From positions 1 through 64,000 of the forward strand of contig NZ_POTW01000004.1 of NCBI RefSeq assembly GCF_003236295.1: a stretch of 64,000 nt of DNA, written 5' to 3'. The stretch's first letter is position 1. Each line of letters begins with the position of its first letter. Below, in pieces: positions 1 through 64,000 of this stretch. The notes beneath the pieces are model-generated. The model searched no databases and had not been told where the DNA came from. It saw only the letters and a list, made by a program, of their open reading frames with translations. Source of the stretch: Jiangella anatolica. Its GTDB lineage: Bacteria; Actinomycetota; Actinomycetes; Jiangellales; Jiangellaceae. The translations under genes were made by a program, and so were the position numbers.

Positions 1-337
1 CCTCCGACCCCAACCCGCCCTCGGCCAGAAACGGGTACGCGCCGGCCAATGTCGCCGACGTGTCCTGATGTCGCGGCAGCCGGAGCCGCCCCGGCGTCCG
101 GAGCGCTGCTGACCCTGGCTCACCGGAGCGCGGTAGCACCGGCGTCGCCCGCTCCGCGCGCAGCGCATCAAGCCGAGCCTGCTCGGCGTCGCGGCGTGCC
201 CGTGCTTCCTGGGCTGTCCGCGCCACGACGGCCTTACGCCGCGCCACTCGGACCCGCCGCGGCTGCCCGTCCGGATCGACGAGCACCGCCGCATGCACCC
301 GACCGTCCTCGTCACGGCCGCTCGGCTGCCGGCTCAC
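1..337 (-). CDS. VirB4-like conjugation ATPase, N-terminal part (runs off the left edge)
   Basis: Only the first 112 codons are inside the window; the gene continues leftward past base 1. The GTG start at 337 overlaps the stop of the upstream gene (GTGA), so the two are translationally coupled. The N-terminus is Arg/Ala-rich, then reaches a stretch reading LPRHQDTSATLAGAYPF. I recognise that stretch from the pre-ATPase region of VirB4/TraC-like ATPases of actinobacterial integrative elements. Such ATPases power pilus or channel assembly at the inner membrane. No Walker motif is visible because it lies outside the window. The family call is from recall plus the tra context. Confidence 0.6.
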   Translation of the reverse strand, partial: MSRQPSGRDEDGRVHAAVLVDPDGQPRRVRVARRKAVVARTAQEARARRDAEQARLDALRAERATPVLPRSGEPGSAALRTPGRLRLPRHQDTSATLAGAYPFLAEGGLGSE

Positions 338-819
338 AGGTCGAGCCCGCCGTTGTCCGCCGGGCCAGGCCGAGACCGGGGGCCACGGGCCGGCCGCGCC
401 GACGGCTGTTCCGATGGGGGAGGAGGAGGCGGCGGCGCCGGCAATTGCCACGCCGTCCTCCCCGCCGGCGGCGCAGCGGTGTAGTCGGTGTGGCCATCCA
501 GGTCCCACGCCTCGGTCACCTCCGCCGCGACGTGCCGAGCGTGCCGCGCAGCCTTACGAAGCCGGTTGGCGATCTTGCGCGACTCGGCCGCTCCGGCGAC
601 CGCATCCCCGCCCACGAGCGTCGTTGTACCGACATAGCCCCGGTAGGCGTCGGAGAGCTGCTCGAGCGAGGTTTGCAGAGCCGAGGTCGCCCATTGCAGC
701 GACTCAAGGACCTGGTAGGCAGCGATCCTGTCCGGTGCGTTCCGGGTCGCGTACGCCAGGCCCCGCAGCGCCTCGCGAGCCTCGAACGCGTCCGCAACCG
801 GATCCTCGAAAGTCGGCAT
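334..819 (-). CDS. Conserved hypothetical protein of the transfer operon
   Basis: A 161-residue protein that I recognise only as a recurrent neighbour of VirB4-like genes in actinobacterial conjugative elements; no function is known to me. The ATG at 819 follows a purine-rich GAGGAG/GGGAG ribosome site. An open frame continues upstream to 1194 but has poor composition, so it was not used. The protein is mostly helical and soluble (residues 1-110), with an Arg-rich central part and a Pro/Arg-rich tail containing a polyproline run. Its stop overlaps the GTG of the VirB4-like gene. It probably acts in the same transfer apparatus. Confidence 0.6.
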   Translation of the reverse strand: MPTFEDPVADAFEAREALRGLAYATRNAPDRIAAYQVLESLQWATSALQTSLEQLSDAYRGYVGTTTLVGGDAVAGAAESRKIANRLRKAARHARHVAAEVTEAWDLDGHTDYTAAPPAGRTAWQLPAPPPPPPPSEQPSARPARGPRSRPGPADNGGLDL

Positions 820-946
820 CTCCCAGCGCTCCTCGACGTCGCCCGCTATCTGTCGAGGACCAGGTGTGCCTATCTCTCCGGACGCCGCGCCTTTTAGATG
901 GGCGGCTGTACTGCCGCAGACGAGCCCGAACGGGCAGAATGTCCGC

Positions 947-2383
947 GTGAAGCAGCCAATGCAACCAGAGCTCTGGGCCGTGACGCTACCGGCAGTACGT
1001 GCAGCGCGTGCTCGGGGACTCTTACACATTGAATCCGACAAGTACACGCCGCGGAGAAACGTCACCAAGTTCGAGTCGAACGCTGTGGGCTGGTCGACGA
1101 CCACGAGGGCCGATTCCTTCTTCGCTGCGAGTGACGCGCCCGTGCAGTGGGACAATATGTTCAGCTCCAGTCTCGGCGGCGGGTCGGCTCCCATACCGAT
1201 CTGCGAGGTTCCCGAGCTGGAATCTGCCGCGAAACGTGTGGTTGAGATCGCTATGGGGGATCAACGATTCGAGCAGAGCATCAGCCTGCTGTCACGCGGC
1301 GAGCCAGGATCGCAGCGCAGGCGCGATCAGATCGAGTTCGAGTACGTCCGTTTTATCGGCGACATCATCGCTCGGTCAGAGGCCGTCGGCGCAAGCAGTG
1401 ATGACGACCTGCTGGCGATCTATCTGCTGCTGGAGAAGGCACGATTTGCAGAAGAGCTCAAAGGCGATCTCCTGGTTCCGATCGCTTTGACGGCACTCGA
1501 CCTTGACCAGTCCCTCAAACTAGCCGACGGCTTGTGGATTGAGCCGTTAGACGAGGACATGCAGCGAGCTCGCGCTGCTTCGACTCTGTACAGCGAGCGG
1601 ATCTCGGCGTTTGTGATCGCGGCAGCCACCCATGCCATCGTCCAAGAGGATTTCAAGATCCATAACAGGAATCTATTCAATCGCAGGTTTCGTACACCTG
1701 AGATTGATCTGACCCAGGTCGACAGGGTCATCCAATGCCTCCACATCGCCAGCCAGCGCGATACGGGATACGCGCAGGCAATCATGCGGCCGTTCGATTG
1801 GGCGGATGATTGGATGCATGATCTGCCGGCGGTCTGGGAAATTGGCCAGTATCACAGGTATCCGGATGACTTCGACAACGGTGGTTGGAATCGCGAGAAA
1901 GTTCTCGTGCCCAAGGCTGAGATCGAACTTGTGCCACGCCTGTTTGCAGGCTTGTCCGACGCTCCTCCAAACGTTGGACTTGCCGCGCGACGAATGATCC
2001 GTGCGGTCCTCAGAACCGACGATGAGGACAAGACCCTCGATGCAACGATCGGCATTGAAGCATTGATGCTTGGCAATAGGGATCGGGATGAGCTGACTCA
2101 TCGAATGGCGCAACGCGCCGCGGCAGTCCTTTCTTCGGACGGCTACAAGCCCGCTGAGATCTACCGCCTAATCAAGAAGGTGTACGAGCATCGGTCTGCG
2201 ATCGTGCACGGTCGAGCCAGCAAGCGATCGGAGATCCAGGTGGGTGAATACAGTCATCCGGCGCAAGACGTTGGAGCTATGCTCCTTCGCCTGCTGTTGG
2301 TAAACAGGCTGCTCACCGGCACGCCTTGGACTCCGGAATCCTTGGATGCGCAGATTCTGAATGCCCTCACGAGAGCTGACTGA
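947..2383 (+). CDS. HEPN (Apea-like) domain protein, probable defence cargo
   Basis: A protein of about 478 residues. Near the C-terminus it has an Apea-like HEPN signature: an acidic/Gly segment (IGIEALMLGNRDRDELTHR), then YEHRSAIVHGR, which contains the R-x4-H motif of HEPN RNases. Proteins of this class act as phage-defence or abortive-infection RNases; that role is inferred here. The GTG at 947 or ATG at 959 is preferred over the more upstream ATG at 866, whose leader looks non-coding. The gene is divergent from the transfer operon and sits between two of its genes. Its base composition is visibly less GC-rich, with AT-rich codons, which suggests later acquisition. Confidence 0.7.
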   Translation: MKQPMQPELWAVTLPAVRAARARGLLHIESDKYTPRRNVTKFESNAVGWSTTTRADSFFAASDAPVQWDNMFSSSLGGGSAPIPICEVPELESAAKRVVEIAMGDQRFEQSISLLSRGEPGSQRRRDQIEFEYVRFIGDIIARSEAVGASSDDDLLAIYLLLEKARFAEELKGDLLVPIALTALDLDQSLKLADGLWIEPLDEDMQRARAASTLYSERISAFVIAAATHAIVQEDFKIHNRNLFNRRFRTPEIDLTQVDRVIQCLHIASQRDTGYAQAIMRPFDWADDWMHDLPAVWEIGQYHRYPDDFDNGGWNREKVLVPKAEIELVPRLFAGLSDAPPNVGLAARRMIRAVLRTDDEDKTLDATIGIEALMLGNRDRDELTHRMAQRAAAVLSSDGYKPAEIYRLIKKVYEHRSAIVHGRASKRSEIQVGEYSHPAQDVGAMLLRLLLVNRLLTGTPWTPESLDAQILNALTRAD

Positions 2384-2460
2384 ATTCGGCGACCTGGCTT
2401 CGCCTACGAACAAGACCGTTCAACGGTTGTGGCCGTGGCGGCCGAGCGTTGGGCGCCGCG

Positions 2461-3924
2461 CTACAACTGCCGACACAGTGGAAGTGCCGCTGCGGCGAAG
2501 GCTTGGGCCTGCTGTCCGGACAGAAGCCGGGTTTCGCAGTTGGCTTGGACGGCGGCTTGCTCGATGTCGGCGATGGCGGTGTCGAGTTGGTCGGCGGTGG
2601 TGTTCGTGACGGCGATGAGCCCTGTGTAGCGAAGGATGCCGTGGCCGGCAGTGAGGTCGGCTTCTTGCTGGAGGATGTCCTGGTACTCAGCCGTGTGCAC
2701 GGGGTCGTCGATCTGCCCGAGGCGGGCACGTTGAGCGGCGTCGGAGAGGTGTTCGGTGCGACGACGGCGCAGGTCGCGGGCAGCCTGGTCGATGCGCACG
2801 GGAGTGTAGAGCACGGACAGGGTGCGGCGCGTGCCGCTCGTGAGCAGGAGAGGTGCTAGGAAGCCGGGGTAGACCGCTGATCGTGGCCACTCACTGATCC
2901 AGAGCACCGCGTGGTGCCCGGTGTCGCTGCGGAGGCGATCCCAGGTCTCGGTGACCGCGACGGGTCCGGCGGTGGCCAGGTCTCGACCGAGCTCGCCGTG
3001 GCGGTCGAGCGCGGCGGCGACGGCGGGATCGTAGGCCGAGCGGAGGACGACGGCGATCTGGCCTGGGTCGAGCCATCCGGTGGGGGTGAGGTCGGCCGTA
3101 CGCAGCGCCGCCGTGAGGGTGGTCATCTCCTGGCGCAGGACGGCGGCCGCGCCGCGCAGGCCGCCGCCGGCGGCGCGAACCTGACGAGCGGCGGCGGTGA
3201 GGTCCAGCGCGATGGAGATCGTGGTGGCATGGCGCTCGCCTGCAGGACCGGCGCGGGCGATGAGATCGCGGTACGTGGCTGCGGCCCAGGAGTCGTCGTC
3301 GGTGCCTCGCTGCCGCCACCAATCGGCCAGCCCGCTTCCGCTATCGGGCAGGGCCCGTTCGGAGACCTGCAGCACGGCCAGTCGCCCGGATCGGCAGCAG
3401 GTCGCAAGCACCCGTCCCCAGGCGTTCACCCGTCGTTGCTGCTCGGCAGAGTCGAGCAGCATGAACGAAGAGTGCTCGATCTGGCAAACGGCGGTCAGGG
3501 TGCGCGCATGCGGGTCGTGGATCATCGCCGTTCCCGTGGTGGGGTCGACGTACTCGCGCAGACTTGCCGCGTCGCCGGGCAAGGCGAGCGTCCCGGCCGG
3601 GCGGAGCGCGACGATGCGCCGCCGGTAGACCAGCTGCCCCGCACTGGCGCGCCAACACCAGCGCGCAGCGATGGGGATCCACTCGACGAGTGGACGCCCG
3701 CTCACCGGCACCCACGCCAGCACGACACCGCCCACCCAGCCGGGTGCCGCGAGGGCAAGCAGTGTGCCACCGCCCAGATAGAGCGCGGTCACCATCGTCG
3801 CCACACTCACCGCGACGGCGAGCAGCCGCGGCAGCGACAGGCCCAAAAGGACACCGCGGCGCGATAGCCGGGAGAACGCCACGGCCGCCGGTGCGTCGCC
3901 ACTCTCAGGTGGCTGAACGGTCAC
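2461..3924 (-). CDS. SCO6880-family conjugal transfer membrane protein
   Basis: A 487-residue protein of the SCO6880 family, a standard component of actinobacterial type IV-like transfer systems. Residues about 30-75 form two adjacent membrane segments (PrgI-like), followed by a large soluble domain ending with an Ala-rich VirB4 N-domain-like region. GTG at 3924 overlaps the TGA of the upstream TrbL-like gene. In the intact operon this protein would precede the VirB4-like ATPase; here the HEPN cargo gene separates them. The role in channel assembly is inferred from family and order. Confidence 0.8.
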   Translation of the reverse strand: MTVQPPESGDAPAAVAFSRLSRRGVLLGLSLPRLLAVAVSVATMVTALYLGGGTLLALAAPGWVGGVVLAWVPVSGRPLVEWIPIAARWCWRASAGQLVYRRRIVALRPAGTLALPGDAASLREYVDPTTGTAMIHDPHARTLTAVCQIEHSSFMLLDSAEQQRRVNAWGRVLATCCRSGRLAVLQVSERALPDSGSGLADWWRQRGTDDDSWAAATYRDLIARAGPAGERHATTISIALDLTAAARQVRAAGGGLRGAAAVLRQEMTTLTAALRTADLTPTGWLDPGQIAVVLRSAYDPAVAAALDRHGELGRDLATAGPVAVTETWDRLRSDTGHHAVLWISEWPRSAVYPGFLAPLLLTSGTRRTLSVLYTPVRIDQAARDLRRRRTEHLSDAAQRARLGQIDDPVHTAEYQDILQQEADLTAGHGILRYTGLIAVTNTTADQLDTAIADIEQAAVQANCETRLLSGQQAQAFAAAALPLCRQL

Positions 3925-5504
3925 CGCGAGTCCTCGCTCTCGACCGCTGAGTCGGGTAGCACTGGAGGCGCGGGGTCACGCCCTGCCGGTGGTCCCGGCG
4001 TGGGCACCTTCGGCCTCCTCGAGGCCCCCTCACGGCTCCCCGAAGTCGTTGTGGCCGCGCTGGGCGCTGCTGGCTCGGCCCCGGCTTTCGCCGCCGGGTG
4101 CCAGCCGGCCGGCCCCGGCGCCTTCCCAGGATCCCGGCCCGCGGGGTACCAGCCCGCAGGTCCCGGCGCCCGGCCAGGATCGTCCGTGGCATCTCCTGCG
4201 CCCGCACCATGCGGCTCGCCTGAGACGCCTGTGGTGCCTGCCGGCGAAGCGGCCGGACCGGGCCGTCGCCCGCCGCCGGCCTCCGATCCGGTGGCACGGT
4301 CGCTGCCCGCCTGCCCGACCTCATCCTTCGCTGGCGAGGCCTGGTCAGCACTCGCCGGCTCAGGTCCAGCGGCGATGATCCCCGGACGTGCGGCCGTAGA
4401 GGCTGGACCGCTTGCCGACGCCTGACCGCTCGGTTGCGCACCCGCCGCGGCAGCACGACCCGGCGTGCCGCCGGAGCCCAGGCGGCCTCCCAGGATGGCT
4501 GCAGTCGTACGGCCACCCAGCCCAGCCATCATCGCCGGGCGCGGGAGGATGGCCCCCTTCGCTTCCTGTTCGCTGGCGGTGGCCTGATGCGCGTCGACCC
4601 CGGCGAACGAGATCATCTTGTAGCTCAGGTAGGGCGCGAACGCTGCCAGCATCAGTAGCGCGACCCCGGTGATCGGGTCGGAGATCGACGCCAGGTCGCC
4701 GTCGATGGGTGAGTTCACCTGGGTCACGGCGACCAGGAAGATCACGACCAAGACGAGCTTGGACACGATCAGCGCGACCACGAACGTGGCCCAGCGGGCC
4801 AGCCATCCGCGGGTGGCGTCCCATGACGATCCGGCCAGCGCGACCGGCGCGAACACGATGGCGACCAGCAGCAGAGCCTTGCGGATGAGCAGGGAGAACC
4901 ACACGGCGACGGCGGCGACGATGGCCAGCCCGGACAGCACGATCACGATGACCACGCTCATCCCAGCTGCGGTCGCATCGACGGTGGCCAGCGCGGCGGT
5001 CAGCAGCACGACCCGCTCGCCCAACTCGGCCATCGAGGTGCCTGCGGCCTGCACGATCCCGACGGCCAACTGATCGGTGATCTCGAGCAGCAGCCCGGTC
5101 AGCGTCACCGCGAGGAACCCGCCGAGCACGGCCTTCGCCACCCCGAGCGCGGCGCGGGACAACGCGGTCGGATCGCGCCGCATCAGGCCGGTGATGACCT
5201 GGAAGCAGAAGAACACCAGTGTCAGCAGCACCGCCAGTCCGAACAGCAGGTTGTAGACGGCCAGGTACCCCGGCGAGCGCACGTCGACGAGCGTGGTCGT
5301 GTCGATCACCGACCACACGGCTTCGACCAAGGTCCCGGCGGCCTGTCCCATCGCGGTGGCCAGCCACTCGAACGGCGCGGTCACCAGCGATGCCGCGCCC
5401 TCGCCGACGGTGTCGCACACCGTCGAGATCACCGGGACGTCGCACACCCCGGCCCGCGCATCGGGTCCGGTCTCGACCGGGGCTGGTGTTGGGGGCGAGG
5501 TCAT
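3921..5504 (-). CDS. TrbL/VirB6-like conjugal transfer polytopic membrane protein
   Basis: A 527-residue protein. An N-terminal segment carries a Cys pair (GVCDVPVISTVCDTV), then an amphipathic region, then about six to seven hydrophobic helices between residues 65 and 310, as in TrbL/VirB6 inner-membrane channel subunits. The last 200 residues are a low-complexity Pro/Ala/Gly tail with near-repeats of PAGWYPAGRDPGKAPG type, probably disordered and cytoplasmic. ATG 5504 overlaps the stop of the DUF6112-type gene (ATGA). The longer open frame to 5783 reads Arg/His-rich and is an out-of-frame shadow of that gene. Confidence 0.75.
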   Translation of the reverse strand: MTSPPTPAPVETGPDARAGVCDVPVISTVCDTVGEGAASLVTAPFEWLATAMGQAAGTLVEAVWSVIDTTTLVDVRSPGYLAVYNLLFGLAVLLTLVFFCFQVITGLMRRDPTALSRAALGVAKAVLGGFLAVTLTGLLLEITDQLAVGIVQAAGTSMAELGERVVLLTAALATVDATAAGMSVVIVIVLSGLAIVAAVAVWFSLLIRKALLLVAIVFAPVALAGSSWDATRGWLARWATFVVALIVSKLVLVVIFLVAVTQVNSPIDGDLASISDPITGVALLMLAAFAPYLSYKMISFAGVDAHQATASEQEAKGAILPRPAMMAGLGGRTTAAILGGRLGSGGTPGRAAAAGAQPSGQASASGPASTAARPGIIAAGPEPASADQASPAKDEVGQAGSDRATGSEAGGGRRPGPAASPAGTTGVSGEPHGAGAGDATDDPGRAPGPAGWYPAGRDPGKAPGPAGWHPAAKAGAEPAAPSAATTTSGSREGASRRPKVPTPGPPAGRDPAPPVLPDSAVESEDSR

Positions 5505-5779
5505 ACGGCCTGGCCTACGTCCCAGAAGAAGTTGATGAGGGTGACGCTGGCGCCGCAGATGATCGCCGCGCCGCACGCCACCACCACGCCGACCTTCCCG
5601 CGCCCGGCCAGATGGGGGTTCGCCGAGTTCGACCCGAACCCCCACACCACGGCCGACACGATCAGCGCCAGCACGGAAAGGATCAGCCCGATCGTCATTC
5701 CCGCGCCCACGATCGTGCGCAGCTGCTCGATCCCAGGCAGCCCCGTCGTGTTCGGATCGATGCTGATGTCCATCGGCAT
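5501..5779 (-). CDS. DUF6112-family small membrane protein (transfer operon)
   Basis: A small protein (about 92 residues from the ATG at 5779; 5773 or a start as far up as 5896 are alternatives). It has two transmembrane helices: IGLILSVLALIVSAVVWGFG and, after a short GRGK loop, a second ending in a Phe-rich INFFW motif. The N-terminal DPNTTGLPG segment followed by two helices is the DUF6112 pattern, seen beside TrbL-like genes in actinobacterial elements and reminiscent of VirB2/VirB3-size subunits. The stop overlaps the TrbL-like start by four bases. Confidence 0.7.
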   Translation of the reverse strand: MPMDISIDPNTTGLPGIEQLRTIVGAGMTIGLILSVLALIVSAVVWGFGSNSANPHLAGRGKVGVVVACGAAIICGASVTLINFFWDVGQAV

Positions 5780-6116
5780 CCACACCGGCGCCGTCGTCAG
5801 GGTGATTCGTCCGTCGAGTGGGCGCAGTACGGGTGCCGCGAAGTCCAGAAGCAGTGGTTGGCTCACACCGATCTGGTGCGCCGCCGCTCCCGACACCGGG
5901 ACCCGCGGGTCGGCGCGCTGAGCCTCTACGTGTTGCTGGTCAGGACGTGTTGACGTTGGTTGACTTGCGGGATGCTCGATGTTGGTCGGGAGTGTGTGGC
6001 TCGGTATCGGTCGCTGGTTCGTGGTCGCGTGGGCGGCAGCGGGGTGCCGGATGTGGCCACATCAGCCGAGGGCAAGGGCGCTTGCACCCGCGGCAGCCGG
6101 CGCTTCTCCGTGGCCG
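5780..6116. other. Gap between tra operon and HxlR cargo; no gene seen
   Basis: I see no convincing gene here. The left third could encode an N-terminal extension of the DUF6112-type protein on the minus strand (open to 5896). The rest contains short G/T-rich repeats of a GTTG-rich motif at about 5932-5960 and no clear terminator. It is probably a junction left by insertion of the HxlR/DUF1761 cargo. Confidence 0.4.
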
Positions 6117-6791
6117 TCAGTCGCCGTTGGTCAGCGGAGTCACATTCGCACGAACAGGGACGAACGCGGTTCGGAGGACGTTCGAGTCGCCCCGGAACTC
6201 GCCCGCGGCGAGGGCCTGCTCGATGCTGATCGCTCCAGCGGCGAGAGCGACGACCACGTCGGGAGTGGCAGTGAACACTGAGGCCGGATCGCGTTCGGGC
6301 ACGAATGCGCTCGGACCGTCTTCGTCGACCCTCAGGGCCATGAGGAAGCCGTCCGTCGCGATGCCGAGCTCGACGGGAGGAGAAGCGGTCGCGCCCCGGA
6401 GCAGAGCGGGCAGCGCCAGGGCCAGCCAGCGCGGCTGGAACGCGTCGTCGCCCTGGCCGGTCGCCAGCAGCGGCGCGCCCCACCGGCCGAGCGCCTCCAT
6501 CGGCTCTCGCAGCCCCGCTCCCCACGGCGTGAGGGCGTAGACGACGCCCGCGTCCTCGAGACGACGCTCGACGATCCCGTTCGCCTCCATGGTCTTCAGC
6601 CGCTCGGACAGGAGGTTCGTCGCGATGCCCTGGAGCGAGGTCTTCAGCTCGGTGTAGCGCATCGGACCCGGCAGCAGCTCGCGCACGATGAGCAGCGTCC
6701 ACCGGTCACCGACGACGTCCAGAGAGCGCGCGAGGGCGCAGAACTGCCCGTAGGAGCGCGGACCCTTGGCCTTCCGGTTGATATTCTCCAT
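6117..6791 (-). CDS. HxlR-family winged-helix transcriptional regulator
   Basis: A 224-residue protein. Residues 10-105 match the HxlR/MarR-like winged helix: a conserved Cys near the start (GQFCALARSLDVVGDRW), LIVREL, RYTELKTSLQGI and a wing with YALTPWG. Residues 110-224 form a second domain resembling the SCP2-like or ligand-sensing tail found on longer HxlR proteins. The regulator is divergent from the DUF1761 gene. A near-perfect palindrome overlaps its start codon, so autorepression and control of the neighbour are likely. ATG 6791 is preferred; GTG 6794 is immediately upstream. Confidence 0.85.
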   Translation of the reverse strand: MENINRKAKGPRSYGQFCALARSLDVVGDRWTLLIVRELLPGPMRYTELKTSLQGIATNLLSERLKTMEANGIVERRLEDAGVVYALTPWGAGLREPMEALGRWGAPLLATGQGDDAFQPRWLALALPALLRGATASPPVELGIATDGFLMALRVDEDGPSAFVPERDPASVFTATPDVVVALAAGAISIEQALAAGEFRGDSNVLRTAFVPVRANVTPLTNGD

Positions 6792-6820
6792 CACGCTTGA
6801 TTATATCAAGTGTGATGGAG
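6786..6820. promoter_or_regulatory. 35-bp palindromic operator between HxlR and DUF1761 genes
   Basis: The outer arms are CTCCATCAC (6786-6794) and GTGATGGAG (6812-6820), exact reverse complements. The inner arms are CTTGAT and ATCAAG around an AT-rich centre (TATA). The site covers the start codon of the HxlR gene and lies 25 bases before the DUF1761 start, as expected for a dimeric HxlR operator. Confidence 0.75.
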
Positions 6821-6844
6821 AGTGTCTCGAGCAGAGGAGGTTTC

Positions 6845-7263
6845 GTGGAGCTGAGCATCAGCTTGCTGGCCGTCGCGGCCGCGATCGTGATCGGAATGGC
6901 GATCGCCTGGGTCTGGTACAGCGACTGGGGCTGGTCGGCGGCGTCTGGCGGAGGCTGACCGGGGTGACCAAGGAGGACTCTGCGAGAGGCGGCAAGGGTC
7001 CGTTCGTGGTCCTGGTGGCGTCGATCGTCGTCACCGCACTGGCTCTCGCAGCCGCCAGCTCCATCGCGTCCGGCTTCTTCGGCACCGACTCCTTCTGGGT
7101 CGCCCTGGCGGTCGGACTCGTGGCGTGGCTCGGCTTCTCGCTGTCGACCCTGGCGCAGCACAACGGCTTCGAGCAGAAGCCCGGTCGGCTCACTGTGATC
7201 AACAGCGCCTATCAGCTCATGCTGTTCCTGGGCATGGCGGTCCCGATCGGGTTGCTGCAATAG
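6845..7263 (+). pseudogene. DUF1761 membrane protein, frameshifted
   Basis: GTG 6845 follows a strong AGGAGG site and opens a frame encoding VELSISLLAVAAAIVIG...WVWYSDWGW, the first helix of a DUF1761 protein. It stops at 6958. The rest of the family pattern (WRRLTG, then three more hydrophobic helices, ending GLLQ) continues in a different frame to 7263. A one-base change between about 6905 and 6935 is needed to join them. This is either a true pseudogene or a sequence error. Control by the adjacent HxlR regulator is inferred from the shared palindrome. Confidence 0.7.
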
Positions 7264-7444
7264 CAGCGCGCACAGTCAAAACACTGGAGTCATGGGACAT
7301 CGCAATGCTCCCCTGAGCCCCGAGGGACGACGCGCCTCATCGAGCGCTGCAGGACCCGCCCGACCGCGCACCTCGCTGCGGAAATGGTGAACCGAGCTGG
7401 CGCGCCTAGGCAGCGACGGTCAGCGGACTTCGCGTGGATCTGAT

Positions 7445-7726
7445 TCAGAGACCGGAGCCGAGGTCAATCAACCACATGGTCCATGCCGCGGCGGCTCCGG
7501 CGAGCGCGGACGCGGCGAGGGCGACGAGGGCGCCGGTGCGAGCGCGAGCAGCAGCGTGGTGGTTGCCGTGCGCGATGGCGATGGCCCAGATGGTGGCGCT
7601 GATGACGAGCGTGAGCACCGAGGTGATGAGGGTGATGGTCAACAGGGCGCCGACGATCTGTTCGATGTCTTCGGTGGCGGCGACGCCGCCGAAATCGGGG
7701 ACCACGTCGATTGAGCGGTGGCTCAT
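7445..7726 (-). CDS. DUF6112-like small membrane protein, second copy
   Basis: A 93-residue protein with the same layout as the gene at 5501-5779: an acidic N-terminus (VPDFGGVAATEDIEQIVGAL), a first helix (TLITSVLTLVISATIWAIAI), a short His/Arg loop and a second helix ending in WTMWLIDLG. ATG 7726 overlaps the stop of the cell-wall hydrolase gene (ATGA). Both copies probably form small subunits of the transfer channel. Confidence 0.65.
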   Translation of the reverse strand: MSHRSIDVVPDFGGVAATEDIEQIVGALLTITLITSVLTLVISATIWAIAIAHGNHHAAARARTGALVALAASALAGAAAAWTMWLIDLGSGL

Positions 7727-8955
7727 CGCCCGGCCTTGCCCCCGGTCGAGGGCCGGTCGACGGTGAGCCGGCCCGTCGTGCTGCGCGGGTGGAGCGTCAG
7801 CGGGAGCCCCCCGCCAGGCGTGCAAGTGCCTCCGGCTATCTCGTCGGGGCTGTCGAGGTCGTCGGGGCGGTGCCCGGTGAGCCAGGGCACCGGGTCGACC
7901 GGCGGCTGATCCGGGCCATCGGGCCGCACCTCGAGATGAAGGTGCGGCCCGGTGGACTGGCCGGCCGAACCGACGTCGGCGATGTGCTGTCCAGCGGTCA
8001 CGAGCTGGCCGGGGGAGACGTGGATGTCGTCGGGCCAGACGTGAGCGTAAGCGGTGGCCACGGGCCGGCCGTCGATGGTGTGCTCGATGACGATGAGCCC
8101 GCCGTAGACGGGCGTCGTGCCGGTCGACACAACGCGGCCGTCGGCGACGGCGAGGATCGGGGTGGCGGCGGGAGCGGCGTAGTCGGTGCCGGTGTGGAAG
8201 GAGACCTCGCCGGTGATGGGGTGGACACGTGGCCCGAAATCGCTGGTCTTGATCCAGGTCCCGGCGGGGAGGGGAAACACCACCCGCCCGCTCTCCGGCG
8301 CTGGGGGCTCGCTGGCGGCGAGCGTGGCGACGATGGTTTCGGCGACCGGCTGGTAGGCCCGGTATCGGTCGGGGTAGGCGGATACCTCGACGGCCTGGGC
8401 GGCCTCGCCGGGGTCCATTTCCTGCCAAGCAGGGATGTCCAGCAGACCGGGCGGGGAGGGGTAGTTGGGGCCGGTAGGCCCGCCGAAGAACGCTGCAGCC
8501 TGGTACTCGGAGCTCATGAGATCGGCGACAGTGCCCCACCCAGCGGTAGGCCGCATCTGGAACAGGCCCAGGCTGTCGTTGTCCGAGCCGTCGCCGTCAT
8601 TGGGATAGTCGCCGGATTCGGGATAGGCGGTGGTGTTGGCGAGCATCCGTAGCCGAGACTCGGTCAGCGCTGCCATCAACGCGATCACGACACCGCCACG
8701 CCCGACGCCGTCGACGCGGGCGCCGACGGTCATGATGGTCGCCGCATGCGTGAGCTGGGTCCGGTCCAGGGTGACCTGGTGCCCGTCGCTGGTGGTGGCG
8801 GTCAGCGTGTCCGGGATAGCCCCGACTGTGAGCCCGCCGCTGGGCAGGCAGGCGCCGGTCGCCGTTGGATTCAGTACCGCGCTGCCCAGCAGCGCCATTG
8901 CTGGCCCGAATGCCAGCCCGGCCATCAGCATTCCGAGAGCGACCTTCCGCACCAC
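7723..8955 (-). CDS. SLT-like plus M23 peptidoglycan hydrolase of the transfer system
   Basis: About 410 residues. An N-terminal membrane anchor or signal (residues 5-30) is followed by a lysozyme-like domain with TESRL as the likely catalytic Glu and a DSLGLFQMRPTAGWG motif. Next comes an M23/LytM metallopeptidase domain with Zn ligands in HTGTDYAAP and HLHLEV, about 130 residues further on. Such two-domain hydrolases open the cell wall locally for conjugation. GTG 8955 or 8952 lies 12 bases after the preceding stop. The frame extends further upstream but overlaps the TcpC-like gene, so the short form was chosen. Confidence 0.85.
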   Translation of the reverse strand: MVRKVALGMLMAGLAFGPAMALLGSAVLNPTATGACLPSGGLTVGAIPDTLTATTSDGHQVTLDRTQLTHAATIMTVGARVDGVGRGGVVIALMAALTESRLRMLANTTAYPESGDYPNDGDGSDNDSLGLFQMRPTAGWGTVADLMSSEYQAAAFFGGPTGPNYPSPPGLLDIPAWQEMDPGEAAQAVEVSAYPDRYRAYQPVAETIVATLAASEPPAPESGRVVFPLPAGTWIKTSDFGPRVHPITGEVSFHTGTDYAAPAATPILAVADGRVVSTGTTPVYGGLIVIEHTIDGRPVATAYAHVWPDDIHVSPGQLVTAGQHIADVGSAGQSTGPHLHLEVRPDGPDQPPVDPVPWLTGHRPDDLDSPDEIAGGTCTPGGGLPLTLHPRSTTGRLTVDRPSTGGKAGR

Positions 8956-8966
8956 GACGACCCGCC

Positions 8967-9629
8967 CTAATGCAGCGGGTTGTTCAGCTCGGACAGCCGC
9001 AACAGTCGGCAGTACTCGAAGGACGGCCGGCACGTGACGAACAGCGTGAACGAGACCGCCTGCTCGGCCTCGACTCGCTCACCGTCCCAGGTTCCGGCGC
9101 GATGGCGCGTCCCGGTCGCTGTGTAGGCCGTGGTGCCGGCGAGCAGCTGTCCCGGTGCTGCCTGTTCCTGCGCATCGGCCCACGCATCCGGTACCTCGAG
9201 CGTGTCGATGACCAACCACTGACGCGTCCGGTACCGGCTCAACTGGGCCCAGACGTCTGGCGCGGGCAGATAGGAACGAACATCCGATGCCAGCCCGGCG
9301 GTCTCCGTCCCGGTGGGGTCGCCTGCCTCGACCAGCACCTGCGCATAGTCGATAGGCGCCGCGCCGCTGGTGGTGTCCCACGTGAACAGCGCTCGCGCAA
9401 CCTGCCGGGCGAACACTTCCGAGTCGGCGGTGTCCGCCAGTTGCTCGGGCTGCGGCCGCGGCGCCGTCGACCATGACGGCGATCCGGTCTCGGATGGGCT
9501 CGACTCGGTGCCGCCTCCCGGGCCACGCGCCAGCCCGAAGATGGCGACGCCGACCACCAGCACGACCACGACCGCCGCCGCCACGACAACACCGGCCAGC
9601 CGACGCCGGCCCCCTGATTCGGTGCCCAT
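8967..9629 (-). CDS. TcpC-like conjugal transfer protein, copy 1
   Basis: A 220-residue membrane-anchored protein with a single helix at residues 12-35, then a Ser/Pro linker and an NTF2/TcpC-like extracytoplasmic domain. Shared signature blocks with the gene at 11660-12319 are ALFTWDTTSG, YLPxxDVWxQL, a Cys-containing FVTCRPSFEYC and a C-terminal LLRLSELN. ATG 9629 follows GGAGGCGAAGC. It is likely a VirB8/TcpC-type structural subunit. Family membership is inferred from layout, size and context. Confidence 0.65.
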   Translation of the reverse strand: MGTESGGRRRLAGVVVAAAVVVVLVVGVAIFGLARGPGGGTESSPSETGSPSWSTAPRPQPEQLADTADSEVFARQVARALFTWDTTSGAAPIDYAQVLVEAGDPTGTETAGLASDVRSYLPAPDVWAQLSRYRTRQWLVIDTLEVPDAWADAQEQAAPGQLLAGTTAYTATGTRHRAGTWDGERVEAEQAVSFTLFVTCRPSFEYCRLLRLSELNNPLH

Positions 9630-9709
9630 GCTTCGCCTCCCGTCTCCGTCAGCAACGGGAGACAGGTGCGCATGTTCAGCCAGCAACCTGGCAAGCCGGG
9701 ATCAGTTGA

Positions 9710-9880
9710 GGGCTACCCGTTGGCGACGAGGTCGCCGTGGTCAAGGTGGGCGGGCGGATGTTCGCGCTGGTGGCGCTGGGCGCTTCGCCCGGAAGCGTGA
9801 CCCTCAAGTGTGATCCCTACCTGGCCGCCGATCTGAGAACTCGCTATCCCGCGATCAGTGCGGGCTACCAACTCAACAGC
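9710..9880 (+). pseudogene. Remnant of a MmcQ/YjbR-family gene
   Basis: Translation in one frame gives DEVAVVKVGGRMFALV, then VTLKCDPYLAADLRTRYPAI and SAGYQLNS. This is the central part of the MmcQ/YjbR small DNA-binding family. A stop codon lies directly upstream (9707-9709), so the N-terminal third is missing. The C-terminal HWNTV-type block is replaced by unrelated sequence. It is a gene scar next to the TcpC-like gene, consistent with past insertion and deletion at this tra-operon junction. Confidence 0.6.
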
Positions 9881-10043
9881 AACACCCACCAGCGCCCGCC
9901 GGAGGGCTGGCGGATCATGGGCGGAGCGCCTCGCGTTTCAGGCCCAATCGGGCCGGGCCGCTGGGAATTCCTCGTGCAGCAGGGTGGTTGTCGACACTAA
10001 CTCGTACTACGGAGTCCGAGTTAGGTGATGGGAGAGATCGCTC

Positions 10044-10955
10044 ATGCGCACACCCTCCAGCGCCATGGAAGCGGAGCGTGCGAGCCGGGGGTTCGGTTCC
10101 CGCGTTGATGGCAGCGAGCACGACGGGAAGGTCACCGCAGGGATGCAGAACCAATCTGCGGAGGGCGACGCTGATCCGACACGCCATGTTGGGGCCGCAC
10201 GCGCCACCGCGACCGGAGACGCTTCGCCGAATAAGGAAGTGCCCTCGAGGCGCCCCAAGCTGAGCACCTGGACGAGCACGCCGTGGCCCGAGCGGTATCG
10301 GCCTTGGCGGGGACGGGCCACGCGCACCGACGTTGTTTTGATGGCCGCGTTCGTCGCAGTACTGGTGTTCGGGCTTGCGGTGAGACCCATCAAGCCGTTC
10401 CTGCTGGCTTCCCATCCGGTGATGCTGGAGGTGCTCACAGGTGACCTACTCGCCATCGGCGCCGGCGCTGCCTTCGCCCGCATCGGCGAAGCCCCGCTCT
10501 GGCTCGTGGTCATCGCTGGCGCGGTCGGGATGGCGAAGTTCGACTGGCTGACCTGGTGGGCCGGTCGGCAGTGGGGAGAGGGCATCATCCAGATGTTCAC
10601 CACCCGCGAGCGAGCGCGACGGTATGTGGAACGCAGCACCAAGCTGAACCCTTGGATCGTTCGTATCGCCGTGGTCGTCGCCGTCCTGCCCGGCGTTCCC
10701 ACGCCGATCGTCTACGCCATCGCAGGGATGGCTGGGATGCGGCTGATCACGTTCTTGGCCCTCGACCTCGTCAGCGTCTTGGTAGTGACGGGCCTCGTTG
10801 CCGGGCTCGGCTACCAGCTTGGTCAGAACGCCATCGACGTGGTCCTGCTCGTCGATCGGTATGCATCCTTGGTGAGCCTCACTCTCATCGGGGCAACGTT
10901 CCTTCTCCCGCTGCTGCGGGCGCGCCTTCGACGCCGTCATCGGGTGATCTCATGA
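10044..10955 (+). CDS. VTT/DedA-type membrane protein (cargo)
   Basis: A 303-residue protein. The first about 85 residues are hydrophilic and Arg/Ser-rich with no clear domain; the rest has about five hydrophobic segments. Between residues 200 and 250 is a PGVPTPIVYAIAGMAGM segment, similar to the Pro-Gly turn of VTT (DedA/TMEM41) proteins, which move lipids or act in membrane homeostasis. The gene opposes the transfer operon and lies between its two TcpC-like genes, so it looks like accessory cargo. The ATG at 10044 is the first good start; an internal start nearer residue 75 is possible. Confidence 0.6.
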   Translation: MRTPSSAMEAERASRGFGSRVDGSEHDGKVTAGMQNQSAEGDADPTRHVGAARATATGDASPNKEVPSRRPKLSTWTSTPWPERYRPWRGRATRTDVVLMAAFVAVLVFGLAVRPIKPFLLASHPVMLEVLTGDLLAIGAGAAFARIGEAPLWLVVIAGAVGMAKFDWLTWWAGRQWGEGIIQMFTTRERARRYVERSTKLNPWIVRIAVVVAVLPGVPTPIVYAIAGMAGMRLITFLALDLVSVLVVTGLVAGLGYQLGQNAIDVVLLVDRYASLVSLTLIGATFLLPLLRARLRRRHRVIS

Positions 10956-11189
10956 CGTCTGGCCGCGACATTCAGCCGACTCCTCGGCATCCCTTTCCTG
11001 CTGGTGGGGCCACCGGTCGCGCCGTCGCCACGCAGGACCAGCTAGCCGAGCTCGTGCGCGGCAGTCAACCCATGCCGATAAACGTCGCCGCGGTCGGGAG
11101 TCAGGACGACGATGGGTCGCGGTGTTTGCGAGGGGGGAGAACGCGCCCACAGTTGCGGCCTCGGAGCCTGCGAGAATGCGTCGCGAGGG

Positions 11190-11603
11190 TCACCTGAGTC
11201 GCCGGCGGCAGGTCTTGCAGTCGGGCTGCAGGGTGCCCGGCTCGCGCTTCGCGGTCGCTCGCACCGGGCCGCCGAACACCGGCACGGCCACGATGCGGAC
11301 GGTGTTGGAGTCCGAACACAGGGCGGGCCCTCTGCCGTCGAGCGACACGGGGCCCGGACGCATCGCGTGCCGTTCCCCGCCCTTGGCTTCAGCGATCAGC
11401 GGTCGGTCGATCGCGCGCACCAGCTCGTTGCCGGTGTGGTCACGACCGATGCGCAGAGTCACCAAGCGGTCGACCAGGGCGTTGCCGGTGAGGTAGTGGC
11501 CTTCCAAATGGTCGCAGATACGCGCGGCAGTCTCGACGGGGTCGAGGCGGCTGACGAGTCTGATGCCGGAGCAGCGATCCATTCCGCATTGGACGAGGAG
11601 CAC
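11190..11603 (-). CDS. Hypothetical protein, small, C-terminal CxxC
   Basis: A 137-residue open frame in the direction of the transfer operon, between the two TcpC-like genes. The start is GTG at 11603, 57 bases below the preceding stop; an internal ATG is possible at 11582. The sequence has mixed composition (helical RICDHLEGHYLTGNALVDRLVTLRIG) and ends in DCKTCRRR, a possible metal or nucleic-acid binding tail. I do not recognise a family. The coding status is moderately supported by orientation and composition. Confidence 0.45.
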   Translation of the reverse strand: MLLVQCGMDRCSGIRLVSRLDPVETAARICDHLEGHYLTGNALVDRLVTLRIGRDHTGNELVRAIDRPLIAEAKGGERHAMRPGPVSLDGRGPALCSDSNTVRIVAVPVFGGPVRATAKREPGTLQPDCKTCRRRLR

Positions 11604-11659
11604 ATCATTCAGAGTAGAACAGATGTTCGAGCCTCGTCGAGGGGTGCGGCACCCAGCGG

Positions 11660-12319
11660 TCAGAGCGGATCGTTGAGCTCAGAGAAGCGCAGCAGGCGGC
11701 ACCATTCCTCGACGCGCGGCGGACATGCGAGGAAGACCGTGAAGGTCACCTTCTCGCGAACGGTGGCCTGCTCGTCGTTGTGCACGCTGTCGCGGTAGCG
11801 GAACGCACGGATGGTGACGGCCGTGGTGCCGTCGGGGACCTGGCCGTGCGACTCCTCGACGACGCTGGACCAGCCTGACGCGACCCGCGCGCTGTAGACC
11901 TCGATACGCTGCTTGGTCTGGTACTGCCTCAGCTGCTCCCAAACGTCGTCGGCCGGCAGGTATCCGGCAACATCGGTCGCCAGATCCCGGGCCTCCTCGG
12001 CGTCCGGTGCAGCCTCGGCCAGCACGACCGCGGCGTAGTCGCGAGGATAGAGACCGGAGGTCGTGTCCCAGTTGAACAGTGCCTCGCTGATGGCGCGGGC
12101 GTAGGGGATGGCGTCGTTGGTCGCGCGAATCGACGGTAGACCGCCATCGGGCGGATCTTGCGCGTACGGATTGAGCGACGACGGGAGCTCGTCGGCTCGA
12201 CTGGTGTCGGGCTCGTCGCCCAGGCGATAAAGCACGATGAGAACCGCGGTCACGAAGGCGACCACAGCGATCACGGCCATGAAGCGACGGCTACCCGCCG
12301 TTCGGGCGACGATCGGCAC
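11660..12319 (-). CDS. TcpC-like conjugal transfer protein, copy 2
   Basis: A 219-residue protein paralogous to the one at 8967-9629, with a membrane anchor at residues 12-32, ALFNWDTTSG, DYAAVVLAEA, GYLPADDVWEQLRQYQTKQ, a Cys-containing FLACPP and a final LLRFSELNDPL. It is the first recognised gene of the leftward transfer operon. Two related VirB8/TcpC-type subunits could form a hetero-oligomer. The roles are inferred. Confidence 0.65.
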   Translation of the reverse strand: MPIVARTAGSRRFMAVIAVVAFVTAVLIVLYRLGDEPDTSRADELPSSLNPYAQDPPDGGLPSIRATNDAIPYARAISEALFNWDTTSGLYPRDYAAVVLAEAAPDAEEARDLATDVAGYLPADDVWEQLRQYQTKQRIEVYSARVASGWSSVVEESHGQVPDGTTAVTIRAFRYRDSVHNDEQATVREKVTFTVFLACPPRVEEWCRLLRFSELNDPL

Positions 12320-12648
12320 GGTGTGTCTCCTCGACGAGGGTGAGGGTTGGTTTCACCCCGAAGGTGCGCACAGCGTCCCAGGAACAGTTGGCCGTTGCCG
12401 GCCGCAATGCGGTCGGCCCGTCGGCCTTGAGCCCTGCGGGTGCAGGGTTACCGCAACGCGCACCGCGGGCCACCGCGCGAGCGCGTCGGGAGGACGCTCG
12501 ATGGCCGACATGGGCACGTCGACCAGGGAGACGTCGCCCACGCATGGAGGAAGGTCGCTCTTCCCGTGGGCGTACTGTGGAGCATCGGACGGTGGTAACG
12601 GGTTTGTCGGGAGCCGGGACGCGCCGGCAGCCGGAAGGAGCCGCACGC
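12320..12648. promoter_or_regulatory. Intergenic region upstream of the leftward transfer operon
   Basis: About 330 bases between the leftward TcpC-like gene and a rightward small gene. It should contain the transfer-operon promoter, but I could not pick a clear -10/-35 pair. No strong hairpin or repeat was seen. Confidence 0.3.
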
Positions 12649-12996
12649 GTGACGGCCTGGAACATGAACCTGATTTACGATGGCGACCATGTCGAGGAGG
12701 GGTTCCTCGACGCGCTCTGCGAGCAGTTGGCTCCGTACCAAGCCGTCGTGGGCACCCACGCTGGCGGTCTCCTGGTCTCCTTGAGTTTCGACGATGACGC
12801 CGCGCCGCAGCGCAGGCATCGTGTCGGTCAGCGACTGACCGCGATCGACGCGATGGCCGACGCCGATCACCTCGTCCGCATGCACGCGCGGCGACAGGAA
12901 ACCGTCCTGGGCCGGCTCGTCGATGCCCGCGCAGTCACCCAGGATCGCGCCGAAACCGAGTTGGCCGAGGCGACCGGTCGCCAGCCTCGCTCCTAG
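12649..12996 (+). CDS. Hypothetical protein
   Basis: A 115-residue protein from GTG 12649, which follows a GGAAGGAG site with a spacing of about six bases. The upstream open frame to 12340 is Arg/Pro-rich and was rejected. The sequence is compact: a beta-rich start (MNLIYDGDHVEEGFLDALCEQL), a beta hairpin (GTHAGGLLVSLSFDDD) and an amphipathic C-terminal helix. No family is recognised. It is divergent from the transfer operon. Confidence 0.55.
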   Translation: MTAWNMNLIYDGDHVEEGFLDALCEQLAPYQAVVGTHAGGLLVSLSFDDDAAPQRRHRVGQRLTAIDAMADADHLVRMHARRQETVLGRLVDARAVTQDRAETELAEATGRQPRS

Positions 12997-13010
12997 CGCG
13001 GAGCGAAGCT

Positions 13011-13222
13011 GTGGCGCGCGGTGTCGGTCCGAAGAAGGCGCGTCAGCTCGTGGAGATGTGGGATTACGCCGGGTTGACCGAGGCTGCGTTCCTTGCCCCA
13101 CCGAGAAGGCATTTCATTCCGCCCACCTGCTCACCTGGGATCAGTTCGATACATCCGAGCGCATGATCCGGGAGACGTGGCGTCGCCGCGGCCGCATGTC
13201 ATCAGAGCTTGGCCAGTCCTGA
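13011..13222 (+). pseudogene. Possible frameshifted small gene
   Basis: GTG 13011 opens a frame that reads GVGPKKARQLVEMWDYAGLTEAAF and then becomes Pro/Arg-rich. From about 13100 another frame reads EKAFHSAHLLTWDQFDTSE and ends at 13222. Joining the two would give a natural-looking protein of about 70 residues, so a one-base frameshift is likely. The family is unknown, and the 51-codon first frame alone is an alternative. Confidence 0.3.
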
Positions 13223-13301
13223 CACGTCGACCGCTCAGGTGTGCCCTCACTTGCGCTGGGGCGACGACTCAGCTGGCCGAGCTCGACGGGGTGTCATAGC
13301 C

Positions 13302-14369
13302 CTACCCTCGATCACTGTTGACTCGGGCGGCGCGTGCGGTGTCCGCGAAGTCGACGGTGGCGGTGACGGTGTGCTCGAACCGTTCCCATTGCTCGTCGGT
13401 GAGATCGAGGCCGATCTCGGTGGGGTCGTAATGGGTCCACCAGCCGTCGAGGTCGTTCCAGGTCAGGAGGAAGGCTCGAAGTCCATAGCGGGCCGGCGCC
13501 GGCTGGGCTCCCCGTTCGGCCGCGGGCCGTCGGGGCCGGCGCCTACTCGACTGCTGGTTGCGGACCCGGTCGAGAGCGTCCTCCGCCAGGCGACGTAGTT
13601 CGTCGGCGCGGTGGTCATCGGCGTGGTCCCGGATTCGGACGGCTTCGCGGGCGGCGTCCTGACGCACCGCGGCCGGCTGCTCGGGATCGCCAGCGAGGCC
13701 GTCGAGCCCGGACAGCGCGGCCAGGGACCGAACCCGTTCGTAAGCGGGGTTGACCGGAGCGCCGTCCTCGATCTGTTTGAGTTCGGCACGGGCAGCGTCA
13801 CGGATGGCCGGCTCGGCGTCGAGGTCTTCGGCGAGCTCGCGCAGGGTGTTGATCTGTTCGAGCTTCGTGTACGAGCGGTGTCCGGTGACCATGCGAGCGG
13901 CTTGGGCCCGGCTGTCACCAGCCCCGGTGAGCGGTGCCGCCGATTCGGCGGCACCGTCTGAGCTGGCCTGTTGTCCACCGATGGTGAACCGCGTCGCGTG
14001 CTGGCGGCGCACGGCGTCTTCGGCGACAAGCTGTTTGAGCTCGCGGTAGAGCGACGCCGCCTCCATCGGTGAGAGTGGCTTGTGTTGGGTGTTCTCGTCT
14101 TGCTCAGCCATTAGCCGCGTCAGCTGATCGGAGATGCCACTGCGCACCCACACCGGGGTCGTGTGCCAGCCGAGCCGTTTCATCGCCGCTAGGCGGCGCC
14201 GCCCACACACCAGCACGCTGTCCGGCGTGACGGTAGGCGGCTGCACCAGCCCGATCCGCTCGATGGAGGCAGCGAGGGCGTCGATGTCACCGAGATCGGT
14301 CCGGTGCCGGTGCCCGATCACGATGGAGTCGATGGCCCGATCCAGCTCGATGTGCCCGCGGCTACCCAC
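13302..14369 (-). CDS. ParB/Spo0J-like N-terminal domain protein
   Basis: About 355 residues. Residues 10-100 form a ParB-like nuclease/CTPase N-domain: DLGDIDALAASIERIGLVQPPTV, VCGRRRLAAMKRLG, MAEQDENTQHKPLSPMEAA. This is followed by a helix-rich DNA-binding middle and an acidic C-terminal block. The GTG at 14369 is chosen because AGGAGG sits five bases before it, whereas the GTG at 14375 would abut that site. The gene overlaps the upstream gene by eight bases. It probably acts in maintenance or regulation of the element; it is leftward, last in the ardC-like operon. Confidence 0.8.
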   Translation of the reverse strand: MGSRGHIELDRAIDSIVIGHRHRTDLGDIDALAASIERIGLVQPPTVTPDSVLVCGRRRLAAMKRLGWHTTPVWVRSGISDQLTRLMAEQDENTQHKPLSPMEAASLYRELKQLVAEDAVRRQHATRFTIGGQQASSDGAAESAAPLTGAGDSRAQAARMVTGHRSYTKLEQINTLRELAEDLDAEPAIRDAARAELKQIEDGAPVNPAYERVRSLAALSGLDGLAGDPEQPAAVRQDAAREAVRIRDHADDHRADELRRLAEDALDRVRNQQSSRRRPRRPAAERGAQPAPARYGLRAFLLTWNDLDGWWTHYDPTEIGLDLTDEQWERFEHTVTATVDFADTARAARVNSDRG

Positions 14370-15225
14370 CGGCACCTCCTCGATGCTGACGCCCGGGCGC
14401 GCTCAAGCTCACCGCCAGCACCAGATCGTCGTCGGCCAGCAGCTCGGTCAGGGAGTGGCCGATCAGCAGCCGAACGAGGATCCCACGGCCGGCGGCTGTG
14501 AGGGCATGGTGCGGTTGCGGGGTGCCGAGGACGACCCGCAGCATCGCCGTCCACGAATCTTGCTCGATGTCCAGCAACGCGCGCGCCTGACTGTCGCGGC
14601 GCAGCGCCTCGTAGGCGGCAACGCGGGAGCCGGCGTCGGCCAGACGGGAGCAGATGTAGTCCACGCCGGTGCGGGCGACCGGCTCGGGCCAGCCGAGCAA
14701 GGTGAACAGCCGGACCGCGGCGTCGACGGCGGCCTTCACCTGCGACGCCGTGCTTGGCTCCGTGTCCTTCGCGACGATGTCCTCGGGCTGGACCTGGAAG
14801 GCGGGGTGCCAATCGAGGAGCGAGGTCTCCCGGTCGGACAGGCGCGTCGCCCGGTGGAACCCGGCATAGCGGCGACGCCGCGCCTGGTGCGGCGAGCACA
14901 GCATGCCCGCAGCCTTCTCCTCCGCGCCAAGCGTGATCTGCACGGCACGGGTGATGACCGCCCACGGGTCGTCGGCGTGGCGGGCTGCTCGAGTGCGCAT
15001 CGCCTCGAATGCCGCGGCGGCAGCATCCCAGGGACCGAGGTCGTGCTTGCGCGCCAAGGCGGCGTAGCGCTGCGCAACGTGCTCCATCAAGGCGTCGGCC
15101 TCGCGGTCGCGCCGCCACGCGCCGGGTCCAGCGTCGTGCAGTCGCTGCAGCAGCGACCGCAGATGCTCGGAATCGTCGAAACGACTCCTGGGGTCGTGCG
15201 GCTCGCTGGCGTGGTTACGGGTCAT
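14362..15225 (-). CDS. Hypothetical protein of the ardC/ParB operon
   Basis: A 287-residue soluble, helical, Arg/Ala-rich protein. Visible blocks are a DPWAVITRAVQITLGAEEKA segment, HQARRRRYAGFHRATRLSDRE and a C-terminal LVRLLIGHSLTELLADDDL. I recall similar unannotated proteins next to ParB-like genes in actinobacterial elements but know no function. ATG 15225 was chosen over ATG 15243 because the upstream residues look non-coding. Confidence 0.6.
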   Translation of the reverse strand: MTRNHASEPHDPRSRFDDSEHLRSLLQRLHDAGPGAWRRDREADALMEHVAQRYAALARKHDLGPWDAAAAAFEAMRTRAARHADDPWAVITRAVQITLGAEEKAAGMLCSPHQARRRRYAGFHRATRLSDRETSLLDWHPAFQVQPEDIVAKDTEPSTASQVKAAVDAAVRLFTLLGWPEPVARTGVDYICSRLADAGSRVAAYEALRRDSQARALLDIEQDSWTAMLRVVLGTPQPHHALTAAGRGILVRLLIGHSLTELLADDDLVLAVSLSAPGRQHRGGAGG

Positions 15226-15278
15226 TGGGATCGCACCTCCTGACATCGAGGTGCGCACGCGCCCCCAGCTCGTCCCCG

Positions 15279-15953
15279 TCATCGCTGCGCCTGTCCGTCG
15301 ACGAGGCCGGTGATCGCCGGCCGTCCGTTGCTTGGTGCGTGGGATGGTTCCAGCTCGTTCACCGTGCCGGCCTGGGACAACCACCGGCCCACGGTGGACG
15401 GATGCACACCCAGCCGACCGGCGATGGACTTGTTCGACCATCCCTGCCGATGCAGGCGTGTCGCAGCGTCTCGGCCAGCGTGTGCCGCAGGTACGGGGGC
15501 GGCTCCGAGGTTCGGACGGTGTGTGCCGTCCGGGACCGGGCGGGCTAGCACCACGGTCAGGTGGGTGACCGCTACGAGCACCAGGGGTGGCACCGCGGCG
15601 ACGGGTGCAGCCAGCGCGACCGGGACGTCGATGTCCGTCAGCCCGGCGTGCAGCGCGTTGGCGATCACCGACACCGCGGCGCCCCCGAGCAACAGCATCC
15701 ACGGATACCAGGCGGGCTGGCCACGGCGGGACATCGCGACCACAGCCACGGTCGTCACCACGATGATCCCGTCCACGATCAGCGGCCAGGCCCACGCCTG
15801 GCCCGCATCGATGCCAGAGCGCTGCGCCAGGTCGGTGAGCGCCGTGAACGAGAGCCAGAACGCTCCTGCCCCGATCACGACCGTCCCGGTGACGGCGGTG
15901 CGCAACGCCACCCGCGCGCCACCGTCGAGCCCGCCTTGCCGCGACCCGCTCAC
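15279..15953 (-). CDS. DUF2637 membrane protein with C-terminal helix-turn-helix
   Basis: A 224-residue protein. Residues 8-110 hold four hydrophobic helices with the DUF2637 pattern (SGIDAGQAWAWPLIVDGIIV, YPWMLLLGGAAVSVIANALHA). The C-terminal part carries a homeodomain-like helix-turn-helix (ATRLHRQGWSNKSIAGRLGV then STVGRWLSQAG). DUF2637 proteins are typical of mobile-element replication and regulation clusters in actinomycetes. GTG 15953 overlaps the stop of the ArdC-like gene (GTGA). Confidence 0.8.
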   Translation of the reverse strand: MSGSRQGGLDGGARVALRTAVTGTVVIGAGAFWLSFTALTDLAQRSGIDAGQAWAWPLIVDGIIVVTTVAVVAMSRRGQPAWYPWMLLLGGAAVSVIANALHAGLTDIDVPVALAAPVAAVPPLVLVAVTHLTVVLARPVPDGTHRPNLGAAPVPAAHAGRDAATRLHRQGWSNKSIAGRLGVHPSTVGRWLSQAGTVNELEPSHAPSNGRPAITGLVDGQAQR

Positions 15954-17059
15954 AGGACCGGACCCGTCGCCGGGATCCGCTGCTGAGCATCGTGTCGCTC
16001 CGGGAGGGCAGCTGGCGCTGAGACGGTCACGCCAGCCGTTGGCTCTAGGGCAAGGCCAGGCGGGTCGCCGTTGCCCACCTGCTCGGTCGGCAGAGCGTCG
16101 AGGATCGCCACCGCTGTGCGGCGGACTCGCTCGCCCGTCGCCTTGACGACGTCGACGGCCGGTGTGTCCGGAACTCGTGTCGCCCAGGTCGCTACGTACG
16201 GCACGGTGTAGTCGCTGGTGTCCAGGCCGTGTGCGGCGCCGACCATCAGCGCCACCGACTCTGCCTCCACCTCTTTGATACCCCGGTGCTGCGCGACGTC
16301 GGGGTCGTCGCGGCTGTGCATCATGACGTGTCCCAGCTCGTGAGCCAGCGTCTTCACGCGTGCGGCGGCGTCCATGTCCTCGCGCACCGACACGGTGCGG
16401 GTCAGGTGATCGGTCAGGCCGTTGGCGCCGTCGAGTTGACCGACGCTCGACAGCTGCACCGTGAATCCACGCTCCTCGACGAGCCCGGTCAAGCCCTCCC
16501 ACAACCCGTGGGGAGCCGCACCGTCGAGCAGCCGCGGCGCAGGCCGAGAAGGAAGCTCGGCCCCCGACGTCAATGACACGTCCCACACGTAGGCCGGCTT
16601 CATCCGCGCCGCTCTGCGTCGCACCACCTCACCGGGCCGCTGCTTTTCTCCGGGGGCCAGGCGCCGCCAGGAGGCCGCATCGTCCGGAGTGCTGCTCGCC
16701 ATACGCACCGTGATCGGGGCGTAGATCCTGTAACCGGGTTCGCCTGAGCGCACTGCCCGACCCAGAGTCCTCCACTGCTTGAACCCTGCGACGTAGCTGG
16801 GGACCGGTTCCGGTACCCGGCCCTGCTCGAACGCGGCGAGATGCTGCGCCCAGATCAGGAGCGTGTTGTTGAACGACCTGCTTCGAAACCGCGCCGCAAA
16901 GGCCATCGCGCGTCGCCAGTCAGCACTGGACACCAACGCCTCGACGGCGCCGGTCAACTGCTCCTGCATCTGTTCCAGCTTCTCGGCCCGATCCTCATCT
17001 CTCCGACTCACCTGTCCTGCCCTCCAGTCCACCCGCACCATCGGCACGTCCACGCGCAC
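15950..17059 (-). CDS. ardC: ArdC-like antirestriction protein with Zn metallopeptidase motif
   Basis: A 369-residue protein (ATG 17059; alternatives lie within the first 20 codons). The N-terminal 120 residues resemble the ArdC single-strand-DNA-binding domain (FRSRSFNNTLLIWAQ, GFKQWRTLGRAVRSGEPGYRI). Around residue 230 is an HELGH zinc-protease motif, followed by EVEAESVALMVG. ArdC proteins enter recipient cells with the transferred strand and protect it from restriction. It is the first gene of a leftward operon starting next to the putative oriT. Confidence 0.85.
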   Translation of the reverse strand: MRVDVPMVRVDWRAGQVSRRDEDRAEKLEQMQEQLTGAVEALVSSADWRRAMAFAARFRSRSFNNTLLIWAQHLAAFEQGRVPEPVPSYVAGFKQWRTLGRAVRSGEPGYRIYAPITVRMASSTPDDAASWRRLAPGEKQRPGEVVRRRAARMKPAYVWDVSLTSGAELPSRPAPRLLDGAAPHGLWEGLTGLVEERGFTVQLSSVGQLDGANGLTDHLTRTVSVREDMDAAARVKTLAHELGHVMMHSRDDPDVAQHRGIKEVEAESVALMVGAAHGLDTSDYTVPYVATWATRVPDTPAVDVVKATGERVRRTAVAILDALPTEQVGNGDPPGLALEPTAGVTVSAPAALPERHDAQQRIPATGPVL

Positions 17060-17632
17060 GGGTACGCGATAGGTGCGCCGCCGGCATCAGAGCAGGCTCC
17101 GCCCTGGAAGTGTCCGAAGTGTTTTCGTGGGCGTCCATCCCACGCAATTCGCGAAACGAACGTTCGCCGTGTGACTCTTGAGTCCGGTGCGCGATCGACA
17201 GCGATCGCGCCGCCAGTTCCCGTGACAAGAGAAATGTTCTTGCCGCGCAAGACATACATCATTGCATTGCCCTTCCGTCAACGAACAAAGCCTTTCAGGC
17301 TATGTCGATCACGGCGGATGGTCAAGATCGTCCTATTGCCCGCAACAGTCGAGTGCAGGCGCGGCGCCCAAGCTGCCACTGTTGGGAATCCCACGGGCCC
17401 AACGAGCTGTTGCCAGCCCTCGCCAACGGCGGGGCGACGGCATCCTGGAGGCCGTCGAAGCGTGTTTGACCAGTGCGAACCTTTGGCGGGCGTCCAGCGA
17501 TCCGGCCGGACGCAAGCAGGTTCCTCCTCGCGCGCAACAGATCATCTCAGGGTCGCTGGTCCGGTGACTCTGAATGCGCGCAGCCAAATTTCCGGTGCGG
17601 GATGTCCTCGACATGTCTCTGAGGTGTCCTGC

Positions 17633-17657
17633 TCATCGCCGGCGACCCCGGCGATGA
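17633..17657. repeat. Perfect 10-bp-stem hairpin in the putative oriT
   Basis: TCATCGCCGG (17633-17642) and CCGGCGATGA (17648-17657) are exact reverse complements around a five-base loop. A second hairpin with arms GGATTC and GAATCC (17684-17700) lies 26 bases further on. Confidence 0.8.
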
Positions 17658-17706
17658 TGTCCGAAATGTTCCACCGGCGATTCGGATTCCACCTGAATCC
17701 ACGGGT

Positions 17707-17878
17707 GATTTGCCTTTCGGCAGCTCGATTGTACGGGCGCGGAGGGAGCGCGCAAGGCACGCAAAACTTCCCGCCTGAGCCTTCTTCGATGCCCGCGATC
17801 CATGTCAGGAAGTTTTGACTCTTCGGCCTTGCGCGCTCCCTCCGCGCCCGATCAATCGGCAATTGCCGAAAGGCAAAT
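17707..17878. repeat. Large imperfect inverted repeat (arms about 65-70 bp)
   Basis: The left arm 17707-17771 and right arm 17808-17878 are reverse complements over nearly their whole length. The blocks ATTTGCCTTTCGGCA, GGGCGCGGAGGGAGCGCGCA and AAAACTTCC each recur inverted, with a few mismatches and small gaps. The arms flank a 36-base centre. It can extrude as a cruciform or single-strand hairpin and sits 66 bases before the ParB-like start. Confidence 0.85.
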
Positions 17879-17944
17879 GGGGATCTGAACAGGACTCACA
17901 CCCGGTGAGGCCCGGACCCCTGGAATCCCGAGAGGGGACAGCCG

Positions 17945-19624
17945 ATGACCACCCAGACGATGCCCGCCGAGGGCGCCGCGAGTCCGGGGACGATCCACAC
18001 CGTGATCGGGCAGGTCGTGCACCTCGACCCGCATGACCTGGTGATCGAAGACAACATCCGGACCACCGTCAAGATCCCGCGCTCGTTCATCGCCTCCGTC
18101 CGCGAGCACGGGGTGCTCGTTCCGCTGATCGCGCACCCCGGGCTTGACGGCAGGATCGAGGTGCGCGACGGCCAGGTCCGCACCCTCACCGCCCGCGAGG
18201 TCGGCTGCTCTACAGTCCCGGTTTGGGTGATCGACCGGGACGACGAACGACGCCTGCGGATCATCGAGCAGTACATCGCCGGGGTGCACCGCATGGGCCT
18301 CTCCGAGGCCGACAAGACCAAGGCGTGGCGTCAGCTCTCCCTGGACGGGATGAGCGTCACCGCGATCTCCCGCCAGCTCGGAGCCAAGCGGGAAGACATC
18401 AAGACCGGCATCGCCGTCGCCGAGCACGACCTCGCCGCTGCGGCCATCGCCGAATACGACCTGACCCTCGACCAGGCTGCTGTCCTCATCGAGCTGGACG
18501 ACGACCCTGACGCTGTCGCGAAGCTGCGCAAGGTCGCGAAGGCCACCCCGGCCCGGTTCGACCACGAAGCCCAGATGGCCCGCGACGCCAAGGTCCGTCG
18601 TGAAGAACTGGCCCGTGTGCACGCCGAGTGCGAAGCCAAGGGCTACGCCGTCGTCGACCGGCCCGCCTGGAACGACTCCACCACGGTCAGGCTCGCCGAC
18701 CTGCAGACCGAGGACGGTGAACGGCTCACTGAGCAGAACTACGCCGGGAAGCCTGGTCACGCCGTCGTCATCGATGCCCGCTACGGCCGCGTTGAGGTGG
18801 ACCACTTCGTGGTCGACTGGCGCAAGCACGGCCTGCGCAAGATCGGCTCGACCGGCACGGTTGTCGGCGGAAAGCTCACCGACGCCGAGAAGGCCGAACG
18901 CCGCCGCGTCGTCGCCAACAACCAAGCGTGGGACTCCTCGGAGACGGTGCGCCGTGAGTGGCTGACCAAGCTGCTGGCCCGCAAGCGGCTTCCCAGCGAC
19001 GCCGCAGCCGTCGCCGCCACGATCCTCGCCACCCAGACGGGGCGAGTCGCACGGGCAGCCAACGGCGGCCACCAGATGGCAACAACGTTGCTCGGGCAGG
19101 AGAACCGTCTGGGCGCGCACCCGCTCGGCAAGCTGCTCAGCAGGACCCCGTCCAAGGCAGGGCACGTGGTCCTGGCTATCGCGCTCAGCGCGATGGAAGA
19201 CGCCATGAGTCGCTACACCTGGCGCAACCCCGGCCCGGACGACCGGCACTACCTCAACCAGCTCGCCGCCTGGGGCTACACCCTCTCCGACGTCGAGCAG
19301 ATCGTCACCGCCGACCCCGAGCAGGCGACCCAGGGCGCCCCTGCCGAAGCAGACGACGACCAGGAGCCGCAGTCCGAGGACCCGGGGTCCAACGTCGACA
19401 CCGACGAAGGCGAGGGCACCGAGAGCGAGGACGACGCCTCCGAGGATGGTGCGCCCGCCGACGCCGAGCAAGCGCGCCGGGCTCCCGACGACGGCGAGGC
19501 GGACGACGACGGCGAGGCGGACGACGACGGCGAGGCGGACGACGACGGCGAGGCGGACGACGACGGCGAGGCGGACGACGACGGCGAGGCGGACGACGAC
19601 GGCGAGGCGGACGAGGACGCCTGA
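17945..19624 (+). CDS. ParB-like protein with acidic repeat tail
   Basis: A 559-residue protein. Residues 20-120 are a ParB-type N-domain (VVHLDPHDLVIEDNIR, VREHGVLVPLIAHPG, VRDGQVRTLTAREVG). A helix-turn-helix follows at about residues 120-160 (MGLSEADKTKAWRQL, MSVTAISRQLGA), then a long middle domain ending near 450. The C-terminus is highly acidic, with a tandem 6-residue repeat PDDGEA + 6 x DDDGEA. ATG 17945 follows GAGAGGGGACAGCCG. It is the first gene of the rightward operon beside the big inverted repeat, which is a plausible binding site. Confidence 0.8.
   Translation: MTTQTMPAEGAASPGTIHTVIGQVVHLDPHDLVIEDNIRTTVKIPRSFIASVREHGVLVPLIAHPGLDGRIEVRDGQVRTLTAREVGCSTVPVWVIDRDDERRLRIIEQYIAGVHRMGLSEADKTKAWRQLSLDGMSVTAISRQLGAKREDIKTGIAVAEHDLAAAAIAEYDLTLDQAAVLIELDDDPDAVAKLRKVAKATPARFDHEAQMARDAKVRREELARVHAECEAKGYAVVDRPAWNDSTTVRLADLQTEDGERLTEQNYAGKPGHAVVIDARYGRVEVDHFVVDWRKHGLRKIGSTGTVVGGKLTDAEKAERRRVVANNQAWDSSETVRREWLTKLLARKRLPSDAAAVAATILATQTGRVARAANGGHQMATTLLGQENRLGAHPLGKLLSRTPSKAGHVVLAIALSAMEDAMSRYTWRNPGPDDRHYLNQLAAWGYTLSDVEQIVTADPEQATQGAPAEADDDQEPQSEDPGSNVDTDEGEGTESEDDASEDGAPADAEQARRAPDDGEADDDGEADDDGEADDDGEADDDGEADDDGEADDDGEADEDA
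19484..19609 (+). repeat. Coding tandem repeat, 18-bp unit, seven copies
   Basis: One variant unit (19484-19501, CCC first codon) is followed by six identical 18-bp units GACGACGACGGCGAGGCG from 19502 to 19609. They encode DDDGEA repeats at the C-terminus of the ParB-like protein. Identity at the DNA level implies recent slippage or recombination expansion. Confidence 0.95.
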
Positions 19625-19643
19625 CCACAGGACACCAGCAGTC

Positions 19644-19680
19644 GGCGGGGTGCGGCCAGGACTCGTGGCGGCACCCCGCC
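19644..19680 (+). terminator. Hairpin between ParB-like and DprA-like genes
   Basis: The arms GGCGGGGTGC (19644-19653) and GCACCCCGCC (19671-19680) are exact complements with a 17-base loop. There is no U-tract, and DprA-like translation begins 37 bases later, so it may only attenuate transcription. Confidence 0.5.
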
Positions 19681-19716
19681 CCTGAACGTCGCACTCACCG
19701 AGCGGAGAAGACCATC

Positions 19717-20619
19717 ATGAACCCCCCGATCCATGACGCCGACCACATCCTGCGCACCGTGGTAGACGGCGACCGTGAACGTCTCGCCCGGATCGCCCTG
19801 GCCATGATCCCCGCGAACGCTGGCCAGGCCATTCCCAGCCCCGAGATCGGCGCGGCCGAGCCCCGGCTGCGCGAGCTGCTTTTCACCGAGCCGCACCGCC
19901 TGGACGCCGGACACTTCCACGCCGTCCTCACCGCCACCGCTGATCACGACTTGGACGTGATCATCCCTGGTGACGAGCTGTGGCCGACCGGCCTGTCCCA
20001 GCTCCACGACGCCCAGCCCGTCGCTCTGTGGGCACGAGGCAACACCGACCTGCTCACCCGGGCGATCGCCACCCGGATCGTCCTGACCGGCTCCCGAGCG
20101 GCCAGCCACTACGGGGAACGTGTCGCCAGCGACATCGCCCACGACCTCGCCAAGAGCGGTTACGTGGTCACCACCGGCGGCCAGTTCGGCATCGATGCCG
20201 CCGCGCTCCGCGCAGCGTCCGGCGTTGACGCACCGAGTATTGCGGTCCTGCCCTCAGGGTTGGACCAGCCCCATCCCGCCGCCCACGGCCCACTGTTCGA
20301 CCGGGTCGCTGGCTCCGGCGGGTTGCTGCTCACCGAGGCTCCACCCGACGCGCGTGCGACGCGAGCGGCCCACGCGCGACGGGGCCGCATCATGGCCGCG
20401 CTGGCGGGCACCACCGTCATCGTCGAAGCTGCTCTACGCTCAGGCGTGCTTCCGATCGCGCAGCAGGCTATTGCCCTGTGGCGGATCGTCGGCGCTGTCC
20501 CGGGACCGGTCACCAGCGCAACCAGCGCCGGATGCCACCGCCTCATCCGCGACGGCGACACCCACCTGATCACCAGCGCCGACGACATCATCGACATCAT
20601 CGACGACCCAAAGTCCTGA
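19717..20619 (+). CDS. DprA/Smf-like DNA-processing protein
   Basis: A 300-residue protein from ATG 19717 (site GGAGAAG). After an N-terminal helical region comes a Rossmann-like DprA core: DELWPTGLSQLHDAQPVALWARG, IVLTGSRAASHYGERVASDIA, GYVVTTGGQFGIDAAALRAA, AVLPSGLDQPHPAAHGPLF and GTTVIVEAALRSG. Chromosomal DprA loads RecA onto incoming single strands. DprA-like proteins on mobile elements may do so for the transferred strand, which fits its place between a ParB-like gene and the relaxase. Confidence 0.85.
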   Translation: MNPPIHDADHILRTVVDGDRERLARIALAMIPANAGQAIPSPEIGAAEPRLRELLFTEPHRLDAGHFHAVLTATADHDLDVIIPGDELWPTGLSQLHDAQPVALWARGNTDLLTRAIATRIVLTGSRAASHYGERVASDIAHDLAKSGYVVTTGGQFGIDAAALRAASGVDAPSIAVLPSGLDQPHPAAHGPLFDRVAGSGGLLLTEAPPDARATRAAHARRGRIMAALAGTTVIVEAALRSGVLPIAQQAIALWRIVGAVPGPVTSATSAGCHRLIRDGDTHLITSADDIIDIIDDPKS

Positions 20620-20630
20620 CCCAGCACGAC

Positions 20631-20669
20631 GGTGGGCCGGCTCTCCTCGAATGAGGGAGCCGGCCCACC
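20631..20669 (+). terminator. Terminator after the DprA-like gene
   Basis: The arms GGTGGGCCGGCTC and GAGCCGGCCCACC are exact complements (20631-20643 and 20657-20669), with a 13-base loop. The hairpin starts 11 bases after the dprA-like stop. No U-run follows, as is usual for actinomycetes. Confidence 0.75.
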
Positions 20670-20813
20670 GGCGTATGCGCGCCGGCCCCACTCACCGCGT
20701 CCGGCCGCCGGCGAACGCACACGGCCCGAAGTCCGAGGCTCGCGGTGCGGCGACCAGGGCTCGTAGACTCGCCGGAGCCGGTGCCTCCGGAACCGGCGGA
20801 CGGGAGGTCGATC

Positions 20814-21392
20814 ATGGCCGAAGTGCTGCTGTTCCACCACGCTCAGGGCCTCACCCCAGGGATCGCCGCCTTCGCCGCGGACCTGCGATCGGCTGGGCAC
20901 ACCGTCCACACCCCTGACCTCTTCGACGGCCGGACCTTCGGGACGATCGACGAGGGGATGGCTCATGCCGAGGCGATCGGGTTTCCCGACGGGGTTCTCG
21001 AGCGCGGCGTAGCGGCGGCCGAGGAACTGCCCACCGATCTGGTGTACGCGGGTTTCTCTCTCGGGGTACTGCCAGCGCAAATGCTGGCCCAGACCCGCGC
21101 CGGGGCACGGGGTGCGCTGCTGTTCTACTCCTGTGTGCCGGTGTCGGCGTTCGGTCCTCGGTGGCCCGACGACGTGCCGGTGCAGGTGCACGGCATGGAC
21201 GCCGACCCGATCTTCGTCGGCGAGGGTGATGTCGACGCCGCCCGGGCGCTCGTCGAGGAAGCTAACGACGCCGAGTTGTTCTTGTATCCGGGTGACCAGC
21301 ACTACTTCGCCGACAGCTCGCTCCCGTCCTACGACGCGGAGGCGACGGCCCTGCTGAATCGGCGGGTGCTGGACTTCCTCGACCACGAGTGA
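20814..21392 (+). CDS. Dienelactone hydrolase-family alpha/beta hydrolase
   Basis: A 192-residue alpha/beta hydrolase. The nucleophile elbow is GFSLG (Ser rather than the Cys of classical dienelactone hydrolase); the acid is in MDADPIF and the His in PGDQHYFAD. The length is normal for the family. ATG 20814 follows GGGAGG. It is monocistronic, with a terminator before it and no obvious partner; the substrate is unknown. It may be a passenger gene of the element. Confidence 0.8.
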   Translation: MAEVLLFHHAQGLTPGIAAFAADLRSAGHTVHTPDLFDGRTFGTIDEGMAHAEAIGFPDGVLERGVAAAEELPTDLVYAGFSLGVLPAQMLAQTRAGARGALLFYSCVPVSAFGPRWPDDVPVQVHGMDADPIFVGEGDVDAARALVEEANDAELFLYPGDQHYFADSSLPSYDAEATALLNRRVLDFLDHE

Positions 21393-21719
21393 ACCGCTTC
21401 CTTCGTCGCGCCGTTAGCGGCTAACACGGGAGCAGTTCGCCCGCTGCCGCCATCAGCGCGATTACGGTCGACTGCCCACGCCCCCTGCGACAGCACCCGC
21501 CGCGCACGACCACCTCGACAACGCCCATCCCTGACCGCCCGCCTGGCATACACCGCCGCCCCGGACAGGTGCCTCCTCACCAGATAGGTGAACGCCCCTC
21601 GACACACCCAGGCACCACCACCTGACCGCCGCTCTTCAACGGCCCCACGCCTCTTGCAGATCGAGGAGGCGTTCGGATCACGTCAGCGTTGGCCGGCCGC
21701 ACATTGCGAGCGAGGTCGT
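21393..21719. other. Intergenic, no gene seen
   Basis: About 330 bases between the hydrolase gene and a leftward small gene. No open frame with natural composition, hairpin terminator or repeat was found. The two genes converge here. Confidence 0.4.
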
Positions 21720-22091
21720 CTAGTTGTTGGGGGTGTCGTCCACTCCGAAGAGGCGTCCGTCGAGGTCAGTATCTGAGTACCGCCATAACGGCAGGGGCTG
21801 GTCCGGGTCGGTGTGCGGGCCGCGTAGCATGCGGTAGCCGCCTTCCTCGCGTTCCCACAGGCCGACTTCGACGAGAAGCCTGACTTCGCCGGCTATCTCG
21901 TCAGAGGCGCCGAACAGCTCTCGAAGTTGCGCGTCGCCCACGAAGCCTGTGCGCCCATGACCTCCGGTCCAAGTGCCTGCGCGGATCCACAGCCCAAAGG
22001 CCGCGAGCCCATCCTCGTGCTCGAACAGGCCGGTGCTGTCAATGTCTGAATGCCAGTCAAACGTGCCCACGGTTGGATCTTGCCAGGTCAA
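21720..22091 (-). CDS. Hypothetical protein, winged-helix-like
   Basis: A 123-residue protein. The layout (DGLAAFGLWIRAGTWTGGHGRTGFV, LRELFGASDEIAGEVRLLVEVGLWERE, GGYRML) resembles the N-terminal domain of phage and element replication-initiator proteins, where a gene-product state is read as FGLWxxAG...GLW. The match is pattern-level only. The gene is divergent from the relaxase gene, 94 bases away, so it may be a regulator or replication accessory. Confidence 0.55.
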   Translation of the reverse strand: MTWQDPTVGTFDWHSDIDSTGLFEHEDGLAAFGLWIRAGTWTGGHGRTGFVGDAQLRELFGASDEIAGEVRLLVEVGLWEREEGGYRMLRGPHTDPDQPLPLWRYSDTDLDGRLFGVDDTPNN

Positions 22092-22185
22092 AGACCCTCC
22101 ATCGAGCAGCCAGCCCGCATCAAGGCGTCGACGGATGTTAATCTGCGTCGGGCCACGTTCCAGGGCCTGCTGCCCACCTCATTGC

Positions 22186-25100
22186 GTGACGGTGTCGATG
22201 CGGGTGATGTCCGCCGGCGATGGCTACAAGTACCTGGCGAAGACGATTGCGGCCGCGGACGGCGACAGATCGCTGTCGACACCGCTGACGCGCTACTACG
22301 CGGAGAAGGGCACGCCACCGGGGTGGTGGCTGGGCAGCGGACTGGTGTCGTTGGGTGGACCGCTGACGGTGGGTGATCGGGTCAGCGAGCCACAGCTGCA
22401 GTTGCTGATCGGCATGGGGCGACACCCGCTGACGGGCCAGCCGCTGGGCCGCGCGCACCCAGCGTTCCGCAGCATCGCCGATCGCATCCAGGAGCGGGTC
22501 GCAGACCTCGATACCGACCTCGGTCCGGCAGCGCGTGCTCACGCGGTCGAAGCGATCGAGGCGGAGGAGACCGAACGAGGCACCCGGCGGGTGGTAGCCG
22601 GATTCGACTTCACCTTCTCGATCCCGAAGTCAGCCAGCGTCGTGTGGGCGGTTGCCGACGCCGGCACGCAGACGCTGATCGCGCAGGCCCATCATGCGGC
22701 GATTGCGGACGTGGTCGCGTTCATGGAGCGTGAGGTTGCAGCCACACGCGTGGGTGCGACAGCCGGCGACGGTGCGGTTGCGCAGGTCGACGTCACCGGG
22801 GCGATCGCGACGGCCTTCGACCACTACGACTCCCGGGCCGGCGACCCGCACCTGCACACCCACGTGGTCATCTCGAACAAGGTGCAAGCAGTCCTCGACG
22901 AGAAGTGGCGTGCGCTGGATGGCCGGCCGATGCACGCAGCAACCGTCGCGCTCTCCGAGCTGCACGAGGCGCTGTTCGCCGACCACCTGACGCGCACGCT
23001 CGGCGTCGAGTGGGAGCAGCGGGAACGGGGCCGGGACCGCAACCCAGCATGGGCGATCACCACCGTGCCGCCCGAGCTGGTGGCCGAGTTCTCATCCCGC
23101 TCCCGCAACATCGACGCCGAGACCGACCGGCTCATCGACTCCTACGTCGCCGCGCATGGCCGACGACCGTCGCGAACGACGATCCTGCGGTTGCGTGCAC
23201 AGGCAACGCTTGCGACACGGCCGAAGAAGGAAGTGCGATCGCTCGCGGAGCTCACGAGCGGGTGGCGTTCTCGCGCGAGTCGGGTCTTGCGGGGCGACGC
23301 GACCGGGTGGGCGCAGACCGTCACTCTCGTCGGTGCCGCGCCGCCGCTGTTGCGCGCCGACGACATCCCGCTCGAGGTGATGACCGAGCGCGGCCTGAGC
23401 GTGATGGAGACGGTGGGGGAGAAGCGGTCGACGTGGCGGAGGTGGAACCTCTACGCCGAGGCGGCCCGGCAAACGATGGGGTGGCGGTTCGCGACCACCG
23501 CGGATCGAGAGGCGGTCATCGGCCTCGTCGTCGACGCCGCCGAACGGGAATCGCTGCGGCTGACCCCGCCCGAGCTGGCGCCCAGCCCGGCCGCCTTCCA
23601 GCGCCCGGACGGCACCACAGTCTTCCGGCCGAAGCACTCCACGGTCTTCTCCTCGCACCAGCTGCTCGCCGCCGAGGACCGACTACTCGACCGAAGTCGC
23701 GATACCACCGGGCCGGCCCTCGCCTTGGGCACCATCGAAGCGGTGACTCGGCGGCGCGGCCGCAACCGGCAGCGGCTGGATGCGCACCAGGCCGCAGCCC
23801 TCACCGCAATCGCGATGTCGGGCCGCGTCATCGACGTCCTCGTCGGACCGGCCGGCACCGGCAAGACCACCGCCATGCACGCGCTGCGCCGCGCCTGGGA
23901 ACGCGAGCACGGCCCCGGCTCCGTGGTGGGGCTTGCGCCGTCGGCAGCCGCCGCGGACGTCCTGGCCGGCGAGCTGGGCATCCAGACGGAGAACACAGCG
24001 AAGTGGTGGCACGACCACCAGGCACGCCGCACCACCTTCACCGCGGGCCAGCTTGTCATCGTGGACGAAGCCTCGCTGGCCGGCACACTGTCGCTGGACC
24101 GGATCACCGCGGTCGCCGAGCTCGCCGGCGCGAAGGTGCTGCTGGTGGGGGACTACGCACAACTCCAGTCCGTTGACGCCGGCGGTGCGTTCTCACTGCT
24201 CGTCCACGATCGCGACGACACACCGGACCTGCTCGAGGTGCACCGGTTCACCCATCCGTGGGAGCGCACCGCCTCGTTGCAACTGCGCCATGCAAACGCC
24301 GATGTCATCGACACCTACATCGAGCACGGCCGCATACTCGACGGCGACACCGACGAGATGGTCGACGCCGCCTATACCGCCTGGCGTGCCGACGCCCTCG
24401 CCGGGAAAACATCGGTCCTCATCACCGAGGCCCGTGAGAGCGTCACCGAGCTCAACCTGCGCGCTCGCATCGACCTCATCCTCGACGGAACCGTGAACCC
24501 CGACGCCGGCGAGGTCGCGCTGCACGACGGTGCGGCTGCAGCCGTCGGTGACACCATCATCACCCGCCGCAACGAGCGCCGCCTGCGCACCGGCAACAGC
24601 TGGGTCCGCAACGGCGACCGCTGGACCGTCACCGCTGTCCGGCCCGATGGATCCCTCACCGCTCGTCGCGCCGGCCGACGCCGCGGCGGCGCCGTCGTGC
24701 TCCCGGCCGGCTATGTCGCCGAACACGTCGACCTCGGCTACGCCATCACCGCCCACCGGGCCCAAGGCATTACCACCGACACCGCACACGTCCTCGTCCT
24801 GCCCACCACCACGAGAGAGAACCTGTACGTCGCCCTCACCCGCGGTCGCGAACTCAACATGGCCTACGTCGCCACCGACCTGCCAGACACCATCCACACC
24901 GGCCCGCACCCGACCGACAACCCCGAAGCGACTGCCCGCTCGGTCCTCTACGGCGTCCTCCAGCACGTCGGCGCCGAACTATCGGCGCACGAGACCGTCG
25001 CCGCTGAGCACGAACGCTGGGCATCGATCGCACAGCTCGCTGCCGAGTACGAGACGATCGCAGCTGCGGCTCAGCACGATCGCTGGTCTTCCCTGATCCG

Positions 25101-25743
25101 CGCCTGCGGCCTCGGCTCGGATGGGGCCGAGAGCGCGCTCACCTCCGATGCATTCGGCGCGCTCGCGGCAGAGCTACGACGAGCCGAAGCCAACCACCAC
25201 GACATCGATGCGCTCCTGCCTCAGCTCGCCCAGGTCCATGGGTTCGACGATGCTGAAGACGTGGCTGCCGTTCTGCACGAACGCCTGGCCCGCGCCACAG
25301 AGCGCCCCGCTCCTATCCGTTCCCGCACCCGCGCAACCCAGAGCCACATCGTCGGACTCATCTCGGAGGCGACCGGCCCGATGGGGCCAGATATGCGCGC
25401 CGCCCTGACCCGACGTCGCGCTCTGATCGAGGCCCGCGCCGAAGCCGTCCTCGATGCCGCCCTGCACGATCGCCAGGCCTGGGCCGCCGCGCTTGGCTCG
25501 CCACCAGCTGACCGCGCCCACGTCGCCCGCTGGCGACTTCACGCCCGAACCGTCGCTGCCTACCGCGACCGCTACGGCATCACCACCTCGAACCCCCTTG
25601 GGGCGACTCCGCAGAACACTGCTCAGAAGATCGACGCCGCACGCGCCGCAGCCGCCCTCGATGCTGCCCAGAAGCTCAGCAGCCCAGCCCGTCGCACCGA
25701 CGCCGGCACGATCGTGCGCGACCCCGGCCCGGTCCGGCTCTAG
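22186..25743 (+). CDS. MobF-family relaxase-helicase (TraA/TrwC-like)
   Basis: A protein of 1185 residues that nicks oriT and unwinds the transferred strand. GTG 22186 gives the characteristic start VTVSMRVMSAGDGYKYL. The catalytic Tyr pair follows in TRYYAEKG, and the His triad is HLHTH at about residue 222. The helicase domain (SF1, RecD/TraI-like) has Walker A GPAGTGKTT near residue 550, DEAS, GDYAQLQSVDAGG, then GYAITAHRAQG and YVALTRGRE. The C-terminal 250 residues are helical and Arg/Ala-rich. The frame extends upstream to 21973, but that part overlaps the divergent gene. Confidence 0.93.
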   Translation: MTVSMRVMSAGDGYKYLAKTIAAADGDRSLSTPLTRYYAEKGTPPGWWLGSGLVSLGGPLTVGDRVSEPQLQLLIGMGRHPLTGQPLGRAHPAFRSIADRIQERVADLDTDLGPAARAHAVEAIEAEETERGTRRVVAGFDFTFSIPKSASVVWAVADAGTQTLIAQAHHAAIADVVAFMEREVAATRVGATAGDGAVAQVDVTGAIATAFDHYDSRAGDPHLHTHVVISNKVQAVLDEKWRALDGRPMHAATVALSELHEALFADHLTRTLGVEWEQRERGRDRNPAWAITTVPPELVAEFSSRSRNIDAETDRLIDSYVAAHGRRPSRTTILRLRAQATLATRPKKEVRSLAELTSGWRSRASRVLRGDATGWAQTVTLVGAAPPLLRADDIPLEVMTERGLSVMETVGEKRSTWRRWNLYAEAARQTMGWRFATTADREAVIGLVVDAAERESLRLTPPELAPSPAAFQRPDGTTVFRPKHSTVFSSHQLLAAEDRLLDRSRDTTGPALALGTIEAVTRRRGRNRQRLDAHQAAALTAIAMSGRVIDVLVGPAGTGKTTAMHALRRAWEREHGPGSVVGLAPSAAAADVLAGELGIQTENTAKWWHDHQARRTTFTAGQLVIVDEASLAGTLSLDRITAVAELAGAKVLLVGDYAQLQSVDAGGAFSLLVHDRDDTPDLLEVHRFTHPWERTASLQLRHANADVIDTYIEHGRILDGDTDEMVDAAYTAWRADALAGKTSVLITEARESVTELNLRARIDLILDGTVNPDAGEVALHDGAAAAVGDTIITRRNERRLRTGNSWVRNGDRWTVTAVRPDGSLTARRAGRRRGGAVVLPAGYVAEHVDLGYAITAHRAQGITTDTAHVLVLPTTTRENLYVALTRGRELNMAYVATDLPDTIHTGPHPTDNPEATARSVLYGVLQHVGAELSAHETVAAEHERWASIAQLAAEYETIAAAAQHDRWSSLIRACGLGSDGAESALTSDAFGALAAELRRAEANHHDIDALLPQLAQVHGFDDAEDVAAVLHERLARATERPAPIRSRTRATQSHIVGLISEATGPMGPDMRAALTRRRALIEARAEAVLDAALHDRQAWAAALGSPPADRAHVARWRLHARTVAAYRDRYGITTSNPLGATPQNTAQKIDAARAAAALDAAQKLSSPARRTDAGTIVRDPGPVRL

Positions 25744-25746
25744 TGC

Positions 25747-26001
25747 CTACACATCGGCGCCACCAGGGCGATCGGGTAGTCGATGCTCGAGCTTGGCGCG
25801 GTCCAAGATCTCATCGAGGCCAACCCCGAGTGCCTTGGCGATCCGCGTCAGCTCGACCGCGTCGACGCGCCGGGTGCCGGCCTCGTTCTTGGCCACCCAG
25901 GCCCGGTCCTCGCCGACTAGTTCCGCCAGCGCCGATTGGGAGAGGCCCTTCTCCGTGCGGAAGTCGGCGAGCGCTCGGCCGAGATCTGCTCTACTCCCCA
26001 T
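25747..26001 (-). CDS. XRE-family helix-turn-helix regulator
   Basis: An 84-residue protein that is essentially one Cro/C1-type HTH domain (LGRALADFRTEKGLSQSALAELVGED, WVAKNEAGTRRVDAVELTRIAKALGV) plus a short tail. ATG 26001 is internal to a longer open frame whose first 40 residues overlap the GntR gene. It overlaps the 3' end of that gene by 11 bases, so the two are co-transcribed. It converges on the relaxase gene with a three-base gap. Confidence 0.8.
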   Translation of the reverse strand: MGSRADLGRALADFRTEKGLSQSALAELVGEDRAWVAKNEAGTRRVDAVELTRIAKALGVGLDEILDRAKLEHRLPDRPGGADV

Positions 26002-26236
26002 GGCGACGGACCTCAGGCCCGAACATCCCGCGTGCGTGGACGACCTCGACGACGCCTTCCGCCTGGAGCACCGCAACGGCGCGTCTGACGGTGTGCACTG
26101 AGACCTCGTACTCGAGAGCAAGCTTGGGTTGGCTGGGCAAGCGCCGGCGCTTACTCAGATCTCCGACGAGGACACGGTCTCGGAGGTGGTCAGCCACATG
26201 TTGGTAGGTGTATCCCGGGCGGTCGCGATCGATCAT
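25991..26236 (-). CDS. GntR-family winged-helix regulator (single domain)
   Basis: An 81-residue protein consisting only of a GntR winged helix: YQHVADHLRDRVLVGDL, then RLPSQPKLALEYEVSVHTVRRAV and AVLQAEGVVEVVHARGMF. It lacks the usual ligand domain, like the KorSA/TraR-type small GntR repressors of actinomycete conjugative plasmids. Location beside the relaxase supports a transfer-control role, which is inferred. Confidence 0.8.
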   Translation of the reverse strand: MIDRDRPGYTYQHVADHLRDRVLVGDLSKRRRLPSQPKLALEYEVSVHTVRRAVAVLQAEGVVEVVHARGMFGPEVRRHGE

Positions 26237-26297
26237 CGGTGTCGCTCCGTCAGGCGGTGGAAGGGTGGTCTAGTGCAGGACGGCGCTTCCCAGATCA

Positions 26298-26717
26298 TCA
26301 CGGCAGCAGAGCACTCGGAGCAACGTCTAGCGCGACGGCAAGGCCGCTGATCACCTGAAGCGACGCGGTTCGTCGGCCCGCCTCGATGTGCCCCAGAGCG
26401 GACCAGTGCATGCCGGCCAGCGGTGCGAGCTCCTCTTGCGAAAAGTCGCGCTCGACGCGGAGCGCGCGAACCCGATAACCGAACTCGCTCTGGATGTCTT
26501 GTTCGGAGCGGCGGCGGGCAATGGCGCGATGGTGCGCCCGAAGCACATCAGCACGCATCCGCCGTCGACTCACGTGACCATCGGGCCCTTGACGGACCAC
26601 CCGCACGTAGCGGACTTCAGCCTTGTACAGACGGTCGATGTACCAAGCTGCATCCAGCTCGCTCAGAAACACCTCCTGGCCAATCTCCAAGTCTGAGTGG
26701 TCGCTGGGCTTCACCAT
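26298..26717 (-). CDS. XRE-family regulator with N-terminal extension
   Basis: A 139-residue protein. The first 70 residues are a basic extension (AAWYIDRLYKAEVRYVRVVRQG) ending in an Arg-rich linker. Residues 75-137 are a Cro/C1-type HTH (FGYRVRALRVERDFSQEELAPLAGM, LGHIEAGRRTASLQVISGLAVALDV). It is divergent from the small gene at 27029. Confidence 0.8.
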   Translation of the reverse strand: MVKPSDHSDLEIGQEVFLSELDAAWYIDRLYKAEVRYVRVVRQGPDGHVSRRRMRADVLRAHHRAIARRRSEQDIQSEFGYRVRALRVERDFSQEELAPLAGMHWSALGHIEAGRRTASLQVISGLAVALDVAPSALLP

Positions 26718-27028
26718 CGGTTGATCTCCTCTTCCCCGGAACCCTGGTTCGCATCGTCACTTCCGTTGGTCGGCCCAGTGGCGCGGGAGTTCGGGGCCAT
26801 CCCGCGCCACCGGTACCGGTAGCCGCAGCCTTGAGCAGCCACGGAGGGACCGTAGGAGGCGCTGGGGGAGAGCAGAAGCGCTGTGCTCGGTCTTTCCGAC
26901 CTGGTGAAGCCCAGTGCGCCCGTGAGCAAACTGGAGCAAACTTCTTCCTCAGCTCGCAACGTTCGTTCTATGGTCTGTCGCAAGCCCATCGGACGGGGCG
27001 ATACTCGGCTGATCCCGGAGGCGCACGC
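26718..27028. promoter_or_regulatory. Divergent promoter region with tandem 10-bp repeat
   Basis: About 310 bases between the leftward XRE gene and the rightward 68-residue gene. Two adjacent copies of GAGCAAACT(G/T) lie at 26924-26933 and 26934-26943, a possible operator. No gene is seen. Confidence 0.45.
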
Positions 27029-27235
27029 ATGCGACTGACCTACCTCGGAAAGACATCGGACTCGGGCAAGAACGGCTGTCCGGCGCTGTACGCAACGGAC
27101 CGTGGCACCTTCGTGGTGCAAGGCAAGATCGTGACGGATCCAGACGCCCTCGCGGATCTGCGCGATCTCGCACCGGATGAGACCATCGTGGAGATCCCCG
27201 CCGATGTGCTGCGCTTGGCAGACTCGGCCCGATGA
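27029..27235 (+). CDS. Small hypothetical protein of the DUF6879/XRE module
   Basis: A 68-residue protein (MRLTYLGKTSDSGKNGCPALYATDRG...), followed at once by DUF6879 through an ATGA overlap. I recall this small protein as the constant upstream neighbour of DUF6879 and XRE-DUF5753 genes in streptomycete-type genomes; its function is unknown to me. ATG 27029 follows GGAGGCGCACGC. Confidence 0.7.
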   Translation: MRLTYLGKTSDSGKNGCPALYATDRGTFVVQGKIVTDPDALADLRDLAPDETIVEIPADVLRLADSAR

Positions 27236-27768
27236 CAGAACTCCTCGCCGGCGCCGCATTCCGCGGACTCTTCGACCGCTACGAGCACACCGCCTTCCGA
27301 CTGGAGACGCGGGAGCGCTACGTCGACGACGAGGAGCAGGAGCCACTGCGCAAGTTCCTGTCGGGTGAGCCTGCCGACGACGCATGGTTTGCCGACTGGG
27401 TTGAAGACATCGAGGCAGCCGCTGCTGCCGGCAAACGGGTCGAGCGGGTCCGGGTGGTCAACGAGCCGTTCAGCGACTACACCCGCTTCGGCTTGGACCT
27501 GGCGAGACTCAACGTCGGTGCCGGCGAGGACATCAGGTACCTCCCTCGCCGCCTCGCCAGCGAACTGTCCCTTCCCAGTGAGGACTTCTGGATCTTCGAC
27601 TCCAGGTTCCTGGCCGTCCTACGGTTCGCTGACGATGATCGCTTGCTCGGCGTGGAGGTCGTCGACGATCCAGCACAGGTCCTGCTGCGCTGCCAGTGGC
27701 GTGACGTCGCCTGGCACTACGCGACTCCGTGGCAGGACTTTCGCGGAAGGTCCTCCAACAGCACCTGA
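27232..27768 (+). CDS. DUF6879 family protein
   Basis: A 178-residue soluble protein with the DUF6879 pattern: an N-terminal LFDRYEHTAFRLETRERY segment, a central RVRVVNEPFSDYTRFGL, then PSEDFWIFDS, and a C-terminal RDVAWHYATPW. Its biochemical role is not known to me. It is coupled on both sides: ATG 27232 overlaps the previous stop, and its stop shares a base with the XRE start. Confidence 0.8.
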   Translation: MTELLAGAAFRGLFDRYEHTAFRLETRERYVDDEEQEPLRKFLSGEPADDAWFADWVEDIEAAAAAGKRVERVRVVNEPFSDYTRFGLDLARLNVGAGEDIRYLPRRLASELSLPSEDFWIFDSRFLAVLRFADDDRLLGVEVVDDPAQVLLRCQWRDVAWHYATPWQDFRGRSSNST

Positions 27769-28616
27769 TGTCCAGCTTCCAGCGCGAGCGGGAGGCATTG
27801 GGCCAGCGTCTCCGGGAGCTTCGCATCGAGGCCCAGTTGACTGGTCGCGCTTTGGCACAGCGCGCGGGAGGCTGGCCTTCGAGCAAGATCTCCAAGATCG
27901 AGTTCGGGAAGCAGACGCCATCAGGGCGGGACATCGAACTCTGGACGATGCAATGCGGCGCGAGCGAACGCCTGCCTGAGCTTCTTGGCGCCCTGCACGC
28001 GCTCGAGACGCACTACCAGGAGCATCGTCGGCAGTTCCATGCCGGCATGGCGCGGCATCAACGCGACTACGCCGCGATGGAGGCCAACACCGAGCTCATC
28101 CGCAACTTCGAGAGTTCATGCGTATCCGGGCTGCTCCAAACACCGGACTACGCGAGGTTCAGGCTGGTCGAAGCCGTGACCTACAACGGCTCTCCGGACG
28201 ACCTGGACGCCGCCGTCATGGCGCGGATGGAACGACAGCAAGTGCTCTATGCCTCAGGCAAGCGGTTCCACATCGTCATGACCGAGGCTGCCCTCCGCTA
28301 CCGGCTCTGTCCTCCCGCCGTCATGGAGGGCCAGCTCGACCGCCTGGTGTCGGCGTCGACGATGCGCAGCGTCCGGTTGGGCGTCATCCCGTTCGACGTC
28401 ACCTGCCCGGTGATGCCCGTTCACGGATTCTGGCTGTTCGACGAGCAACTGGTGCGTGCCGAGACCTTTACGGCCGAGCTGCACATCACGGAGTCCTCCG
28501 AGCTGCGGGCGTACGCCAGGGTCTTCAACGACCTCGCCGGCGCCGCCGTCTACGACACTGAGGTCCGAAACCTGATCATCGGTTTGATGGCAGAACTGCC
28601 ACGAGTGGCTCCATAG
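27768..28616 (+). CDS. XRE-family regulator with DUF5753 domain
   Basis: A 282-residue protein. Residues 5-65 are an HTH (LGQRLRELRIEAQLTGRALAQ, SSKISKIEFGKQTPS). Residues 100-280 are DUF5753 (VSGLLQTPDYAR, MERQQVL, EAALRYR, VRLGVIPF, GFWLFDE). Such proteins pair with small DUF397-type or DUF6879-linked partners in actinomycete signalling modules. ATG 27768 shares one base with the preceding TGA. Confidence 0.9.
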   Translation: MSSFQREREALGQRLRELRIEAQLTGRALAQRAGGWPSSKISKIEFGKQTPSGRDIELWTMQCGASERLPELLGALHALETHYQEHRRQFHAGMARHQRDYAAMEANTELIRNFESSCVSGLLQTPDYARFRLVEAVTYNGSPDDLDAAVMARMERQQVLYASGKRFHIVMTEAALRYRLCPPAVMEGQLDRLVSASTMRSVRLGVIPFDVTCPVMPVHGFWLFDEQLVRAETFTAELHITESSELRAYARVFNDLAGAAVYDTEVRNLIIGLMAELPRVAP

Positions 28617-28661
28617 ACCTCGCGGCAGCAGCCCTCGCGCGCCGTTCAGCAAGCTCTCGTG

Positions 28662-29198
28662 TCAAGGTCGAATGATCGAGTACAGCAGAGAGTCGCGCCA
28701 GGCGCCGTTGGTGAAGACGTGATCGCGGAGTCGCCCTTCGTACTCCATACCCACACGTTTGACCACAGCGATCGATGCCGTGTTCTGCGGGCCTATGGCG
28801 GCCGTGATCCGGTGCAGGTCGAGGACGTCCCACGCATAGCGGACCATGGTCTGAACCGCGTCGGTCGCGTAACCGCGGCCCCAATGGTCGGCTGCGACGG
28901 CGTAGCCGACTTTCGCCGCGTGAACGCCGCCGAGGGCGAGGCGGATGAAGCCGACAGCCGGCGGGCCATCCAGCGGTTCGATCGCAAGGTAGAACTCGGT
29001 GCGCGGCTCGGACCTGGCGCTGCTGAGCATGCCGGTGAGGGTTGCGCGCGCCTGGTCGCGGGTGCGGCTGTCGAAGGACAAGAACGTCGTCACCCTGTCG
29101 TCGCCAACGATGCCGGCGATAACGTCGAGGTCTTCCGGCGTGAACTCGCGAAGGTTGACCCGCTCGCCGGACAGGGTCAGCGGAAATGTGTGGGTCAC
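28662..29198 (-). CDS. GNAT-family N-acetyltransferase (RimJ/RimL-like)
   Basis: A 178-residue GNAT protein. It has RVNLREFTPEDLDVI at the start, FYLAIEPLDG, an acetyl-CoA loop in the DHWGRGYATDAVQ block (the Q/RxxGxG/A position) and AIGPQNTASIAVVKRVGMEYEGRLRDH at the end. The acceptor is unknown. GTG 29198 overlaps the upstream stop (GTGA), so it is co-translated with the regulator upstream. Confidence 0.88.
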   Translation of the reverse strand: MTHTFPLTLSGERVNLREFTPEDLDVIAGIVGDDRVTTFLSFDSRTRDQARATLTGMLSSARSEPRTEFYLAIEPLDGPPAVGFIRLALGGVHAAKVGYAVAADHWGRGYATDAVQTMVRYAWDVLDLHRITAAIGPQNTASIAVVKRVGMEYEGRLRDHVFTNGAWRDSLLYSIIRP

Positions 29199-30502
29199 TG
29201 CTCGGTCGTGGGTAGGGCGCTGCGGCGGAAGACCTCAATCTCGTCTTGCAGTTCGACGGCCTCGGCAGACCGGATGCCCGTGCTGGTCAGTGCGCCGTGC
29301 ACGCGTTCGACGGAGGACGCTATGCCGTGGATTCTTTGATCGGGCGGAAGGTCGAGCACGGGCCGGACGGCCTCGATGGCGCCGTCGAGTTCCTGGCGTT
29401 GGATCCGCGCAACCGCCAGGTCGCTCATCGCGCCGGCCTCGTCGCCGAATGCCCAGTCGTCCTCGCGCGAGGCGTAGGCGGCCACGGCGGCTTCGCTGTA
29501 TCGCTCGGCGTCGGCCCCGGCGGACGGGAGCCAGGTGAGCGCGTCGGCGGCGTAGTACAGCTGTCGGCTGGGGGAGAAGGTGCACAGGCCGCCGAGATCG
29601 TCGAGGTCGTCCGACTGTGCACGGTCGAGCGCCGATTCGGCTCGGCAGATGGCGGCCTTCGTTTCGTCGGTGCGGCCAAGAGCGGCCCACGCACGTGCCT
29701 CACTGGCTGGGAGCCACACGGCGGCTGTGGAGCCGGCGCGGCCGGCGAACTCGGCGCCGCGCTGGGCGTACCGCACGGCGTCACGTGGGCGCCCGGACCA
29801 GTAGCTGAACATGCTCTCCAACCCGTTGATCCATGCGCGCAGGCCGTTGTGTCCTGCTTGCTCGGCGCACAGGAGCGCGGTGCGCGCCTGGGTCATGGCC
29901 GCGCGGGTCCGGCCCAGGTCGTGCGAGGACTTGGCGACCAGGCCGGAGGTGACGGCGGTCAGGAAGTAGAGCTGGCGTAGATGCGCCGGGTGCTGCTGAG
30001 GGGTCTCGATCAGGTCCATCAAGTCGCCCTGGACTTTGATCAAGCTGGGGAGCAGCTGGAGGACCGGTCGTTGCGGATAGTCGGTTGCGAGCGAGCGAAC
30101 CTCATCGTGAATCTGTTCCAGTGCTTCGTCGCTCAGTCGCGAGCGCGACCGTTCGCCGAAGGCTCGTGCGCGTTCTGCCGCCATGTCGACCTCGTCTCCC
30201 AGACCGGCGTGTCTGCCGGTTGCATTGGTTAGTCCCGAGGGAGGAGGCGACAGCAGCTCGTCGACGGAGCGGTCGAAGAGGAGCCGCAGCACTCGACGAG
30301 TAGGTGCGCTCGGCGAGCGCCCGGCCGTCTCGGCGCGTGCCATCCGGCCGAGGTGGCGTGGACTCATCGTGGCACTGATCCCAGCCTTCTTGGCGGCGAC
30401 CTCGAACTCGTGAGCAGCGTCTTCGATGGTCCAGTCCCTCTGGACGATGAGCCAATGAAGAAGAGTCGCAGGCTGCGGCTCCGTCACGTCGTCACCTCCC
30501 AT
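29195..30502 (-). CDS. XRE-like/TPR regulatory protein
   Basis: A 435-residue protein. The N-terminal 80 residues resemble a degenerate HTH plus the PRHLGRMARAETAGRSPSAPTRRVLRLLF block common in streptomycete XRE-TPR regulators. The rest is all helix with repeated Ala/Arg-rich pairs resembling tetratricopeptide repeats (for example AWAALGRTDETKAAICRAE). The start may be ATG 30502 or GTG 30487. It forms a two-gene unit with the GNAT gene. A 20-bp palindrome lies 133 bases upstream. Confidence 0.75.
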   Translation of the reverse strand: MGGDDVTEPQPATLLHWLIVQRDWTIEDAAHEFEVAAKKAGISATMSPRHLGRMARAETAGRSPSAPTRRVLRLLFDRSVDELLSPPPSGLTNATGRHAGLGDEVDMAAERARAFGERSRSRLSDEALEQIHDEVRSLATDYPQRPVLQLLPSLIKVQGDLMDLIETPQQHPAHLRQLYFLTAVTSGLVAKSSHDLGRTRAAMTQARTALLCAEQAGHNGLRAWINGLESMFSYWSGRPRDAVRYAQRGAEFAGRAGSTAAVWLPASEARAWAALGRTDETKAAICRAESALDRAQSDDLDDLGGLCTFSPSRQLYYAADALTWLPSAGADAERYSEAAVAAYASREDDWAFGDEAGAMSDLAVARIQRQELDGAIEAVRPVLDLPPDQRIHGIASSVERVHGALTSTGIRSAEAVELQDEIEVFRRSALPTTEQ

Positions 30503-30787
30503 CCCGTTTGGACCTAGCGTCGCGCTCCTGCCCCGGCAACGGAACCGATGTCACCGAGATGTCCCGCCAGGACCCGCACATGTCCTCTGTCGGCGGTCGA
30601 GATGTCCGGACCACTGACAGGACCATTTCGACATGGTCAACGGTACCGGTGACCGACTCGACCGTCAGGTTCCACGAGAGCTAGACCCCACCCAGCGACT
30701 TGTCAAACCTGCTCAGCCCGTCGACGAGCGGCCCAGCCCTCGAAGGGGCTTGCCGCCGTCAGGATCCCCGGAGTGGAGAGAATCGCA
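30503..30787. promoter_or_regulatory. Divergent promoter region with 20-bp palindrome and ATGTCC repeats
   Basis: It contains GGTCA-ACGGTACCGG-TGACC (30635-30654), a palindrome with one mismatch pair, and several copies of GATGTC/ATGTCC between 30548 and 30608. These are possible binding sites for the XRE-TPR protein encoded leftward. No gene is seen. Confidence 0.5.
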
Positions 30788-31018
30788 ATGACCGGCTTCA
30801 CCGCCCGTGTGCAGGGCCACGGCCTCGTCGACTGGTCACCAGAGCGCATCGATGCTTACGCCGCAGAGTTGCGGGACGCGCACGTGCCGGCCAGCCGTTG
30901 GCTGCCGGGGCGTCGATCAACCTGTGCGAACTGCCAGGCTCCCTGGCCATGCGCGTGGGCCGGCTGGGCCGAGCACTGGCGACGCAGCCTCACGCGCAGC
31001 GAGGCAACACGCTCATGA
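30788..31018 (+). CDS. Small CxxC-type (zinc-ribbon-like) hypothetical protein
   Basis: A 76-residue protein whose second half contains TCANCQAPWPCAWA, a Cys triad as in the small C-x2-C-x5-C proteins widespread in streptomycete accessory regions. The function is unknown. ATG 30788 follows GGAGAGAATCGCA. The next gene overlaps by ATGA. Confidence 0.6.
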   Translation: MTGFTARVQGHGLVDWSPERIDAYAAELRDAHVPASRWLPGRRSTCANCQAPWPCAWAGWAEHWRRSLTRSEATRS

Positions 31019-31239
31019 CCTCGTCTGCCTTCATCCTGCCGTCGACGCGTTCCCAAAGCCTGCTGCACCACGTCTTCGTCACCGAAGGCGGCGAGCCGAT
31101 CACGGACCGACCGCTGCCCTACGGCACGCGGCTGCCAGGGGGCGCAGATGCCGAGCTGCACGGACTCGGCTACACCCGACTCGACGAGTGGACCGAAGCC
31201 GCTGACGGCTGGCGCTGCACGGTCGAGCCCAACGCCTGA
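31015..31239 (+). CDS. Small hypothetical protein
   Basis: A 74-residue protein; the sequence ends in YTRLDEWTEAADGWRCTVEP, with beta-hairpin-like spacing. ATG 31015 overlaps the previous stop by ATGA, which supports that it is real. No family is recognised. Confidence 0.55.
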   Translation: MTSSAFILPSTRSQSLLHHVFVTEGGEPITDRPLPYGTRLPGGADAELHGLGYTRLDEWTEAADGWRCTVEPNA

Positions 31240-31261
31240 ATTCGCAGGGAGGACGATCCAC

Positions 31262-31480
31262 ATGGGCACCACACCAAGGCCGATACGGGCAGTCGCGGAC
31301 AGGCTCCACAACATCGCCACCGTCGCGCAGAGGAGCCGTTGGGCGCCTGGCCAGGCTCGGGTTGTCGTGGCCGCAGCGCTCGCACAGCTTCGTGATCCCG
31401 GGGCCAAGTCCGTCGACAACACTGCTCAGCGCTCCTACCCACCCTTGCCCATCTGTTACGAGGCCGAGTTCACGCGATGA
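31262..31480 (+). CDS. Small hypothetical protein
   Basis: A 72-residue basic protein (ADRLHNIATVAQRSRWAPGQ, an Ala-rich helix, then a Pro-rich end). ATG 31262 follows GGGAGGACG. The downstream gene starts inside its stop (ATGA). No family is recognised. Confidence 0.5.
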   Translation: MGTTPRPIRAVADRLHNIATVAQRSRWAPGQARVVVAAALAQLRDPGAKSVDNTAQRSYPPLPICYEAEFTR

Positions 31481-31758
31481 CCCGCACAGCGCGCATCACT
31501 GAGGAAGACAAGTGTCCGCGGAAGTGGTGCCAGGAGGCTGGCGAGCACGAGGTGCACCGCCACTACCTGACCTCATTCATGACCGCGGACGGCAGGGCCA
31601 TCGGCGTCAACGTCGTCCAGTCAGGTGAACGGCCACGAGCCGTAGAGCTGACCATGCTCTCGCGACAAGACCCGGGGGAGACCGTCGTGTTCCAGGCCGC
31701 CGACGCCGAGCTCATATCCAAAGGAATGCGGGCCGCGGTCCGAATCGCTCGCCGCTGA
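31477..31758 (+). CDS. Small hypothetical protein with Cys/His pairs
   Basis: A 93-residue protein. An N-terminal CPRKWCQEAGEHEVHRHYL segment (C-x4-C...H...HxH) looks like a possible metal site. It is followed by a beta-rich half (VNVVQSGERPRAVELTM). ATGA coupling to the gene upstream. The function is unknown. Confidence 0.55.
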   Translation: MTRTARITEEDKCPRKWCQEAGEHEVHRHYLTSFMTADGRAIGVNVVQSGERPRAVELTMLSRQDPGETVVFQAADAELISKGMRAAVRIARR

Positions 31759-31762
31759 CCTG

Positions 31763-31800
31763 CTGTTTTGATCAAGATATCTAGATATAGTCAATTTATG
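31763..31800 (+). promoter_or_regulatory. AT-rich promoter/operator with 12-bp palindrome
   Basis: An unusually AT-rich stretch with the perfect palindrome ATATCTAGATAT (31777-31788), overlapping a -10-like TATAGT (31786-31791). It directly precedes the next small gene. Confidence 0.45.
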
Positions 31801-31811
31801 GGTGGGTGCCG

Positions 31812-32024
31812 ATGACGACGCCAGACGAACGCCGGTGGTTGATGATCACGCCCGACGTCCAAGCCGCCCTCCTCATCGCACTTCTGCGCCGAGCTGGCGG
31901 CTCGGTCACCATGCCCCTTGCCGAGCTGCAAGCCACCGCGGACATCACTTGGGAACTCGAGGCCACCCAGAGCCCCGTCGCGGCCGACCACTTGGTGATC
32001 CGGCTGCGTGAGCGTGGCATCTAG
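31812..32024 (+). CDS. Small hypothetical protein
   Basis: A 70-residue protein (GTG 31806 is an alternative start). Helical: PDVQAALLIALLRRAGGSVTMP, then LQATADITWELEATQSP and a basic end. The layout is that of a small winged or phage-type DNA-binding accessory, but no family is recognised. A terminator follows at 32081. Confidence 0.5.
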   Translation: MTTPDERRWLMITPDVQAALLIALLRRAGGSVTMPLAELQATADITWELEATQSPVAADHLVIRLRERGI

Positions 32025-32080
32025 GCTCTGGCGGCCCAGGTCTGTTTCGACAACCGAAACTGGCCTACGATCTCGACCGG

Positions 32081-32121
32081 ACGCCCGCTCTCTGTCCTTG
32101 GCTTGACGAGAGAGCGGGCGT
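32081..32121 (+). terminator. Hairpin terminator
   Basis: The arms ACGCCCGCTCTCT (32081-32093) and AGAGAGCGGGCGT (32109-32121) are exact complements with a 15-base loop. It ends the small-gene run that starts at 30788. Confidence 0.8.
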
Positions 32122-32179
32122 CTATGCTGCGTATCCACCTGTCCTCGACCGCGCACACGCAGCGCCATATGCTCCGCCC

Positions 32180-32605
32180 ATGGGCCGGGAGACCAGCGAC
32201 GAGCACTACGTGCTGGACCTGTGCGACGAGGTGCTCGGCGAACGCGGTTCGCGCGGTCACCGTTTCGACTGGTTGCTCGGTGATGCTGGCAAGACAGGCC
32301 GCCAGGTCGGATTGCCAGTGGACGCCTACTGGCCAAGTAACCGCCTCGTCGTCGAGTACCGCGAACGCCAACACGACGAGCCAACCGCCTTCTTCGACAA
32401 GCCGGATCGCCTCACGATCAGTGGCGTGTACCGAGGCGAGCAGCGAGCGCTCTACGACGCCCGTCGCGACGAGCTGATCCCAGCCCACGGTCTGCGTCTC
32501 GTTCTCATCCGACTGACGCAGCTTGACTCGACCCCACGTGGACGGCTCCATCTCCATCGTGGCGTAGATCTACCAGTCGTTCGCCGGCTGCTCAGCCTGA
32601 CATAG
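32180..32605 (+). CDS. Hypothetical protein, possible PD-(D/E)XK nuclease-like fold
   Basis: A 141-residue protein. The block QVGLPVDAYWPSNRLVVEYRERQH places an Asp, a beta strand and a Glu with a following basic residue. It resembles the D...(D/E)xK core of Vsr/PDDEXK nucleases (here ExR), but is only a pattern match. The end is basic. ATG 32180. It is flanked by a terminator and a converging gene. Confidence 0.5.
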   Translation: MGRETSDEHYVLDLCDEVLGERGSRGHRFDWLLGDAGKTGRQVGLPVDAYWPSNRLVVEYRERQHDEPTAFFDKPDRLTISGVYRGEQRALYDARRDELIPAHGLRLVLIRLTQLDSTPRGRLHLHRGVDLPVVRRLLSLT

Positions 32606-32673
32606 ACCATGAGCTTGACCTGGGGCGCATACCTGAGGCAGCTGCGCATCGTCAGTCTTCAGATGACGGCGGC

Positions 32674-33537
32674 TTACAGCCCAGGTGCCGGCGGCTCCGT
32701 GCGACCCGGGCCTTGCTGCGGTGTAGAGGAGTCGAACGGCCATGGTGTGCCCGAGGCCTGGTGCGCGCCCGCCGACGGGGCTCGACCGTTGGTCCTCGCC
32801 ATGCGGGTTCGGTGGATGGCTCGGTTGGCGTCGAACGCCGCTGCTGTACGAGTGCCCAACAGCTCAGAGTCCGCGACAACCACGACCAGTTCCTGGGTCG
32901 GATCGTGTCGAGCGTGCGCATCGTATTGGCCGGACACCAGACGGGCGTGAGCCTCGCCGGCAGGTCCTTCATACAGCGGCGGGCCGAGCGGGTCGTCCGG
33001 GTCGGGGATCGAGACCTCCCGGTCCGCAGCCGCCGTGATCCGGCGCAACTCGGCGAAGGCCTCAGGCCCAAGCATGCCGGCATCGGTCAGTGCCGATTCG
33101 GCGTCCAGCACATGCCGGGCGACCTCAACCGCAAGCAGCTGACGATCGAGCGGAATCCCGTCAGCTCGTACCTCGGCAGGGCTCATGCCTGTCCAAGCGA
33201 ACAGTGCCAGCTCGCCGAGGTTGCGGTGGGCCATGGCCGAGAGCCAGAGCGGGAAGCTCATGCGTTCCAGCTCGCCCGCGCGGTAGTCCTCGCCGGCCTC
33301 GATCAGGACGTGTGCTGCCAGGCGTAGCCCATCCTGCGCGGACAGTTCGATCTCGGAAGCCGCATGCAAGTGGCTGTTCGTGAAGGTGCCCGGCAGATCC
33401 GGATTCGTCGACTCCACCCGCCAGGCGAAGCGCGAGAGCACCTCGTCCGAACCCAGTGCGTTGACGCCCAGATGCAGCACAGACACATGTAGTTCGCCCA
33501 CCATGCAGTCCGCGTACCGCGCCTCGTCTGCAGTCAT
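32674..33537 (-). CDS. Hypothetical protein
   Basis: A 287-residue mostly soluble protein with a central helical region (LPGTFTNSHLHAASEIELSAQDGL, FPLWLSAMAHRNLGELALFAW) and a low-complexity tail. No known motif was found. It is divergent from the gene at 33743. Confidence 0.5.
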   Translation of the reverse strand: MTADEARYADCMVGELHVSVLHLGVNALGSDEVLSRFAWRVESTNPDLPGTFTNSHLHAASEIELSAQDGLRLAAHVLIEAGEDYRAGELERMSFPLWLSAMAHRNLGELALFAWTGMSPAEVRADGIPLDRQLLAVEVARHVLDAESALTDAGMLGPEAFAELRRITAAADREVSIPDPDDPLGPPLYEGPAGEAHARLVSGQYDAHARHDPTQELVVVVADSELLGTRTAAAFDANRAIHRTRMARTNGRAPSAGAHQASGTPWPFDSSTPQQGPGRTEPPAPGL

Positions 33538-33742
33538 CGTGTCTCCGATCGCCGCTGGGCTGCTCTATCAACGCCCAGAGGTACGCCGCCACCCCCCGAC
33601 GCACGCGATGCATCGCCCCACATCTGAAGGGCGGTGCACTTTGGTCGTGCCGGAGGCCGACCATCCATTGGGGAGAGCACAGCACTACCTACGGCAAGGG
33701 ACGCCGACCGCCGCGCCCCTTCCCGGAGGAGGACTCACGCCC

Positions 33743-34834
33743 ATGACCTACGACGGCGCGCCGATGAATGACCTGGACCCCAGCGTCACCACCACCCTTG
33801 CGTTGACTGCGGTTGCTCGAGAGCGACGTCTGACCTCCGCCGGCGAGCGCCCCTTCGACTTCGCCGACGAGCTCGCGGAGATCCTTGCCGCGGTCAATGC
33901 CCGCATCGGCGGAACCGACGAGCTCTTCGTCGGCCGGCCAACCAGCGACCGGACAGAACTGATCACCACGCTGATCGCCGCTGGGACCGCGCGGCGCCCC
34001 GGGCCCGACCGAGGCACGCATGAGGCCACCGTGTACCGAGCGATCGTGGCGGCAACCGACCTCGCCCGGCAGTCGGGCGCCTACATCGACGACGACGGCC
34101 GCTCGCCCTTTCCGTTCGCCGACGAGCTCACCGATGCCCTCAGTCGTGTGACGGCCAGCCTCGGCGGACCGGCAGAGCTGTTCGCCGGCCAATCGGCCAC
34201 GTCCAACGCGAAGACCGTCGCTGAGCTGCTCGGTACGACGCTGCCCGAGGACCTGCCCGCGTACCGATCCGAGCCTGTCCGAGTGCTGCTCGACGTCAAC
34301 GACCAGTTCGAAGAGTCCGGGCTGCAGGACCACTATCACTGGGTTCTCCAAGGACTCTGGTCCGCAGTCCTGGACGAGAGGCTTCCGGATCAGTACCGGC
34401 TCCGTGCGACCGCCACCTACGAGGCGATCCGCGCCGGGTACTCCGCCCAGAAGAGCGCATATGCTGAGACCTACATCCGCACAGCGCCGCAGGTAGCCGA
34501 GCAGCTCGGTCTGCATGCGCCGATCGAAGTGTTCGTCGGACACCACGACGACCCGGCCGCGCCAGCTGAGGATCCGCTCACGCGCGAGGTGACGCAGGCA
34601 CTCACCCAGGCAACCATCGTTCCTGGCACCGGCCGGCCGCCGCGGGAACGCCGCCCTGGCCGTCGGCCAGCAGACCTCCCCGGCGTCGCGTTTCGAGCGC
34701 GCACCAGTGTGGAGCCGCGGAGCACGCCCTCGCAACCGGCGCCCACTCTGCCGCCACCCAAGCCCGGACTCAACGTCCGCCCGGCCACCGTGCACCCGTC
34801 ACGCGATCACCGATCCGACGGACTCCAGCTATAG
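33743..34834 (+). CDS. Hypothetical protein with internal duplication
   Basis: A 363-residue protein. ATG 33743 follows GGAGGAGG, while the open frame to 33380 overlaps the divergent gene. Two related blocks are visible: residues about 35-70 (FDFADELAEILAAVNARIGG, TDELFVG) and about 115-150 (FPFADELTDALSRVTASLGG, PAELFAG), each followed by a helix. The C-terminal 70 residues are Pro/Arg-rich. The family is not recognised. Confidence 0.6.
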   Translation: MTYDGAPMNDLDPSVTTTLALTAVARERRLTSAGERPFDFADELAEILAAVNARIGGTDELFVGRPTSDRTELITTLIAAGTARRPGPDRGTHEATVYRAIVAATDLARQSGAYIDDDGRSPFPFADELTDALSRVTASLGGPAELFAGQSATSNAKTVAELLGTTLPEDLPAYRSEPVRVLLDVNDQFEESGLQDHYHWVLQGLWSAVLDERLPDQYRLRATATYEAIRAGYSAQKSAYAETYIRTAPQVAEQLGLHAPIEVFVGHHDDPAAPAEDPLTREVTQALTQATIVPGTGRPPRERRPGRRPADLPGVAFRARTSVEPRSTPSQPAPTLPPPKPGLNVRPATVHPSRDHRSDGLQL

Positions 34835-35036
34835 CGGCAATTGAGTGACTCACGCTCGGAGCCGCGGACAGTCGCTGTCGCCACAACGTGTGCTGGAACG
34901 GCCGCCGCAGTCATAAGTGGCTCTTGCGGTTCGATCGTCGAAGGCGCTTGGATTGAGCGTCGGCAGCGATTCGATGCCGATGGGTGGGCAGGCGGTGCGC
35001 TTCCCCCGTCGTGCCGCCTGCTCCCTCGCCTCGGAC

Positions 35037-35603
35037 TCACTCTGCTCGCCGTGCTGACGGCGTGGTCGCTGTTCGGGCTCGAGGTTCGGTGCGCTGTTGC
35101 CGTCGCTCCAGGCGTCGTCGCTCACCGTAGGGAGTGACTCCTCGCGGTTTGTAGACCGCGAGCACTGCGGCCACCAGCAAAAGCAGCAGGGCCAGGACAG
35201 CGTGGAGTGCGGGCGAGATGTTGCGCACGGAGTCCAGGTCGGCGCTGTCGTCGGCTGCTGTCGCGGCGAACTGCTCGAACGAAGGCAGGTACAGCAGCAG
35301 GTAGATGCTGGCAATCACGTTGATCAGCAGCTTGAAGATCACCCAGTAGTGCCTGAGCAGCCCCCATGAGGTGCCGAGCGACTGGATGACGCCGGTGAGC
35401 AGCGCCAGAAGTGACAGGGGGACGAGGGTAAGACGCGCGGCGGGCTCCATCGCCAGGTAGGCGCCGCGAACGGTCGACGCGTTGTCGCTGGTGAGGGCAA
35501 CGATCGCGAGAGCCAGGAAGACGGCGACTGCGCCGAGCCAGCCGAGGGAGGACGTGACGTGCGCCGTGAGGACGAGTTTGCGCACGCCAGGGGACAAGGT
35601 CAT
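35037..35603 (-). CDS. DUF2269-like integral membrane protein
   Basis: A 188-residue protein with four hydrophobic helices. HVTSSLGWLGAVAVFLALA in helix 1, then a second, GTSWGLLRHYWVIFKLLINV and a fourth match the DUF2269-type small membrane family (His in helix 1, WVIFKL signature). The tail is Arg/Thr-rich. It is coupled to the small protein upstream by ATGA overlap. The role is unknown. Confidence 0.7.
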   Translation of the reverse strand: MTLSPGVRKLVLTAHVTSSLGWLGAVAVFLALAIVALTSDNASTVRGAYLAMEPAARLTLVPLSLLALLTGVIQSLGTSWGLLRHYWVIFKLLINVIASIYLLLYLPSFEQFAATAADDSADLDSVRNISPALHAVLALLLLLVAAVLAVYKPRGVTPYGERRRLERRQQRTEPRARTATTPSARRAE

Positions 35604-35812
35604 CCGTGGATGCCTTCAGACGATTCGTGATCGCCCCCGTGGCGACCGGGCCCGTGATCGCCGCCGCCGGCGACCGCGAGCACGATGAACAGCGCGATGA
35701 TGAGCGCGGCGACGGCGCCGAAGATCTTCACCCAGCGCGGGGTGCCCCTGGTCGAGCCGTGGTTCGGTACAGCGTCGATGTCGTCGTGAGTCTCGTGCTG
35801 TGGGTCGGACAT
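35600..35812 (-). CDS. Small single-pass membrane protein
   Basis: A 70-residue protein. An acidic/His-rich start (QHETHDDIDAVPNHG) is followed by one helix (VKIFGAVAALIIALFIVLAVA) and a Gly/His-rich tail (HGPGRHGGDHES). The family is not recognised. The His-rich ends suggest metal contact, which is speculative. It overlaps the DUF2269-like gene. It is divergent from the TetR gene and may share its operator. Confidence 0.65.
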   Translation of the reverse strand: MSDPQHETHDDIDAVPNHGSTRGTPRWVKIFGAVAALIIALFIVLAVAGGGDHGPGRHGGDHESSEGIHG

Positions 35813-35862
35813 CTCTGGGCTCCTTGAGGCCTGCGAGCGAGGAAGCGCTCACGACATTATCA

Positions 35863-35894
35863 ATACAGAATGTCTCTTTCAATACAGAGTGTAT
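35863..35894. promoter_or_regulatory. Two-site TetR-type operator
   Basis: ATACA-GAG-TGTAT (35882-35894) is a perfect 5-bp-arm palindrome. A partial copy, ATACA-GAA-TGTCT (35863-35875), lies 19 bases upstream. Both are AT-rich and sit between the divergent TetR and small-membrane-protein genes. Confidence 0.65.
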
Positions 35895-35923
35895 CGAGCA
35901 AGGACGCGTTGTATCCTGGTGTG

Positions 35924-36541
35924 GTGCCGAAGCTGTGGAGCGAGACGATCGAGTCGCATCGCCGGGAGGTTCACGACGCGATTCTCGACACGGCCGCGGC
36001 GTTGGCGGCCGAGTACGGGTTGTTGTCGGTGACGATGTCGCAGATCGCGGAGAAGACCGGCATCGGCCGCGCCACGCTGTACAAGTACTTCCCCGACGTT
36101 GAGACGATCGTGCGTGCATGGCACCAGCGTCAGGTCGCCGACCACCTGGCGCGACTCGTGGTCGCGCGGGACCGCGCGGTCGGTGATGAGAATCGTCTCG
36201 TCGCCGTTCTCGAGACGTATGGCTCCATTCAGAGGCACCGGGTGAAGGCACATCGCCACCAGCCACACGGAACCGAGCTGGCCGCCTTCGTCCACCGCGA
36301 CCCGCAGATCGCCCAAGCGGAGCGCAAGGTACAGCAGCTGATCCGTGAGCTGATCGACGAAGCGGCCGCGGCCGGAGCGGTGCGCAACGACGTCGACGCC
36401 GGCGAGCTGGCCGACTACTGCGTCGGTGCCTTGTCCGCGGCGAGCCGGCTGACGTCGCAGCAGGCAGTACAGCGGTTGGTGGCCGTGATCATGAGCGGAT
36501 TGCGACCACTCGAGGGGTCGGATGAGCGCATGAGTTCATGA
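35924..36541 (+). CDS. TetR-family transcriptional regulator
   Basis: A 205-residue protein. Residues 5-60 are a TetR HTH (HDAILDTAAALAAEYGLLSVTMSQIAEKTGIGRATLYKYF). The rest is a helical ligand domain. GTG 35924 (or 35921) gives the family-typical VPKLWSETIESHRREV start. A longer frame to 35870 would place the operator palindrome inside the gene. TATCCT at 35912-35917 is a fair -10 and would make a leaderless transcript. It probably controls the leftward two-gene unit and itself. Confidence 0.85.
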   Translation: MPKLWSETIESHRREVHDAILDTAAALAAEYGLLSVTMSQIAEKTGIGRATLYKYFPDVETIVRAWHQRQVADHLARLVVARDRAVGDENRLVAVLETYGSIQRHRVKAHRHQPHGTELAAFVHRDPQIAQAERKVQQLIRELIDEAAAAGAVRNDVDAGELADYCVGALSAASRLTSQQAVQRLVAVIMSGLRPLEGSDERMSS

Positions 36542-36669
36542 GGCTCGCCACGACGTGTGCCGATCTGCGTCACGGGTATGCGGACACTCGGGCCGCTGCG
36601 GGCCCTTGCTGCGAGCGATGAGCCCCGTGATGTGCTGCCCGATCGCCACGCGAGTGGAAGGAGACCACC

Positions 36670-37074
36670 ATGCAGGTGGCCGAGATGCTGCAGACGTACC
36701 CCAAGGATCTTGGCGGCGTGGACCGGCAGGCGCTCACGACATGCATCGAGCAGTGCTTCGCGTGTGCCCAAACCTGTACGGCGTGCGCTGACGCCTGTTT
36801 GAGCGAAGACATGGTCGCTGAGCTGGTGAAGTGCATCCGCACGAACCTGGATTGCGCCGATATTTGTGAGACGACCGGCCGCGTGTTGTCACGGCACACC
36901 GGTTACGACGCCAACCTCACGCGCGCGTTCTTGGAGGCGTGCGCGACGGCGTGCGCGTCATGCGCCGACGAGTGCGACCGCCACGCGGAGATGCACGAGC
37001 ACTGCCGGGTCTGCGCGGAGGCGTGCCGCGCCTGTGAGCGCGCCTGCCGCGACCTGGTCGGGTCGCTGGGCTAG
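36670..37074 (+). CDS. DUF326 four-helix Cys-rich copper-binding protein
   Basis: A 134-residue protein with 18 cysteines in C-x2-C/C-x3-C pairs along four helices (CIEQCFACAQTCTACADAC, CADIC, CATACASCADECDRHAEMHEHCRVC). This is the pattern of DUF326/Csp-type copper storage proteins, which fill a helical bundle with Cu(I). ATG 36670 follows GGAAGGAGACCACC. It is monocistronic with a strong terminator and lies in the metal island. Confidence 0.9.
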   Translation: MQVAEMLQTYPKDLGGVDRQALTTCIEQCFACAQTCTACADACLSEDMVAELVKCIRTNLDCADICETTGRVLSRHTGYDANLTRAFLEACATACASCADECDRHAEMHEHCRVCAEACRACERACRDLVGSLG

Positions 37075-37098
37075 CGGCTCGCCGAGCGCCGAGCTGTG

Positions 37099-37133
37099 CC
37101 CCCGCACGGCACCGACACGGTGCCGTGCGGGGG
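37099..37133 (+). terminator. Strong hairpin terminator
   Basis: The arms CCCCCGCACGGCACC (37099-37113) and GGTGCCGTGCGGGGG (37119-37133) are exact complements around a five-base loop. It ends the DUF326 transcript. Confidence 0.85.
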
Positions 37134-37165
37134 AGCGATGGACTGGGCTGTGACCAGTGACGGCC

Positions 37166-38614
37166 TCATCGACTTGCGACGTCGTCCAGCTGCTCTGACG
37201 GCCGCGCCTCGGCGTCCGGCCGGGACCGCAGGGTGGCTGCGGCGAGCACGGCTCCTGCTGCGGCGATGGCCGCGGCGCCGACGAATGCGGCGGAGAAGCC
37301 ATCGGTGAGGGCCGCTAGGTCGCCCAGCTGATCGGCGCCGTAGCCCGCGGCCACGGCGGTCATTGCCGCCAAGCCGAGCGCGGAGCCCACCTGGTAGCTG
37401 GTGTTGACGATGCCGGCGGCCAAGCCCCCTTCCTCAGCCCGGGCGGAGGAGATGGCCGTGCCCAGCGACGGGATGAACGCCAGCGACATGCCCAGGGCTG
37501 CGACGAGTGACGCTGGGAGCACGTCGACCCACAGGCTGCCGTCGGGGCGGATGAAGGACAGCCAGCCCATGCCGATCGCCAAGATCGCCAGCCCGGTGAC
37601 CGTCATCGCCTTGGGGCCGAACCGGCCGATCATGCGCGGAGCCAGGGCGATCATCCCGATCATGATGAGCACGGTCATCGGCAGCAGCGCGGCGCCGCTG
37701 GGGAAGGCACTGTAGCCGAGCACCTGCTGCAGGTAGAGGTTCAGGAAGAACCACATCGGGATCCACGCGCCACCGAGCAACAGCTGGGCCAGGTTGGCGG
37801 CGCCGAGGTTCGGCGCGCGGAAGATCGACAGCCGCATCAGCGGTTCCCGGCGGGCCGCCTGGACCGTGAGGAAGACTCCCAGCAGGACGACAGCGCCGGC
37901 CAGCACGAGCCAGGTCTCACCGGCCGCCCACCCGACCTCCGGAGCGCGCACGATCGCGTAGACAGCGGCGCCGAGGCCGGCGGTCACGGTGAGGGCACCG
38001 ACGATGTCGACGGAGCCGCGCGTGCCGACGCTTCCGGCGGGCATCAGCGCAGGCGCCGCGATCAGCGCGATCAAGGCGATCGGAACGTTGATGTAGAAGA
38101 CCCACGGCCAGGAGACGTACTCAGTGATGACGCCGCCGAGAAACACGCCGGCGGTGCCGCCGGCCGGCGCAGCCGCGCCGTAGATGGCCAAGGCCTTGGT
38201 CAGCTGCCGCGGCTCGGCGCCGAACAGCATCATCAGCAGCGTCAGGGCAGACGGCGCGATCAGCGCGGCGCCGACGCCCTGGACGGCGCGGCCGGTCAGT
38301 TCAGCCGCCACGGTCCCGGCGGCTCCCGCGAGCACGGAGCCGGCCAGCAGGATGAACCAGCCGAGGCTGAACATCCGGCGCGCCCCGAACAAGTCCGACA
38401 ACCGTCCGCCGAGAAGCAGCAGACCCCCGAACGCGACGACGTAGGCGTTGAAGACCCAGGACAGCTCGCCCTGAGAGAAGCCGAGATCGGCCTGGATCTC
38501 CGGCAGTGCCACGCCGATGATCGACGTGTCCATGATCACCATGAACTGTGCCATGGCGATCAAAGCCAACGCGGCCCAACGCCGCGAGGCCGCCGACGAC
38601 GATGTCGTGGACAT
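37166..38614 (-). CDS. MFS drug/metal exporter, DHA2 (14-helix) family
   Basis: A 482-residue polytopic protein. Motif D1-like MDTSIIGVALPEIQ (helix 1), motif A GGRLSDLFGARRMF and helix-5 segments are as in EmrB/QacA-type exporters. There are about 14 hydrophobic helices. A CsoR-like operator lies 12 bases upstream of the start, so regulation by the adjacent CsoR is likely, and its substrate may be linked to copper stress. It is otherwise an ordinary DHA2 transporter. Confidence 0.88.
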   Translation of the reverse strand: MSTTSSSAASRRWAALALIAMAQFMVIMDTSIIGVALPEIQADLGFSQGELSWVFNAYVVAFGGLLLLGGRLSDLFGARRMFSLGWFILLAGSVLAGAAGTVAAELTGRAVQGVGAALIAPSALTLLMMLFGAEPRQLTKALAIYGAAAPAGGTAGVFLGGVITEYVSWPWVFYINVPIALIALIAAPALMPAGSVGTRGSVDIVGALTVTAGLGAAVYAIVRAPEVGWAAGETWLVLAGAVVLLGVFLTVQAARREPLMRLSIFRAPNLGAANLAQLLLGGAWIPMWFFLNLYLQQVLGYSAFPSGAALLPMTVLIMIGMIALAPRMIGRFGPKAMTVTGLAILAIGMGWLSFIRPDGSLWVDVLPASLVAALGMSLAFIPSLGTAISSARAEEGGLAAGIVNTSYQVGSALGLAAMTAVAAGYGADQLGDLAALTDGFSAAFVGAAAIAAAGAVLAAATLRSRPDAEARPSEQLDDVASR

Positions 38615-38625
38615 CTCATACTCCT

Positions 38626-38640
38626 TACCGGTAGGGGGTA
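38626..38640. promoter_or_regulatory. CsoR-type operator upstream of the MFS gene
   Basis: TACCGGTAGGGGGTA (38626-38640), whose complement is TACCCCCTACCGGTA, shows the TACCCC/GGGGTA arms of CsoR sites. A second site of the same type precedes csoR. Confidence 0.6.
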
Positions 38641-38795
38641 TCTGAATGATGCATTGAACCCAGGGCTGGGTTCGCGTGTTCCTGCGTGCGCCGTGAGGTG
38701 GACAACTGTGGCCGCGGCGGCGCTGATGCTCCGTTGTGATCGTCGGATGCCGGGCGGTGGGCGCAGCCGAGCACTGGCGCGGCGAGGCTTGTTGT

Positions 38796-38812
38796 GTACC
38801 CTAGGGGGGTAC
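38796..38812. promoter_or_regulatory. CsoR-type operator upstream of csoR
   Basis: GTACCCTAGGGGGGTAC (38796-38812) is a near-perfect palindrome of the CsoR type, located about 78 bases before the csoR start. Confidence 0.7.
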
Positions 38813-38889
38813 GGTTACGGACGCAAGACGCCCTGAGATCAGAGGGGCGCCGAGTGGTGATCGTGGAGGCGAAGCGAAGGGAAGACCCG

Positions 38890-39216
38890 ATGGTCAACGC
38901 GCAGCTCGACCGGGCGGCCGATGAGCAGGCCGGCTCGCATGGCTATATCCACCACAAGGACGACTACCTAAAGCGGCTGAGTCGCATCGAGGGTCAGGCT
39001 CGTGGCCTGCAACGGATGGTCGACGAGGAGAAGTACTGCATCGACATCCTGACCCAGGTATCGGCCATGACGAAGGCCCTGGAATCCGTGGCACTCGGAC
39101 TGCTCGAGGAGCACCTGGCCCACTGCGTCGTCGAAGCGGCGCGTGCCGGAGGTCCGGAGGCTGACGCGAAGGTCAAGGAGGCCTCCGAGGCCATCGCCCG
39201 CCTCGTGCGGTCCTGA
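38890..39216 (+). CDS. csoR: CsoR-family copper-sensing repressor
   Basis: A 108-residue protein of the metal-sensitive repressor (CsoR/RcnR) family. It has DDYLKRLSRIEGQARGLQRMVDEEKYCIDILTQV and then LEEHLAHCVVEAA. The Cys of EKYC and the His and Cys of HLAHC are the Cu(I) ligand triad. ATG 38890 follows GAAGGGAAGA. It likely releases DNA on Cu(I) binding and controls itself, copZ and the divergent MFS gene. Confidence 0.92.
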   Translation: MVNAQLDRAADEQAGSHGYIHHKDDYLKRLSRIEGQARGLQRMVDEEKYCIDILTQVSAMTKALESVALGLLEEHLAHCVVEAARAGGPEADAKVKEASEAIARLVRS

Positions 39217-39258
39217 ACGACACCGCGACATCGACACGACTCTGAAAGAAGGATTGAC

Positions 39259-39462
39259 ATGACCACGTCCACCTACACCGTCACCGGCATGACCTGCGGA
39301 CACTGCGTCAGCTCCGTCCGCGAGGAGGTCAGCGAAATCCCCGGCGTCACCGGCGTAGACGTCGACCTGGCCAGTGGCAGGCTGGACATCACTGCGGAGA
39401 GCTCCATCAGCGACGACGCCGTTCGGGCTGCCGTCGAGGAGGCCGGTTACCAGTTGGCGTGA
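39259..39462 (+). CDS. copZ: CopZ-like copper chaperone (HMA domain)
   Basis: A 67-residue heavy-metal-associated domain with the GMTCGHC metal loop at residues 10-16 and the VDVDLASGRLDI and VRAAVEEAGYQL strands. It delivers Cu(I) to a P-type ATPase or other partner; no copA is visible nearby. ATG 39259 follows AAGAAGGATTGAC. It is 42 bases after csoR, probably the same transcript. Confidence 0.93.
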   Translation: MTTSTYTVTGMTCGHCVSSVREEVSEIPGVTGVDVDLASGRLDITAESSISDDAVRAAVEEAGYQLA

Positions 39463-39492
39463 CCACGCCCGCGCGTCGCCTCAGCGTCATAG

Positions 39493-39536
39493 CGGCCCCG
39501 TGCCAGGCGCGGTACCCCCGCCCTGGCACGGGGCCG
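39493..39536 (+). terminator. Terminator after copZ
   Basis: CGGCCCCGTGCCAGGCG and its complement form the arms, with a central GGTACC around 39510-39516 (hairpin 39493-39536). It separates the csoR-copZ unit from the complex I-like operon. Confidence 0.8.
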
Positions 39537-39620
39537 ATCCTGCGCAGTCGTTCGAATCAACCGGCGAGTCGAGCGGTCTTCGCTACCGTGAGTTGGCTGT
39601 CGTCGGAGAGGAGGTGAGCC

Positions 39621-39962
39621 ATGAGCGGGATCCTGTCTCTGCTCGGTGTCTCCTTGGCCCTGGTCGTTGGCGCGTACGCCGCCTCGAACGCGATACGTCT
39701 GGCCCGTCGTCCGGCTGCCGTCCTGCCGTTCGAGTCCGGGATGCCGCCGCAGCAGCATGCCGTCTCGCGTTACCACGTCCGGTGGTACGCCGTGACGCTG
39801 CTCTTTCTGGCCTTCGACATGGAGATGATCTTCATGTATCCGTGGGCGATCGTCGTCGCCGACATGGGCACATCGGCGGTCGTCGAGATGTTCGGGTTCC
39901 TCGCCATCCTGCTCGTCGGCGTCGCGTACCTCTGGCGCGAGGGTGCGCTGCGATGGACCTGA
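39621..39962 (+). CDS. NuoA-like subunit of a complex I-like cluster
   Basis: A 113-residue protein of the NuoA family: helix 1 (LSLLGVSLALVVGAYAA), the RPAAVLPFESGMPP loop matching the PxxxPYECG-type loop of NuoA (here FESG, without Cys), then RYHVRWYAVTLLFLAFDMEMIFMYPWAIV, the DxExxFLYPW signature. A strong GAGAGGAGGTGA site precedes it. It is the first gene of an eight-gene operon and overlaps the next gene by 10 bases. It is probably an inner-membrane structural subunit. Confidence 0.88.
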   Translation: MSGILSLLGVSLALVVGAYAASNAIRLARRPAAVLPFESGMPPQQHAVSRYHVRWYAVTLLFLAFDMEMIFMYPWAIVVADMGTSAVVEMFGFLAILLVGVAYLWREGALRWT

Positions 39963-41359
39963 GGCAGCGGCTCACGGCCTGGGCGTTGAGCAGGCCCCAC
40001 GTCCTCGTGGTGGATGATCCGGGCAGTCGCGAGCTCCGGTGGCAGGTCGAAGCTGAGCTGGATCGGCGCGGCTGGCCGGTGGCCGGCTCGCCGGCCGACG
40101 CGGACCTGCTGCTCGTGCTAGGCGAGCTCGGCCCGCGACTGGCCGCGGCCGCCGAGGTGCTGTGGTCTCAGGTCCCAGCACCTCGGCATCGGCAGGACCT
40201 GCACGATGGTCACGAACTCGGAGCGCAGCTCGACGCAGCCTTGACGTCCCTGCTCGAGAGGTCAGACGACGCGCCTCGGAGTGATCCGCAGACCCTGCTG
40301 ATCGGCGAAACGCCGACCGCCCCGCACGATCCCGGCCACCAGGGTGGACACCTGGACCACGGTCACGACGGCGGCCACGACCACCACGCTGCCGATGAAC
40401 CAGCAGAACCCGTGAGCGACCCGGCCATGAGCCACGACGATCATGACGCGCATGGTGGTCACGCGGAACAGATGAGTCCGGAGGCCCACGCCGGCCATGA
40501 GGACAGCGAGCATGCAGCTCACCCCATTCATGACGCCGAGCTCTCCGCGGATGCGCACGAAAGCCACGGTGCTCACGGTGACCACGAGCACGCCGACCAT
40601 CAGGCACCCGCCGGGAACGCTCATGGCGAGAACGGCGGACATCAGGAGCACGCGGGACACGACGCCCACGACGACCAGGCCGGCCATGACCAGCACGCGG
40701 CCCACGGCGGACACGGTGACCATCACATGCACCATGGCGGTGAGATCGCCGGCTTGGCGATGGCGAGCACCGCACCGGACCGCGACGGGTTGGAGCTGGA
40801 CGCGCTTCGCGTGTCACTCGGACCGGTGTTGCCGGGGTGGCCGACCGGCCTCGTGCTGACCGGGTCGTTGCAGGGCGACGTCCTCACCGGTGTCGAGGTG
40901 TCCTGGCTGGATCAGCCGGCCGCAGGCCCGAGCCAGGTGCCGGCGAGCGTGGCAGCCCTGGATTCGCTGGCGCGCTTCTTGGTCGTGGCGGGCTGGCCGG
41001 TTGCGGCACGCCGGGCCCGCGCCGCCCGCGACGCCTTGATGGCGGCCGACGAGGCGACCGTGCAGCGGGGACGCGACGCTGCAACGCCCCTGGCACGGAT
41101 GGTTCGTCGTTCGCGGACGCTGCGGTGGTCCGTCCGGGGCATCGGCGCCACCGGCGACGGCGACGTGCTCGACCGTGCCTATCGCTGGTGCGACGCGGCC
41201 GCCGGCGCGCACACCCACACCAGCCCCAACGCGGTGGGGCTGCACGACCTCGCCGCGCTCGTGGACGGGCAGGAACTGGCGGCGGTCCGGCTGATCGTCG
41301 CCAGCTTCGACATCGAGGCGGCGCCGGCGCCCGCGCACCACGGGATGTCCCATGCCTGA
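39953..41359 (+). CDS. His-rich NuoB-like/NuoD-like fusion without Fe-S ligands
   Basis: A 468-residue protein in the place of nuoB-nuoC-nuoD. Residues 1-105 resemble NuoB or a hydrogenase small subunit in fold order (GWPVAGSPADADLLLVLGEL followed by LWSQVPAPRHRQDL). They lack every cluster Cys; the whole protein has one Cys. Residues about 124-264 are a His/Asp/Gly-rich segment with about 36 histidines (runs such as HDHH, HGDHHMHH), a metal-binding look. Residues 270-468 start VSLGPVLPGWPTGLVL and end GQELAAVRLIVASFD, recalling NuoD. The relation to NuoB/D is inferred; no catalytic residue remains. Confidence 0.6.
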   Translation: MDLRQRLTAWALSRPHVLVVDDPGSRELRWQVEAELDRRGWPVAGSPADADLLLVLGELGPRLAAAAEVLWSQVPAPRHRQDLHDGHELGAQLDAALTSLLERSDDAPRSDPQTLLIGETPTAPHDPGHQGGHLDHGHDGGHDHHAADEPAEPVSDPAMSHDDHDAHGGHAEQMSPEAHAGHEDSEHAAHPIHDAELSADAHESHGAHGDHEHADHQAPAGNAHGENGGHQEHAGHDAHDDQAGHDQHAAHGGHGDHHMHHGGEIAGLAMASTAPDRDGLELDALRVSLGPVLPGWPTGLVLTGSLQGDVLTGVEVSWLDQPAAGPSQVPASVAALDSLARFLVVAGWPVAARRARAARDALMAADEATVQRGRDAATPLARMVRRSRTLRWSVRGIGATGDGDVLDRAYRWCDAAAGAHTHTSPNAVGLHDLAALVDGQELAAVRLIVASFDIEAAPAPAHHGMSHA

Positions 41360-42314
41360 CATGACCACGCCCGAGACGGTCGCGACGTCGGTGGCGGCGT
41401 GGGGGTTGCTCCCCGCCGTGGCCCTCGTCGTCGCGGTCGCTTTGGCGCTGGGCCTGGTGTTCGCCGCGCTGGACCGGGTCGTCGTCGCCGGTGGTGACGC
41501 CAATGCGATGGCCGGCCCGTCCCGGACGGTGGTGCGCTGGCTGGTGAAGCAGCGCCGCACGACGTTGGCTCCAGACCGTTTGCTGTGGCGGGTGGCTACC
41601 GGGGCGGTGCCGGTGCTGGCGGTGCTGTCGATGGCGGTGGTGCCGATCGCGGGCCGGACGCTGTGGTCGACGAGCGCGGACCTGGTCTGGTTCAACGCGA
41701 TGGAGGCGCTGCTGTGGGCGGCGGTGTGGCTGGTCGGCTGGGGTCCGAACGCGGTGCACGCGCTGGTGGGCGGGTACCGGTTCCTGGCCCAGGGCCTGGC
41801 GTACGAGCTGCCGTTGATGTTTGCGCTGATCACTGCCGGGCTGGCTGCGGGGTCGCTGCGGACCACTGACGTGGTGGCCGCGCAGGCTGATTTGTGGTTC
41901 GTCGTGACGATGCCGGTCGCGTTCGTGGTGTTCCTGGCCAGTGCGGCGGCGTTCGCGTTCTGGGGTCCGTTCGCCGCACCGGCCGGCGCCGACATCGCCG
42001 GCGGTGTGGTGTCGGAGCTGTCGGGTGTGGAGCGGCTGCTGGTGGAGGCCGGGCGGGCGATCTTCCTCGGCGCGTCCGCGGCGATGGGCGCGACGCTGTT
42101 CCTGGGTGGCGGGTCCGGGCCGTGGCTGCCCGACGCGCTGTGGCACCTGCTGAAGACCGTGCTGCTCATGGGCCTGATGGTGGTGGCGGGGCGCCGGGTC
42201 CCGGTGCTGCGGCCGGACCGCTACGTCGAGGCCGCGTGGGTCGTTCTCGTACCCGTGACGCTGCTGCAGGCCCTGGTGGTAGCGGTGCTGGTGCTGAGCG
42301 GGATGTACGCGTGA
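41352..42314 (+). CDS. NuoH-like subunit
   Basis: A 320-residue, eight-helix protein of the NuoH (quinone-chamber) family. Family-like blocks are GGYRFLAQGLAYELPLMFALI (the AQMISYE region), GPFAAPAGADIAGGVVSELSGVERLLVEAGR (the ELVAGYxTEYSG region, divergent) and LPDALWHLLKTVLLMG. Several acidic residues of the canonical quinone loop are absent. ATG 41352 overlaps the preceding gene by eight bases. Confidence 0.85.
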   Translation: MPDMTTPETVATSVAAWGLLPAVALVVAVALALGLVFAALDRVVVAGGDANAMAGPSRTVVRWLVKQRRTTLAPDRLLWRVATGAVPVLAVLSMAVVPIAGRTLWSTSADLVWFNAMEALLWAAVWLVGWGPNAVHALVGGYRFLAQGLAYELPLMFALITAGLAAGSLRTTDVVAAQADLWFVVTMPVAFVVFLASAAAFAFWGPFAAPAGADIAGGVVSELSGVERLLVEAGRAIFLGASAAMGATLFLGGGSGPWLPDALWHLLKTVLLMGLMVVAGRRVPVLRPDRYVEAAWVVLVPVTLLQALVVAVLVLSGMYA

Positions 42315-42333
42315 ACGCCGAGGAGGTGCAGCC

Positions 42334-42897
42334 ATGGCGGGCGATATCGCGGTGGTGACATTGGGAATGTTGGCGGTCGCGGCCGGGATCGCGGTGTTCG
42401 TCGTCGATTCGATGGCCCGGGCGACGTTCGCCTTGCTGGCGTCCTTCCTCGCCGTCGCCGGGATCCTGCTGGCGCTCGACCTGGTCTACTTGGCCGTCGT
42501 CACCGCGCTGATGATGACGATGGAAATGGCCGTGATGGCCATTTTCATGATCATGTTCATGATGAACCCGGCCGGCCTGATGCCGATGACCATGGTCCAC
42601 AACGCCCGCGGCTCCGCCGTCGCCGGCGCGAGCGTGTTCACGGTTCTGACCGTCGGGATCTGGACCATCGACTGGCCGGCCCGACAAGGCACTCAGCCCG
42701 ACGACGCCACCCGCCAGCTCGGCGAGTCGATCATGGGCGGGCACATGCTCGTGATGCTGGTCATCGGCATCGGACTGTTCGCCACCATCATCGCCGGCAC
42801 CGTGCTGGCCACCCAGCGCGGCCGCTACGACCGCTTCGGCCCAGAGCTGGACGCCCGCCGGCCACACGATCCCGTCGCCGGAGGGCTGCCGCGATGA
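42334..42897 (+). CDS. NuoJ-like subunit, Met-rich
   Basis: A 187-residue protein with five hydrophobic helices, matching NuoJ in size and position. Helix 3 and the following loop are unusually methionine-rich (TALMMTMEMAVMAIFMIMF, then MMNPAGLMPMTM), where NuoJ normally has LVYVGAVAVLF. ATG 42334 follows GAGGTGCAGCC and the next gene overlaps by ATGA. The Met clustering might bind Cu(I), a speculation that fits the neighbourhood. Confidence 0.82.
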   Translation: MAGDIAVVTLGMLAVAAGIAVFVVDSMARATFALLASFLAVAGILLALDLVYLAVVTALMMTMEMAVMAIFMIMFMMNPAGLMPMTMVHNARGSAVAGASVFTVLTVGIWTIDWPARQGTQPDDATRQLGESIMGGHMLVMLVIGIGLFATIIAGTVLATQRGRYDRFGPELDARRPHDPVAGGLPR

Positions 42898-43199
42898 CCC
42901 TGCAGATCGTGCTCACCGTGGCCGCCGCTCTGATCGGCGTGGGCCTGTTCGGTACGCTGTCTCAGCAGTCGATCGTGATGGTGATGATGGGCCTGGAGCT
43001 CGTCGTCAACGGCGTGCTGCTGGCGGGTGGGGCGGCGTGGTACTTCCTGACCCCGTCGGCGCCGGACGCGCAGATGCTCATCGTCGTCGCGCTGGTGGTC
43101 ATGGCCGTGGAGATGGTGATGGGCTTCGCAGCGACGATCGCGATCTACCGCGCCCGGCAGGTCGACATGGTGGACATGGCCAAGGACCTGCGCGGATGA
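42894..43199 (+). CDS. NuoK-like subunit
   Basis: A 101-residue, three-helix protein of the NuoK family. It retains the two membrane Glu residues of the proton path: MMGLELVVNGVLL (helix 2) and VVMAVEMVMGFAATIAIYR (helix 3). ATG 42894 and the stop both overlap neighbouring genes by four bases. Confidence 0.88.
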   Translation: MTLQIVLTVAAALIGVGLFGTLSQQSIVMVMMGLELVVNGVLLAGGAAWYFLTPSAPDAQMLIVVALVVMAVEMVMGFAATIAIYRARQVDMVDMAKDLRG

Positions 43200-45046
43200 C
43201 CCCCGCGGCCGCGCTGGCGGGGCTCGTGCTGGTCCCTGCCGTAGTCGGCGTGTTGCTTCTGCTGGCCGGACGGCGGGCCGACCGCCTGGCCGGGCCGGTC
43301 GCCGTCGTCGCCGGTGTGGTCGGCGTCGCGCTGGCGGCGATCACGGCCGTGGAGCGGCCCGACGTGTCGGCGCCGTTCCTCGGCATCGTCGACGGCGGCG
43401 ACCTCGCCCTGGCCGTCGACGGGCTGTCCGCGGTCCTCGTGGTGACGGTGACGGCGGTATCGATCGCGGTGATCGTGTTCGCCGTCGTCGACCTGCCGCG
43501 CGACGCCGCCCGGGCGCGGTTCTTCGGCTACCTGCTGCTGTTCGTCGCCGCGATGCTGCTCACCGTCACCGCAACGACACTGCCGACGCTGCTGCTGGCA
43601 TGGGAGGTGATGGGCGCGACCTCGTACGCGCTCATCGGCTACCGCTGGGACGTGCCCGGCAAGCTGTCGGCCGGGACGACGGCGTTCGTGACGACTCGCG
43701 CCGGCGACCTGGGCCTGTACGTCGCTGCCGGTGCGGCGCTGGCGGGGACGGACTCGCTCGAGCTGGCCGACCTAGCTACGGCGGACGGCGGCTGGCAGCA
43801 CGTGGCGGCCGCCGGGATCCTGGCCGCGGCTCTGGGCAAGTCCGCGCAGCTGCCGTTCTCGGCGTGGCTGTCTGCGGCGATGCAGGGCCCGAGCCCGGTG
43901 AGCGCGCTGCTGCATTCGGCCACGATGGTGGCCGCCGGCGGGTATCTGCTGGTGCGCACCATGCCGCTGCTGGAGGCGTCCGGGTGGGCGGCCACGACGG
44001 CGGCGTGGGTCGGTGCGCTGACGGCGCTGGTGCTCGGTGCGATCGCCTGTGCTCAAACGGACCTCAAGCAGCTGCTCGCGGCCAGCACCGCCGCTCAGAT
44101 CGGTTTCGTGGTGCTCGCGGCCGGTGTCGGGGCGAGCGCCGGGGGAGCGGCCCACCTCATCACGCACGCCGCGGTCAAGGCCGGGTTGTTCGTCGCGGCC
44201 GGGGCATGGCTGACGTCGCTGGGCACGAAACAGCTCGCTGATCTGCGTGGCGTGGCGCGGCGGCACCGGGGCATGGGCGTGGCGGCGACGGTGGCGTTCA
44301 TGGCGCTGGCCGGGGTCCCGCCGCTGGCGCTGTGGGTGTCGAAGGACGAGGTGCTTGCCGGCGCGGACGGGGCGGTCTGGGTTGTTGGGCTGGCCGCCGC
44401 GGCGGTGTCCGCCGTCTACGCCGGCCGGGTCCTCGTCGTCGTGCTCGCCAGGCCGGATGGCACCGAGGCCCGTGATGTCGAGGAACCGGGCACCCGGCAC
44501 GTACCGGCGTCGGCCAGCGTGGTCGCCGGCGTCCTCGCCGTCGCGGCAGTCGGCCTGGGCGTGCTGGCGGTGCCGGAGGTCGCTCACGCGTTCGAGGACG
44601 TCCTGGATGTCGGTTCGCAACCCACGCCGTCCGCGGCCGAGCTCGCACTGTCCGGTGGGCTGGCCGTCGCCGTGCTGGCGCTGACCGTGCTGCGGCCCGG
44701 CCTCGTCAACCGGCTGAGCGGCAGCGTCCTCCTTCCGTGGGCGGGGCTGTCCCGGCTGCTGTCGCCGCAGCCGGTGCTGGCGGTCGCCCGCGCCGCCGCG
44801 GCGATCGACGACCGCGTCATCGACCGGGCCGTGCTGGCCATCGCGGCCGGAGTACGCCGCGCCGCGACGGCGATCGGGCGGGCCGATGACGATGGCGTCG
44901 ACGGAGCGGTCCGTTCCGTGGCGGCAGCGACCCGACGCGCGGGAGCCGCCGCGCGGCGCCCGCAGACCGGGCTGCTGCACCAGTACTACGCCCAAGCCGT
45001 CGCCGGACTCGGTGTCCTGCTCGTCCTGCTCCTCGTCGTGAGGTAA
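43196..45046 (+). CDS. NuoL-like proton-pumping subunit
   Basis: A 616-residue antiporter-like subunit. The pumping residues are present: Glu in LAWEVMGATSYALIGYR, Lys in GKSAQLPFSAWLSAAMQGPSPVSALLHSATMV and Lys in HAAVKAGLFV. The C-terminal part is shortened and Arg-rich, and the long lateral helix is unclear. It ends with one more helix (YAQAVAGLGVLLVLLLVV). ATG 43196 overlaps nuoK. Confidence 0.9.
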   Translation: MTPAAALAGLVLVPAVVGVLLLLAGRRADRLAGPVAVVAGVVGVALAAITAVERPDVSAPFLGIVDGGDLALAVDGLSAVLVVTVTAVSIAVIVFAVVDLPRDAARARFFGYLLLFVAAMLLTVTATTLPTLLLAWEVMGATSYALIGYRWDVPGKLSAGTTAFVTTRAGDLGLYVAAGAALAGTDSLELADLATADGGWQHVAAAGILAAALGKSAQLPFSAWLSAAMQGPSPVSALLHSATMVAAGGYLLVRTMPLLEASGWAATTAAWVGALTALVLGAIACAQTDLKQLLAASTAAQIGFVVLAAGVGASAGGAAHLITHAAVKAGLFVAAGAWLTSLGTKQLADLRGVARRHRGMGVAATVAFMALAGVPPLALWVSKDEVLAGADGAVWVVGLAAAAVSAVYAGRVLVVVLARPDGTEARDVEEPGTRHVPASASVVAGVLAVAAVGLGVLAVPEVAHAFEDVLDVGSQPTPSAAELALSGGLAVAVLALTVLRPGLVNRLSGSVLLPWAGLSRLLSPQPVLAVARAAAAIDDRVIDRAVLAIAAGVRRAATAIGRADDDGVDGAVRSVAAATRRAGAAARRPQTGLLHQYYAQAVAGLGVLLVLLLVVR

Positions 45047-45049
45047 TCC

Positions 45050-46555
45050 GTGCTGCTGACCGTCGTCGTCCTCCTGCCGCTCGCCGTGGCGGTCGTGCTG
45101 ATGGCGTTGCCGCGAATCCCGGACCGGGTGGCGTCGTGGGCGTGGGTAGCCGCGTCCGCCGTCGACCTCGCCCTGGTGGCGTGGATGTGGTGGCGCTTCG
45201 ACCCTGGCGCGGGGATCGCGTTCGACGTCAAGGTCCGCTGGATCCCCACCGTGGACGCGAGCTACCACGTCGGCGTCGACGGCCTGTCGTTGCCGCTGAT
45301 CGCGATGACCACCGTGCTGTTCCTCGCCTGCGCCGTGTGGTCGCTGCGTGAGCAACATCGGCCCCGCGCCCACGCCGCGCTGTTCCTGTTCCTGCAGACG
45401 GCGTGTCTGGGCACGTTCGCAGCGCTCGACCTCATTCTGTTCTTCGTCTTCTTCGACCTCACGATTGTCGGGATGTACTTCGTCATCGCCGGATGGGGGC
45501 ACGGCAACCGTCGCCGCAGCGCGCTGAAGTTCTTCCTCTACACCTTCGTCGGGTCGCTGGCGCTGCTGGTCGGCTTCATCGGGCTGTTCCTCGGGTCCGA
45601 CGAGCGCACCTTCGACATGGTGCGGCTCGCGGACAACCCGCCACTGCAGGGCGCACCGGTCGCGGGCGGGCTGGTGCTGCTGGCCATCGGGATCGGGCTG
45701 GGCGTCAAGACACCGGTCTTCCCGTTCCATACCTGGCTGCCCGACGCGCACACCGATGCCCCGGCCGCCGGGTCGGCCATCCTGGCCGGGGTGCTACTCA
45801 AGCTCGGCACCTACGGGTTCGTCCGCATCGCGATGCCGATGCTGCCCGAGGCGTGGCGGGACTGGGCGATGGTGATCGTGGTGGTCGGCGTCGTGAGCGT
45901 CGTGTGGGGCGCGTTCGTCGCGCTGGCGCAGCAGGACTTCAAACGCATGGTCGCCTACACGTCGGTCAACCACATGGGCTACATCCTGCTCGGCCTCGGC
46001 GCTGCGGGGCTGGTGGGACCGGCCGACGACGACGCCCGCACCATTGCCACCGTCGGTGCCGTGGTCCAGATGGTCAGCCACGGTCTCCTCACCGGTGCGC
46101 TGTTCCTGCTGTCGGGCGTGCTGTGGTCGCGCGGCGGCACCTACGCGTTCGACCGCTGGGGCGGGCTGGCCCGGCCGGCGCCGGTCTTCGCCGCGTGCCT
46201 GGCGGTCGCCGCGTTCGGGTCGCTTGGACTGCCGGGACTGTCGGCGTTCATCGCCGAGTTCCAGATCTTCACCGGCGCGCTGCAGGCCACCCCGGTCGCC
46301 ACGGTCATCGCCGTCACCGGCATCCTCGTCACCGCCGGGCTGTTCCTGCTCGCCCTGCAGCGGCTGCTCGCCGGGCCGACGACGGCGCCGGCCTCCGCCG
46401 CGAATCCGGGCGGGCTCGTTGACGTGAACCGGCGTGAGGTCATTGCGATCGTGCCGCTGCTCGCGCTGTCTCTGGTGATCGGCCTGTTGCCCCGGGTGCT
46501 GCTCGACGTGGTGGAGCCGGCCGCCGAGCTCGTCACGGACCTGGTCGCCCGATGA
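45050..46555 (+). CDS. NuoM-like proton-pumping subunit
   Basis: A 501-residue protein with about 14 helices. It has GVKTPVFPFHTWLPDAHTDAPAAGS (Lys and His), LLKLGTYGFVRI and DFKRMVAYTSVNHMGYILLG, all NuoM hallmarks. In the Glu144 region it reads FFDLTIVGMYFVIAGWG, with Asp where NuoM has Glu. GTG 45050 lies four bases after nuoL. Confidence 0.9.
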   Translation: MLLTVVVLLPLAVAVVLMALPRIPDRVASWAWVAASAVDLALVAWMWWRFDPGAGIAFDVKVRWIPTVDASYHVGVDGLSLPLIAMTTVLFLACAVWSLREQHRPRAHAALFLFLQTACLGTFAALDLILFFVFFDLTIVGMYFVIAGWGHGNRRRSALKFFLYTFVGSLALLVGFIGLFLGSDERTFDMVRLADNPPLQGAPVAGGLVLLAIGIGLGVKTPVFPFHTWLPDAHTDAPAAGSAILAGVLLKLGTYGFVRIAMPMLPEAWRDWAMVIVVVGVVSVVWGAFVALAQQDFKRMVAYTSVNHMGYILLGLGAAGLVGPADDDARTIATVGAVVQMVSHGLLTGALFLLSGVLWSRGGTYAFDRWGGLARPAPVFAACLAVAAFGSLGLPGLSAFIAEFQIFTGALQATPVATVIAVTGILVTAGLFLLALQRLLAGPTTAPASAANPGGLVDVNRREVIAIVPLLALSLVIGLLPRVLLDVVEPAAELVTDLVAR

Positions 46556-47970
46556 ACGAGATGGGCGGGGGAGGCGAGGAGGTCGTCGCGCTGCTACCGG
46601 AGCTGCTGCTCCTGGCCGGCGCCGTCCTTGGGCTCCTCGTCGGTTTGTGGACGCCGCAGCGACGGCAGGTCCGCGTCGGCGTGTTGGCCGTGCTGTTCTG
46701 CCTGGCCAGCGCGGTCGCGGCGGCCGTCGCGCTGACCGAGCCGGACGAGACAGTGTTCGACGGCACCTGGGTCATCGACACCACCACCGGCGTGGTCCGC
46801 ATCGCGGTGGCGATTTCCACCGCCGTCGCGGTCGTGCTGTGCTCGTCGGCGTTCGCCGGGCACGCGCGCGAGACCGAGGTCTACGTGCTGATGATGCTCG
46901 GCTCCATCGGCGCCATCGCGCTCGCCGCCAGCGGTGACCTGCTCATGCTGGTGGCCGGGTATCTGCTGGCCAGTGTGCCGTTGTATGCGCTCGTCGGGTT
47001 CGTGAAGGACGCCCGCGGGGTCGAGGCCACCCTGAAGTACTACCTCATGGGCGCGTTCGTGGGCGTACTGATGCTGGTCGGTGTCGCCGCGCTCATCCTC
47101 GCCGGCGGCGCCAGTGGCTACGAGGAGCTGGCTTCAGCACTGCCGAACGCGTCGGTGGCGCTGGTAGCCGTCGGCGTGCTCGGTGTCCTCGCCGGCGTGG
47201 GGTTCAAGGCGGGCGCCGTCCCCGTCCACTTCTGGATCCCCGACGTCGCCGCCGGCACCGCGCCGGCCGTCGCCGCCTTCATCACCACCGTGCCGAAGAT
47301 CGGCGCCGTCGCGGCCGCGTTCCGGCTGCTCGCCGAACCGTTCGCCGACGCCCCGGTCGACGCGCCGCTGCTGGTCGCCATCATCGCCGCCGCCAGCATG
47401 ACGCTGGGCAACCTGGCCGCGTTCGCCCAGACCGAGCTGCTGCGCCTGCTGGCCTACTCCACCATCAGCCAGGTCGGCTACCTGTTCATGGTCGTGGCGG
47501 TGGCGGCGCGCACAGACCTCGCCGAGCCCGCGCTGGTCATCTACCTCACTGGCTACGCGATCACGAACTTGGGTGCGTTCGCCGCCGTCGCCGCCCTCCC
47601 CGGGGTGAGCACCATCGCGGACTGGGCGGCCGCGGCCCGAGAGCGCCGCTGGCTGGTGGTCAGCCTTGTCGTGTGCCTGCTCGGACTCGTGGGCACGCCG
47701 CCCACCGCTGTCTTCGTGGGCAAGCTCGCCGTCTTCATCGCTACCGCCGACGGCGCCATGGCCTGGCTCGTCGTGGTCGCCGCGGTCAACACCGTCGCCA
47801 GCCTCTTCTACTACCTGCGCTGGGTCGCCCCCGCGGCTGAGACCACGTCGTCGACTGGACCGGTCACGACCGTGATGCGCGTGCCACTGGTGACTGTGCA
47901 CGCCGCCGCCGTCGGATCCTTGTTGCTGGGCCTCGGCGCCGGCGCATGGCTGACCTTCACGGCTGGCTGA
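46552..47970 (+). CDS. NuoN-like proton-pumping subunit
   Basis: A 472-residue protein. VGFKAGAVPVHFWIPDVAAGTAPAVAAFITTVPKIGA keeps both conserved lysines. The helix usually reading LGLELLSLPLYAL is LMLVAGYLLASVPLYAL, without the Glu. ATG 46552 overlaps nuoM (ATGA). It is the last subunit gene of the cluster; nuoC, E, F, G and I are absent. Confidence 0.9.
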   Translation: MNEMGGGGEEVVALLPELLLLAGAVLGLLVGLWTPQRRQVRVGVLAVLFCLASAVAAAVALTEPDETVFDGTWVIDTTTGVVRIAVAISTAVAVVLCSSAFAGHARETEVYVLMMLGSIGAIALAASGDLLMLVAGYLLASVPLYALVGFVKDARGVEATLKYYLMGAFVGVLMLVGVAALILAGGASGYEELASALPNASVALVAVGVLGVLAGVGFKAGAVPVHFWIPDVAAGTAPAVAAFITTVPKIGAVAAAFRLLAEPFADAPVDAPLLVAIIAAASMTLGNLAAFAQTELLRLLAYSTISQVGYLFMVVAVAARTDLAEPALVIYLTGYAITNLGAFAAVAALPGVSTIADWAAAARERRWLVVSLVVCLLGLVGTPPTAVFVGKLAVFIATADGAMAWLVVVAAVNTVASLFYYLRWVAPAAETTSSTGPVTTVMRVPLVTVHAAAVGSLLLGLGAGAWLTFTAG

Positions 47971-47974
47971 GCAC

Positions 47975-48460
47975 ATGACGGATCGGCGCACCAAATGGCC
48001 GCATCGGCGACTAGTCTGGATAGACGTGAGGATCGGGCGGTTCGCAGCGCGCGTGGCGGCTGTGGCTGTGCTTGTCTTCGGCATCGTCGTGATGCATCAC
48101 ATCGCGCAGTCCGGCCATGACGGGTCAGCTGCTCCCGAGGCGCCAACCCTGGCTTCCGGCGTTGGCGAAGCCGCCGGACACGCCATGAGTGCGAGCGGCC
48201 CGCAGCTCTCCGACGACGCTGCAGCGGGTACCGCAGCAGGCGATGGCGCGATGTCTGCCGGCCACGTGATGCTGCACCTCTGCCTGGCTGTGCTGACGGC
48301 AGCCGCGGTCGTGCTCGTCGGCTGGCTTCTCCTTACTCTCCGGCCCTGGGCAGTTGCGTCACCCCTCGTGCTCTTCCGCGTTCGGCCGCTGCCCGCCCGA
48401 CCACCGCCCAGACCCCACGGATCAGCGCTCCTGATGTCCCTGTGCGTGATGCGGACGTGA
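47975..48460 (+). CDS. DUF6153-family membrane protein
   Basis: About 161 residues (144 if GTG 48026 is used, just after a TAGTCT -10 at 48012-48017, giving a leaderless start). One helix (VAAVAVLVFGIVVMHHIAQ), a Ser/Ala-rich His-containing loop, a second helix (LHLCLAVLTAAAVVLVGWLL) and a Pro/Arg tail ending LCVMRT fit DUF6153. Proteins of this family accompany copper-resistance genes in actinomycetes; the role is unknown. It follows nuoN by four bases. Confidence 0.7.
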   Translation: MTDRRTKWPHRRLVWIDVRIGRFAARVAAVAVLVFGIVVMHHIAQSGHDGSAAPEAPTLASGVGEAAGHAMSASGPQLSDDAAAGTAAGDGAMSAGHVMLHLCLAVLTAAAVVLVGWLLLTLRPWAVASPLVLFRVRPLPARPPPRPHGSALLMSLCVMRT

Positions 48461-48522
48461 CAGGTCAGTTCACCTGACCTGCACGTTCGTATGCCCACGC
48501 ACTCCTTGAAAGGGACAGTTTG

Positions 48523-49131
48523 ATGTACCGAAAGCGCTTCACCCTGCCCGCCCTCGTGGCGACGGTCGGACTGCTGCTCGCCGGCTGTGGCGACGACGGC
48601 TCGAACGATGCCGGCGCCGGGACGGCTACCGAGACGAGCGCCACCGAGGCGGAGTCCAACGACGCCGACGTCGAGTTCTCCCAAGGGATGATCCCGCACC
48701 ACGAACAGGCCGTCGAGATGGCCCAGATGGTGCCCGACGAGGGCGTCAGCCCTGAGCTCATCGAGCTCGCAGACGCTATCGAGGGTGCACAACAGCCTGA
48801 GATCGACCAGATGACGGCAATGCTCGAGCGATGGGGCGAGGACGCCCCGTCCGACGACCCGCACGGCGGCCACGGCTCGGGCGACATGGAGATGGGCGGC
48901 ACGATGTCCGCCGAGGATATGGATGCCCTCGCTGCCTCCTCCGGGGCTGAGTTCGAGGAGATGTTCCTGACCATGATGATCGAGCACCACGAGGGTGCCA
49001 TCACCATGGCCGAGACCGAGCTGGCCGAGGGCCAGGACTCGGAAGCACTCGAGCTCGCTCAGACGATCATCGATGCCCAGCAGGCCGAGATCACGCAGAT
49101 GGAGCAGATGCTCCAGGCCACGGGTTCCTGA
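48523..49131 (+). CDS. DUF305 lipoprotein
   Basis: A 202-residue secreted lipoprotein: lipobox LLLAGC at residues 17-22, then a DUF305 helical domain with two FSQGMIPHHEQAVEMAQM/FLTMMIEHHEGAITMAE Met/His blocks, a candidate copper site. DUF305 proteins are linked to copper and metal tolerance. ATG 48523 follows TTGAAAGGGACAG. A hairpin terminator ends the gene. Confidence 0.9.
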   Translation: MYRKRFTLPALVATVGLLLAGCGDDGSNDAGAGTATETSATEAESNDADVEFSQGMIPHHEQAVEMAQMVPDEGVSPELIELADAIEGAQQPEIDQMTAMLERWGEDAPSDDPHGGHGSGDMEMGGTMSAEDMDALAASSGAEFEEMFLTMMIEHHEGAITMAETELAEGQDSEALELAQTIIDAQQAEITQMEQMLQATGS

Positions 49132-49138
49132 CCCGTCC

Positions 49139-49170
49139 CGGTGGTGCCGGGCCTCGGCCCGGCACCACCG
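49139..49170 (+). terminator. Terminator after the DUF305 gene
   Basis: CGGTGGTGCCGGGC (49139-49152) and GCCCGGCACCACCG (49157-49170) are exact complements with a four-base CTCG loop. Confidence 0.85.
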
Positions 49171-49206
49171 CCCTCGCATTCAACATGGACCCACTTGAGG
49201 ATCTCG

Positions 49207-50073
49207 ATGACGAAACGACCTGTATTGCTCTCCGGCGCCTTCGCTCTTGCCGGATTGATCCTGGCCGGCTGCGGTGACGACGGCGAACCAGTCGACGGCG
49301 CGCAGACCGGTGACCCGACTGGCGCGGCTGTCGGCGAGGCGTTCGCCCATATCCATGGTCTCGGCATGGTGGAGGACGTCTTGTACGTCGCCACCCACAA
49401 CGGGCTGTTCGCCATCTGGCCCGATGGCAAGGCGTCCGCCGCCAGCAGCGACGACCACGACTTCATGGGCTTCACTGTCGCGGACACCGGTGAGCTCCTG
49501 GCCAGCGGCCACCCCAACAGCCGAACCGACCTGCCCCCGGACCTCGGCCTGCTCGCAAGCTCCGACAGCGGTGCGACCTGGGACGAGCTGTCCCTCTCCG
49601 GCGAAGTCGATTTCCACACCCTCGACGCCAAGGGCGGCGCCGTCTACGGCTACGACAGCGGCAGCGGCGAGCTGCTCACCAGCACCGACCGGGAGAACTG
49701 GACGTCGCTCGGCCAGATCCCGCTCGCCGACGTAGCAATCAAGCCCGATGAAGCGGCTACCCTGCTCCTCACCACCGAACAGGGGCCTCAACTCAGCTCC
49801 GACGGTGGCCGCACGTTCGCACCGATCGACAGTGCGCCGGTCATCATGCTCGCCGAATGGCCACACGCCGACGAGATCTACGGCATCGCTCCCGACGGCG
49901 CGGTACATGTCAGCGGCGACGGCGGTGCGACCTGGGACGAACGCGCCGCCATCGGCGGACGGCCTCAGGCGATGACGGTCACCCATGACGGATCCGTCTA
50001 CGCCGCGCTGGCGGACTCCATCGTCGCCTCCACGGACGGTGGGGAGACGTTCGAGCCCTTCTACTCCTGGTGA
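49207..50073 (+). CDS. F510_1955-type glycosylhydrolase-like lipoprotein
   Basis: A 288-residue lipoprotein with lipobox LILAGC near residue 18. It has repeated beta-propeller (BNR/sortilin) units ending in SDSGATWDEL, SDGGRTFAPI, SGDGGATWDE and STDGGETFEPF. Proteins named F510_1955 glycosylhydrolase in metal islands have this layout; an enzymatic activity is not proven. ATG 49207; the longer frame is rejected because it runs through the terminator. Confidence 0.85.
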   Translation: MTKRPVLLSGAFALAGLILAGCGDDGEPVDGAQTGDPTGAAVGEAFAHIHGLGMVEDVLYVATHNGLFAIWPDGKASAASSDDHDFMGFTVADTGELLASGHPNSRTDLPPDLGLLASSDSGATWDELSLSGEVDFHTLDAKGGAVYGYDSGSGELLTSTDRENWTSLGQIPLADVAIKPDEAATLLLTTEQGPQLSSDGGRTFAPIDSAPVIMLAEWPHADEIYGIAPDGAVHVSGDGGATWDERAAIGGRPQAMTVTHDGSVYAALADSIVASTDGGETFEPFYSW

Positions 50074-50075
50074 GC

Positions 50076-50114
50076 CTGCGGGTAGGGGCGGCAGCCGGTC
50101 GCCCCTACCCGCAG
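50076..50114 (+). terminator. Hairpin terminator
   Basis: CTGCGGGTAGGGGCG (50076-50090) and CGCCCCTACCCGCAG (50100-50114) form a 15-bp stem with a nine-base loop. It ends the metal island. Confidence 0.85.
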
Positions 50115-50152
50115 ATCTCGGTCGGGCACGGACACTCTGCCCGTCCGCAACG

Positions 50153-50422
50153 TCAGGACCACGCGTCATCAGCGTCGGGCGGGATCGCGTCGTCACTGTG
50201 CACGAGCCGGCTTTCACCAGGTTGCGCCGCTTCCTCCAGCCGCCAGATCAGCTGCCCCGCCCGATGCAGCAAGCGATCCAGCTCCGCGGGGTCGTGGGCA
50301 CCCGTCGGGTCGTCGGCAGCGTGTTGCCGCATCGATCGGACGTAGGCGCGGAGGCTCGCGCATAGCTCGAGGACCTCACGCCGCGTGAGGTCGATGCGCA
50401 CCCGTCCGTCGAGTCCACTCAT
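50153..50422 (-). CDS. Small hypothetical protein
   Basis: An 89-residue helical protein (LTRREVLELCASLRAYVRSM, AELDRLLHRAGQLIWRLEE), acidic at the end. The family is not recognised. It is single, between a terminator and another small leftward gene. Confidence 0.55.
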   Translation of the reverse strand: MSGLDGRVRIDLTRREVLELCASLRAYVRSMRQHAADDPTGAHDPAELDRLLHRAGQLIWRLEEAAQPGESRLVHSDDAIPPDADDAWS

Positions 50423-50472
50423 ACGCTCATGGTGGCACCAAGGGCTCCGGTCGGCGCAGAAGGCGAGTCAGC

Positions 50473-50682
50473 CTACGCAAGGACCGCGTCAAACGTCTCG
50501 GTGGCCAGGACGGCCGGCTTGAGTGCGTTCGCGGTCCGGGCGCCGCCGACGCCGACCACTCGTACGAGCTGGTCCTCTTCATCAGTGAGGGCAACGGTGA
50601 ATCGGCCGGCTGCCGGGTCGCCGTCGACGAGCTTTGAGAAAGCCGACCGAAACCGACGCCCAATCTTTGCACCGGGGTTCAT
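50473..50682 (-). CDS. Small hypothetical protein
   Basis: A 69-residue protein (IGRRFRSAFSKLVDGDPAAGRFTVALTDEEDQLVRVVGVGG). The composition is natural and the start ATG 50682 is plausible. The family is not recognised. It is upstream of the 50153-50422 gene and probably co-transcribed. Confidence 0.5.
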   Translation of the reverse strand: MNPGAKIGRRFRSAFSKLVDGDPAAGRFTVALTDEEDQLVRVVGVGGARTANALKPAVLATETFDAVLA

Positions 50683-51224
50683 CCCAGCACGTGGACCTCG
50701 TCATGGTCAGAACGGTCCCATCGGATCGCTTCGCTTGCGTGAGCGGTGGGGGACTCCGCGGTCCTGGCCCTGGGCGGGCGAAGAGGTGTGTGGGCAGCCC
50801 GATACGGCCGCCAGGATGCCGTTGCAAGCCCGCTGGCCAGCCCGGCCAAGCCCGCCTGAGCTAGAGCTGGTACTGCTCGACGATCACGAGCTGACCGCTC
50901 CCGGCGGTTGCCCATGTTTTGGGTGCCCCCGGCAGGAGATGACTCTGCACCAGCGGAACCTCCTGTCTGCAGTGTGACCTGCGGCGTTATCGATTTACGG
51001 GGTTCGTTCGAGCATCGTGGCTGGCGCTCTGGCTCGATGCGTGCCGAGTCGCTCTCCGGGACTTCCTGAGTCCGCGGTTGCGGCTGGTCACACGGCGCTG
51101 TGGTGGGGATCACCGGCTAGAGGTTCGCCTCGACCGGTTACTCTGGTGGTAGGCGATGAGGCCCGCCTGAACTGCCATGGTGGCTGATGGCTTCTACCCG
51201 TTTGAACGAACGGTTGGAGGCGCC
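50683..51224. other. Intergenic region, no gene seen
   Basis: About 540 bases between a leftward small gene and the MutS-like operon. An open frame on the minus strand (50679-51113) is Arg/Ser-rich and judged non-coding. The promoter of the MutS-like operon should lie here, but no clear elements were identified. Confidence 0.35.
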
Positions 51225-52751
51225 ATGGCGATGGTGTGCAGTGTGCTGTTCCGACGGCCGCGTGCTAGTGCCCGCCGGGATGAGCCGGTGATCTTCGGCG
51301 ACCTGAACCTTGATCAGGTAGTGGCGGCGGTCGCGGCTGGACGTGACGAGTACGACCTGCGGCCATTCTTCCATGAGCCGCTTCGGGATGTCGACGCCGT
51401 GGAGTATCGACATCGGGTTGTCCAGGACCTCGAGCGTGATGATGTGCGGTCGGTGGTGGATGAGTTCGCTGCATTGATGCAGCGCGTGCGCAGACATCTG
51501 CGGGCAGTGCAGGAGCGCAGTAGTGGGTACGAGCGGCAGCGCTACTTCCTCGACGCCGCGGACCTCTATTGCCAGGCCGTCACCGCCCTGTGGAGTGCAC
51601 TCGCCCGGGTGGAGCTCGCGTCGGAGGGTTTGGCTGGCCTCCGGGAACATCTGGCCGGATATCTCGGCTCTGGCGCCATCCAGGCGTTGGCCCGCGATGC
51701 CGGTGACATGCTGGACGAGTTGGCGGCGGTTCGGTACTGCGTGCATGTCCGCGGTGCGAAGGTGACGGTCAGCCGCTACGAGGGTCAGGCCGACTACACG
51801 CCGGAGATCGTGAAGACGTTCGCGAGGTTCAGGCAGGGCGAGGTGGCGGACTATCGGGTGAGGCTCCGCTACTACCAGGACATCAACCACGTCGAGGAGT
51901 GGATCCTGGAGCGGGTGGCGCGGCTGTTCCCGGAGACGTTCACCGCGCTGGCGGACTTCTGCCGGCTCCATGTGGGGTTCGTCGACGAGACCGTGACCAC
52001 CTTCGACCGCGAGGTGCAGTTCTACCTGGCGTATCTGACGTATATGCGTCGGTTCACCGATGCGGGGTTGTCGTTCTGCTGTCCGGAGGTCTCGGCGACG
52101 TCGAAGCGGCTGCGGGTGAGCGGCGCGTTCGATCTGGCGTTGGCGACCAAGCTGGCCGGGTCCGGATCGGAGGTGGTGTGCAACGACATCGACCTGTCCG
52201 ATGCGGAGCGGGTTGTCGTAGTCACCGGCCCGAATCAGGGCGGCAAGACGACGTTCGCCCGGATGTTCGGGCAGCTCCACTATCTGGCCGCGCTCGGCCT
52301 GCCCGTTCCGGCCCGTTCGGCTCGGTTGTTCCTCCCGGATCGGGTGTTCACGCATTTCGAGCGGGAGGAGAGCCTGGACACGCTGCACGGCAAGCTGGAG
52401 GACGAGCTGGTGCGCATCCACGACGTCCTGGACCACGCGACCGGCGACAGCGTCATCGTGATGAACGAGACCTTCACCTCGACCACGCTGCAGGACGCGC
52501 TCGTCCTCGGCACTCAGATCCTGAGCCGGATCGTCGATCGGGACTGCCTGGCGGTGTATGTGACGTTCGTCGACGAGCTGTCATTGCTGAGCGAAGCCAC
52601 GGTGAGCATGGTCGGCATGGTCGTGCCCGATGATCCGGCGCGGCGGACGTTCGAGGTGGTGCGCCGTGCCGCGGACGGCCGCGCGTACGCGATGGCGCTG
52701 GCGGAGAAGTACGGCCTGACCTACGAGGCGTTGCGGAGGCGAGTGGGATGA
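51225..52751 (+). CDS. MutS-like ATPase, first of a tandem pair
   Basis: A 508-residue protein. The C-terminal ATPase has Walker A TGPNQGGKTTFARM at about residue 340 and a Walker B-like IVMNETFTSTTLQDAL (Asn in place of the usual Asp). The N-terminal 300 residues form a helical core like MutS domains III/IV. The mismatch-binding domain I is missing. ATG 51225 follows GGAGG with a six-base spacing. It overlaps the next gene by ATGA. It is probably a dimer partner of the second ATPase; a DNA-repair role is not implied. Confidence 0.85.
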   Translation: MAMVCSVLFRRPRASARRDEPVIFGDLNLDQVVAAVAAGRDEYDLRPFFHEPLRDVDAVEYRHRVVQDLERDDVRSVVDEFAALMQRVRRHLRAVQERSSGYERQRYFLDAADLYCQAVTALWSALARVELASEGLAGLREHLAGYLGSGAIQALARDAGDMLDELAAVRYCVHVRGAKVTVSRYEGQADYTPEIVKTFARFRQGEVADYRVRLRYYQDINHVEEWILERVARLFPETFTALADFCRLHVGFVDETVTTFDREVQFYLAYLTYMRRFTDAGLSFCCPEVSATSKRLRVSGAFDLALATKLAGSGSEVVCNDIDLSDAERVVVVTGPNQGGKTTFARMFGQLHYLAALGLPVPARSARLFLPDRVFTHFEREESLDTLHGKLEDELVRIHDVLDHATGDSVIVMNETFTSTTLQDALVLGTQILSRIVDRDCLAVYVTFVDELSLLSEATVSMVGMVVPDDPARRTFEVVRRAADGRAYAMALAEKYGLTYEALRRRVG

Positions 52752-54253
52752 AGGTGTTCCTGCTGCACCCTGATCGAGAGGTCGAAGCGCAGGAGCCGCC
52801 GCCGCAGGCGGATGCCCTCGTCGCCGATCTGGATGTGGACACGCTGATCGGGGCGATGGCCGGCGGCGATCGCTACCTGTGGGACGTCGCGAAGCAGACG
52901 CTGCTGGCCAGCCTCACCGGCCCCGACACGATCACCTACCGGCAGCGGGTCCTGGCCGACTGCCTTGACCACCCGGGCGTGGTGCGGAAGCTGTATGACG
53001 TCGCGGTCGAGGCGATCGAGGCCCGGCGCAAGGTCTTCTACGTCACCCGGCACGACACACCCGAACGCGTCGTCAGCCGCTCGGTGCAGATGCTCACCGC
53101 GCTGATGGGCAGCGTCCGCCGGCTCAGGGCGCTCGCCGACGATCATGCCACGGCGTTCAGGTCCGAGGGGTTCACCGGGCTGTTCGCCAGGATCGCCGAT
53201 GAGCTCGACGACGACTACCTCGCCGCAGCCGGCGAGCACCTGGCCGAGCTGGATTTCCGCCGGGGAACCCTGTTCAGCGGGGAACTCGGGCGAGGCAACC
53301 GCGGTGTTTCCTACGTGTTGCACCGGCTGCCGCGGCGGCGCTGGTTCGACGTCGTGTCCGGCCGAGGCGGTCCGCGGTACTCGTTCCAGATCCCCGACCG
53401 CGACGAGGCCGGGTTCCAGGCTTTGGGTGAGATCCGCAGCAAGGGTCTCAACGAGGCCGCCAACGCGATCGGGCAGGACGCGGACCACGTGGTGAGCTTC
53501 TTCACGGTGTTGCGCTTCGAGCTCGCGTTCTACCTGGGTTGCGTCAACCTGCGCGACCAGCTCGCCGCCCATGGGGAACCCGTGTGTTTCCCCACCCCCG
53601 TGCGCCAAGGCGAGGACGCTTTCACCACCCGCGGCCTCTACGACGTCTGCCTCGCCCTGCGCACCGATGGCGTGGTGGGCAACGACGTGGACGCCGACGG
53701 CTCGACCCTGGTCATGGTCACCGGCGCCAACCAGGGCGGGAAGTCCACCTTCCTGCGCAGCGTCGGCCTAGCGCAGCTGATGATGCAGTGCGGCCTGTTC
53801 GTCGCCGCGACCCAACTGCGAGCCACGGTCGCACAGGGCGTGTTCACGCACTTCAAACGGGAGGAAGACGCCACCATGACGCACGGGAAGTTCGACGAGG
53901 AGCTCGCCCGGATGAGCGACATCGCCGACCAGATCACCCCCGGCGCGCTGCTGCTGTGCAACGAGTCGTTCGGCTCCACGAACGAGCGGGAGGGCTCGCA
54001 GATCGCCCGCGACGTCATCGACGCCATGACCGGCAACGACATCAGGGTCGTGTTCGTCACCCACCTGTTCGACCTCGCCCACGGCCTGCACGAGCACCGG
54101 GCGCCGACGACGGTGTTCCTGCGCGCAGAACGCCGCCCGGACGAGACGCGCACGTTCCGTGTCGTCCCGGGCGAGCCGCTGCCGACCAGCTACGGCGAGG
54201 ACTCCTATCGGCGCATCTTCGGGACCGATGCGGCGACGGCTGTGAGCGCATGA
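52748..54253 (+). CDS. MutS-like ATPase, second of a tandem pair
   Basis: A 501-residue paralogue of the previous protein. Walker A is TGANQGGKSTFLRSVG at about residue 325; the Walker B-like motif is LLCNESFGSTNEREGS (Asn), followed by FVTHLFDLA (signal His). The start is rich in Pro and Glu. ATG 52748 overlaps the first gene's stop. The pair looks like an obligate heterodimer. Confidence 0.85.
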   Translation: MKVFLLHPDREVEAQEPPPQADALVADLDVDTLIGAMAGGDRYLWDVAKQTLLASLTGPDTITYRQRVLADCLDHPGVVRKLYDVAVEAIEARRKVFYVTRHDTPERVVSRSVQMLTALMGSVRRLRALADDHATAFRSEGFTGLFARIADELDDDYLAAAGEHLAELDFRRGTLFSGELGRGNRGVSYVLHRLPRRRWFDVVSGRGGPRYSFQIPDRDEAGFQALGEIRSKGLNEAANAIGQDADHVVSFFTVLRFELAFYLGCVNLRDQLAAHGEPVCFPTPVRQGEDAFTTRGLYDVCLALRTDGVVGNDVDADGSTLVMVTGANQGGKSTFLRSVGLAQLMMQCGLFVAATQLRATVAQGVFTHFKREEDATMTHGKFDEELARMSDIADQITPGALLLCNESFGSTNEREGSQIARDVIDAMTGNDIRVVFVTHLFDLAHGLHEHRAPTTVFLRAERRPDETRTFRVVPGEPLPTSYGEDSYRRIFGTDAATAVSA

Positions 54254-55527
54254 CCGACGACGCTCCGGCCGCGGACTGGCCCGCCGCTGCCGGCGACCGG
54301 GAGGCCGACAACCGGTCGTGGCTGACCCCGGGTGTCGGCGGGGTGGGGGCGGCGAGTTTCTTCTCTGACGCCGGGCACGAGGTGACCACGTCGGTGCTGC
54401 CCAGCTTCCTGACCTCGACCCTGGGCGGCTCTGCGGCCACGCTCGGCGTGATCGAGGGGGTCAGCGACGCGCTGTCGGGGGTGATGAAGCTGATCGGCGG
54501 GCCGCTGGCCAACGACCCGGCGACCCGGGGCCGGATCGCCTCCGGCGGGTACCTGGGCACCGCGATCGCGACCGGCGCGATCGGCGCGGCCACGACGGTG
54601 TGGCAGGCAGGGGCGTTGCGGGCGTTCGCGTGGGTGTCGCGGGGGCTGCGCTCGCCGGCCCGGGACAGCCTGCTGGCCACGCTCGCACCCCGGTCGGCCT
54701 TCGGGCGGGCGTTCGGGCTGGAGCGGGCCGGGGACAATCTCGGCGCGGTGGCAGGTCCGTTGCTGGCGTCGGTGCTGGTGGCGTGGGTGGGGATCCGGTG
54801 GACGATGTATCTGGCGGCGATCCCGGGCCTGTTCGCCGCCGGCGCGATCATCGTGACCGTGCGCGAGGCGCGCCGCCGCCCGGCACCGGCGTCGACGGGC
54901 CCGGCGCGGCGGCGGTTCGAGTTCGCGGCGCTGCGCCGGGCCGGGATGGGGCGGGCGCTTGTGCCGGTGGCCGCGTTCGAGCTGGGCAACATCGCCACCA
55001 CCTTGTTGATCCTGCGCGCCACGGACCTGCTCACCGACAACGGCCGGTCGGTCACCGCGGCCACGTCGCTGGCGGTGCTGTTGTATGCCGGGCACAACCT
55101 GGTGGCCGCGGCCGCCGCACTGCTGGGGGGCCGGTGGCTGGACCGCGCCGGCCCGCGGGTGGTGTTCACGACGGCGGCCGCACTTTACGCGGTCGCGTAT
55201 GCCGGTTTCGCCGCACCGGTGCATGCGCCGCTGCTGCTGCTCGCCGTGTTCGCGCTGGCGGGTGCGGGGATCGGGTTGGCCGAGACCGCGGAGTCAGCGA
55301 TGGTGGCCCGGATGCTGCCGGACCATCTGCGCGGCAGCGGCTTCGGCGTCCTCGGAGGAATCCAGGCCGGCGGCGACCTGCTCGCCTCTGCCGTCGTCGG
55401 GATCCTGTACGTGGCGGTGTCCCCGGCGGCGGCGTTCGGGTACGCAGCGGCGTGGATGCTGCTCACGTTGGTCGTGCTGCCGTTCACGACGCCACGCACG
55501 GGCGACACCCAGGGGGAGGGGTCGTGA
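54250..55527 (+). CDS. MFS transporter
   Basis: A 425-residue, 12-helix protein. The helix-1 segment SFFSDAGHEVTTSVLPSFL and the loop motif RGLRSPARDSLLATLAP match the MFS subfamily with an FSDxxHE start, known from heavy-metal or drug efflux clusters. ATG 54250 overlaps the second MutS-like gene (ATGA). Its translational coupling to the ATPases makes a shared role likely; the substrate is unknown. Confidence 0.85.
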   Translation: MTDDAPAADWPAAAGDREADNRSWLTPGVGGVGAASFFSDAGHEVTTSVLPSFLTSTLGGSAATLGVIEGVSDALSGVMKLIGGPLANDPATRGRIASGGYLGTAIATGAIGAATTVWQAGALRAFAWVSRGLRSPARDSLLATLAPRSAFGRAFGLERAGDNLGAVAGPLLASVLVAWVGIRWTMYLAAIPGLFAAGAIIVTVREARRRPAPASTGPARRRFEFAALRRAGMGRALVPVAAFELGNIATTLLILRATDLLTDNGRSVTAATSLAVLLYAGHNLVAAAAALLGGRWLDRAGPRVVFTTAAALYAVAYAGFAAPVHAPLLLLAVFALAGAGIGLAETAESAMVARMLPDHLRGSGFGVLGGIQAGGDLLASAVVGILYVAVSPAAAFGYAAAWMLLTLVVLPFTTPRTGDTQGEGS

Positions 55528-57239
55528 CCGTCCAGCCTCTGCACGCCGATGTCGTGGCGTCGGCGGCGCTCGAGGTGGCGGCGCTGCTGCCGCCGGAGCG
55601 GGCCAGCGCGCTTACCGACGCCGTGTCCCGGATGCGCACCGGCAGGGTGCGCGTCCTCCTACTCGGGGAGGCGAAGCGCGGCAAGAGCACCCTGGTGAAC
55701 GCCCTGTTCGGCCGAGACCTCCTCCCGACCGGTGTGCTCCCGGTGACCTCCGTTCCGACCGTCGTCGAGGCCGGGGCCGAGGTGTCGGCGAGCGCGCGCT
55801 TCCTGGACGGGCGCTCACACGAGATCGCCCTGCAGGACGTCGCGGGCCTGGTCAGCGAGGCCGGCAACCCGGGCAACCGCCGCGGCGTCGACCTCGTGCG
55901 CATCGTGGCCCCGTCGCCCTATCTTCCGGATGGCACTCAGGTGGTGGACACCCCCGGCACCGGGTCGATCCACCGTGCGAACACCGCCGAGGCCGAACGG
56001 GCACGCGCCACCGTCGACCTCGCCGTGCTCGTGCTCGCCGCGGATCCGCCGGTGTCGGCCGCCGAGGTCGGCCTGGCCGCGGACGTGATGGCGACCGCGT
56101 CCCATGCCGCCGTCGTGGTGAACAAGATCGACCTGGTCCGGCCGGACGAGGTCGACCGGATCGTGACGTTCACCCGGGACGCGCTGGCCGGTGCCGTCGC
56201 GGAGGCGCCGATCTTCGCGATGTCGGCCCGCCACGCGCTCGCCGGCACCGGGTGGCGCCGCTTCACCGCCCGGCTGGCGACCCAGATCGACATCCACGGC
56301 AGGACCGACGTCGTGGCCTCCACGGCGCGGGCCGCCGCGCGGGAGGCCCGCATGGTCCTGGACATGCTGAGGATCCAGCAGGAGCTGCTGCGCCGGCCCA
56401 CCACGACCGCGGCGACCACCATCGACCGCCTGGACCAGCTGCTGGCTACCGCCCGCCACCAGGCCACGAGCGCGGGAGATCACCTGCGCGGCGAAGCGCG
56501 GCGGCTGCGGTCCGCGCTCGACACCAGCCACGAGCAGCAGGTCGCCGTGGCACTCTCCGATGCCCGCAGGTTGCTGGACACCCGGTGGGCCGGCACGACG
56601 TCACCACCGGAACGGCAAGCAGAGCTGACCCGCCAGGCGATCCAGGCCGCGGTGGCCGGCCACGCCCACGCGTGGTTCACCCAGACGGCCACCGAGATGG
56701 ACACCACCATGCGGATGGCGGCCGGCGCCGTGCTCGGGCAGCTCGCGGCCGATCTGCGGCAGGCGCGCGCGGCGGTCGCGGAGGTCCTCGATGTCGAGCT
56801 GGCCGAGATCGGTGAGACCCCGAGCGCGCAGCTGCCTGATCCGCCGTCATTCGCCCTGACCACTGGGACCAGTTGGCGCGAGCTCATCACCAGCTCGTTG
56901 GCCGACCGGCTGCCGGCACGGCTGCGCCGCCGGCGACGGCGGCGGCAGCTTCACGCGTGGGCGAGCAGCGCCGTCCCCGCACCGTTCGGGCGCGCCCGCG
57001 CCGGCCTGCAGATATGGCTGGACACCGCGACCGCGGAACTCGACCGGTCCCTGGCCACGGCCGCACGGCACCATCTGTCCGGGCTGGAACAGGCACTCGC
57101 CGCCGCCCGCATCCAGCACGAGCGCACCGCGGCCGGCAACGCCGGCCTCCTGGACGAGATCGCCGCCCGGCTGCGGGTCGTCAGCGCCGCGATGGCCGAC
57201 CTCGACGGCGCTGATCGCCGTGGGAGGCAGAAGCCGTGA
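55524..57239 (+). CDS. Dynamin-family GTPase
   Basis: A 571-residue protein. G1 GEAKRGKSTLVN at about residues 49-60, switch region PVTSVPT, G3 DTPGTGSIH and G4 NKIDLV are all present. The following 350 residues are long helices, an Arg-rich block (LPARLRRRRRRR) and a coiled-coil end, as in bacterial dynamin-like proteins that remodel membranes. GTG 55524 overlaps the MFS stop (GTGA) after a GGGGGAGGG site. Confidence 0.88.
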   Translation: MTVQPLHADVVASAALEVAALLPPERASALTDAVSRMRTGRVRVLLLGEAKRGKSTLVNALFGRDLLPTGVLPVTSVPTVVEAGAEVSASARFLDGRSHEIALQDVAGLVSEAGNPGNRRGVDLVRIVAPSPYLPDGTQVVDTPGTGSIHRANTAEAERARATVDLAVLVLAADPPVSAAEVGLAADVMATASHAAVVVNKIDLVRPDEVDRIVTFTRDALAGAVAEAPIFAMSARHALAGTGWRRFTARLATQIDIHGRTDVVASTARAAAREARMVLDMLRIQQELLRRPTTTAATTIDRLDQLLATARHQATSAGDHLRGEARRLRSALDTSHEQQVAVALSDARRLLDTRWAGTTSPPERQAELTRQAIQAAVAGHAHAWFTQTATEMDTTMRMAAGAVLGQLAADLRQARAAVAEVLDVELAEIGETPSAQLPDPPSFALTTGTSWRELITSSLADRLPARLRRRRRRRQLHAWASSAVPAPFGRARAGLQIWLDTATAELDRSLATAARHHLSGLEQALAAARIQHERTAAGNAGLLDEIAARLRVVSAAMADLDGADRRGRQKP

Positions 57240-57574
57240 CCAGCGCCGAGTTCCGGCCCGTCGCCGCGCCGGCCACTCTCGGCCGGCTCTGGTGGCTCCC
57301 GTCCCACGGGTACGGCAACGGCCTTGACGATCACGCGTGGGCGCCTGTCCTCGACGTCGACGCACGTGTCGCGATGATCCTCCTCGACGCCTTCCGTGCC
57401 GCTGGCGTGCCCGCCTACACCGCGTCGCTCACGCCTCACACACACGCGTCCAGGGACGGCTGGGCGACCTACCGGATCTGGGTGGGCAGCAGCGCCTACG
57501 GCCGGGCGGAGGACACCCTGCTGGCCGTCATGCCCGGCCTGATCCACCGGTTCGGGCCGGAGATCGTGCGATGA
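57236..57574 (+). CDS. Hypothetical protein (DUF-like)
   Basis: A 112-residue protein, compact: LGRLWWLPSHGYGNGLDDHAW, VAMILLDAFRAAGVPAYTAS, WATYRIWVGSSAYGRAEDTLL. The family is not recognised. GTG 57236 and the following ATG 57571 overlap their neighbours by four bases, so it belongs to the operon. Confidence 0.6.
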   Translation: MTSAEFRPVAAPATLGRLWWLPSHGYGNGLDDHAWAPVLDVDARVAMILLDAFRAAGVPAYTASLTPHTHASRDGWATYRIWVGSSAYGRAEDTLLAVMPGLIHRFGPEIVR

Positions 57575-58143
57575 ACCCGGTAGCGCGCTGGGATCGGCAG
57601 GTCGTCGAGACGGTCCGGCGCCGCCGCACGCCGCCCGTCGTCGCGTCCGCTCGGCTGGTGAGCGCGATGGCGGAGCCGCGGATCGCGTACCCGGTCGTGG
57701 CGGGCGCCGGGCTGTGGGCGTCTGGGCGTCGGCGGGCGCTGGGCGACGTGGCCGGCGGTGCGGCCGCGCTGGCCACCGTCGTCGCCGGGATGGTGGTCCG
57801 GCGCGCGGCGTGCGGGCAGATCGCCCGCACCCGGCCACCGCGGGACGCGTGGCTGGTGCGCCCGGACGGGCACAGCCTGCCGTCGCGGCACACCACCATG
57901 GCCGCGCTCACGGCTGGCGTGTGCGTCGATCTGCTCACGACGGACGCCGGCACACGCCGGGCGGTGCCGCTGCTAGTCGCGGCGACGGTAGGAGCGAGCC
58001 GGGTGGTGCTCGGCGTGCACTGGCCCAGCGACGTGCTGGCCGGGTGGCTGTTCGCGCAGGTCTGGCTGCGGCTGACCCGGCCGGTCCGGGTGGCGTCTCA
58101 CCGATCTCGGATCCTGGTACGGGCACGCGCCGGGATGGGGTAG
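57571..58143 (+). CDS. PAP2-family membrane phosphatase, copy 1
   Basis: A 190-residue protein. PAP2 motifs are RTRPP (weak C1), HSLPSRHTTMAAL (C2, Arg instead of the usual Gly in PSGH) and GASRVVLGVHWPSDVLAG (C3). About five membrane helices. It dephosphorylates undecaprenyl- or lipid-phosphate at the membrane; the substrate is unknown. Last gene of the operon that starts at 51225. Confidence 0.85.
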   Translation: MNPVARWDRQVVETVRRRRTPPVVASARLVSAMAEPRIAYPVVAGAGLWASGRRRALGDVAGGAAALATVVAGMVVRRAACGQIARTRPPRDAWLVRPDGHSLPSRHTTMAALTAGVCVDLLTTDAGTRRAVPLLVAATVGASRVVLGVHWPSDVLAGWLFAQVWLRLTRPVRVASHRSRILVRARAGMG

Positions 58144-58162
58144 CATCTGGCGCAGCCTTCGG

Positions 58163-58250
58163 GCGCCGGCGGTGGGGCTCGCCGGACCCAACCGCGGACC
58201 GTCCGCCAACAGTCCCTACCTGACAGTCGATGCTGTCTCGGGTAGGGAGT
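58163..58250 (+). ncRNA. Candidate fluoride riboswitch 1 (crcB motif) with anti-Shine-Dalgarno hairpin
   Basis: It shares with the 60863 element, in order, GGCGGTGGGGC, CGCC, CAACCGCGG, CCGCCAAC and GTCCCTAC, as in the crcB/fluoride aptamer. Just after it, CCCTACC (58213-58219) pairs with GGTAGGG (58241-58247), and inner GACAG/CTGTC arms extend the stem. GGTAGGGAG is the ribosome site of the downstream CrcB-like gene, so switching of translation is likely. The motif match is by eye. Confidence 0.65.
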
Positions 58251-58259
58251 GTGTGGATC

Positions 58260-58643
58260 GTGACGAGCCTGGCGATGATGGCCGGTGCGGCTCTCGGCGT
58301 GTTGGTCCGGCTGCTGCTCGACCGCCCCCGCCGACCCGAGGCCGACACCGACCGGCATCAGCGGCGGTCCCTGACCGTCGGGCTGGCCGGCGCGCTCCTG
58401 CTGGGCGGGCTGACCGGTGCGGCGATGATCCGCCCGTCGGCCGAGGCGTCGATGACCCCGCTCGCCGCCGGCCTGACCGGCGCGTTGACGACGTACTGCT
58501 TGTTCACCAGCGCCCTGGTCGCCCGGTTCGTCCGGGTCCACAGCCGTGTCGGCCCCGGTACTGCGGTGTTGGAGGTGGTGGCCAGTCTGGCCGCGGCCAC
58601 CTGCGGTGTCCTGGCCGGTCTCGCCCTGGCCCGGCTGGCGTGA
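58260..58643 (+). CDS. Divergent CrcB/FluC-like protein
   Basis: A 127-residue, four-helix protein. The helix-3 break GALTTYCLFTSALVARFV resembles the TTFSTF region of the fluoride channel CrcB/FluC. The Asn of the NxxG block is replaced (TVGLAG) and the Phe residues are changed. GTG 58260, just below the riboswitch hairpin. It is probably a fluoride channel partner or relic. Confidence 0.6.
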   Translation: MTSLAMMAGAALGVLVRLLLDRPRRPEADTDRHQRRSLTVGLAGALLLGGLTGAAMIRPSAEASMTPLAAGLTGALTTYCLFTSALVARFVRVHSRVGPGTAVLEVVASLAAATCGVLAGLALARLA

Positions 58644-58651
58644 CGGCGCGT

Positions 58652-59401
58652 ATGAACCGCACCACCGCCGCCGGCGGATCGGAGCCGGCGTTGACGCGCC
58701 GCACCGTCCCGCCCGCCGCGTGGACGCGGCTGGCTGCAGCGCTGGCGCTGGTGGCGTCGACGGTGATCGCGGGGTGGCTGGTGCAGGCCGATCGTTTTAC
58801 CGACGCCAACGTCGGGGCCAGTTCACGTGTCGCCGACTATCGCACGCCGGTCCTGACGAGCGTGGCGCGGGCGGCGACGAACCTCGCCGAGCCGGTCGGG
58901 GTGGTGGCCGCTGCGCTGATCGTCGTGCTGTTCGTCGTGCCGCGGCGCCGGCGGCTGGATGGGTGGGCGGCGCTGGCGTTGCTGGTGGGTTCGGCGGCGG
59001 CCACGATGGTGATCAAGTACGCCGTGGCGGAACCGCGTCCGCCGGCGCGGTTGTGGGCGATGGCGCCGGACAGCCGGTTCAGCTTCCCCAGCGGGCACAC
59101 CACGATCGCCGCGGCCGTCGCGGTCACGGCGATCTTCCTCGCCAACCGGTCGGCGTCGCGGTGGACTGTGGCGGGTGCCGTCGTCGCCGCGGTGTTCGCG
59201 CTGCTGGTGGCGGGGTCGCGGGTCTATCTGGGCGTGCACTACCTGACCGATGTCCTGGCGAGCATGGCCGCGGTCGCCGCGAGCGCGGTGGCGGTGTCCG
59301 GCGCCTGGGCGTTGCTGCACGCTCGCGCCGAGCGGGAAGGGGGTGGGCGCGGTGCCGGTGGAGATTCAGACCGTGACGCAGGCGTACACGTTCGCCCTTG
59401 A
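58652..59401 (+). CDS. PAP2-family membrane phosphatase, copy 2
   Basis: A 249-residue protein with complete PAP2 motifs: KYAVAEPRP (K-x6-RP), FSFPSGHTTIA and GSRVYLGVHYLTDVL. About six helices. ATG 58652, nine bases after the CrcB-like stop. The last about 20 residues (GGGRGAGGDSDRDAGVHVRP) look like sequence replaced at the boundary of the adjacent TnpB element, so the native C-terminus may be lost. Confidence 0.85.
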   Translation: MNRTTAAGGSEPALTRRTVPPAAWTRLAAALALVASTVIAGWLVQADRFTDANVGASSRVADYRTPVLTSVARAATNLAEPVGVVAAALIVVLFVVPRRRRLDGWAALALLVGSAAATMVIKYAVAEPRPPARLWAMAPDSRFSFPSGHTTIAAAVAVTAIFLANRSASRWTVAGAVVAAVFALLVAGSRVYLGVHYLTDVLASMAAVAASAVAVSGAWALLHARAEREGGGRGAGGDSDRDAGVHVRP

Positions 59402-60860
59402 CCCCACGCCGCAGCAGCGGCGGGCGTTCGTCTCCCATGCCGGTGCCGCCCGGTATGCCTACAACTGGGGCCTGGCCCGCACCGCCGGCGCGCTGGACGC
59501 GCGCGCGGCGGAGGTCGCCGCGGGCGGCGAGCCGGTCACGTCGCTGCCGTCGCATTTCGAGTTGTGCAAGGCGTGGACGGTGTTCAAGAACGACCCGGCC
59601 AACGAGCTGGGCTGGGTGGGGCAGAACTTCGCCGGCACCTACCAGGCCGCGCTGCGTGACGCCGCCGGCGCGTGGCGGAACTTCTTCGCATCGCGCAACG
59701 GGCAGCACAAGGGCCGGCGGGTGGGTCGGCCGCGGTTCAGGTCGAAGCGGCGGACCCGGCTGGCGTTCCAGGTGCACGGCGATGGGTTCAGGGTCCGCGA
59801 CGCCCACCACGTCCAGCTGCCGAAGATCGGTGCGGTCAAGACGCACGAGTCGACCCGCAAGGTGCTGCGCCGGCTCACGGCCGGGACGGCGCGGCTGGTC
59901 CGCGGCACCGTCACCCGTGACGCCGGCGGACGGTGGCACGTCGCGCTCACCGTGCAGGTCCAGCGTCCTGTCCGTACTACGCCGTCCGCGCGACAGCTCG
60001 CTGGCGGCACCGTCGGCGTCGACCTCGGCGTGCGCGACCTCATGACTCTCTCCGACGGGACGGTCGTGCCGAACCCGCGGCCGCTGGGCGCGGCCGCTCG
60101 GAAGCTGGCCCGGGCCGGCCGGGCGCACGCGCGGACCCAGCCGGGATCGCGGCGACGAGCGAAGGCCAAGGCCAGGCTCGGCAAGATGCACGCCAGGATC
60201 GGCAACCTGCGGCTGGACGCCTCGCACCAGGCCACCACCCGGCTGGTCCACGGCTACCAGCGGATCGTGGTCGAGGGCTGGAACGCCCAGCAACTCGCCC
60301 GCTCGCGGCGGGATGTTCCGCGCCGGGTGCGCCGCGACCGCAACCGGAGGCTGGCCGACGCCGCCCTCGGCCGGCTGCGAACGCAGCTGCGGACCAAGGC
60401 GGCCTGGTACGGATCGGCCGTGCAGATCGTCGATGCCCACGCCCCGACCGGGAGGACCTGCTCGGTGTGCGGTGCGGTGAGAACCACACCGATACCGCCA
60501 CGTCAGGAGCTGTTCACCTGCCCGGCCGGGCATCAGCTGGACCGGCGCGTCAACACCGCGCGCCTGCTCGTCGTCGCCTCGAGTGCCGAGGAGACGGTAA
60601 ACGCCCGTGGACCAGGCGTCAGCCCCGAGGCCGCCGGGCAGCCCGGAACGAAGCGGGAAGCCCGCACTCGACCCGACCCGTCCCCAGGGGTCGAGGTAGG
60701 ACGGGCAGCCCGGACCCGTAAGGGCCTGGCACCCCCACCCGGGGATGACGGGATGTCGCCGAAACCCACCCCGACATCGAGCGCCGAACCCGACGCGGCG
60801 CTGTGAACCCCCTCACACCGGGAAGCCCGGCGACCAGGCCGGGCGTTGCGATTGACGATC
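59345..60860 (+). mobile_element. IS605-family TnpB-only element (approximate limits)
   Basis: The left end is unclear, near the 3' end of the PAP2 gene. The right end is near a hairpin with arms GCCCGG and CCGGGC (60825-60844), after which the fluoride riboswitch begins. Such elements encode a guide RNA (reRNA) from the 3' end of tnpB and the right end. It separates the two fluoride riboswitch operons. Confidence 0.55.
59352..60806 (+). CDS. tnpB: TnpB-family RNA-guided nuclease (IS605/IS1341-type)
   Basis: A 484-residue protein. It has the OrfB N-terminal helix-turn-helix (ALDPTPQQRRAFVSHAGAARYAYNW) and a RuvC nuclease with Asp in GVDLGVRDL (about residue 224), Glu in IVVEGWN (about 308) and Asp in QLDRRVNTAR (about 397). 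The zinc ribbon is CSVCG...CPAGH, missing one Cys of the usual four. GTG 59352 (others at 59358, 59373) lies inside the end of the PAP2 gene. No TnpA is nearby, so it is a solo-TnpB element. Confidence 0.9.
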   Translation: MPVEIQTVTQAYTFALDPTPQQRRAFVSHAGAARYAYNWGLARTAGALDARAAEVAAGGEPVTSLPSHFELCKAWTVFKNDPANELGWVGQNFAGTYQAALRDAAGAWRNFFASRNGQHKGRRVGRPRFRSKRRTRLAFQVHGDGFRVRDAHHVQLPKIGAVKTHESTRKVLRRLTAGTARLVRGTVTRDAGGRWHVALTVQVQRPVRTTPSARQLAGGTVGVDLGVRDLMTLSDGTVVPNPRPLGAAARKLARAGRAHARTQPGSRRRAKAKARLGKMHARIGNLRLDASHQATTRLVHGYQRIVVEGWNAQQLARSRRDVPRRVRRDRNRRLADAALGRLRTQLRTKAAWYGSAVQIVDAHAPTGRTCSVCGAVRTTPIPPRQELFTCPAGHQLDRRVNTARLLVVASSAEETVNARGPGVSPEAAGQPGTKREARTRPDPSPGVEVGRAARTRKGLAPPPGDDGMSPKPTPTSSAEPDAAL

Positions 60861-60862
60861 GA

Positions 60863-60970
60863 TGCGGCGGTGGGGCCCGCCGCTTCGCAACGGCGCGAAC
60901 AACCGCGGCGCCTCGCCGCCAACGGTCCCTACTCGACCACCCCGACCGTATCGTTGGGTCCGAGTAGGAG
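60863..60970 (+). ncRNA. Candidate fluoride riboswitch 2 (crcB motif) with anti-Shine-Dalgarno hairpin
   Basis: GGCGGTGGGGC, CGCC, CAACCGCGG, CGCCGCCAACGG and TCCCTACT occur in the same order as in the upstream copy. CCTACTCG (60928-60935) pairs with CGAGTAGG (60961-60968), which contains the start of the AGGAGG ribosome site of the CrcB gene at 60977. Fluoride binding would open it. The family match is by eye. Confidence 0.75.
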
Positions 60971-60976
60971 GCACCC

Positions 60977-61468
60977 GTGAGCCACGACGTCGACGTTGCC
61001 AACGCCATCGACCCCGACCTCGACCTGCGCGTGCGGCCGTGGCGACACGAACTCGTCCGCTCCCACGGCGCCGTCCTCGCCGTCATCAGCATCGGCGGCG
61101 GCCTGGGCGCGGCCGCCCGCTACGCCCTCACCCTGGCCTGGCCACTGCAGCCCGGGCAGTTCCCCTGGGCCACCTTCGTCACCAATGTGGCCGGCTGCTT
61201 CCTCATCGGCGTGCTCATGGTCGCCATCATCGAGGTGTGGCGGGCGCACCGGCTGATACGGCCCTTCCTCGGCGTCGGCGTCCTCGGCGGGTTCACCACC
61301 TTCTCCACCTACGCCGTCGAGACCCTCGACCTGCTGCAACCGGGCAGCGTCCTGCTCGCCGCCACCTACCTGGCCGGCACCGTCATCGGCGCCCTGATCG
61401 CCGTCGTCCTCGGGGTCTGGGCCACCCGTGCGGCCACCCGGCGCACCGCTTCCCGGGAAAGGACGTGA
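60977..61468 (+). CDS. crcB: CrcB/FluC fluoride channel subunit
   Basis: A 163-residue protein with an N-terminal extension of about 35 residues, then four helices. Signature residues: [24 protein letters not shown] (Asn) and [13 protein letters not shown] (TTFST helix break with Phe pore). GTG 60977 after AGTAGGAGGCACCC. It exports fluoride at the inner membrane, usually as a dimer; the second copy is at 61812. Confidence 0.92.
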
Positions 61469-61473
61469 CCCGC

Positions 61474-61815
61474 ATGGAACTGTCCGGCCCCGCCGTCCGC
61501 GCGTCGATCTTCATCGGCGAGGACGACACCTGGCACCACCAGCCGCTCTACCACGAGATCGTCAAACGAGCCCGGGCAGCAGGCCTGGCCGGCGCCACCG
61601 TGCTGCGCGGCAGCGAGGGTTTCGGCACCTCGTCGATGATCCACACGACCCGCATCCTCGACCTCACCGAGGACCTGCCCATCGTCGTGCTGCTCATCGA
61701 CACCGCCGAGGCCATCCAGGCGTTCCTGCCCGAACTGGACGAGCTGATCACCGAGGGCACTGTCGTCCTCGACGACGTGCAGGTGCTGCGCTACGAGGGG
61801 AGACCACGGCCATGA
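61474..61815 (+). CDS. DUF190 protein
   Basis: A 113-residue protein with the DUF190 pattern: [64 protein letters not shown]. It is PII/CutA-like in size and fold. DUF190 genes sit between crcB pairs in many genomes. ATG 61474 (or GTG 61465, overlapping crcB). The stop overlaps the second crcB. Confidence 0.9.
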
Positions 61816-62180
61816 CCTTCGCGCTCGTGGTCGCCGGCGCCATGGTCGGCGCCCCCGTCCGGTACCTGACCGACCGGGTCGTGCAGACCCGCCACGACAG
61901 CCTGTTCCCGTGGGGCACCTTCACCGCCAACCTCGCCGGCTGCCTCATCCTCGGCGGCCTCGCCGGCGCCGAAGCGGCGCTGCCGGCGTCCATGTACGCG
62001 CTGCTCGGCATCGGGTTCTGCGGCGCCCTCACCACCTACTCCACCTTCAGCTACGAAACCTTCCGCCTCGCCGAAACCCGGGCACTTTTCTACGCCGCCA
62101 TGAACGTCACCGTCAGCGTCATCGCCGGTCTCGGCGCCGCCCTGCTCGGCTACACCATCCTCCAAGCACTCACCCCGTGA
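61812..62180 (+). CDS. crcB: CrcB/FluC fluoride channel, second copy
   Basis: A 122-residue protein, four helices. [29 protein letters not shown] (Asn) and [14 protein letters not shown] mark CrcB. The pair probably forms a heterodimer with the 60977 product, as found in paired crcB loci. ATG 61812 overlaps DUF190. Confidence 0.92.
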
Positions 62181-62301
62181 ACAAGCACCAGCCACCCCCC
62201 TGAGCTGTGACGCACGCAGCTGAAGATGCCCGGGTGCGATGCGCGGTCTGGCCGCTGGCGACGTCGGCGGGCACCCGCGGTACGCCAGCCTTCCTTGACA
62301 G

Positions 62302-62733
62302 CTACGTCGGGTCGTCGACGGGTGTGGTGATCCCGGCCAGGCGGGTTAGGGCCGTGAAACCGTCGTCGCTGCCTGGCCAGTGGGCGCGGACGGCATCCAG
62401 CCCGGCTCGGCGGACGACCGAGCGGAGGACAACGGTGACGATGATGGCGTCGTCGGCGTACCCGAGGACCGGGATGAAGTCCGGAATGAGATCGATCGGG
62501 ATGGCGAGGTAGACCAGCAAGAGGCCGAGTCGAATGCGGATCCCGCGAGGCAGAGTCTTGTCCGAAGCCAGGTTGCGGATCAGGCGCAGGACGTCGGGCA
62601 GGATGCGCACCGCCTCGCGTAGCAGCCCGCCTCGTGGTCGAAGGATGACGAGCGCGATAATCAGGGCCAGCCAGGCGAGCAGCAGTGCGGCGCCCAGGCC
62701 GATCACGAGATCCCACCAGAACGAGCCGGTCAT
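62302..62733 (-). CDS. DUF1232 (YkvA-like) membrane protein
   Basis: A 143-residue protein. Two N-terminal helices are followed by the DUF1232 signature AIPIDLIPDFIPVLGYADDAIIVTVVLRSVV. The role is unknown. It overlaps the ChrB-like gene by ATGA (start 62733) and is co-transcribed with it. Confidence 0.88.
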   Translation of the reverse strand: MTGSFWWDLVIGLGAALLLAWLALIIALVILRPRGGLLREAVRILPDVLRLIRNLASDKTLPRGIRIRLGLLLVYLAIPIDLIPDFIPVLGYADDAIIVTVVLRSVVRRAGLDAVRAHWPGSDDGFTALTRLAGITTPVDDPT

Positions 62734-63332
62734 GACTCCTGCACCGTCCGCAAACGGGACCGCCCGCGCGCAGCGGCCAGCGGTCCGGGCGTTTCGGCGT
62801 TGAGTGCGGCCTCCTCGAAGGCGGCCAGGTCGGCGGCCGCCTCCTCCACGGCGCCACGAGCGACGTCACCACCAGACGCCCCGAAGTAGTCCCGGGTGGC
62901 GATCTTGGACAGCCAGGCTCGGAAGCGTTCCAGGTCGGCCTCGGACTCTTCGACCTCGGCATAGGTGGCCCGGCCGCGGGCGCGTTCGTCGGCCAGTTCC
63001 CGTCGCAGCGACGGGAGCCGTTCCAGAACCTCGGCGTACTCGGCGTCGCGAGCGGCGTTGAACTCGGCGATCACGGCCTGCTCCTCCGCCTCGTCGGTGA
63101 ACGCCATGGACAGGATCCGGATGCTTCCGGACTGGTGGCGGACGCGGTCGGCCAGGCGCCGTACCTCGCGAGCCACTTCCGGGCGTGCCGGCAACAAGCA
63201 CGTCGACTGCTGCAGGTACAGCGCCCCGAGCGAGCGCAGCTTGCGCCAGACCTGGACTCGTAACGTCCCGGGTGCACCAGCCGTGGAGGCGCTCACCACC
63301 AGCCAACGCCGGTCAGCTGAATCAATCGTCAC
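62730..63332 (-). CDS. ChrB N-terminal domain protein (chromate resistance-like)
   Basis: A 200-residue protein with the ChrB N-domain layout: RRWLVVSASTAGAPGTLRVQVWRKLRSLGALYLQQSTCLLPARPE, then SIRILSMAFTDEAEE and a long charged helix. The C-terminal ChrB domain is absent. In ChrB systems the protein senses chromate; here no chrA is nearby. The link to DUF1232 suggests a different stress. The start is ATG 63332. Confidence 0.8.
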   Translation of the reverse strand: MTIDSADRRWLVVSASTAGAPGTLRVQVWRKLRSLGALYLQQSTCLLPARPEVAREVRRLADRVRHQSGSIRILSMAFTDEAEEQAVIAEFNAARDAEYAEVLERLPSLRRELADERARGRATYAEVEESEADLERFRAWLSKIATRDYFGASGGDVARGAVEEAAADLAAFEEAALNAETPGPLAAARGRSRLRTVQES

Positions 63333-63388
63333 GTTCAGATGTTACATCCGTAACGAGTTCCTGGACACCTGCGGTCGCCCCGGCGCAT

Positions 63389-63727
63389 TCAGTGCCGGTG
63401 AACGGCGTAGTGGATGGTGTCGACCTCGTCCAGCGCGACCAAGCCAGAAAGGTTCAGCTCGTCCAGCTGCGGCAGGAACGCGCGGACCCGTTCCGGTGCG
63501 TCGACGATGAGGATCAGCAGCGGCAGGTCCTCGCTCAATCGGAACAGGTGCGTGGTGTGGATCCGCGAGGTGGCGCCGTAGCCCTCGACGCCCCGGAGCA
63601 CGCTCGCGCCGGCTAGGCCGGCCTTGTGGGCGCGGTGCACGATCTCGGTGTAGAGCGGCTTGTGGTGCCACCGATCGCTCTCACCGACGAAGATCGACAG
63701 CCGCAGTGAGCGTCCCTGCTCCTTCAC
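63389..63727 (-). CDS. DUF190 protein, second copy
   Basis: A 112-residue protein, paralogue of the one at 61474-61815: [48 protein letters not shown] 63727 follows GGGAGGAACC, a good ribosome site, while the open frame to 63826 gives a Pro-rich leader. It opposes the fluoride operon. Its presence supports a wider DUF190-linked stress function. Confidence 0.88.
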
Positions 63728-63827
63728 GGTTCCTCCCGGACACGGTCCGCTGCCGTGCACAGAGTAGGAGCCATCAGCCTCACGAGGAGGCGGTTCGGGC
63801 CGAGTGACCCCGGCGGGATCCATCACC

Positions 63828-64000
63828 GATCTTCAGTACAGCGCTATCGGCCGTCCGCGGTCAAGGGCAACCCACCTGCATGGGAGGCTTGCGAGTGGTC
63901 GGCCATCGGCGGAGACTGAGAGAACAGGCGATGAGGCTCGCCTTCGACCGCGGAGCATTTCCGCTGATGGCCTCTACCGCACCACCGTCGAGCGCTCAGG
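63828..64000. other. Right edge, no gene seen
   Basis: The last 170 bases contain no open frame that I trust on either strand; the sequence is probably a promoter region for the leftward DUF190 gene and the start of another unit beyond the window. Confidence 0.3.

Follow-up and report, generated by a model that had tools for sequence, protein, structure and literature searches.

Plasmids of enterobacteria, such as F of E. coli, are known to express genes from the single strand that enters a recipient; for the Bacillus plasmid pLS20 such expression has been argued against. In the enterobacterial IncI1 plasmid ColIb-P9 a single-stranded promoter lies upstream of ardA/psiB-type leading genes, and the Frpo elements of F are reported also to start the second strand on the transferred single-stranded DNA. 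According to the parts of the cited papers available to us, Frpo1 and Frpo2 drive the leading genes of F (PMC9849209) and the activity of the ColIb-P9 promoter is said to depend on secondary structure (a title cited in PMC8708921). For pLS20, in which repeated structured regions named EGeRS1 stand ahead of establishment genes including ardC, the available text of PMC8708921 argues against single-stranded promoters because the strand that is transferred does not serve as template, and reports no promoter in the fold. The sso of ICEBs1 and of rolling-circle plasmids is a further folded single-stranded element that acts after transfer; it serves second-strand synthesis (PMC4595007, available part). 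Samuel et al. screened leading regions for sequences resembling known Frpo/ssi, and the strings "Actinobacteri" and "Actinomycet" are absent from the main text of their paper as available to us (PMC11541004). In the open-licence PubMed Central literature we found no description of single-stranded promoters in Actinomycetota, which is no proof of their absence.

Here we describe a long hairpin ahead of a parB-like gene in Jiangella anatolica, within a stretch of 64,000 nucleotides of contig NZ_POTW01000004.1 (hereafter the window). We consider it probable that this hairpin acts as a promoter for leading-region genes on single-stranded DNA, in the manner of Frpo but unrelated to it in sequence, and in Actinomycetota. 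The observations behind this proposal, all of them computational, are the hairpin itself, its conservation, a -10 box present on one side only, co-orientation with the relaxase gene and, in relatives, extra copies ahead of other leading-type genes.

The inverted repeat occupies positions 17708-17878 (171 nt) and ends 66 bp 5' of the start codon of a ParB-like protein (17945). Its outer clamp is an exact inverted repeat of 15 nt (17708-17722 and 17864-17878, 100% complementary). Inside the clamp, the left arm of the main stem (17726-17758, 33 nt) is 94% complementary to the right arm (17826-17858), and an inner stem (17762-17771 and 17808-17817) was delimited from sequence reading and the fold. 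The - strand is the template of parB. On it the left arm forms the 3' arm of the hairpin, called arm b below, and would be the non-template strand if polymerase used the fold as a promoter; the - strand of the right arm, arm a, would be its template. Region 17690-17944 folded as RNA gave a z-score of -10.1, equalled by 0 of 200 shuffles, and 17581-17944 folded as DNA gave -10.75 (0 of 100 shuffles). The window hairpin is therefore, like elements of the Frpo type, a stable long stem-loop in the single strand, and the view of the initial annotation that a long inverted repeat beyond chance lies here was borne out. The gene-free region between the ArdC gene (17059) and parB (17945) measures 0.9 kb, as had been claimed; two smaller hairpins that had been listed with the long one (about 17634-17656 and 17684-17698) fall outside the block kept in relatives, which begins near 17700. 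A MITE or other dispersed repeat was ruled out because the repeat is single-copy in its own Jiangella genome, where the second match of the genome search is its own reverse complement. We found no further hairpin with this clamp sequence inside the window, and no DNA similarity between 17100-17944 and plasmid or phage records. Rfam returned no match at the hairpin, which could thus not be placed in a curated cis-regulatory RNA family.

Between the hairpin and the parB start codon lies a leader of 66 nt (17879-17944, + strand) carrying GAGAGGGGAC ahead of the start codon and conserved in two other Jiangella genomes (G001 and G002). The ParB-like protein (17945-19624, +) has a weak ParB_N match and acidic repeats at its C-terminus, where the acidic run encoded by 19430-19624 is made of EADDDG units. 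It is followed by a DprA-like protein (19717-20619, +, start uncertain), probably encoded in the same operon, and by a MobF/TrwC relaxase (22186-25743, +) whose GTG start at 22186 was assigned by conservation. An ArdC-like antirestriction protein (15950-17059, -) is encoded divergently. The neighbourhood further encodes a DUF2637 protein and a second ParB-like protein, as well as, leftward, M23 peptidase and DUF6112 proteins. Elsewhere in the window we observed three fluoride riboswitches (51143-51203, 63758-63836 and 63918-63983), two of them divergent within 230 bp, and an OrfB/IS605 (TnpB-like) gene (59250-60806) with a Transposase-2 RNA match (60650-60733) across its 3' end.

A DNA search of 12 Jiangella genomes recovered hairpin and leader in G002 (81%), G001 (78%) and G008 (70%). 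Relatives were found with an alignment query; a scan of named genomes with a single protein gave none. A long hairpin precedes parB in 7 of 8 Jiangella homologues; the exception, L015, seen also as L149 (genome G006), has a parB relative without the matching N-terminal part and without hairpin, and is probably a decayed element. Hairpins of the same type as that of the window (type A; the letters A to G are our own grouping) also occur in Metallococcus and in one actinomycete MAG, and in an alignment of 7 relatives 8 of the 32 consensus pairs showed compensatory changes. At the same place stand hairpins of other sequence in Microbacteriaceae (type B), other Jiangella (type C), further groups (types D and E), Arthrobacter (type F) and Brachybacterium (type G). 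The clamp sequence thus turns over entirely between ParB relatives while the structure is retained, so that the comparison with related elements called for by the initial annotation found the hairpin kept ahead of parB homologues in several actinomycete families despite sequence change. Exact outer repeats of at least 11 nt were present in 16 of 82 upstream regions as against 99 of 3280 control windows. Among the upstream regions examined, many ParB relatives (Nocardioides, most Curtobacterium and two Rhodococcus plasmids) had no clamp. Folding z-scores alone were strong in few of 75 loci, and we therefore relied on clamps and on a test of the -10 box. These 75 come from 80 parB loci, after five with short or partial upstream sequence (L078, L115, L136, L143 and L144) had been dropped; the 82 upstream regions comprise 74 of them and 8 others.

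On arm b of the window hairpin a -10 box, TACAAT (17728-17733, - strand), is preceded at a distance of 16 nt by a -35-like TTGCGC (17750-17755, -). Arm b reads TTGCCA-N16-TAAAAT in G002 and TTGCCA-N16-TACAAT in G001, and four others have CACAAT. The right arm carries at the corresponding site a broken copy, ATCAAT (17851-17856, +), which lies on the non-template strand for parB in double-stranded DNA; the readings at this site are ATCAAT, CTCAAT, CTGACC, CTTCTC or TTTCTT. As we read the sequences, arm b has an A and the opposite arm a T at position -11 in 7 of 7 cases, so that A stands opposite A in the fold. We then scored -10 boxes in all loci with a recognised clamp. Clamps were set by hand in 49 loci, of which L081, L089 and L092 failed; the counts below refer to the remaining 46, whose rows are related to one another and among which the clamp of L174 is loose. 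Arm b had the better -10 score of the two arms in 43 of 46 loci, and a TAnnnT hexamer just inside the clamp was present on arm b in 36 of 46 and on the other arm in none of 46. Counting distinct sequences, TAnnnT was found in 31 of 40 for arm b (2.9 expected by shuffling) and in 0 of 36 for the other arm (5.4 expected). When each of 16 clamp lineages, chosen by us, was represented by a single row, arm b scored higher in 15 of 16. In 41 loci the best hexamer matches TAnnnT or CAnnnT, and in 40 of these it sits 4-10 nt inward of the clamp. Type D lacks a -10 in 3 of 4 loci (L068, L094 and L120), and type C gives no clear -10 pattern. Type A has a -35 at 16-17 nt; in 3 of 4 Arthrobacter-type loci it is weaker, and in Brachybacterium it is represented by TTGTGC-N16-CACAGT. 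Both boxes are thus formed in the folded strand in the window, and no -35 was found in types B and E.

The two strands of the hairpins also differ in folding energy. With DNA parameters, the - strand was preferred in 41 of 42 hairpins by a mean of 5.3 kcal/mol, in a set made of the loci with a recognised hairpin, with bounds set by hand. Part of this raw count reflects base composition; 36 of 42 hairpins stayed negative when set against dinucleotide shuffles, with a mean z of -1.0. The asymmetry of the window hairpin itself is unexceptional, being reached by 43 of 100 shuffles. As a positive control we folded the Frpo elements of plasmid F, whose template strand was better by 10.9 kcal/mol in Frpo1 and 8.5 kcal/mol in Frpo2, values reached by 0 of 60 and 1 of 60 shuffles, respectively.

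The type B core is repeated within the same elements. We found 35 copies away from parB, 32 of them with a clamp; the 3 clamp-less copies were dropped, and some spurious short clamps picked by the script remain in the set. Of these 32 copies, 22 had TAnnnT on arm b and none had it on the other arm. Among ten downstream proteins taken from eight loci, Pfam found SSB (4), DprA (2), DUF3560 (2) and ArdC (1), one having no family. Three of the SSB genes begin 380-402 nt from the core, and a small gene may lie in between. The plasmid pL3i23 and the plasmid of Microbacterium J1-1 share the order hairpin, parB, ArdC, ParA-like ATPase and glutaredoxin, which in pL3i23 is followed by SSB. pL3i23 has in addition a further hairpin (L164 about 11200, - strand) with the type A clamp TTGCCTTTCGGC, ahead of nrdH on the other strand. 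Leading-type genes therefore stand behind copies in relatives (parB, ArdC, SSB, DprA and DUF3560), those in the window being parB and DprA only.

Using tblastn with MOBF and MOBP queries, we found a relaxase in 35 of 97 stretches, corresponding to 34 distinct loci; a few of the stretches hold the same locus, and the relaxase rows count one locus twice (G005, L069). Relaxase and parB are co-oriented in 35 of 35 rows (34 of 34 distinct loci), with parB upstream in 34 of 35 (33 of 34), the exception being L070, whose relaxase gene precedes parB in the same orientation. In five MOBP loci (L169 at 7427, L170 at 17173, L174 at 11501, L094 at 13913 and L136 at 4400) we identified GAGCAAGCTA, 2-3 nt and an inverted repeat of 6-9 bp; the relaxase of L170 was assigned from the annotation of the record. 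This element lies directly ahead of mobC/nikA-like and relaxase genes in one constant direction in 5 of 5 loci, and may represent an oriT family of MOBP plasmids from actinobacteria. The nick of an oriT is usually found 3' of the repeat. Should it lie 3' of the GAGCAAGCTA repeat, the - strand would be the one transferred and parB would be on the leading side. An RP4-like nick motif ahead of mobC gave scattered matches on both strands and was set aside. We found no oriT in MOBF elements, that of the window included, where no alignment was obtained for the stretch ahead of mobF and the start of the gene alone is conserved. Among relaxases about 60% identical, the first ~20 bases of mobF (22186-22210, GTGACGGTGTCGATGCGGGTG) are nearly invariant. 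This conservation exceeds what the protein requires, and the segment could be part of the oriT.

The hairpin resembles Frpo1 and Frpo2 (PMC9849209 and PMC11541004, as far as the available text goes) in that both are long hairpins ahead of leading-region genes, present in several copies per element, with the template strand folding better and promoter boxes formed in the fold, wherever in Frpo these may lie. The gene arrangement is similar as well, the leading genes pointing toward the relaxosome side; in F, ssb, the DUF905 gene, a ParB-family gene and psiB face traM. The hairpin differs from Frpo in its length (171 nt against about 320), in its actinomycete hosts and in occurring with MOBP as well as MOBF relaxases. 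A search for homology to known Frpo gave an 11-nt chance match (E 0.32) in one of eight hairpins, which is no meaningful similarity; we therefore say that the hairpin works like Frpo and do not claim homology. The ColIb-P9 promoter is likened to it by description, not by sequence. EGeRS1 has in common with the hairpin its repeated structured regions ahead of establishment genes on a Gram-positive plasmid, but the hairpin carries a -10 in the fold and its transferred strand would be the template. The sso is likewise folded on the single strand but is not tied to each leading gene.

The initial annotation had rightly connected the hairpin with conjugation as a DNA element, and proposed that it is an oriT, a ParB site or a replication origin. 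The hairpin is palindromic and has ParB-like and relaxase genes nearby, which would suit an oriT or a ParB centromere. An oriT is expected to be specific to a relaxase family and to lie beside its gene, yet near-identical arms are found on the MOBF plasmid p232 and on the MOBP plasmids pJ340-114 and pASPHE301, parB and other genes stand between hairpin and relaxase gene, and pJ340-114 and pASPHE301 have a separate oriT-like element directly ahead of mobC. The occurrence of such arms under both relaxase families speaks against an oriT. A parS would be a short palindrome whose sequence stays constant along with its ParB, but the clamps differ wholly between ParB relatives (for instance L077, L082, L090 and L112) and several copies occur per element. 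These two roles are extremely unlikely, and nothing was found in favour of a vegetative replication origin. A role as ordinary double-stranded promoter, with TTGCGC-N16-TACAAT driving the divergent ArdC operon leftward, would agree with the divergent left gene of the window, G002, L065 and L069 (ArdC in the window and L065). It leaves the complementary right arm and its broken -10 unexplained, and the left neighbour is co-directional with parB in most Microbacteriaceae loci, pL3i23, J1-1, p232, pJ340-114 and the Brachybacterium plasmid. Leftward drive of ArdC can thus not be the general role, and we consider this explanation highly improbable.

An action in the parB transcript, as attenuator, antiterminator like EGeRS1 of pLS20 or stability element, would account for the strong RNA fold and has a parallel in the structured leaders of pLS20 establishment genes (PMC8708921, available part). 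We regard it as quite unlikely, given that a one-sided -10 has no role in RNA, that the better-folding strand is the complement of the mRNA, in 36 of 42 hairpins beyond what composition explains, and that Rfam has no match. Alternatively, the hairpin could be a single-strand initiation site only, priming the second strand through RNA polymerase or primase, with its placement before parB incidental. Folded -35 and -10 boxes on the template strand would suit priming equally, and functional sso elements are described in the accessible part of PMC4595007 for ICEBs1. The constant site immediately ahead of coding regions that carry a ribosome site, together with the several copies per element, each ahead of a different leading-type gene, speaks against this explanation, which is unlikely. 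A double role as promoter and priming site, by analogy with Frpo, would satisfy both readings. In all, a single-stranded promoter is the simplest account of these sequences.

According to this promoter model, the - strand would enter the recipient as the transferred strand and fold into the hairpin. RNA polymerase would find the -35 and -10 of the stem with arm b as non-template strand (TTGCGC-N16-TACAAT), the box being predicted to be already unpaired at -12/-11. Transcription would start near the hairpin base, possibly near 17863, and run onto the single strand, giving by read-through parB mRNA and probably that of dprA; these genes would be expressed early. As for the requirement of ArdC of R388 in the recipient and not in the donor (available part of PMC7213743), it fits early expression. 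In double-stranded DNA the copy facing parB would have a dead -10 (ATCAAT), and parB expression of this kind would thus end once the second strand is made. A bolder version for type A, which we hold to be doubtful, is a strand-state switch, in which one -35/-10 drives parB rightward when single-stranded and the ArdC operon leftward once double-stranded, the rightward copy being dead, such promoters having arisen independently in Actinomycetota. If this were true, the direction of a promoter would change with the state of the DNA.

If the hairpin is indeed a single-stranded promoter, actinobacterial plasmids and chromosomal elements would have a counterpart of the enterobacterial promoters that is unrelated in sequence and defined by structure, and this solution would have arisen more than once. 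Such promoters could then be sought by rule, without sequence similarity, as hairpins in which a single arm keeps the -10 intact a short way inside the clamp, and the hairpins would point to the first-expressed genes of actinobacterial conjugative elements, namely those for parB-like, ArdC, SSB, DprA and DUF3560 proteins.

Follow-up and report, generated by a model that had tools for sequence, protein, structure and literature searches.

Why should a long histidine-rich segment be lodged inside a protein whose two ends look like worn subunits of respiratory complex I, and what could such a protein do? The question arose in a 64,000-nucleotide stretch of the Jiangella anatolica genome (contig NZ_POTW01000004.1, positions 1 to 64,000), hereafter called the window. 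Coordinates given without a locus name are positions in it, and all features described there lie on the + strand.

Protein X and its operon

The gene, named X here, occupies 39953..41359 and codes for 468 amino acids, predicted as a degenerate NuoB domain, a His-rich linker and a degenerate NuoD domain. It starts with ATG and overlaps the end of nuoA by 10 nt. Since its flanks and its gene position recur in about 50 loci, the frame is coding and did not arise by chance. The initial annotation had pointed to a His/Asp/Gly segment at residues about 124-264 and to one Cys in the whole protein, and both were borne out. The linker, delimited by composition (residues 124-264, 141 aa; 40322..40744), holds 36 of the 46 His of X, which make up 26% of its residues, together with 19 Asp, 22 Gly, 12 Glu, 3 Met and zero Cys, Lys or Arg; the sole Cys of X is C413. 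A Pfam search with the window X gave no match at all, HMBD (PF19335, the CPMHP...CGM domain) included, and its AlphaFold2 prediction, with a pLDDT of 47, was not taken into fold searches.

The flanks had been read as relics of NuoB and NuoD, and profile comparison agrees with this. Alignment A1, a profile of the N-terminal domain (39953..40297 in the window) from 32 X homologues, picked out NuoB/PSST chains in the PDB (4.9e-8); every match below 0.01 was of the NuoB, PSST, MbhJ or HycG type. TIGR01957 was matched at E 0.1 or better by 28 of the 32 members, and hhalign against NuoB gave P 95.5 and a score of 54.0, the maximum of 60 column shuffles being 19.6. The C-terminal domain (40754..41356), recognised by motif and hhalign, carries the motif DRDGLxLDxLxxxLGPxLPxWPxGLVLxxxLQGDV. 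Its link to NuoD was weak in a first hhalign comparison (E 0.0068) and emerged clearly only when a broader NuoD set and deep-branching X proteins were compared, a nine-member X subset then reaching P 95.5 and E 1.4e-8, both E-values being those of single comparisons. Against the broad NuoD set the domain was colinear over 214 columns, with P 86 and a score of 49.1 where shuffles reached at most 15.9; a PDB search with X alignment A2 returned nothing significant for NuoD. PF00346 was matched above its curated cut-off by the X proteins of Rubrobacter (4.1e-17) and Halomonas (2.7e-7), and among the 16 deep-branching X proteins the NuoD HMM was matched by 10 (2e-5 to 2e-17) and the NuoB HMM by 13. 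On the strength of these profile and HMM matches, X is best described, at the level of sequence, as a NuoB-insert-NuoD fusion.

X is the second gene of an operon, nuoA-X-H-J-K-L-M-N, whose seven membrane subunits all have Pfam or NCBIfam matches: nuoA (39621..39962, Oxidored_q4 7.8e-29), nuoH (41352..42314, NADHdh 1.3e-37), nuoJ (42334..42897, Oxidored_q3 4.7e-12) and, assigned by domain match and conservation, nuoK (42894..43199) and the antiporter-like nuoL (43196..45046), nuoM (45050..46555) and nuoN (46552..47970). The operon lies directly 3' of two copper genes. One codes for a csoR/ricR-like copper-sensing repressor (38890..39216, Pfam Trns_repr_metal 2e-29); its frame is open from 38794, the Met start at 38890 is preferred, and it matches the NCBIfam RicR model at 2.9e-42 from residue 49 of the longer frame, with a score under the model cut-off. 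The other codes for a copZ-like copper chaperone with an HMA domain and an MTCGHC motif (39259..39462, Pfam HMA 1.1e-15), matching CopZ models down to 1.4e-17, under their cut-offs. The interval between copZ and nuoA contains a perfect 15-nt inverted repeat, CGGCCCCGTGCCAGG (39493..39536), possibly an attenuator, terminator or operator.

Around these genes the order is DUF326, MFS, csoR, copZ, the eight-gene operon, DUF6153 and DUF305. The DUF326 protein (36670..37074, by domain match; 18 Cys in 134 aa), about 2 kb upstream in the same island, is one that we take from its family to be a Csp-type (Csp3-like) cytosolic copper storage protein. The first gene 3' of nuoN codes for a DUF6153-like protein (47975..48460, 2.4e-4, below the gathering score), and a DUF6153 gene likewise stands 3' of nuoN on a Pseudonocardia plasmid. 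The DUF305 protein (48520..49131, Pfam 3.7e-49) belongs to a family found repeatedly beside such clusters. CopA was found neither in the window nor in the next 36 kb or so. A RicR-type operator pattern matched the window 40 times against 44 expected, not above chance, and a sigma-70 promoter scan found none. A phage origin was considered and rejected, with no match. Further on, two tandem genes with a MutS domain V occupy 51177-54250.

Residues lost, kept and gained

The eight contiguous genes thus keep homologues of complex I subunits NuoA, H, J, K, L, M and N in order, X deriving from NuoB and NuoD, but NuoC, E, F, G and I of complex I have no counterpart in the cluster; a single canonical complex I, with the full set, is encoded on another contig of the genome. 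The redox ligands have disappeared too, as the initial annotation had stated for catalytic residues. The NuoB-like domain of the window X is without the Cys ligands of cluster N2 (alignment A1, hhalign), the quinone-site His of the NuoD motif GPQHPSTHG is lost, X reading GPVLPGWPTG, and the quinone/E-channel motif of NuoH, ETNRxPFDLPExExEL, is replaced. No other electron carrier was found among the operon genes.

Most channel residues are retained. Over about 32 loci, 90-100% conservation was found for E137, K215, H240, K328 and K383 of NuoL, for D136 (in place of Glu), K220, K251 and E403 of NuoM, for K219, K249 and K391 of NuoN, for Glu35 and Glu73 of NuoK, and for D66 and E68 of NuoA, so that the proton-channel Lys and Glu of L, M and K are as in complex I. 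Given this conservation and the loss of the redox ligands, the alignments indicate that the electron machinery is gone and the proton machinery largely kept. Unlike in NuoL and NuoM, the TM5 Glu of NuoN is replaced in the family, by Leu138. Coupling at the NuoN/NuoK junction must consequently differ from that of Mrp, and Leu138 could be the sign of an altered coupling step beside NuoK.

The gain is in methionine. At NuoJ positions 27, 60, 68, 72, 76, 85, 87 and 138 (window numbering), Met was found in 41/41 copper-type sequences and 0/31 canonical ones; the copper-type set comprised 35 actinobacterial and 6 divergent NuoJ, with all eight Met in 35/35 and 6/6. Six of these (60, 68, 72, 76, 85, 87) fall within TM3 and the following loop, MMTMEMAVMAIFMIMFMMNPAGLMPMTMVH (residues 60-89, 42511..42600), which we propose as the Cu(I) path. 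Drift is an unlikely source of such a ladder, because Met has a single codon and the window is near 70% GC. In the same region Tyr61, the canonical pi-bulge Tyr, is Met in 39/41 copper-type sequences, and Ala64 has become Glu in 39/41 (35/35 actinobacterial and 4/6 divergent). NuoK has extra Met at 29, 31, 70 and 74, and NuoA has extra invariant residues His46, His52, Met69 and Met72. Compared with one canonical set, mean Met content in copper-type proteins was 7.1 vs 2.6% for NuoJ and 3.8 vs 1.7% for NuoA, and NuoL, M and N had no rise against that set. In a NuoJ tree computed without the Met columns the copper-type sequences stood apart from the canonical ones, the placement of the Rhodopseudomonas/Methylobacterium pair being unsure owing to long branches.

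The metal-binding insert is more variable. A stretch of 30 residues with at least 6 His was present in 21 of the 33 aligned X proteins, that of the window among them. The repeat units visibly differ (HGE, MDHGGMDHG, MDHSTMDHSG, GMDHGSGHE, DMGGHAGH), hence it is the composition of the linker, not its sequence, that is conserved. The His insert of X is therefore common, not universal. In Rubrobacter, X has two HMBD domains (Pfam 8.3e-23) between its NuoB and NuoD parts, and the HMBD motif was found in X of six deep-branching loci. Rhodopseudomonas and Methylobacterium are without X and have a His/Met insert inside the TM3-TM4 loop of NuoJ; the NuoJ of Roseivivax, Acuticoccus and Halomonas has a His-rich tail, as has the NuoK of one further locus (L066), and some Streptomyces-type members have none of these inserts. 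The His-rich linker, the HMBD and the NuoJ or NuoK inserts seem, from their positions in the sequences, to be alternative ways to the same job. Being variable, and having counterparts that can sit on NuoJ or NuoK, the His insert is accessory, and as far as the alignments go the invariant mark of copper-type clusters is the NuoJ Met ladder instead. The initial annotation had taken a His segment absent from orthologous clusters as speaking against its reading. This was partly found, 12 of the 33 X proteins lying below the His threshold; the complex and its link to copper stand nonetheless.

Copper linkage and spread of the cluster

The linkage of the cluster to copper genes is strong. A copper marker was found near 10 of 26 chromosomal clusters, 10 of 16 deep-branching ones and 0 of 20 control windows, the controls coming from class-level genomes and so matching the deep-branching set less well, and one of the 16 deep-branching loci (L235) being a Rubrobacter plasmid also present in the plasmid set. 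The Fisher P was 0.0013 for the first set of 26 chromosomal clusters and 5.6e-5 pooled. Against a copper reading, 16/26 chromosomal and 6/16 deep-branching clusters had no detected copper marker within roughly 10 kb. Recurrent neighbours were CopA, CsoR, CopZ, multicopper oxidase and DUF305. On plasmids of M. avium, Pseudonocardia, Arthrobacter FB24, Curtobacterium, Roseivivax, Rubrobacter, Acuticoccus and Halomonas, the cluster lies beside CopA, CopZ, CsoR or CueR, multicopper oxidase, DUF305 or PcoAB-type genes; none of these was found near the plasmid clusters of Rhodococcus, Gordonia and Pseudarthrobacter.

The order A-X-H-J-K-L-M-N was found in nearly all loci examined, across Actinomycetota and on alpha- and gammaproteobacterial plasmids. 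X was matched in 26 of 394 genomes of the class, and copper-type NuoJ in 35 of 396 genomes of the phylum Actinomycetota, from 22 genera; a search of genome contigs gave one relative only. A distribution this scattered, with copies on plasmids, is consistent with horizontal transfer. Among the hosts are isolates from soil, from clinical material and from glaciers.

Several copies are broken or have other neighbours. In the same genus, a lone X fragment (L045, G009:C27 about 53171-53599; 70% identity, 211-aa frame) without recognisable nuo genes is probably a decaying remnant. On Pseudarthrobacter plasmid pA (L207 8204-10009), X is interrupted by an IS3 element, nuoH-N being still open, and on a plasmid of Streptomyces NBC_00080 (L039, about 13660-14640) the cluster is reduced to nuoA and a truncated X. 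In Halomonas KO116 (L204 16861-19133), the ergothioneine genes egtB and egtD stand directly 3' of nuoN. On two plasmids from different phyla the cluster is closely preceded by a gene of the potassium channel family (L206 7868-8272, L207 6088-6966).

A proposed Cu(I)/H+ transporter and its alternatives

We propose that the product of the cluster is a Cu(I)/H+ transporter serving copper detoxification, descended from complex I but free of redox parts, a reading to which we give a probability of about 0.58. The eight products would assemble into one complex. Protons would flow inward through the antiporter-like NuoL, M and N, and their charge coupling would follow NuoK, J, A and H in the manner of complex I and Mrp. 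Cu(I), taking the place of quinone chemistry or of the Na+ of Mrp, would be loaded close to the NuoJ/NuoK junction and would cross the membrane along the NuoJ TM3 Met ladder, with help from Met of NuoK and NuoA, the Met side chains being proposed to line one continuous path in NuoJ. X would cap the membrane arm at the former NuoB/NuoD site, where its linker, His-rich and in relatives also Met-rich or HMBD-bearing, would capture cytosolic metal and hand it over, probably with CopZ. In complex I the NuoB/NuoD domain and the NuoJ C-terminus face the cytosol. Export is favoured because the context is one of resistance and because the metal-capturing arms are on parts that face the cytosol in complex I. 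Against this reading stand the clusters with no detected copper marker, the X proteins without a His-rich stretch and the loss of the NuoN TM5 Glu, and loci bearing CopA would have two exporters.

Known systems provide partial likenesses. The Mrp Na+/H+ antiporter is, like the cluster, redox-free and of the same superfamily, and its cation path has been proposed at the NuoJ/NuoK-equivalent junction, coupled to antiporter-like subunits: the key Glu706 corresponds to NuoJ Tyr59, and MrpC (NuoK) completes the site (PMC7419157). That site (MrpA Glu706, MrpC His37/His40) is not matched in the cluster, where the Tyr59 equivalent of NuoJ, position 61 of the window protein, is Met in 39/41, in place of the carboxylate cation ligand of Mrp, and NuoK keeps Glu. 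The cluster further differs in that NuoA, NuoH and X are present, the antiporter subunits number three, and MrpB, E, F and G are absent from its eight genes. With copper export proteins of the CusB/CopA type it shares the HMBD of Rubrobacter X, His/Met-rich arms and the CsoR-CopZ context, but it has neither a P-type ATPase nor an RND fold, and its energy would be the proton-motive force, taken up by complex I subunits. From complex I it is set apart by the NuoJ Met ladder, the metal-binding inserts and an operon of its own linked to copper.

An operon of the same gene order has a published interpretation. Penn and Jensen (2012) and later authors have viewed a partial NDH-1, nuoAHJKLMN, as a pump for protons or sodium in adaptation to the sea or to osmotic conditions. 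In the portions of these papers available to us, nuoA, a hypothetical protein and nuoH-N are listed among the genes for marine adaptation in Salinispora, Streptomyces and Kocuria (PMC3314556, PMC4018334, PMC6676996, PMC8622039). By gene order, not by sequence, this would be the operon described here, and the hypothetical protein would be X; those portions do not mention copper linkage, the identity of X or the Met ladder. A search of the open-access literature, with subscription papers outside it, returned nothing relevant on copper and these genes. The salt pump accords with the kept channel residues of L, M and N, but without an electron donor, Fe-S or quinone site the complex cannot pump from NADH. 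Copper genes adjoin the cluster and no consistent salt genes were seen, its hosts extend beyond the sea, strain SM254, which has the operon, came from copper-rich mine fluids (PMC6676996), and the Met ladder is left unexplained. We find this view quite improbable. A channel or antiporter moving H+ with Na+ or K+, in which Cu bound to X or NuoJ only gates transport and so protects the proton-motive force, draws on the same linkage and proton-channel data, on Mrp relatives that move Na+ or K+ and on the potassium-channel gene beside two plasmid clusters. It is unlikely, though less so than the salt pump, because a ladder that is invariant over NuoJ TM3 and the loop after it looks more like a path than like a sensor.

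Other readings keep copper and change its role. The same machine could work inward and supply cuproenzymes; multicopper oxidase genes are nearby and transport direction is unreadable from sequence, but placement with csoR, copZ and copA resistance modules and His arms on domains expected to be cytosolic make import a poor candidate, somewhat behind the salt pump. Nearby multicopper oxidases, together with descent from a quinone enzyme, would also suit a redox device that oxidises Cu(I) or reduces Cu(II) at X, with coupling to quinone and to the pumping of protons. With the NuoB Cys, the NuoD His and the NuoH ETNR motif all lost and no other electron carrier in the operon, we consider this even less probable than import. 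Least probable is the reading that started the analysis, a flexible Zn/Ni/Cu/Co storage segment in a dead scaffold. The high His content of the linker speaks for it; an eight-gene operon strictly kept, with intact proton-channel residues and a His insert that varies where the Met ladder is fixed, speaks against it. A metal-binding segment does remain an unusual thing to find in a complex I scaffold, but X appears as a subunit of an eight-gene copper-linked membrane assembly instead of a stand-alone store. Storage of Zn, Ni or Co was discounted, since what is fixed is rich in Met and not in His; the ladder points to soft Cu(I) or Ag(I) rather than to Zn, Ni or Co.

If the Cu(I)/H+ transporter is real, an operon cited for more than 10 years as a marine or salt adaptation would be a copper system, and many plasmid annotations of "NADH-quinone oxidoreductase" would be misleading. 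Some of the plasmids with the cluster come from clinical mycobacteria, which are known to face copper stress in the host. The complex would represent a new class of copper transporters, powered by the proton-motive force through complex I antiporter modules. For the complex I/Mrp superfamily we see about even chances of a further use, as a proton-driven pump for Cu(I) (or Ag(I)) that plasmids spread among two phyla or more, with the NuoJ Met ladder replacing quinone chemistry and the NuoB-NuoD fusion serving as metal-loading subunit. The cluster would then be a natural experiment on complex I, its NuoH-A-J-K coupling path working with a cation instead of quinone, a replacement that the Mrp structure paper argues to be possible (PMC7419157), and the long-debated coupling mechanism would become testable by a change of substrate.
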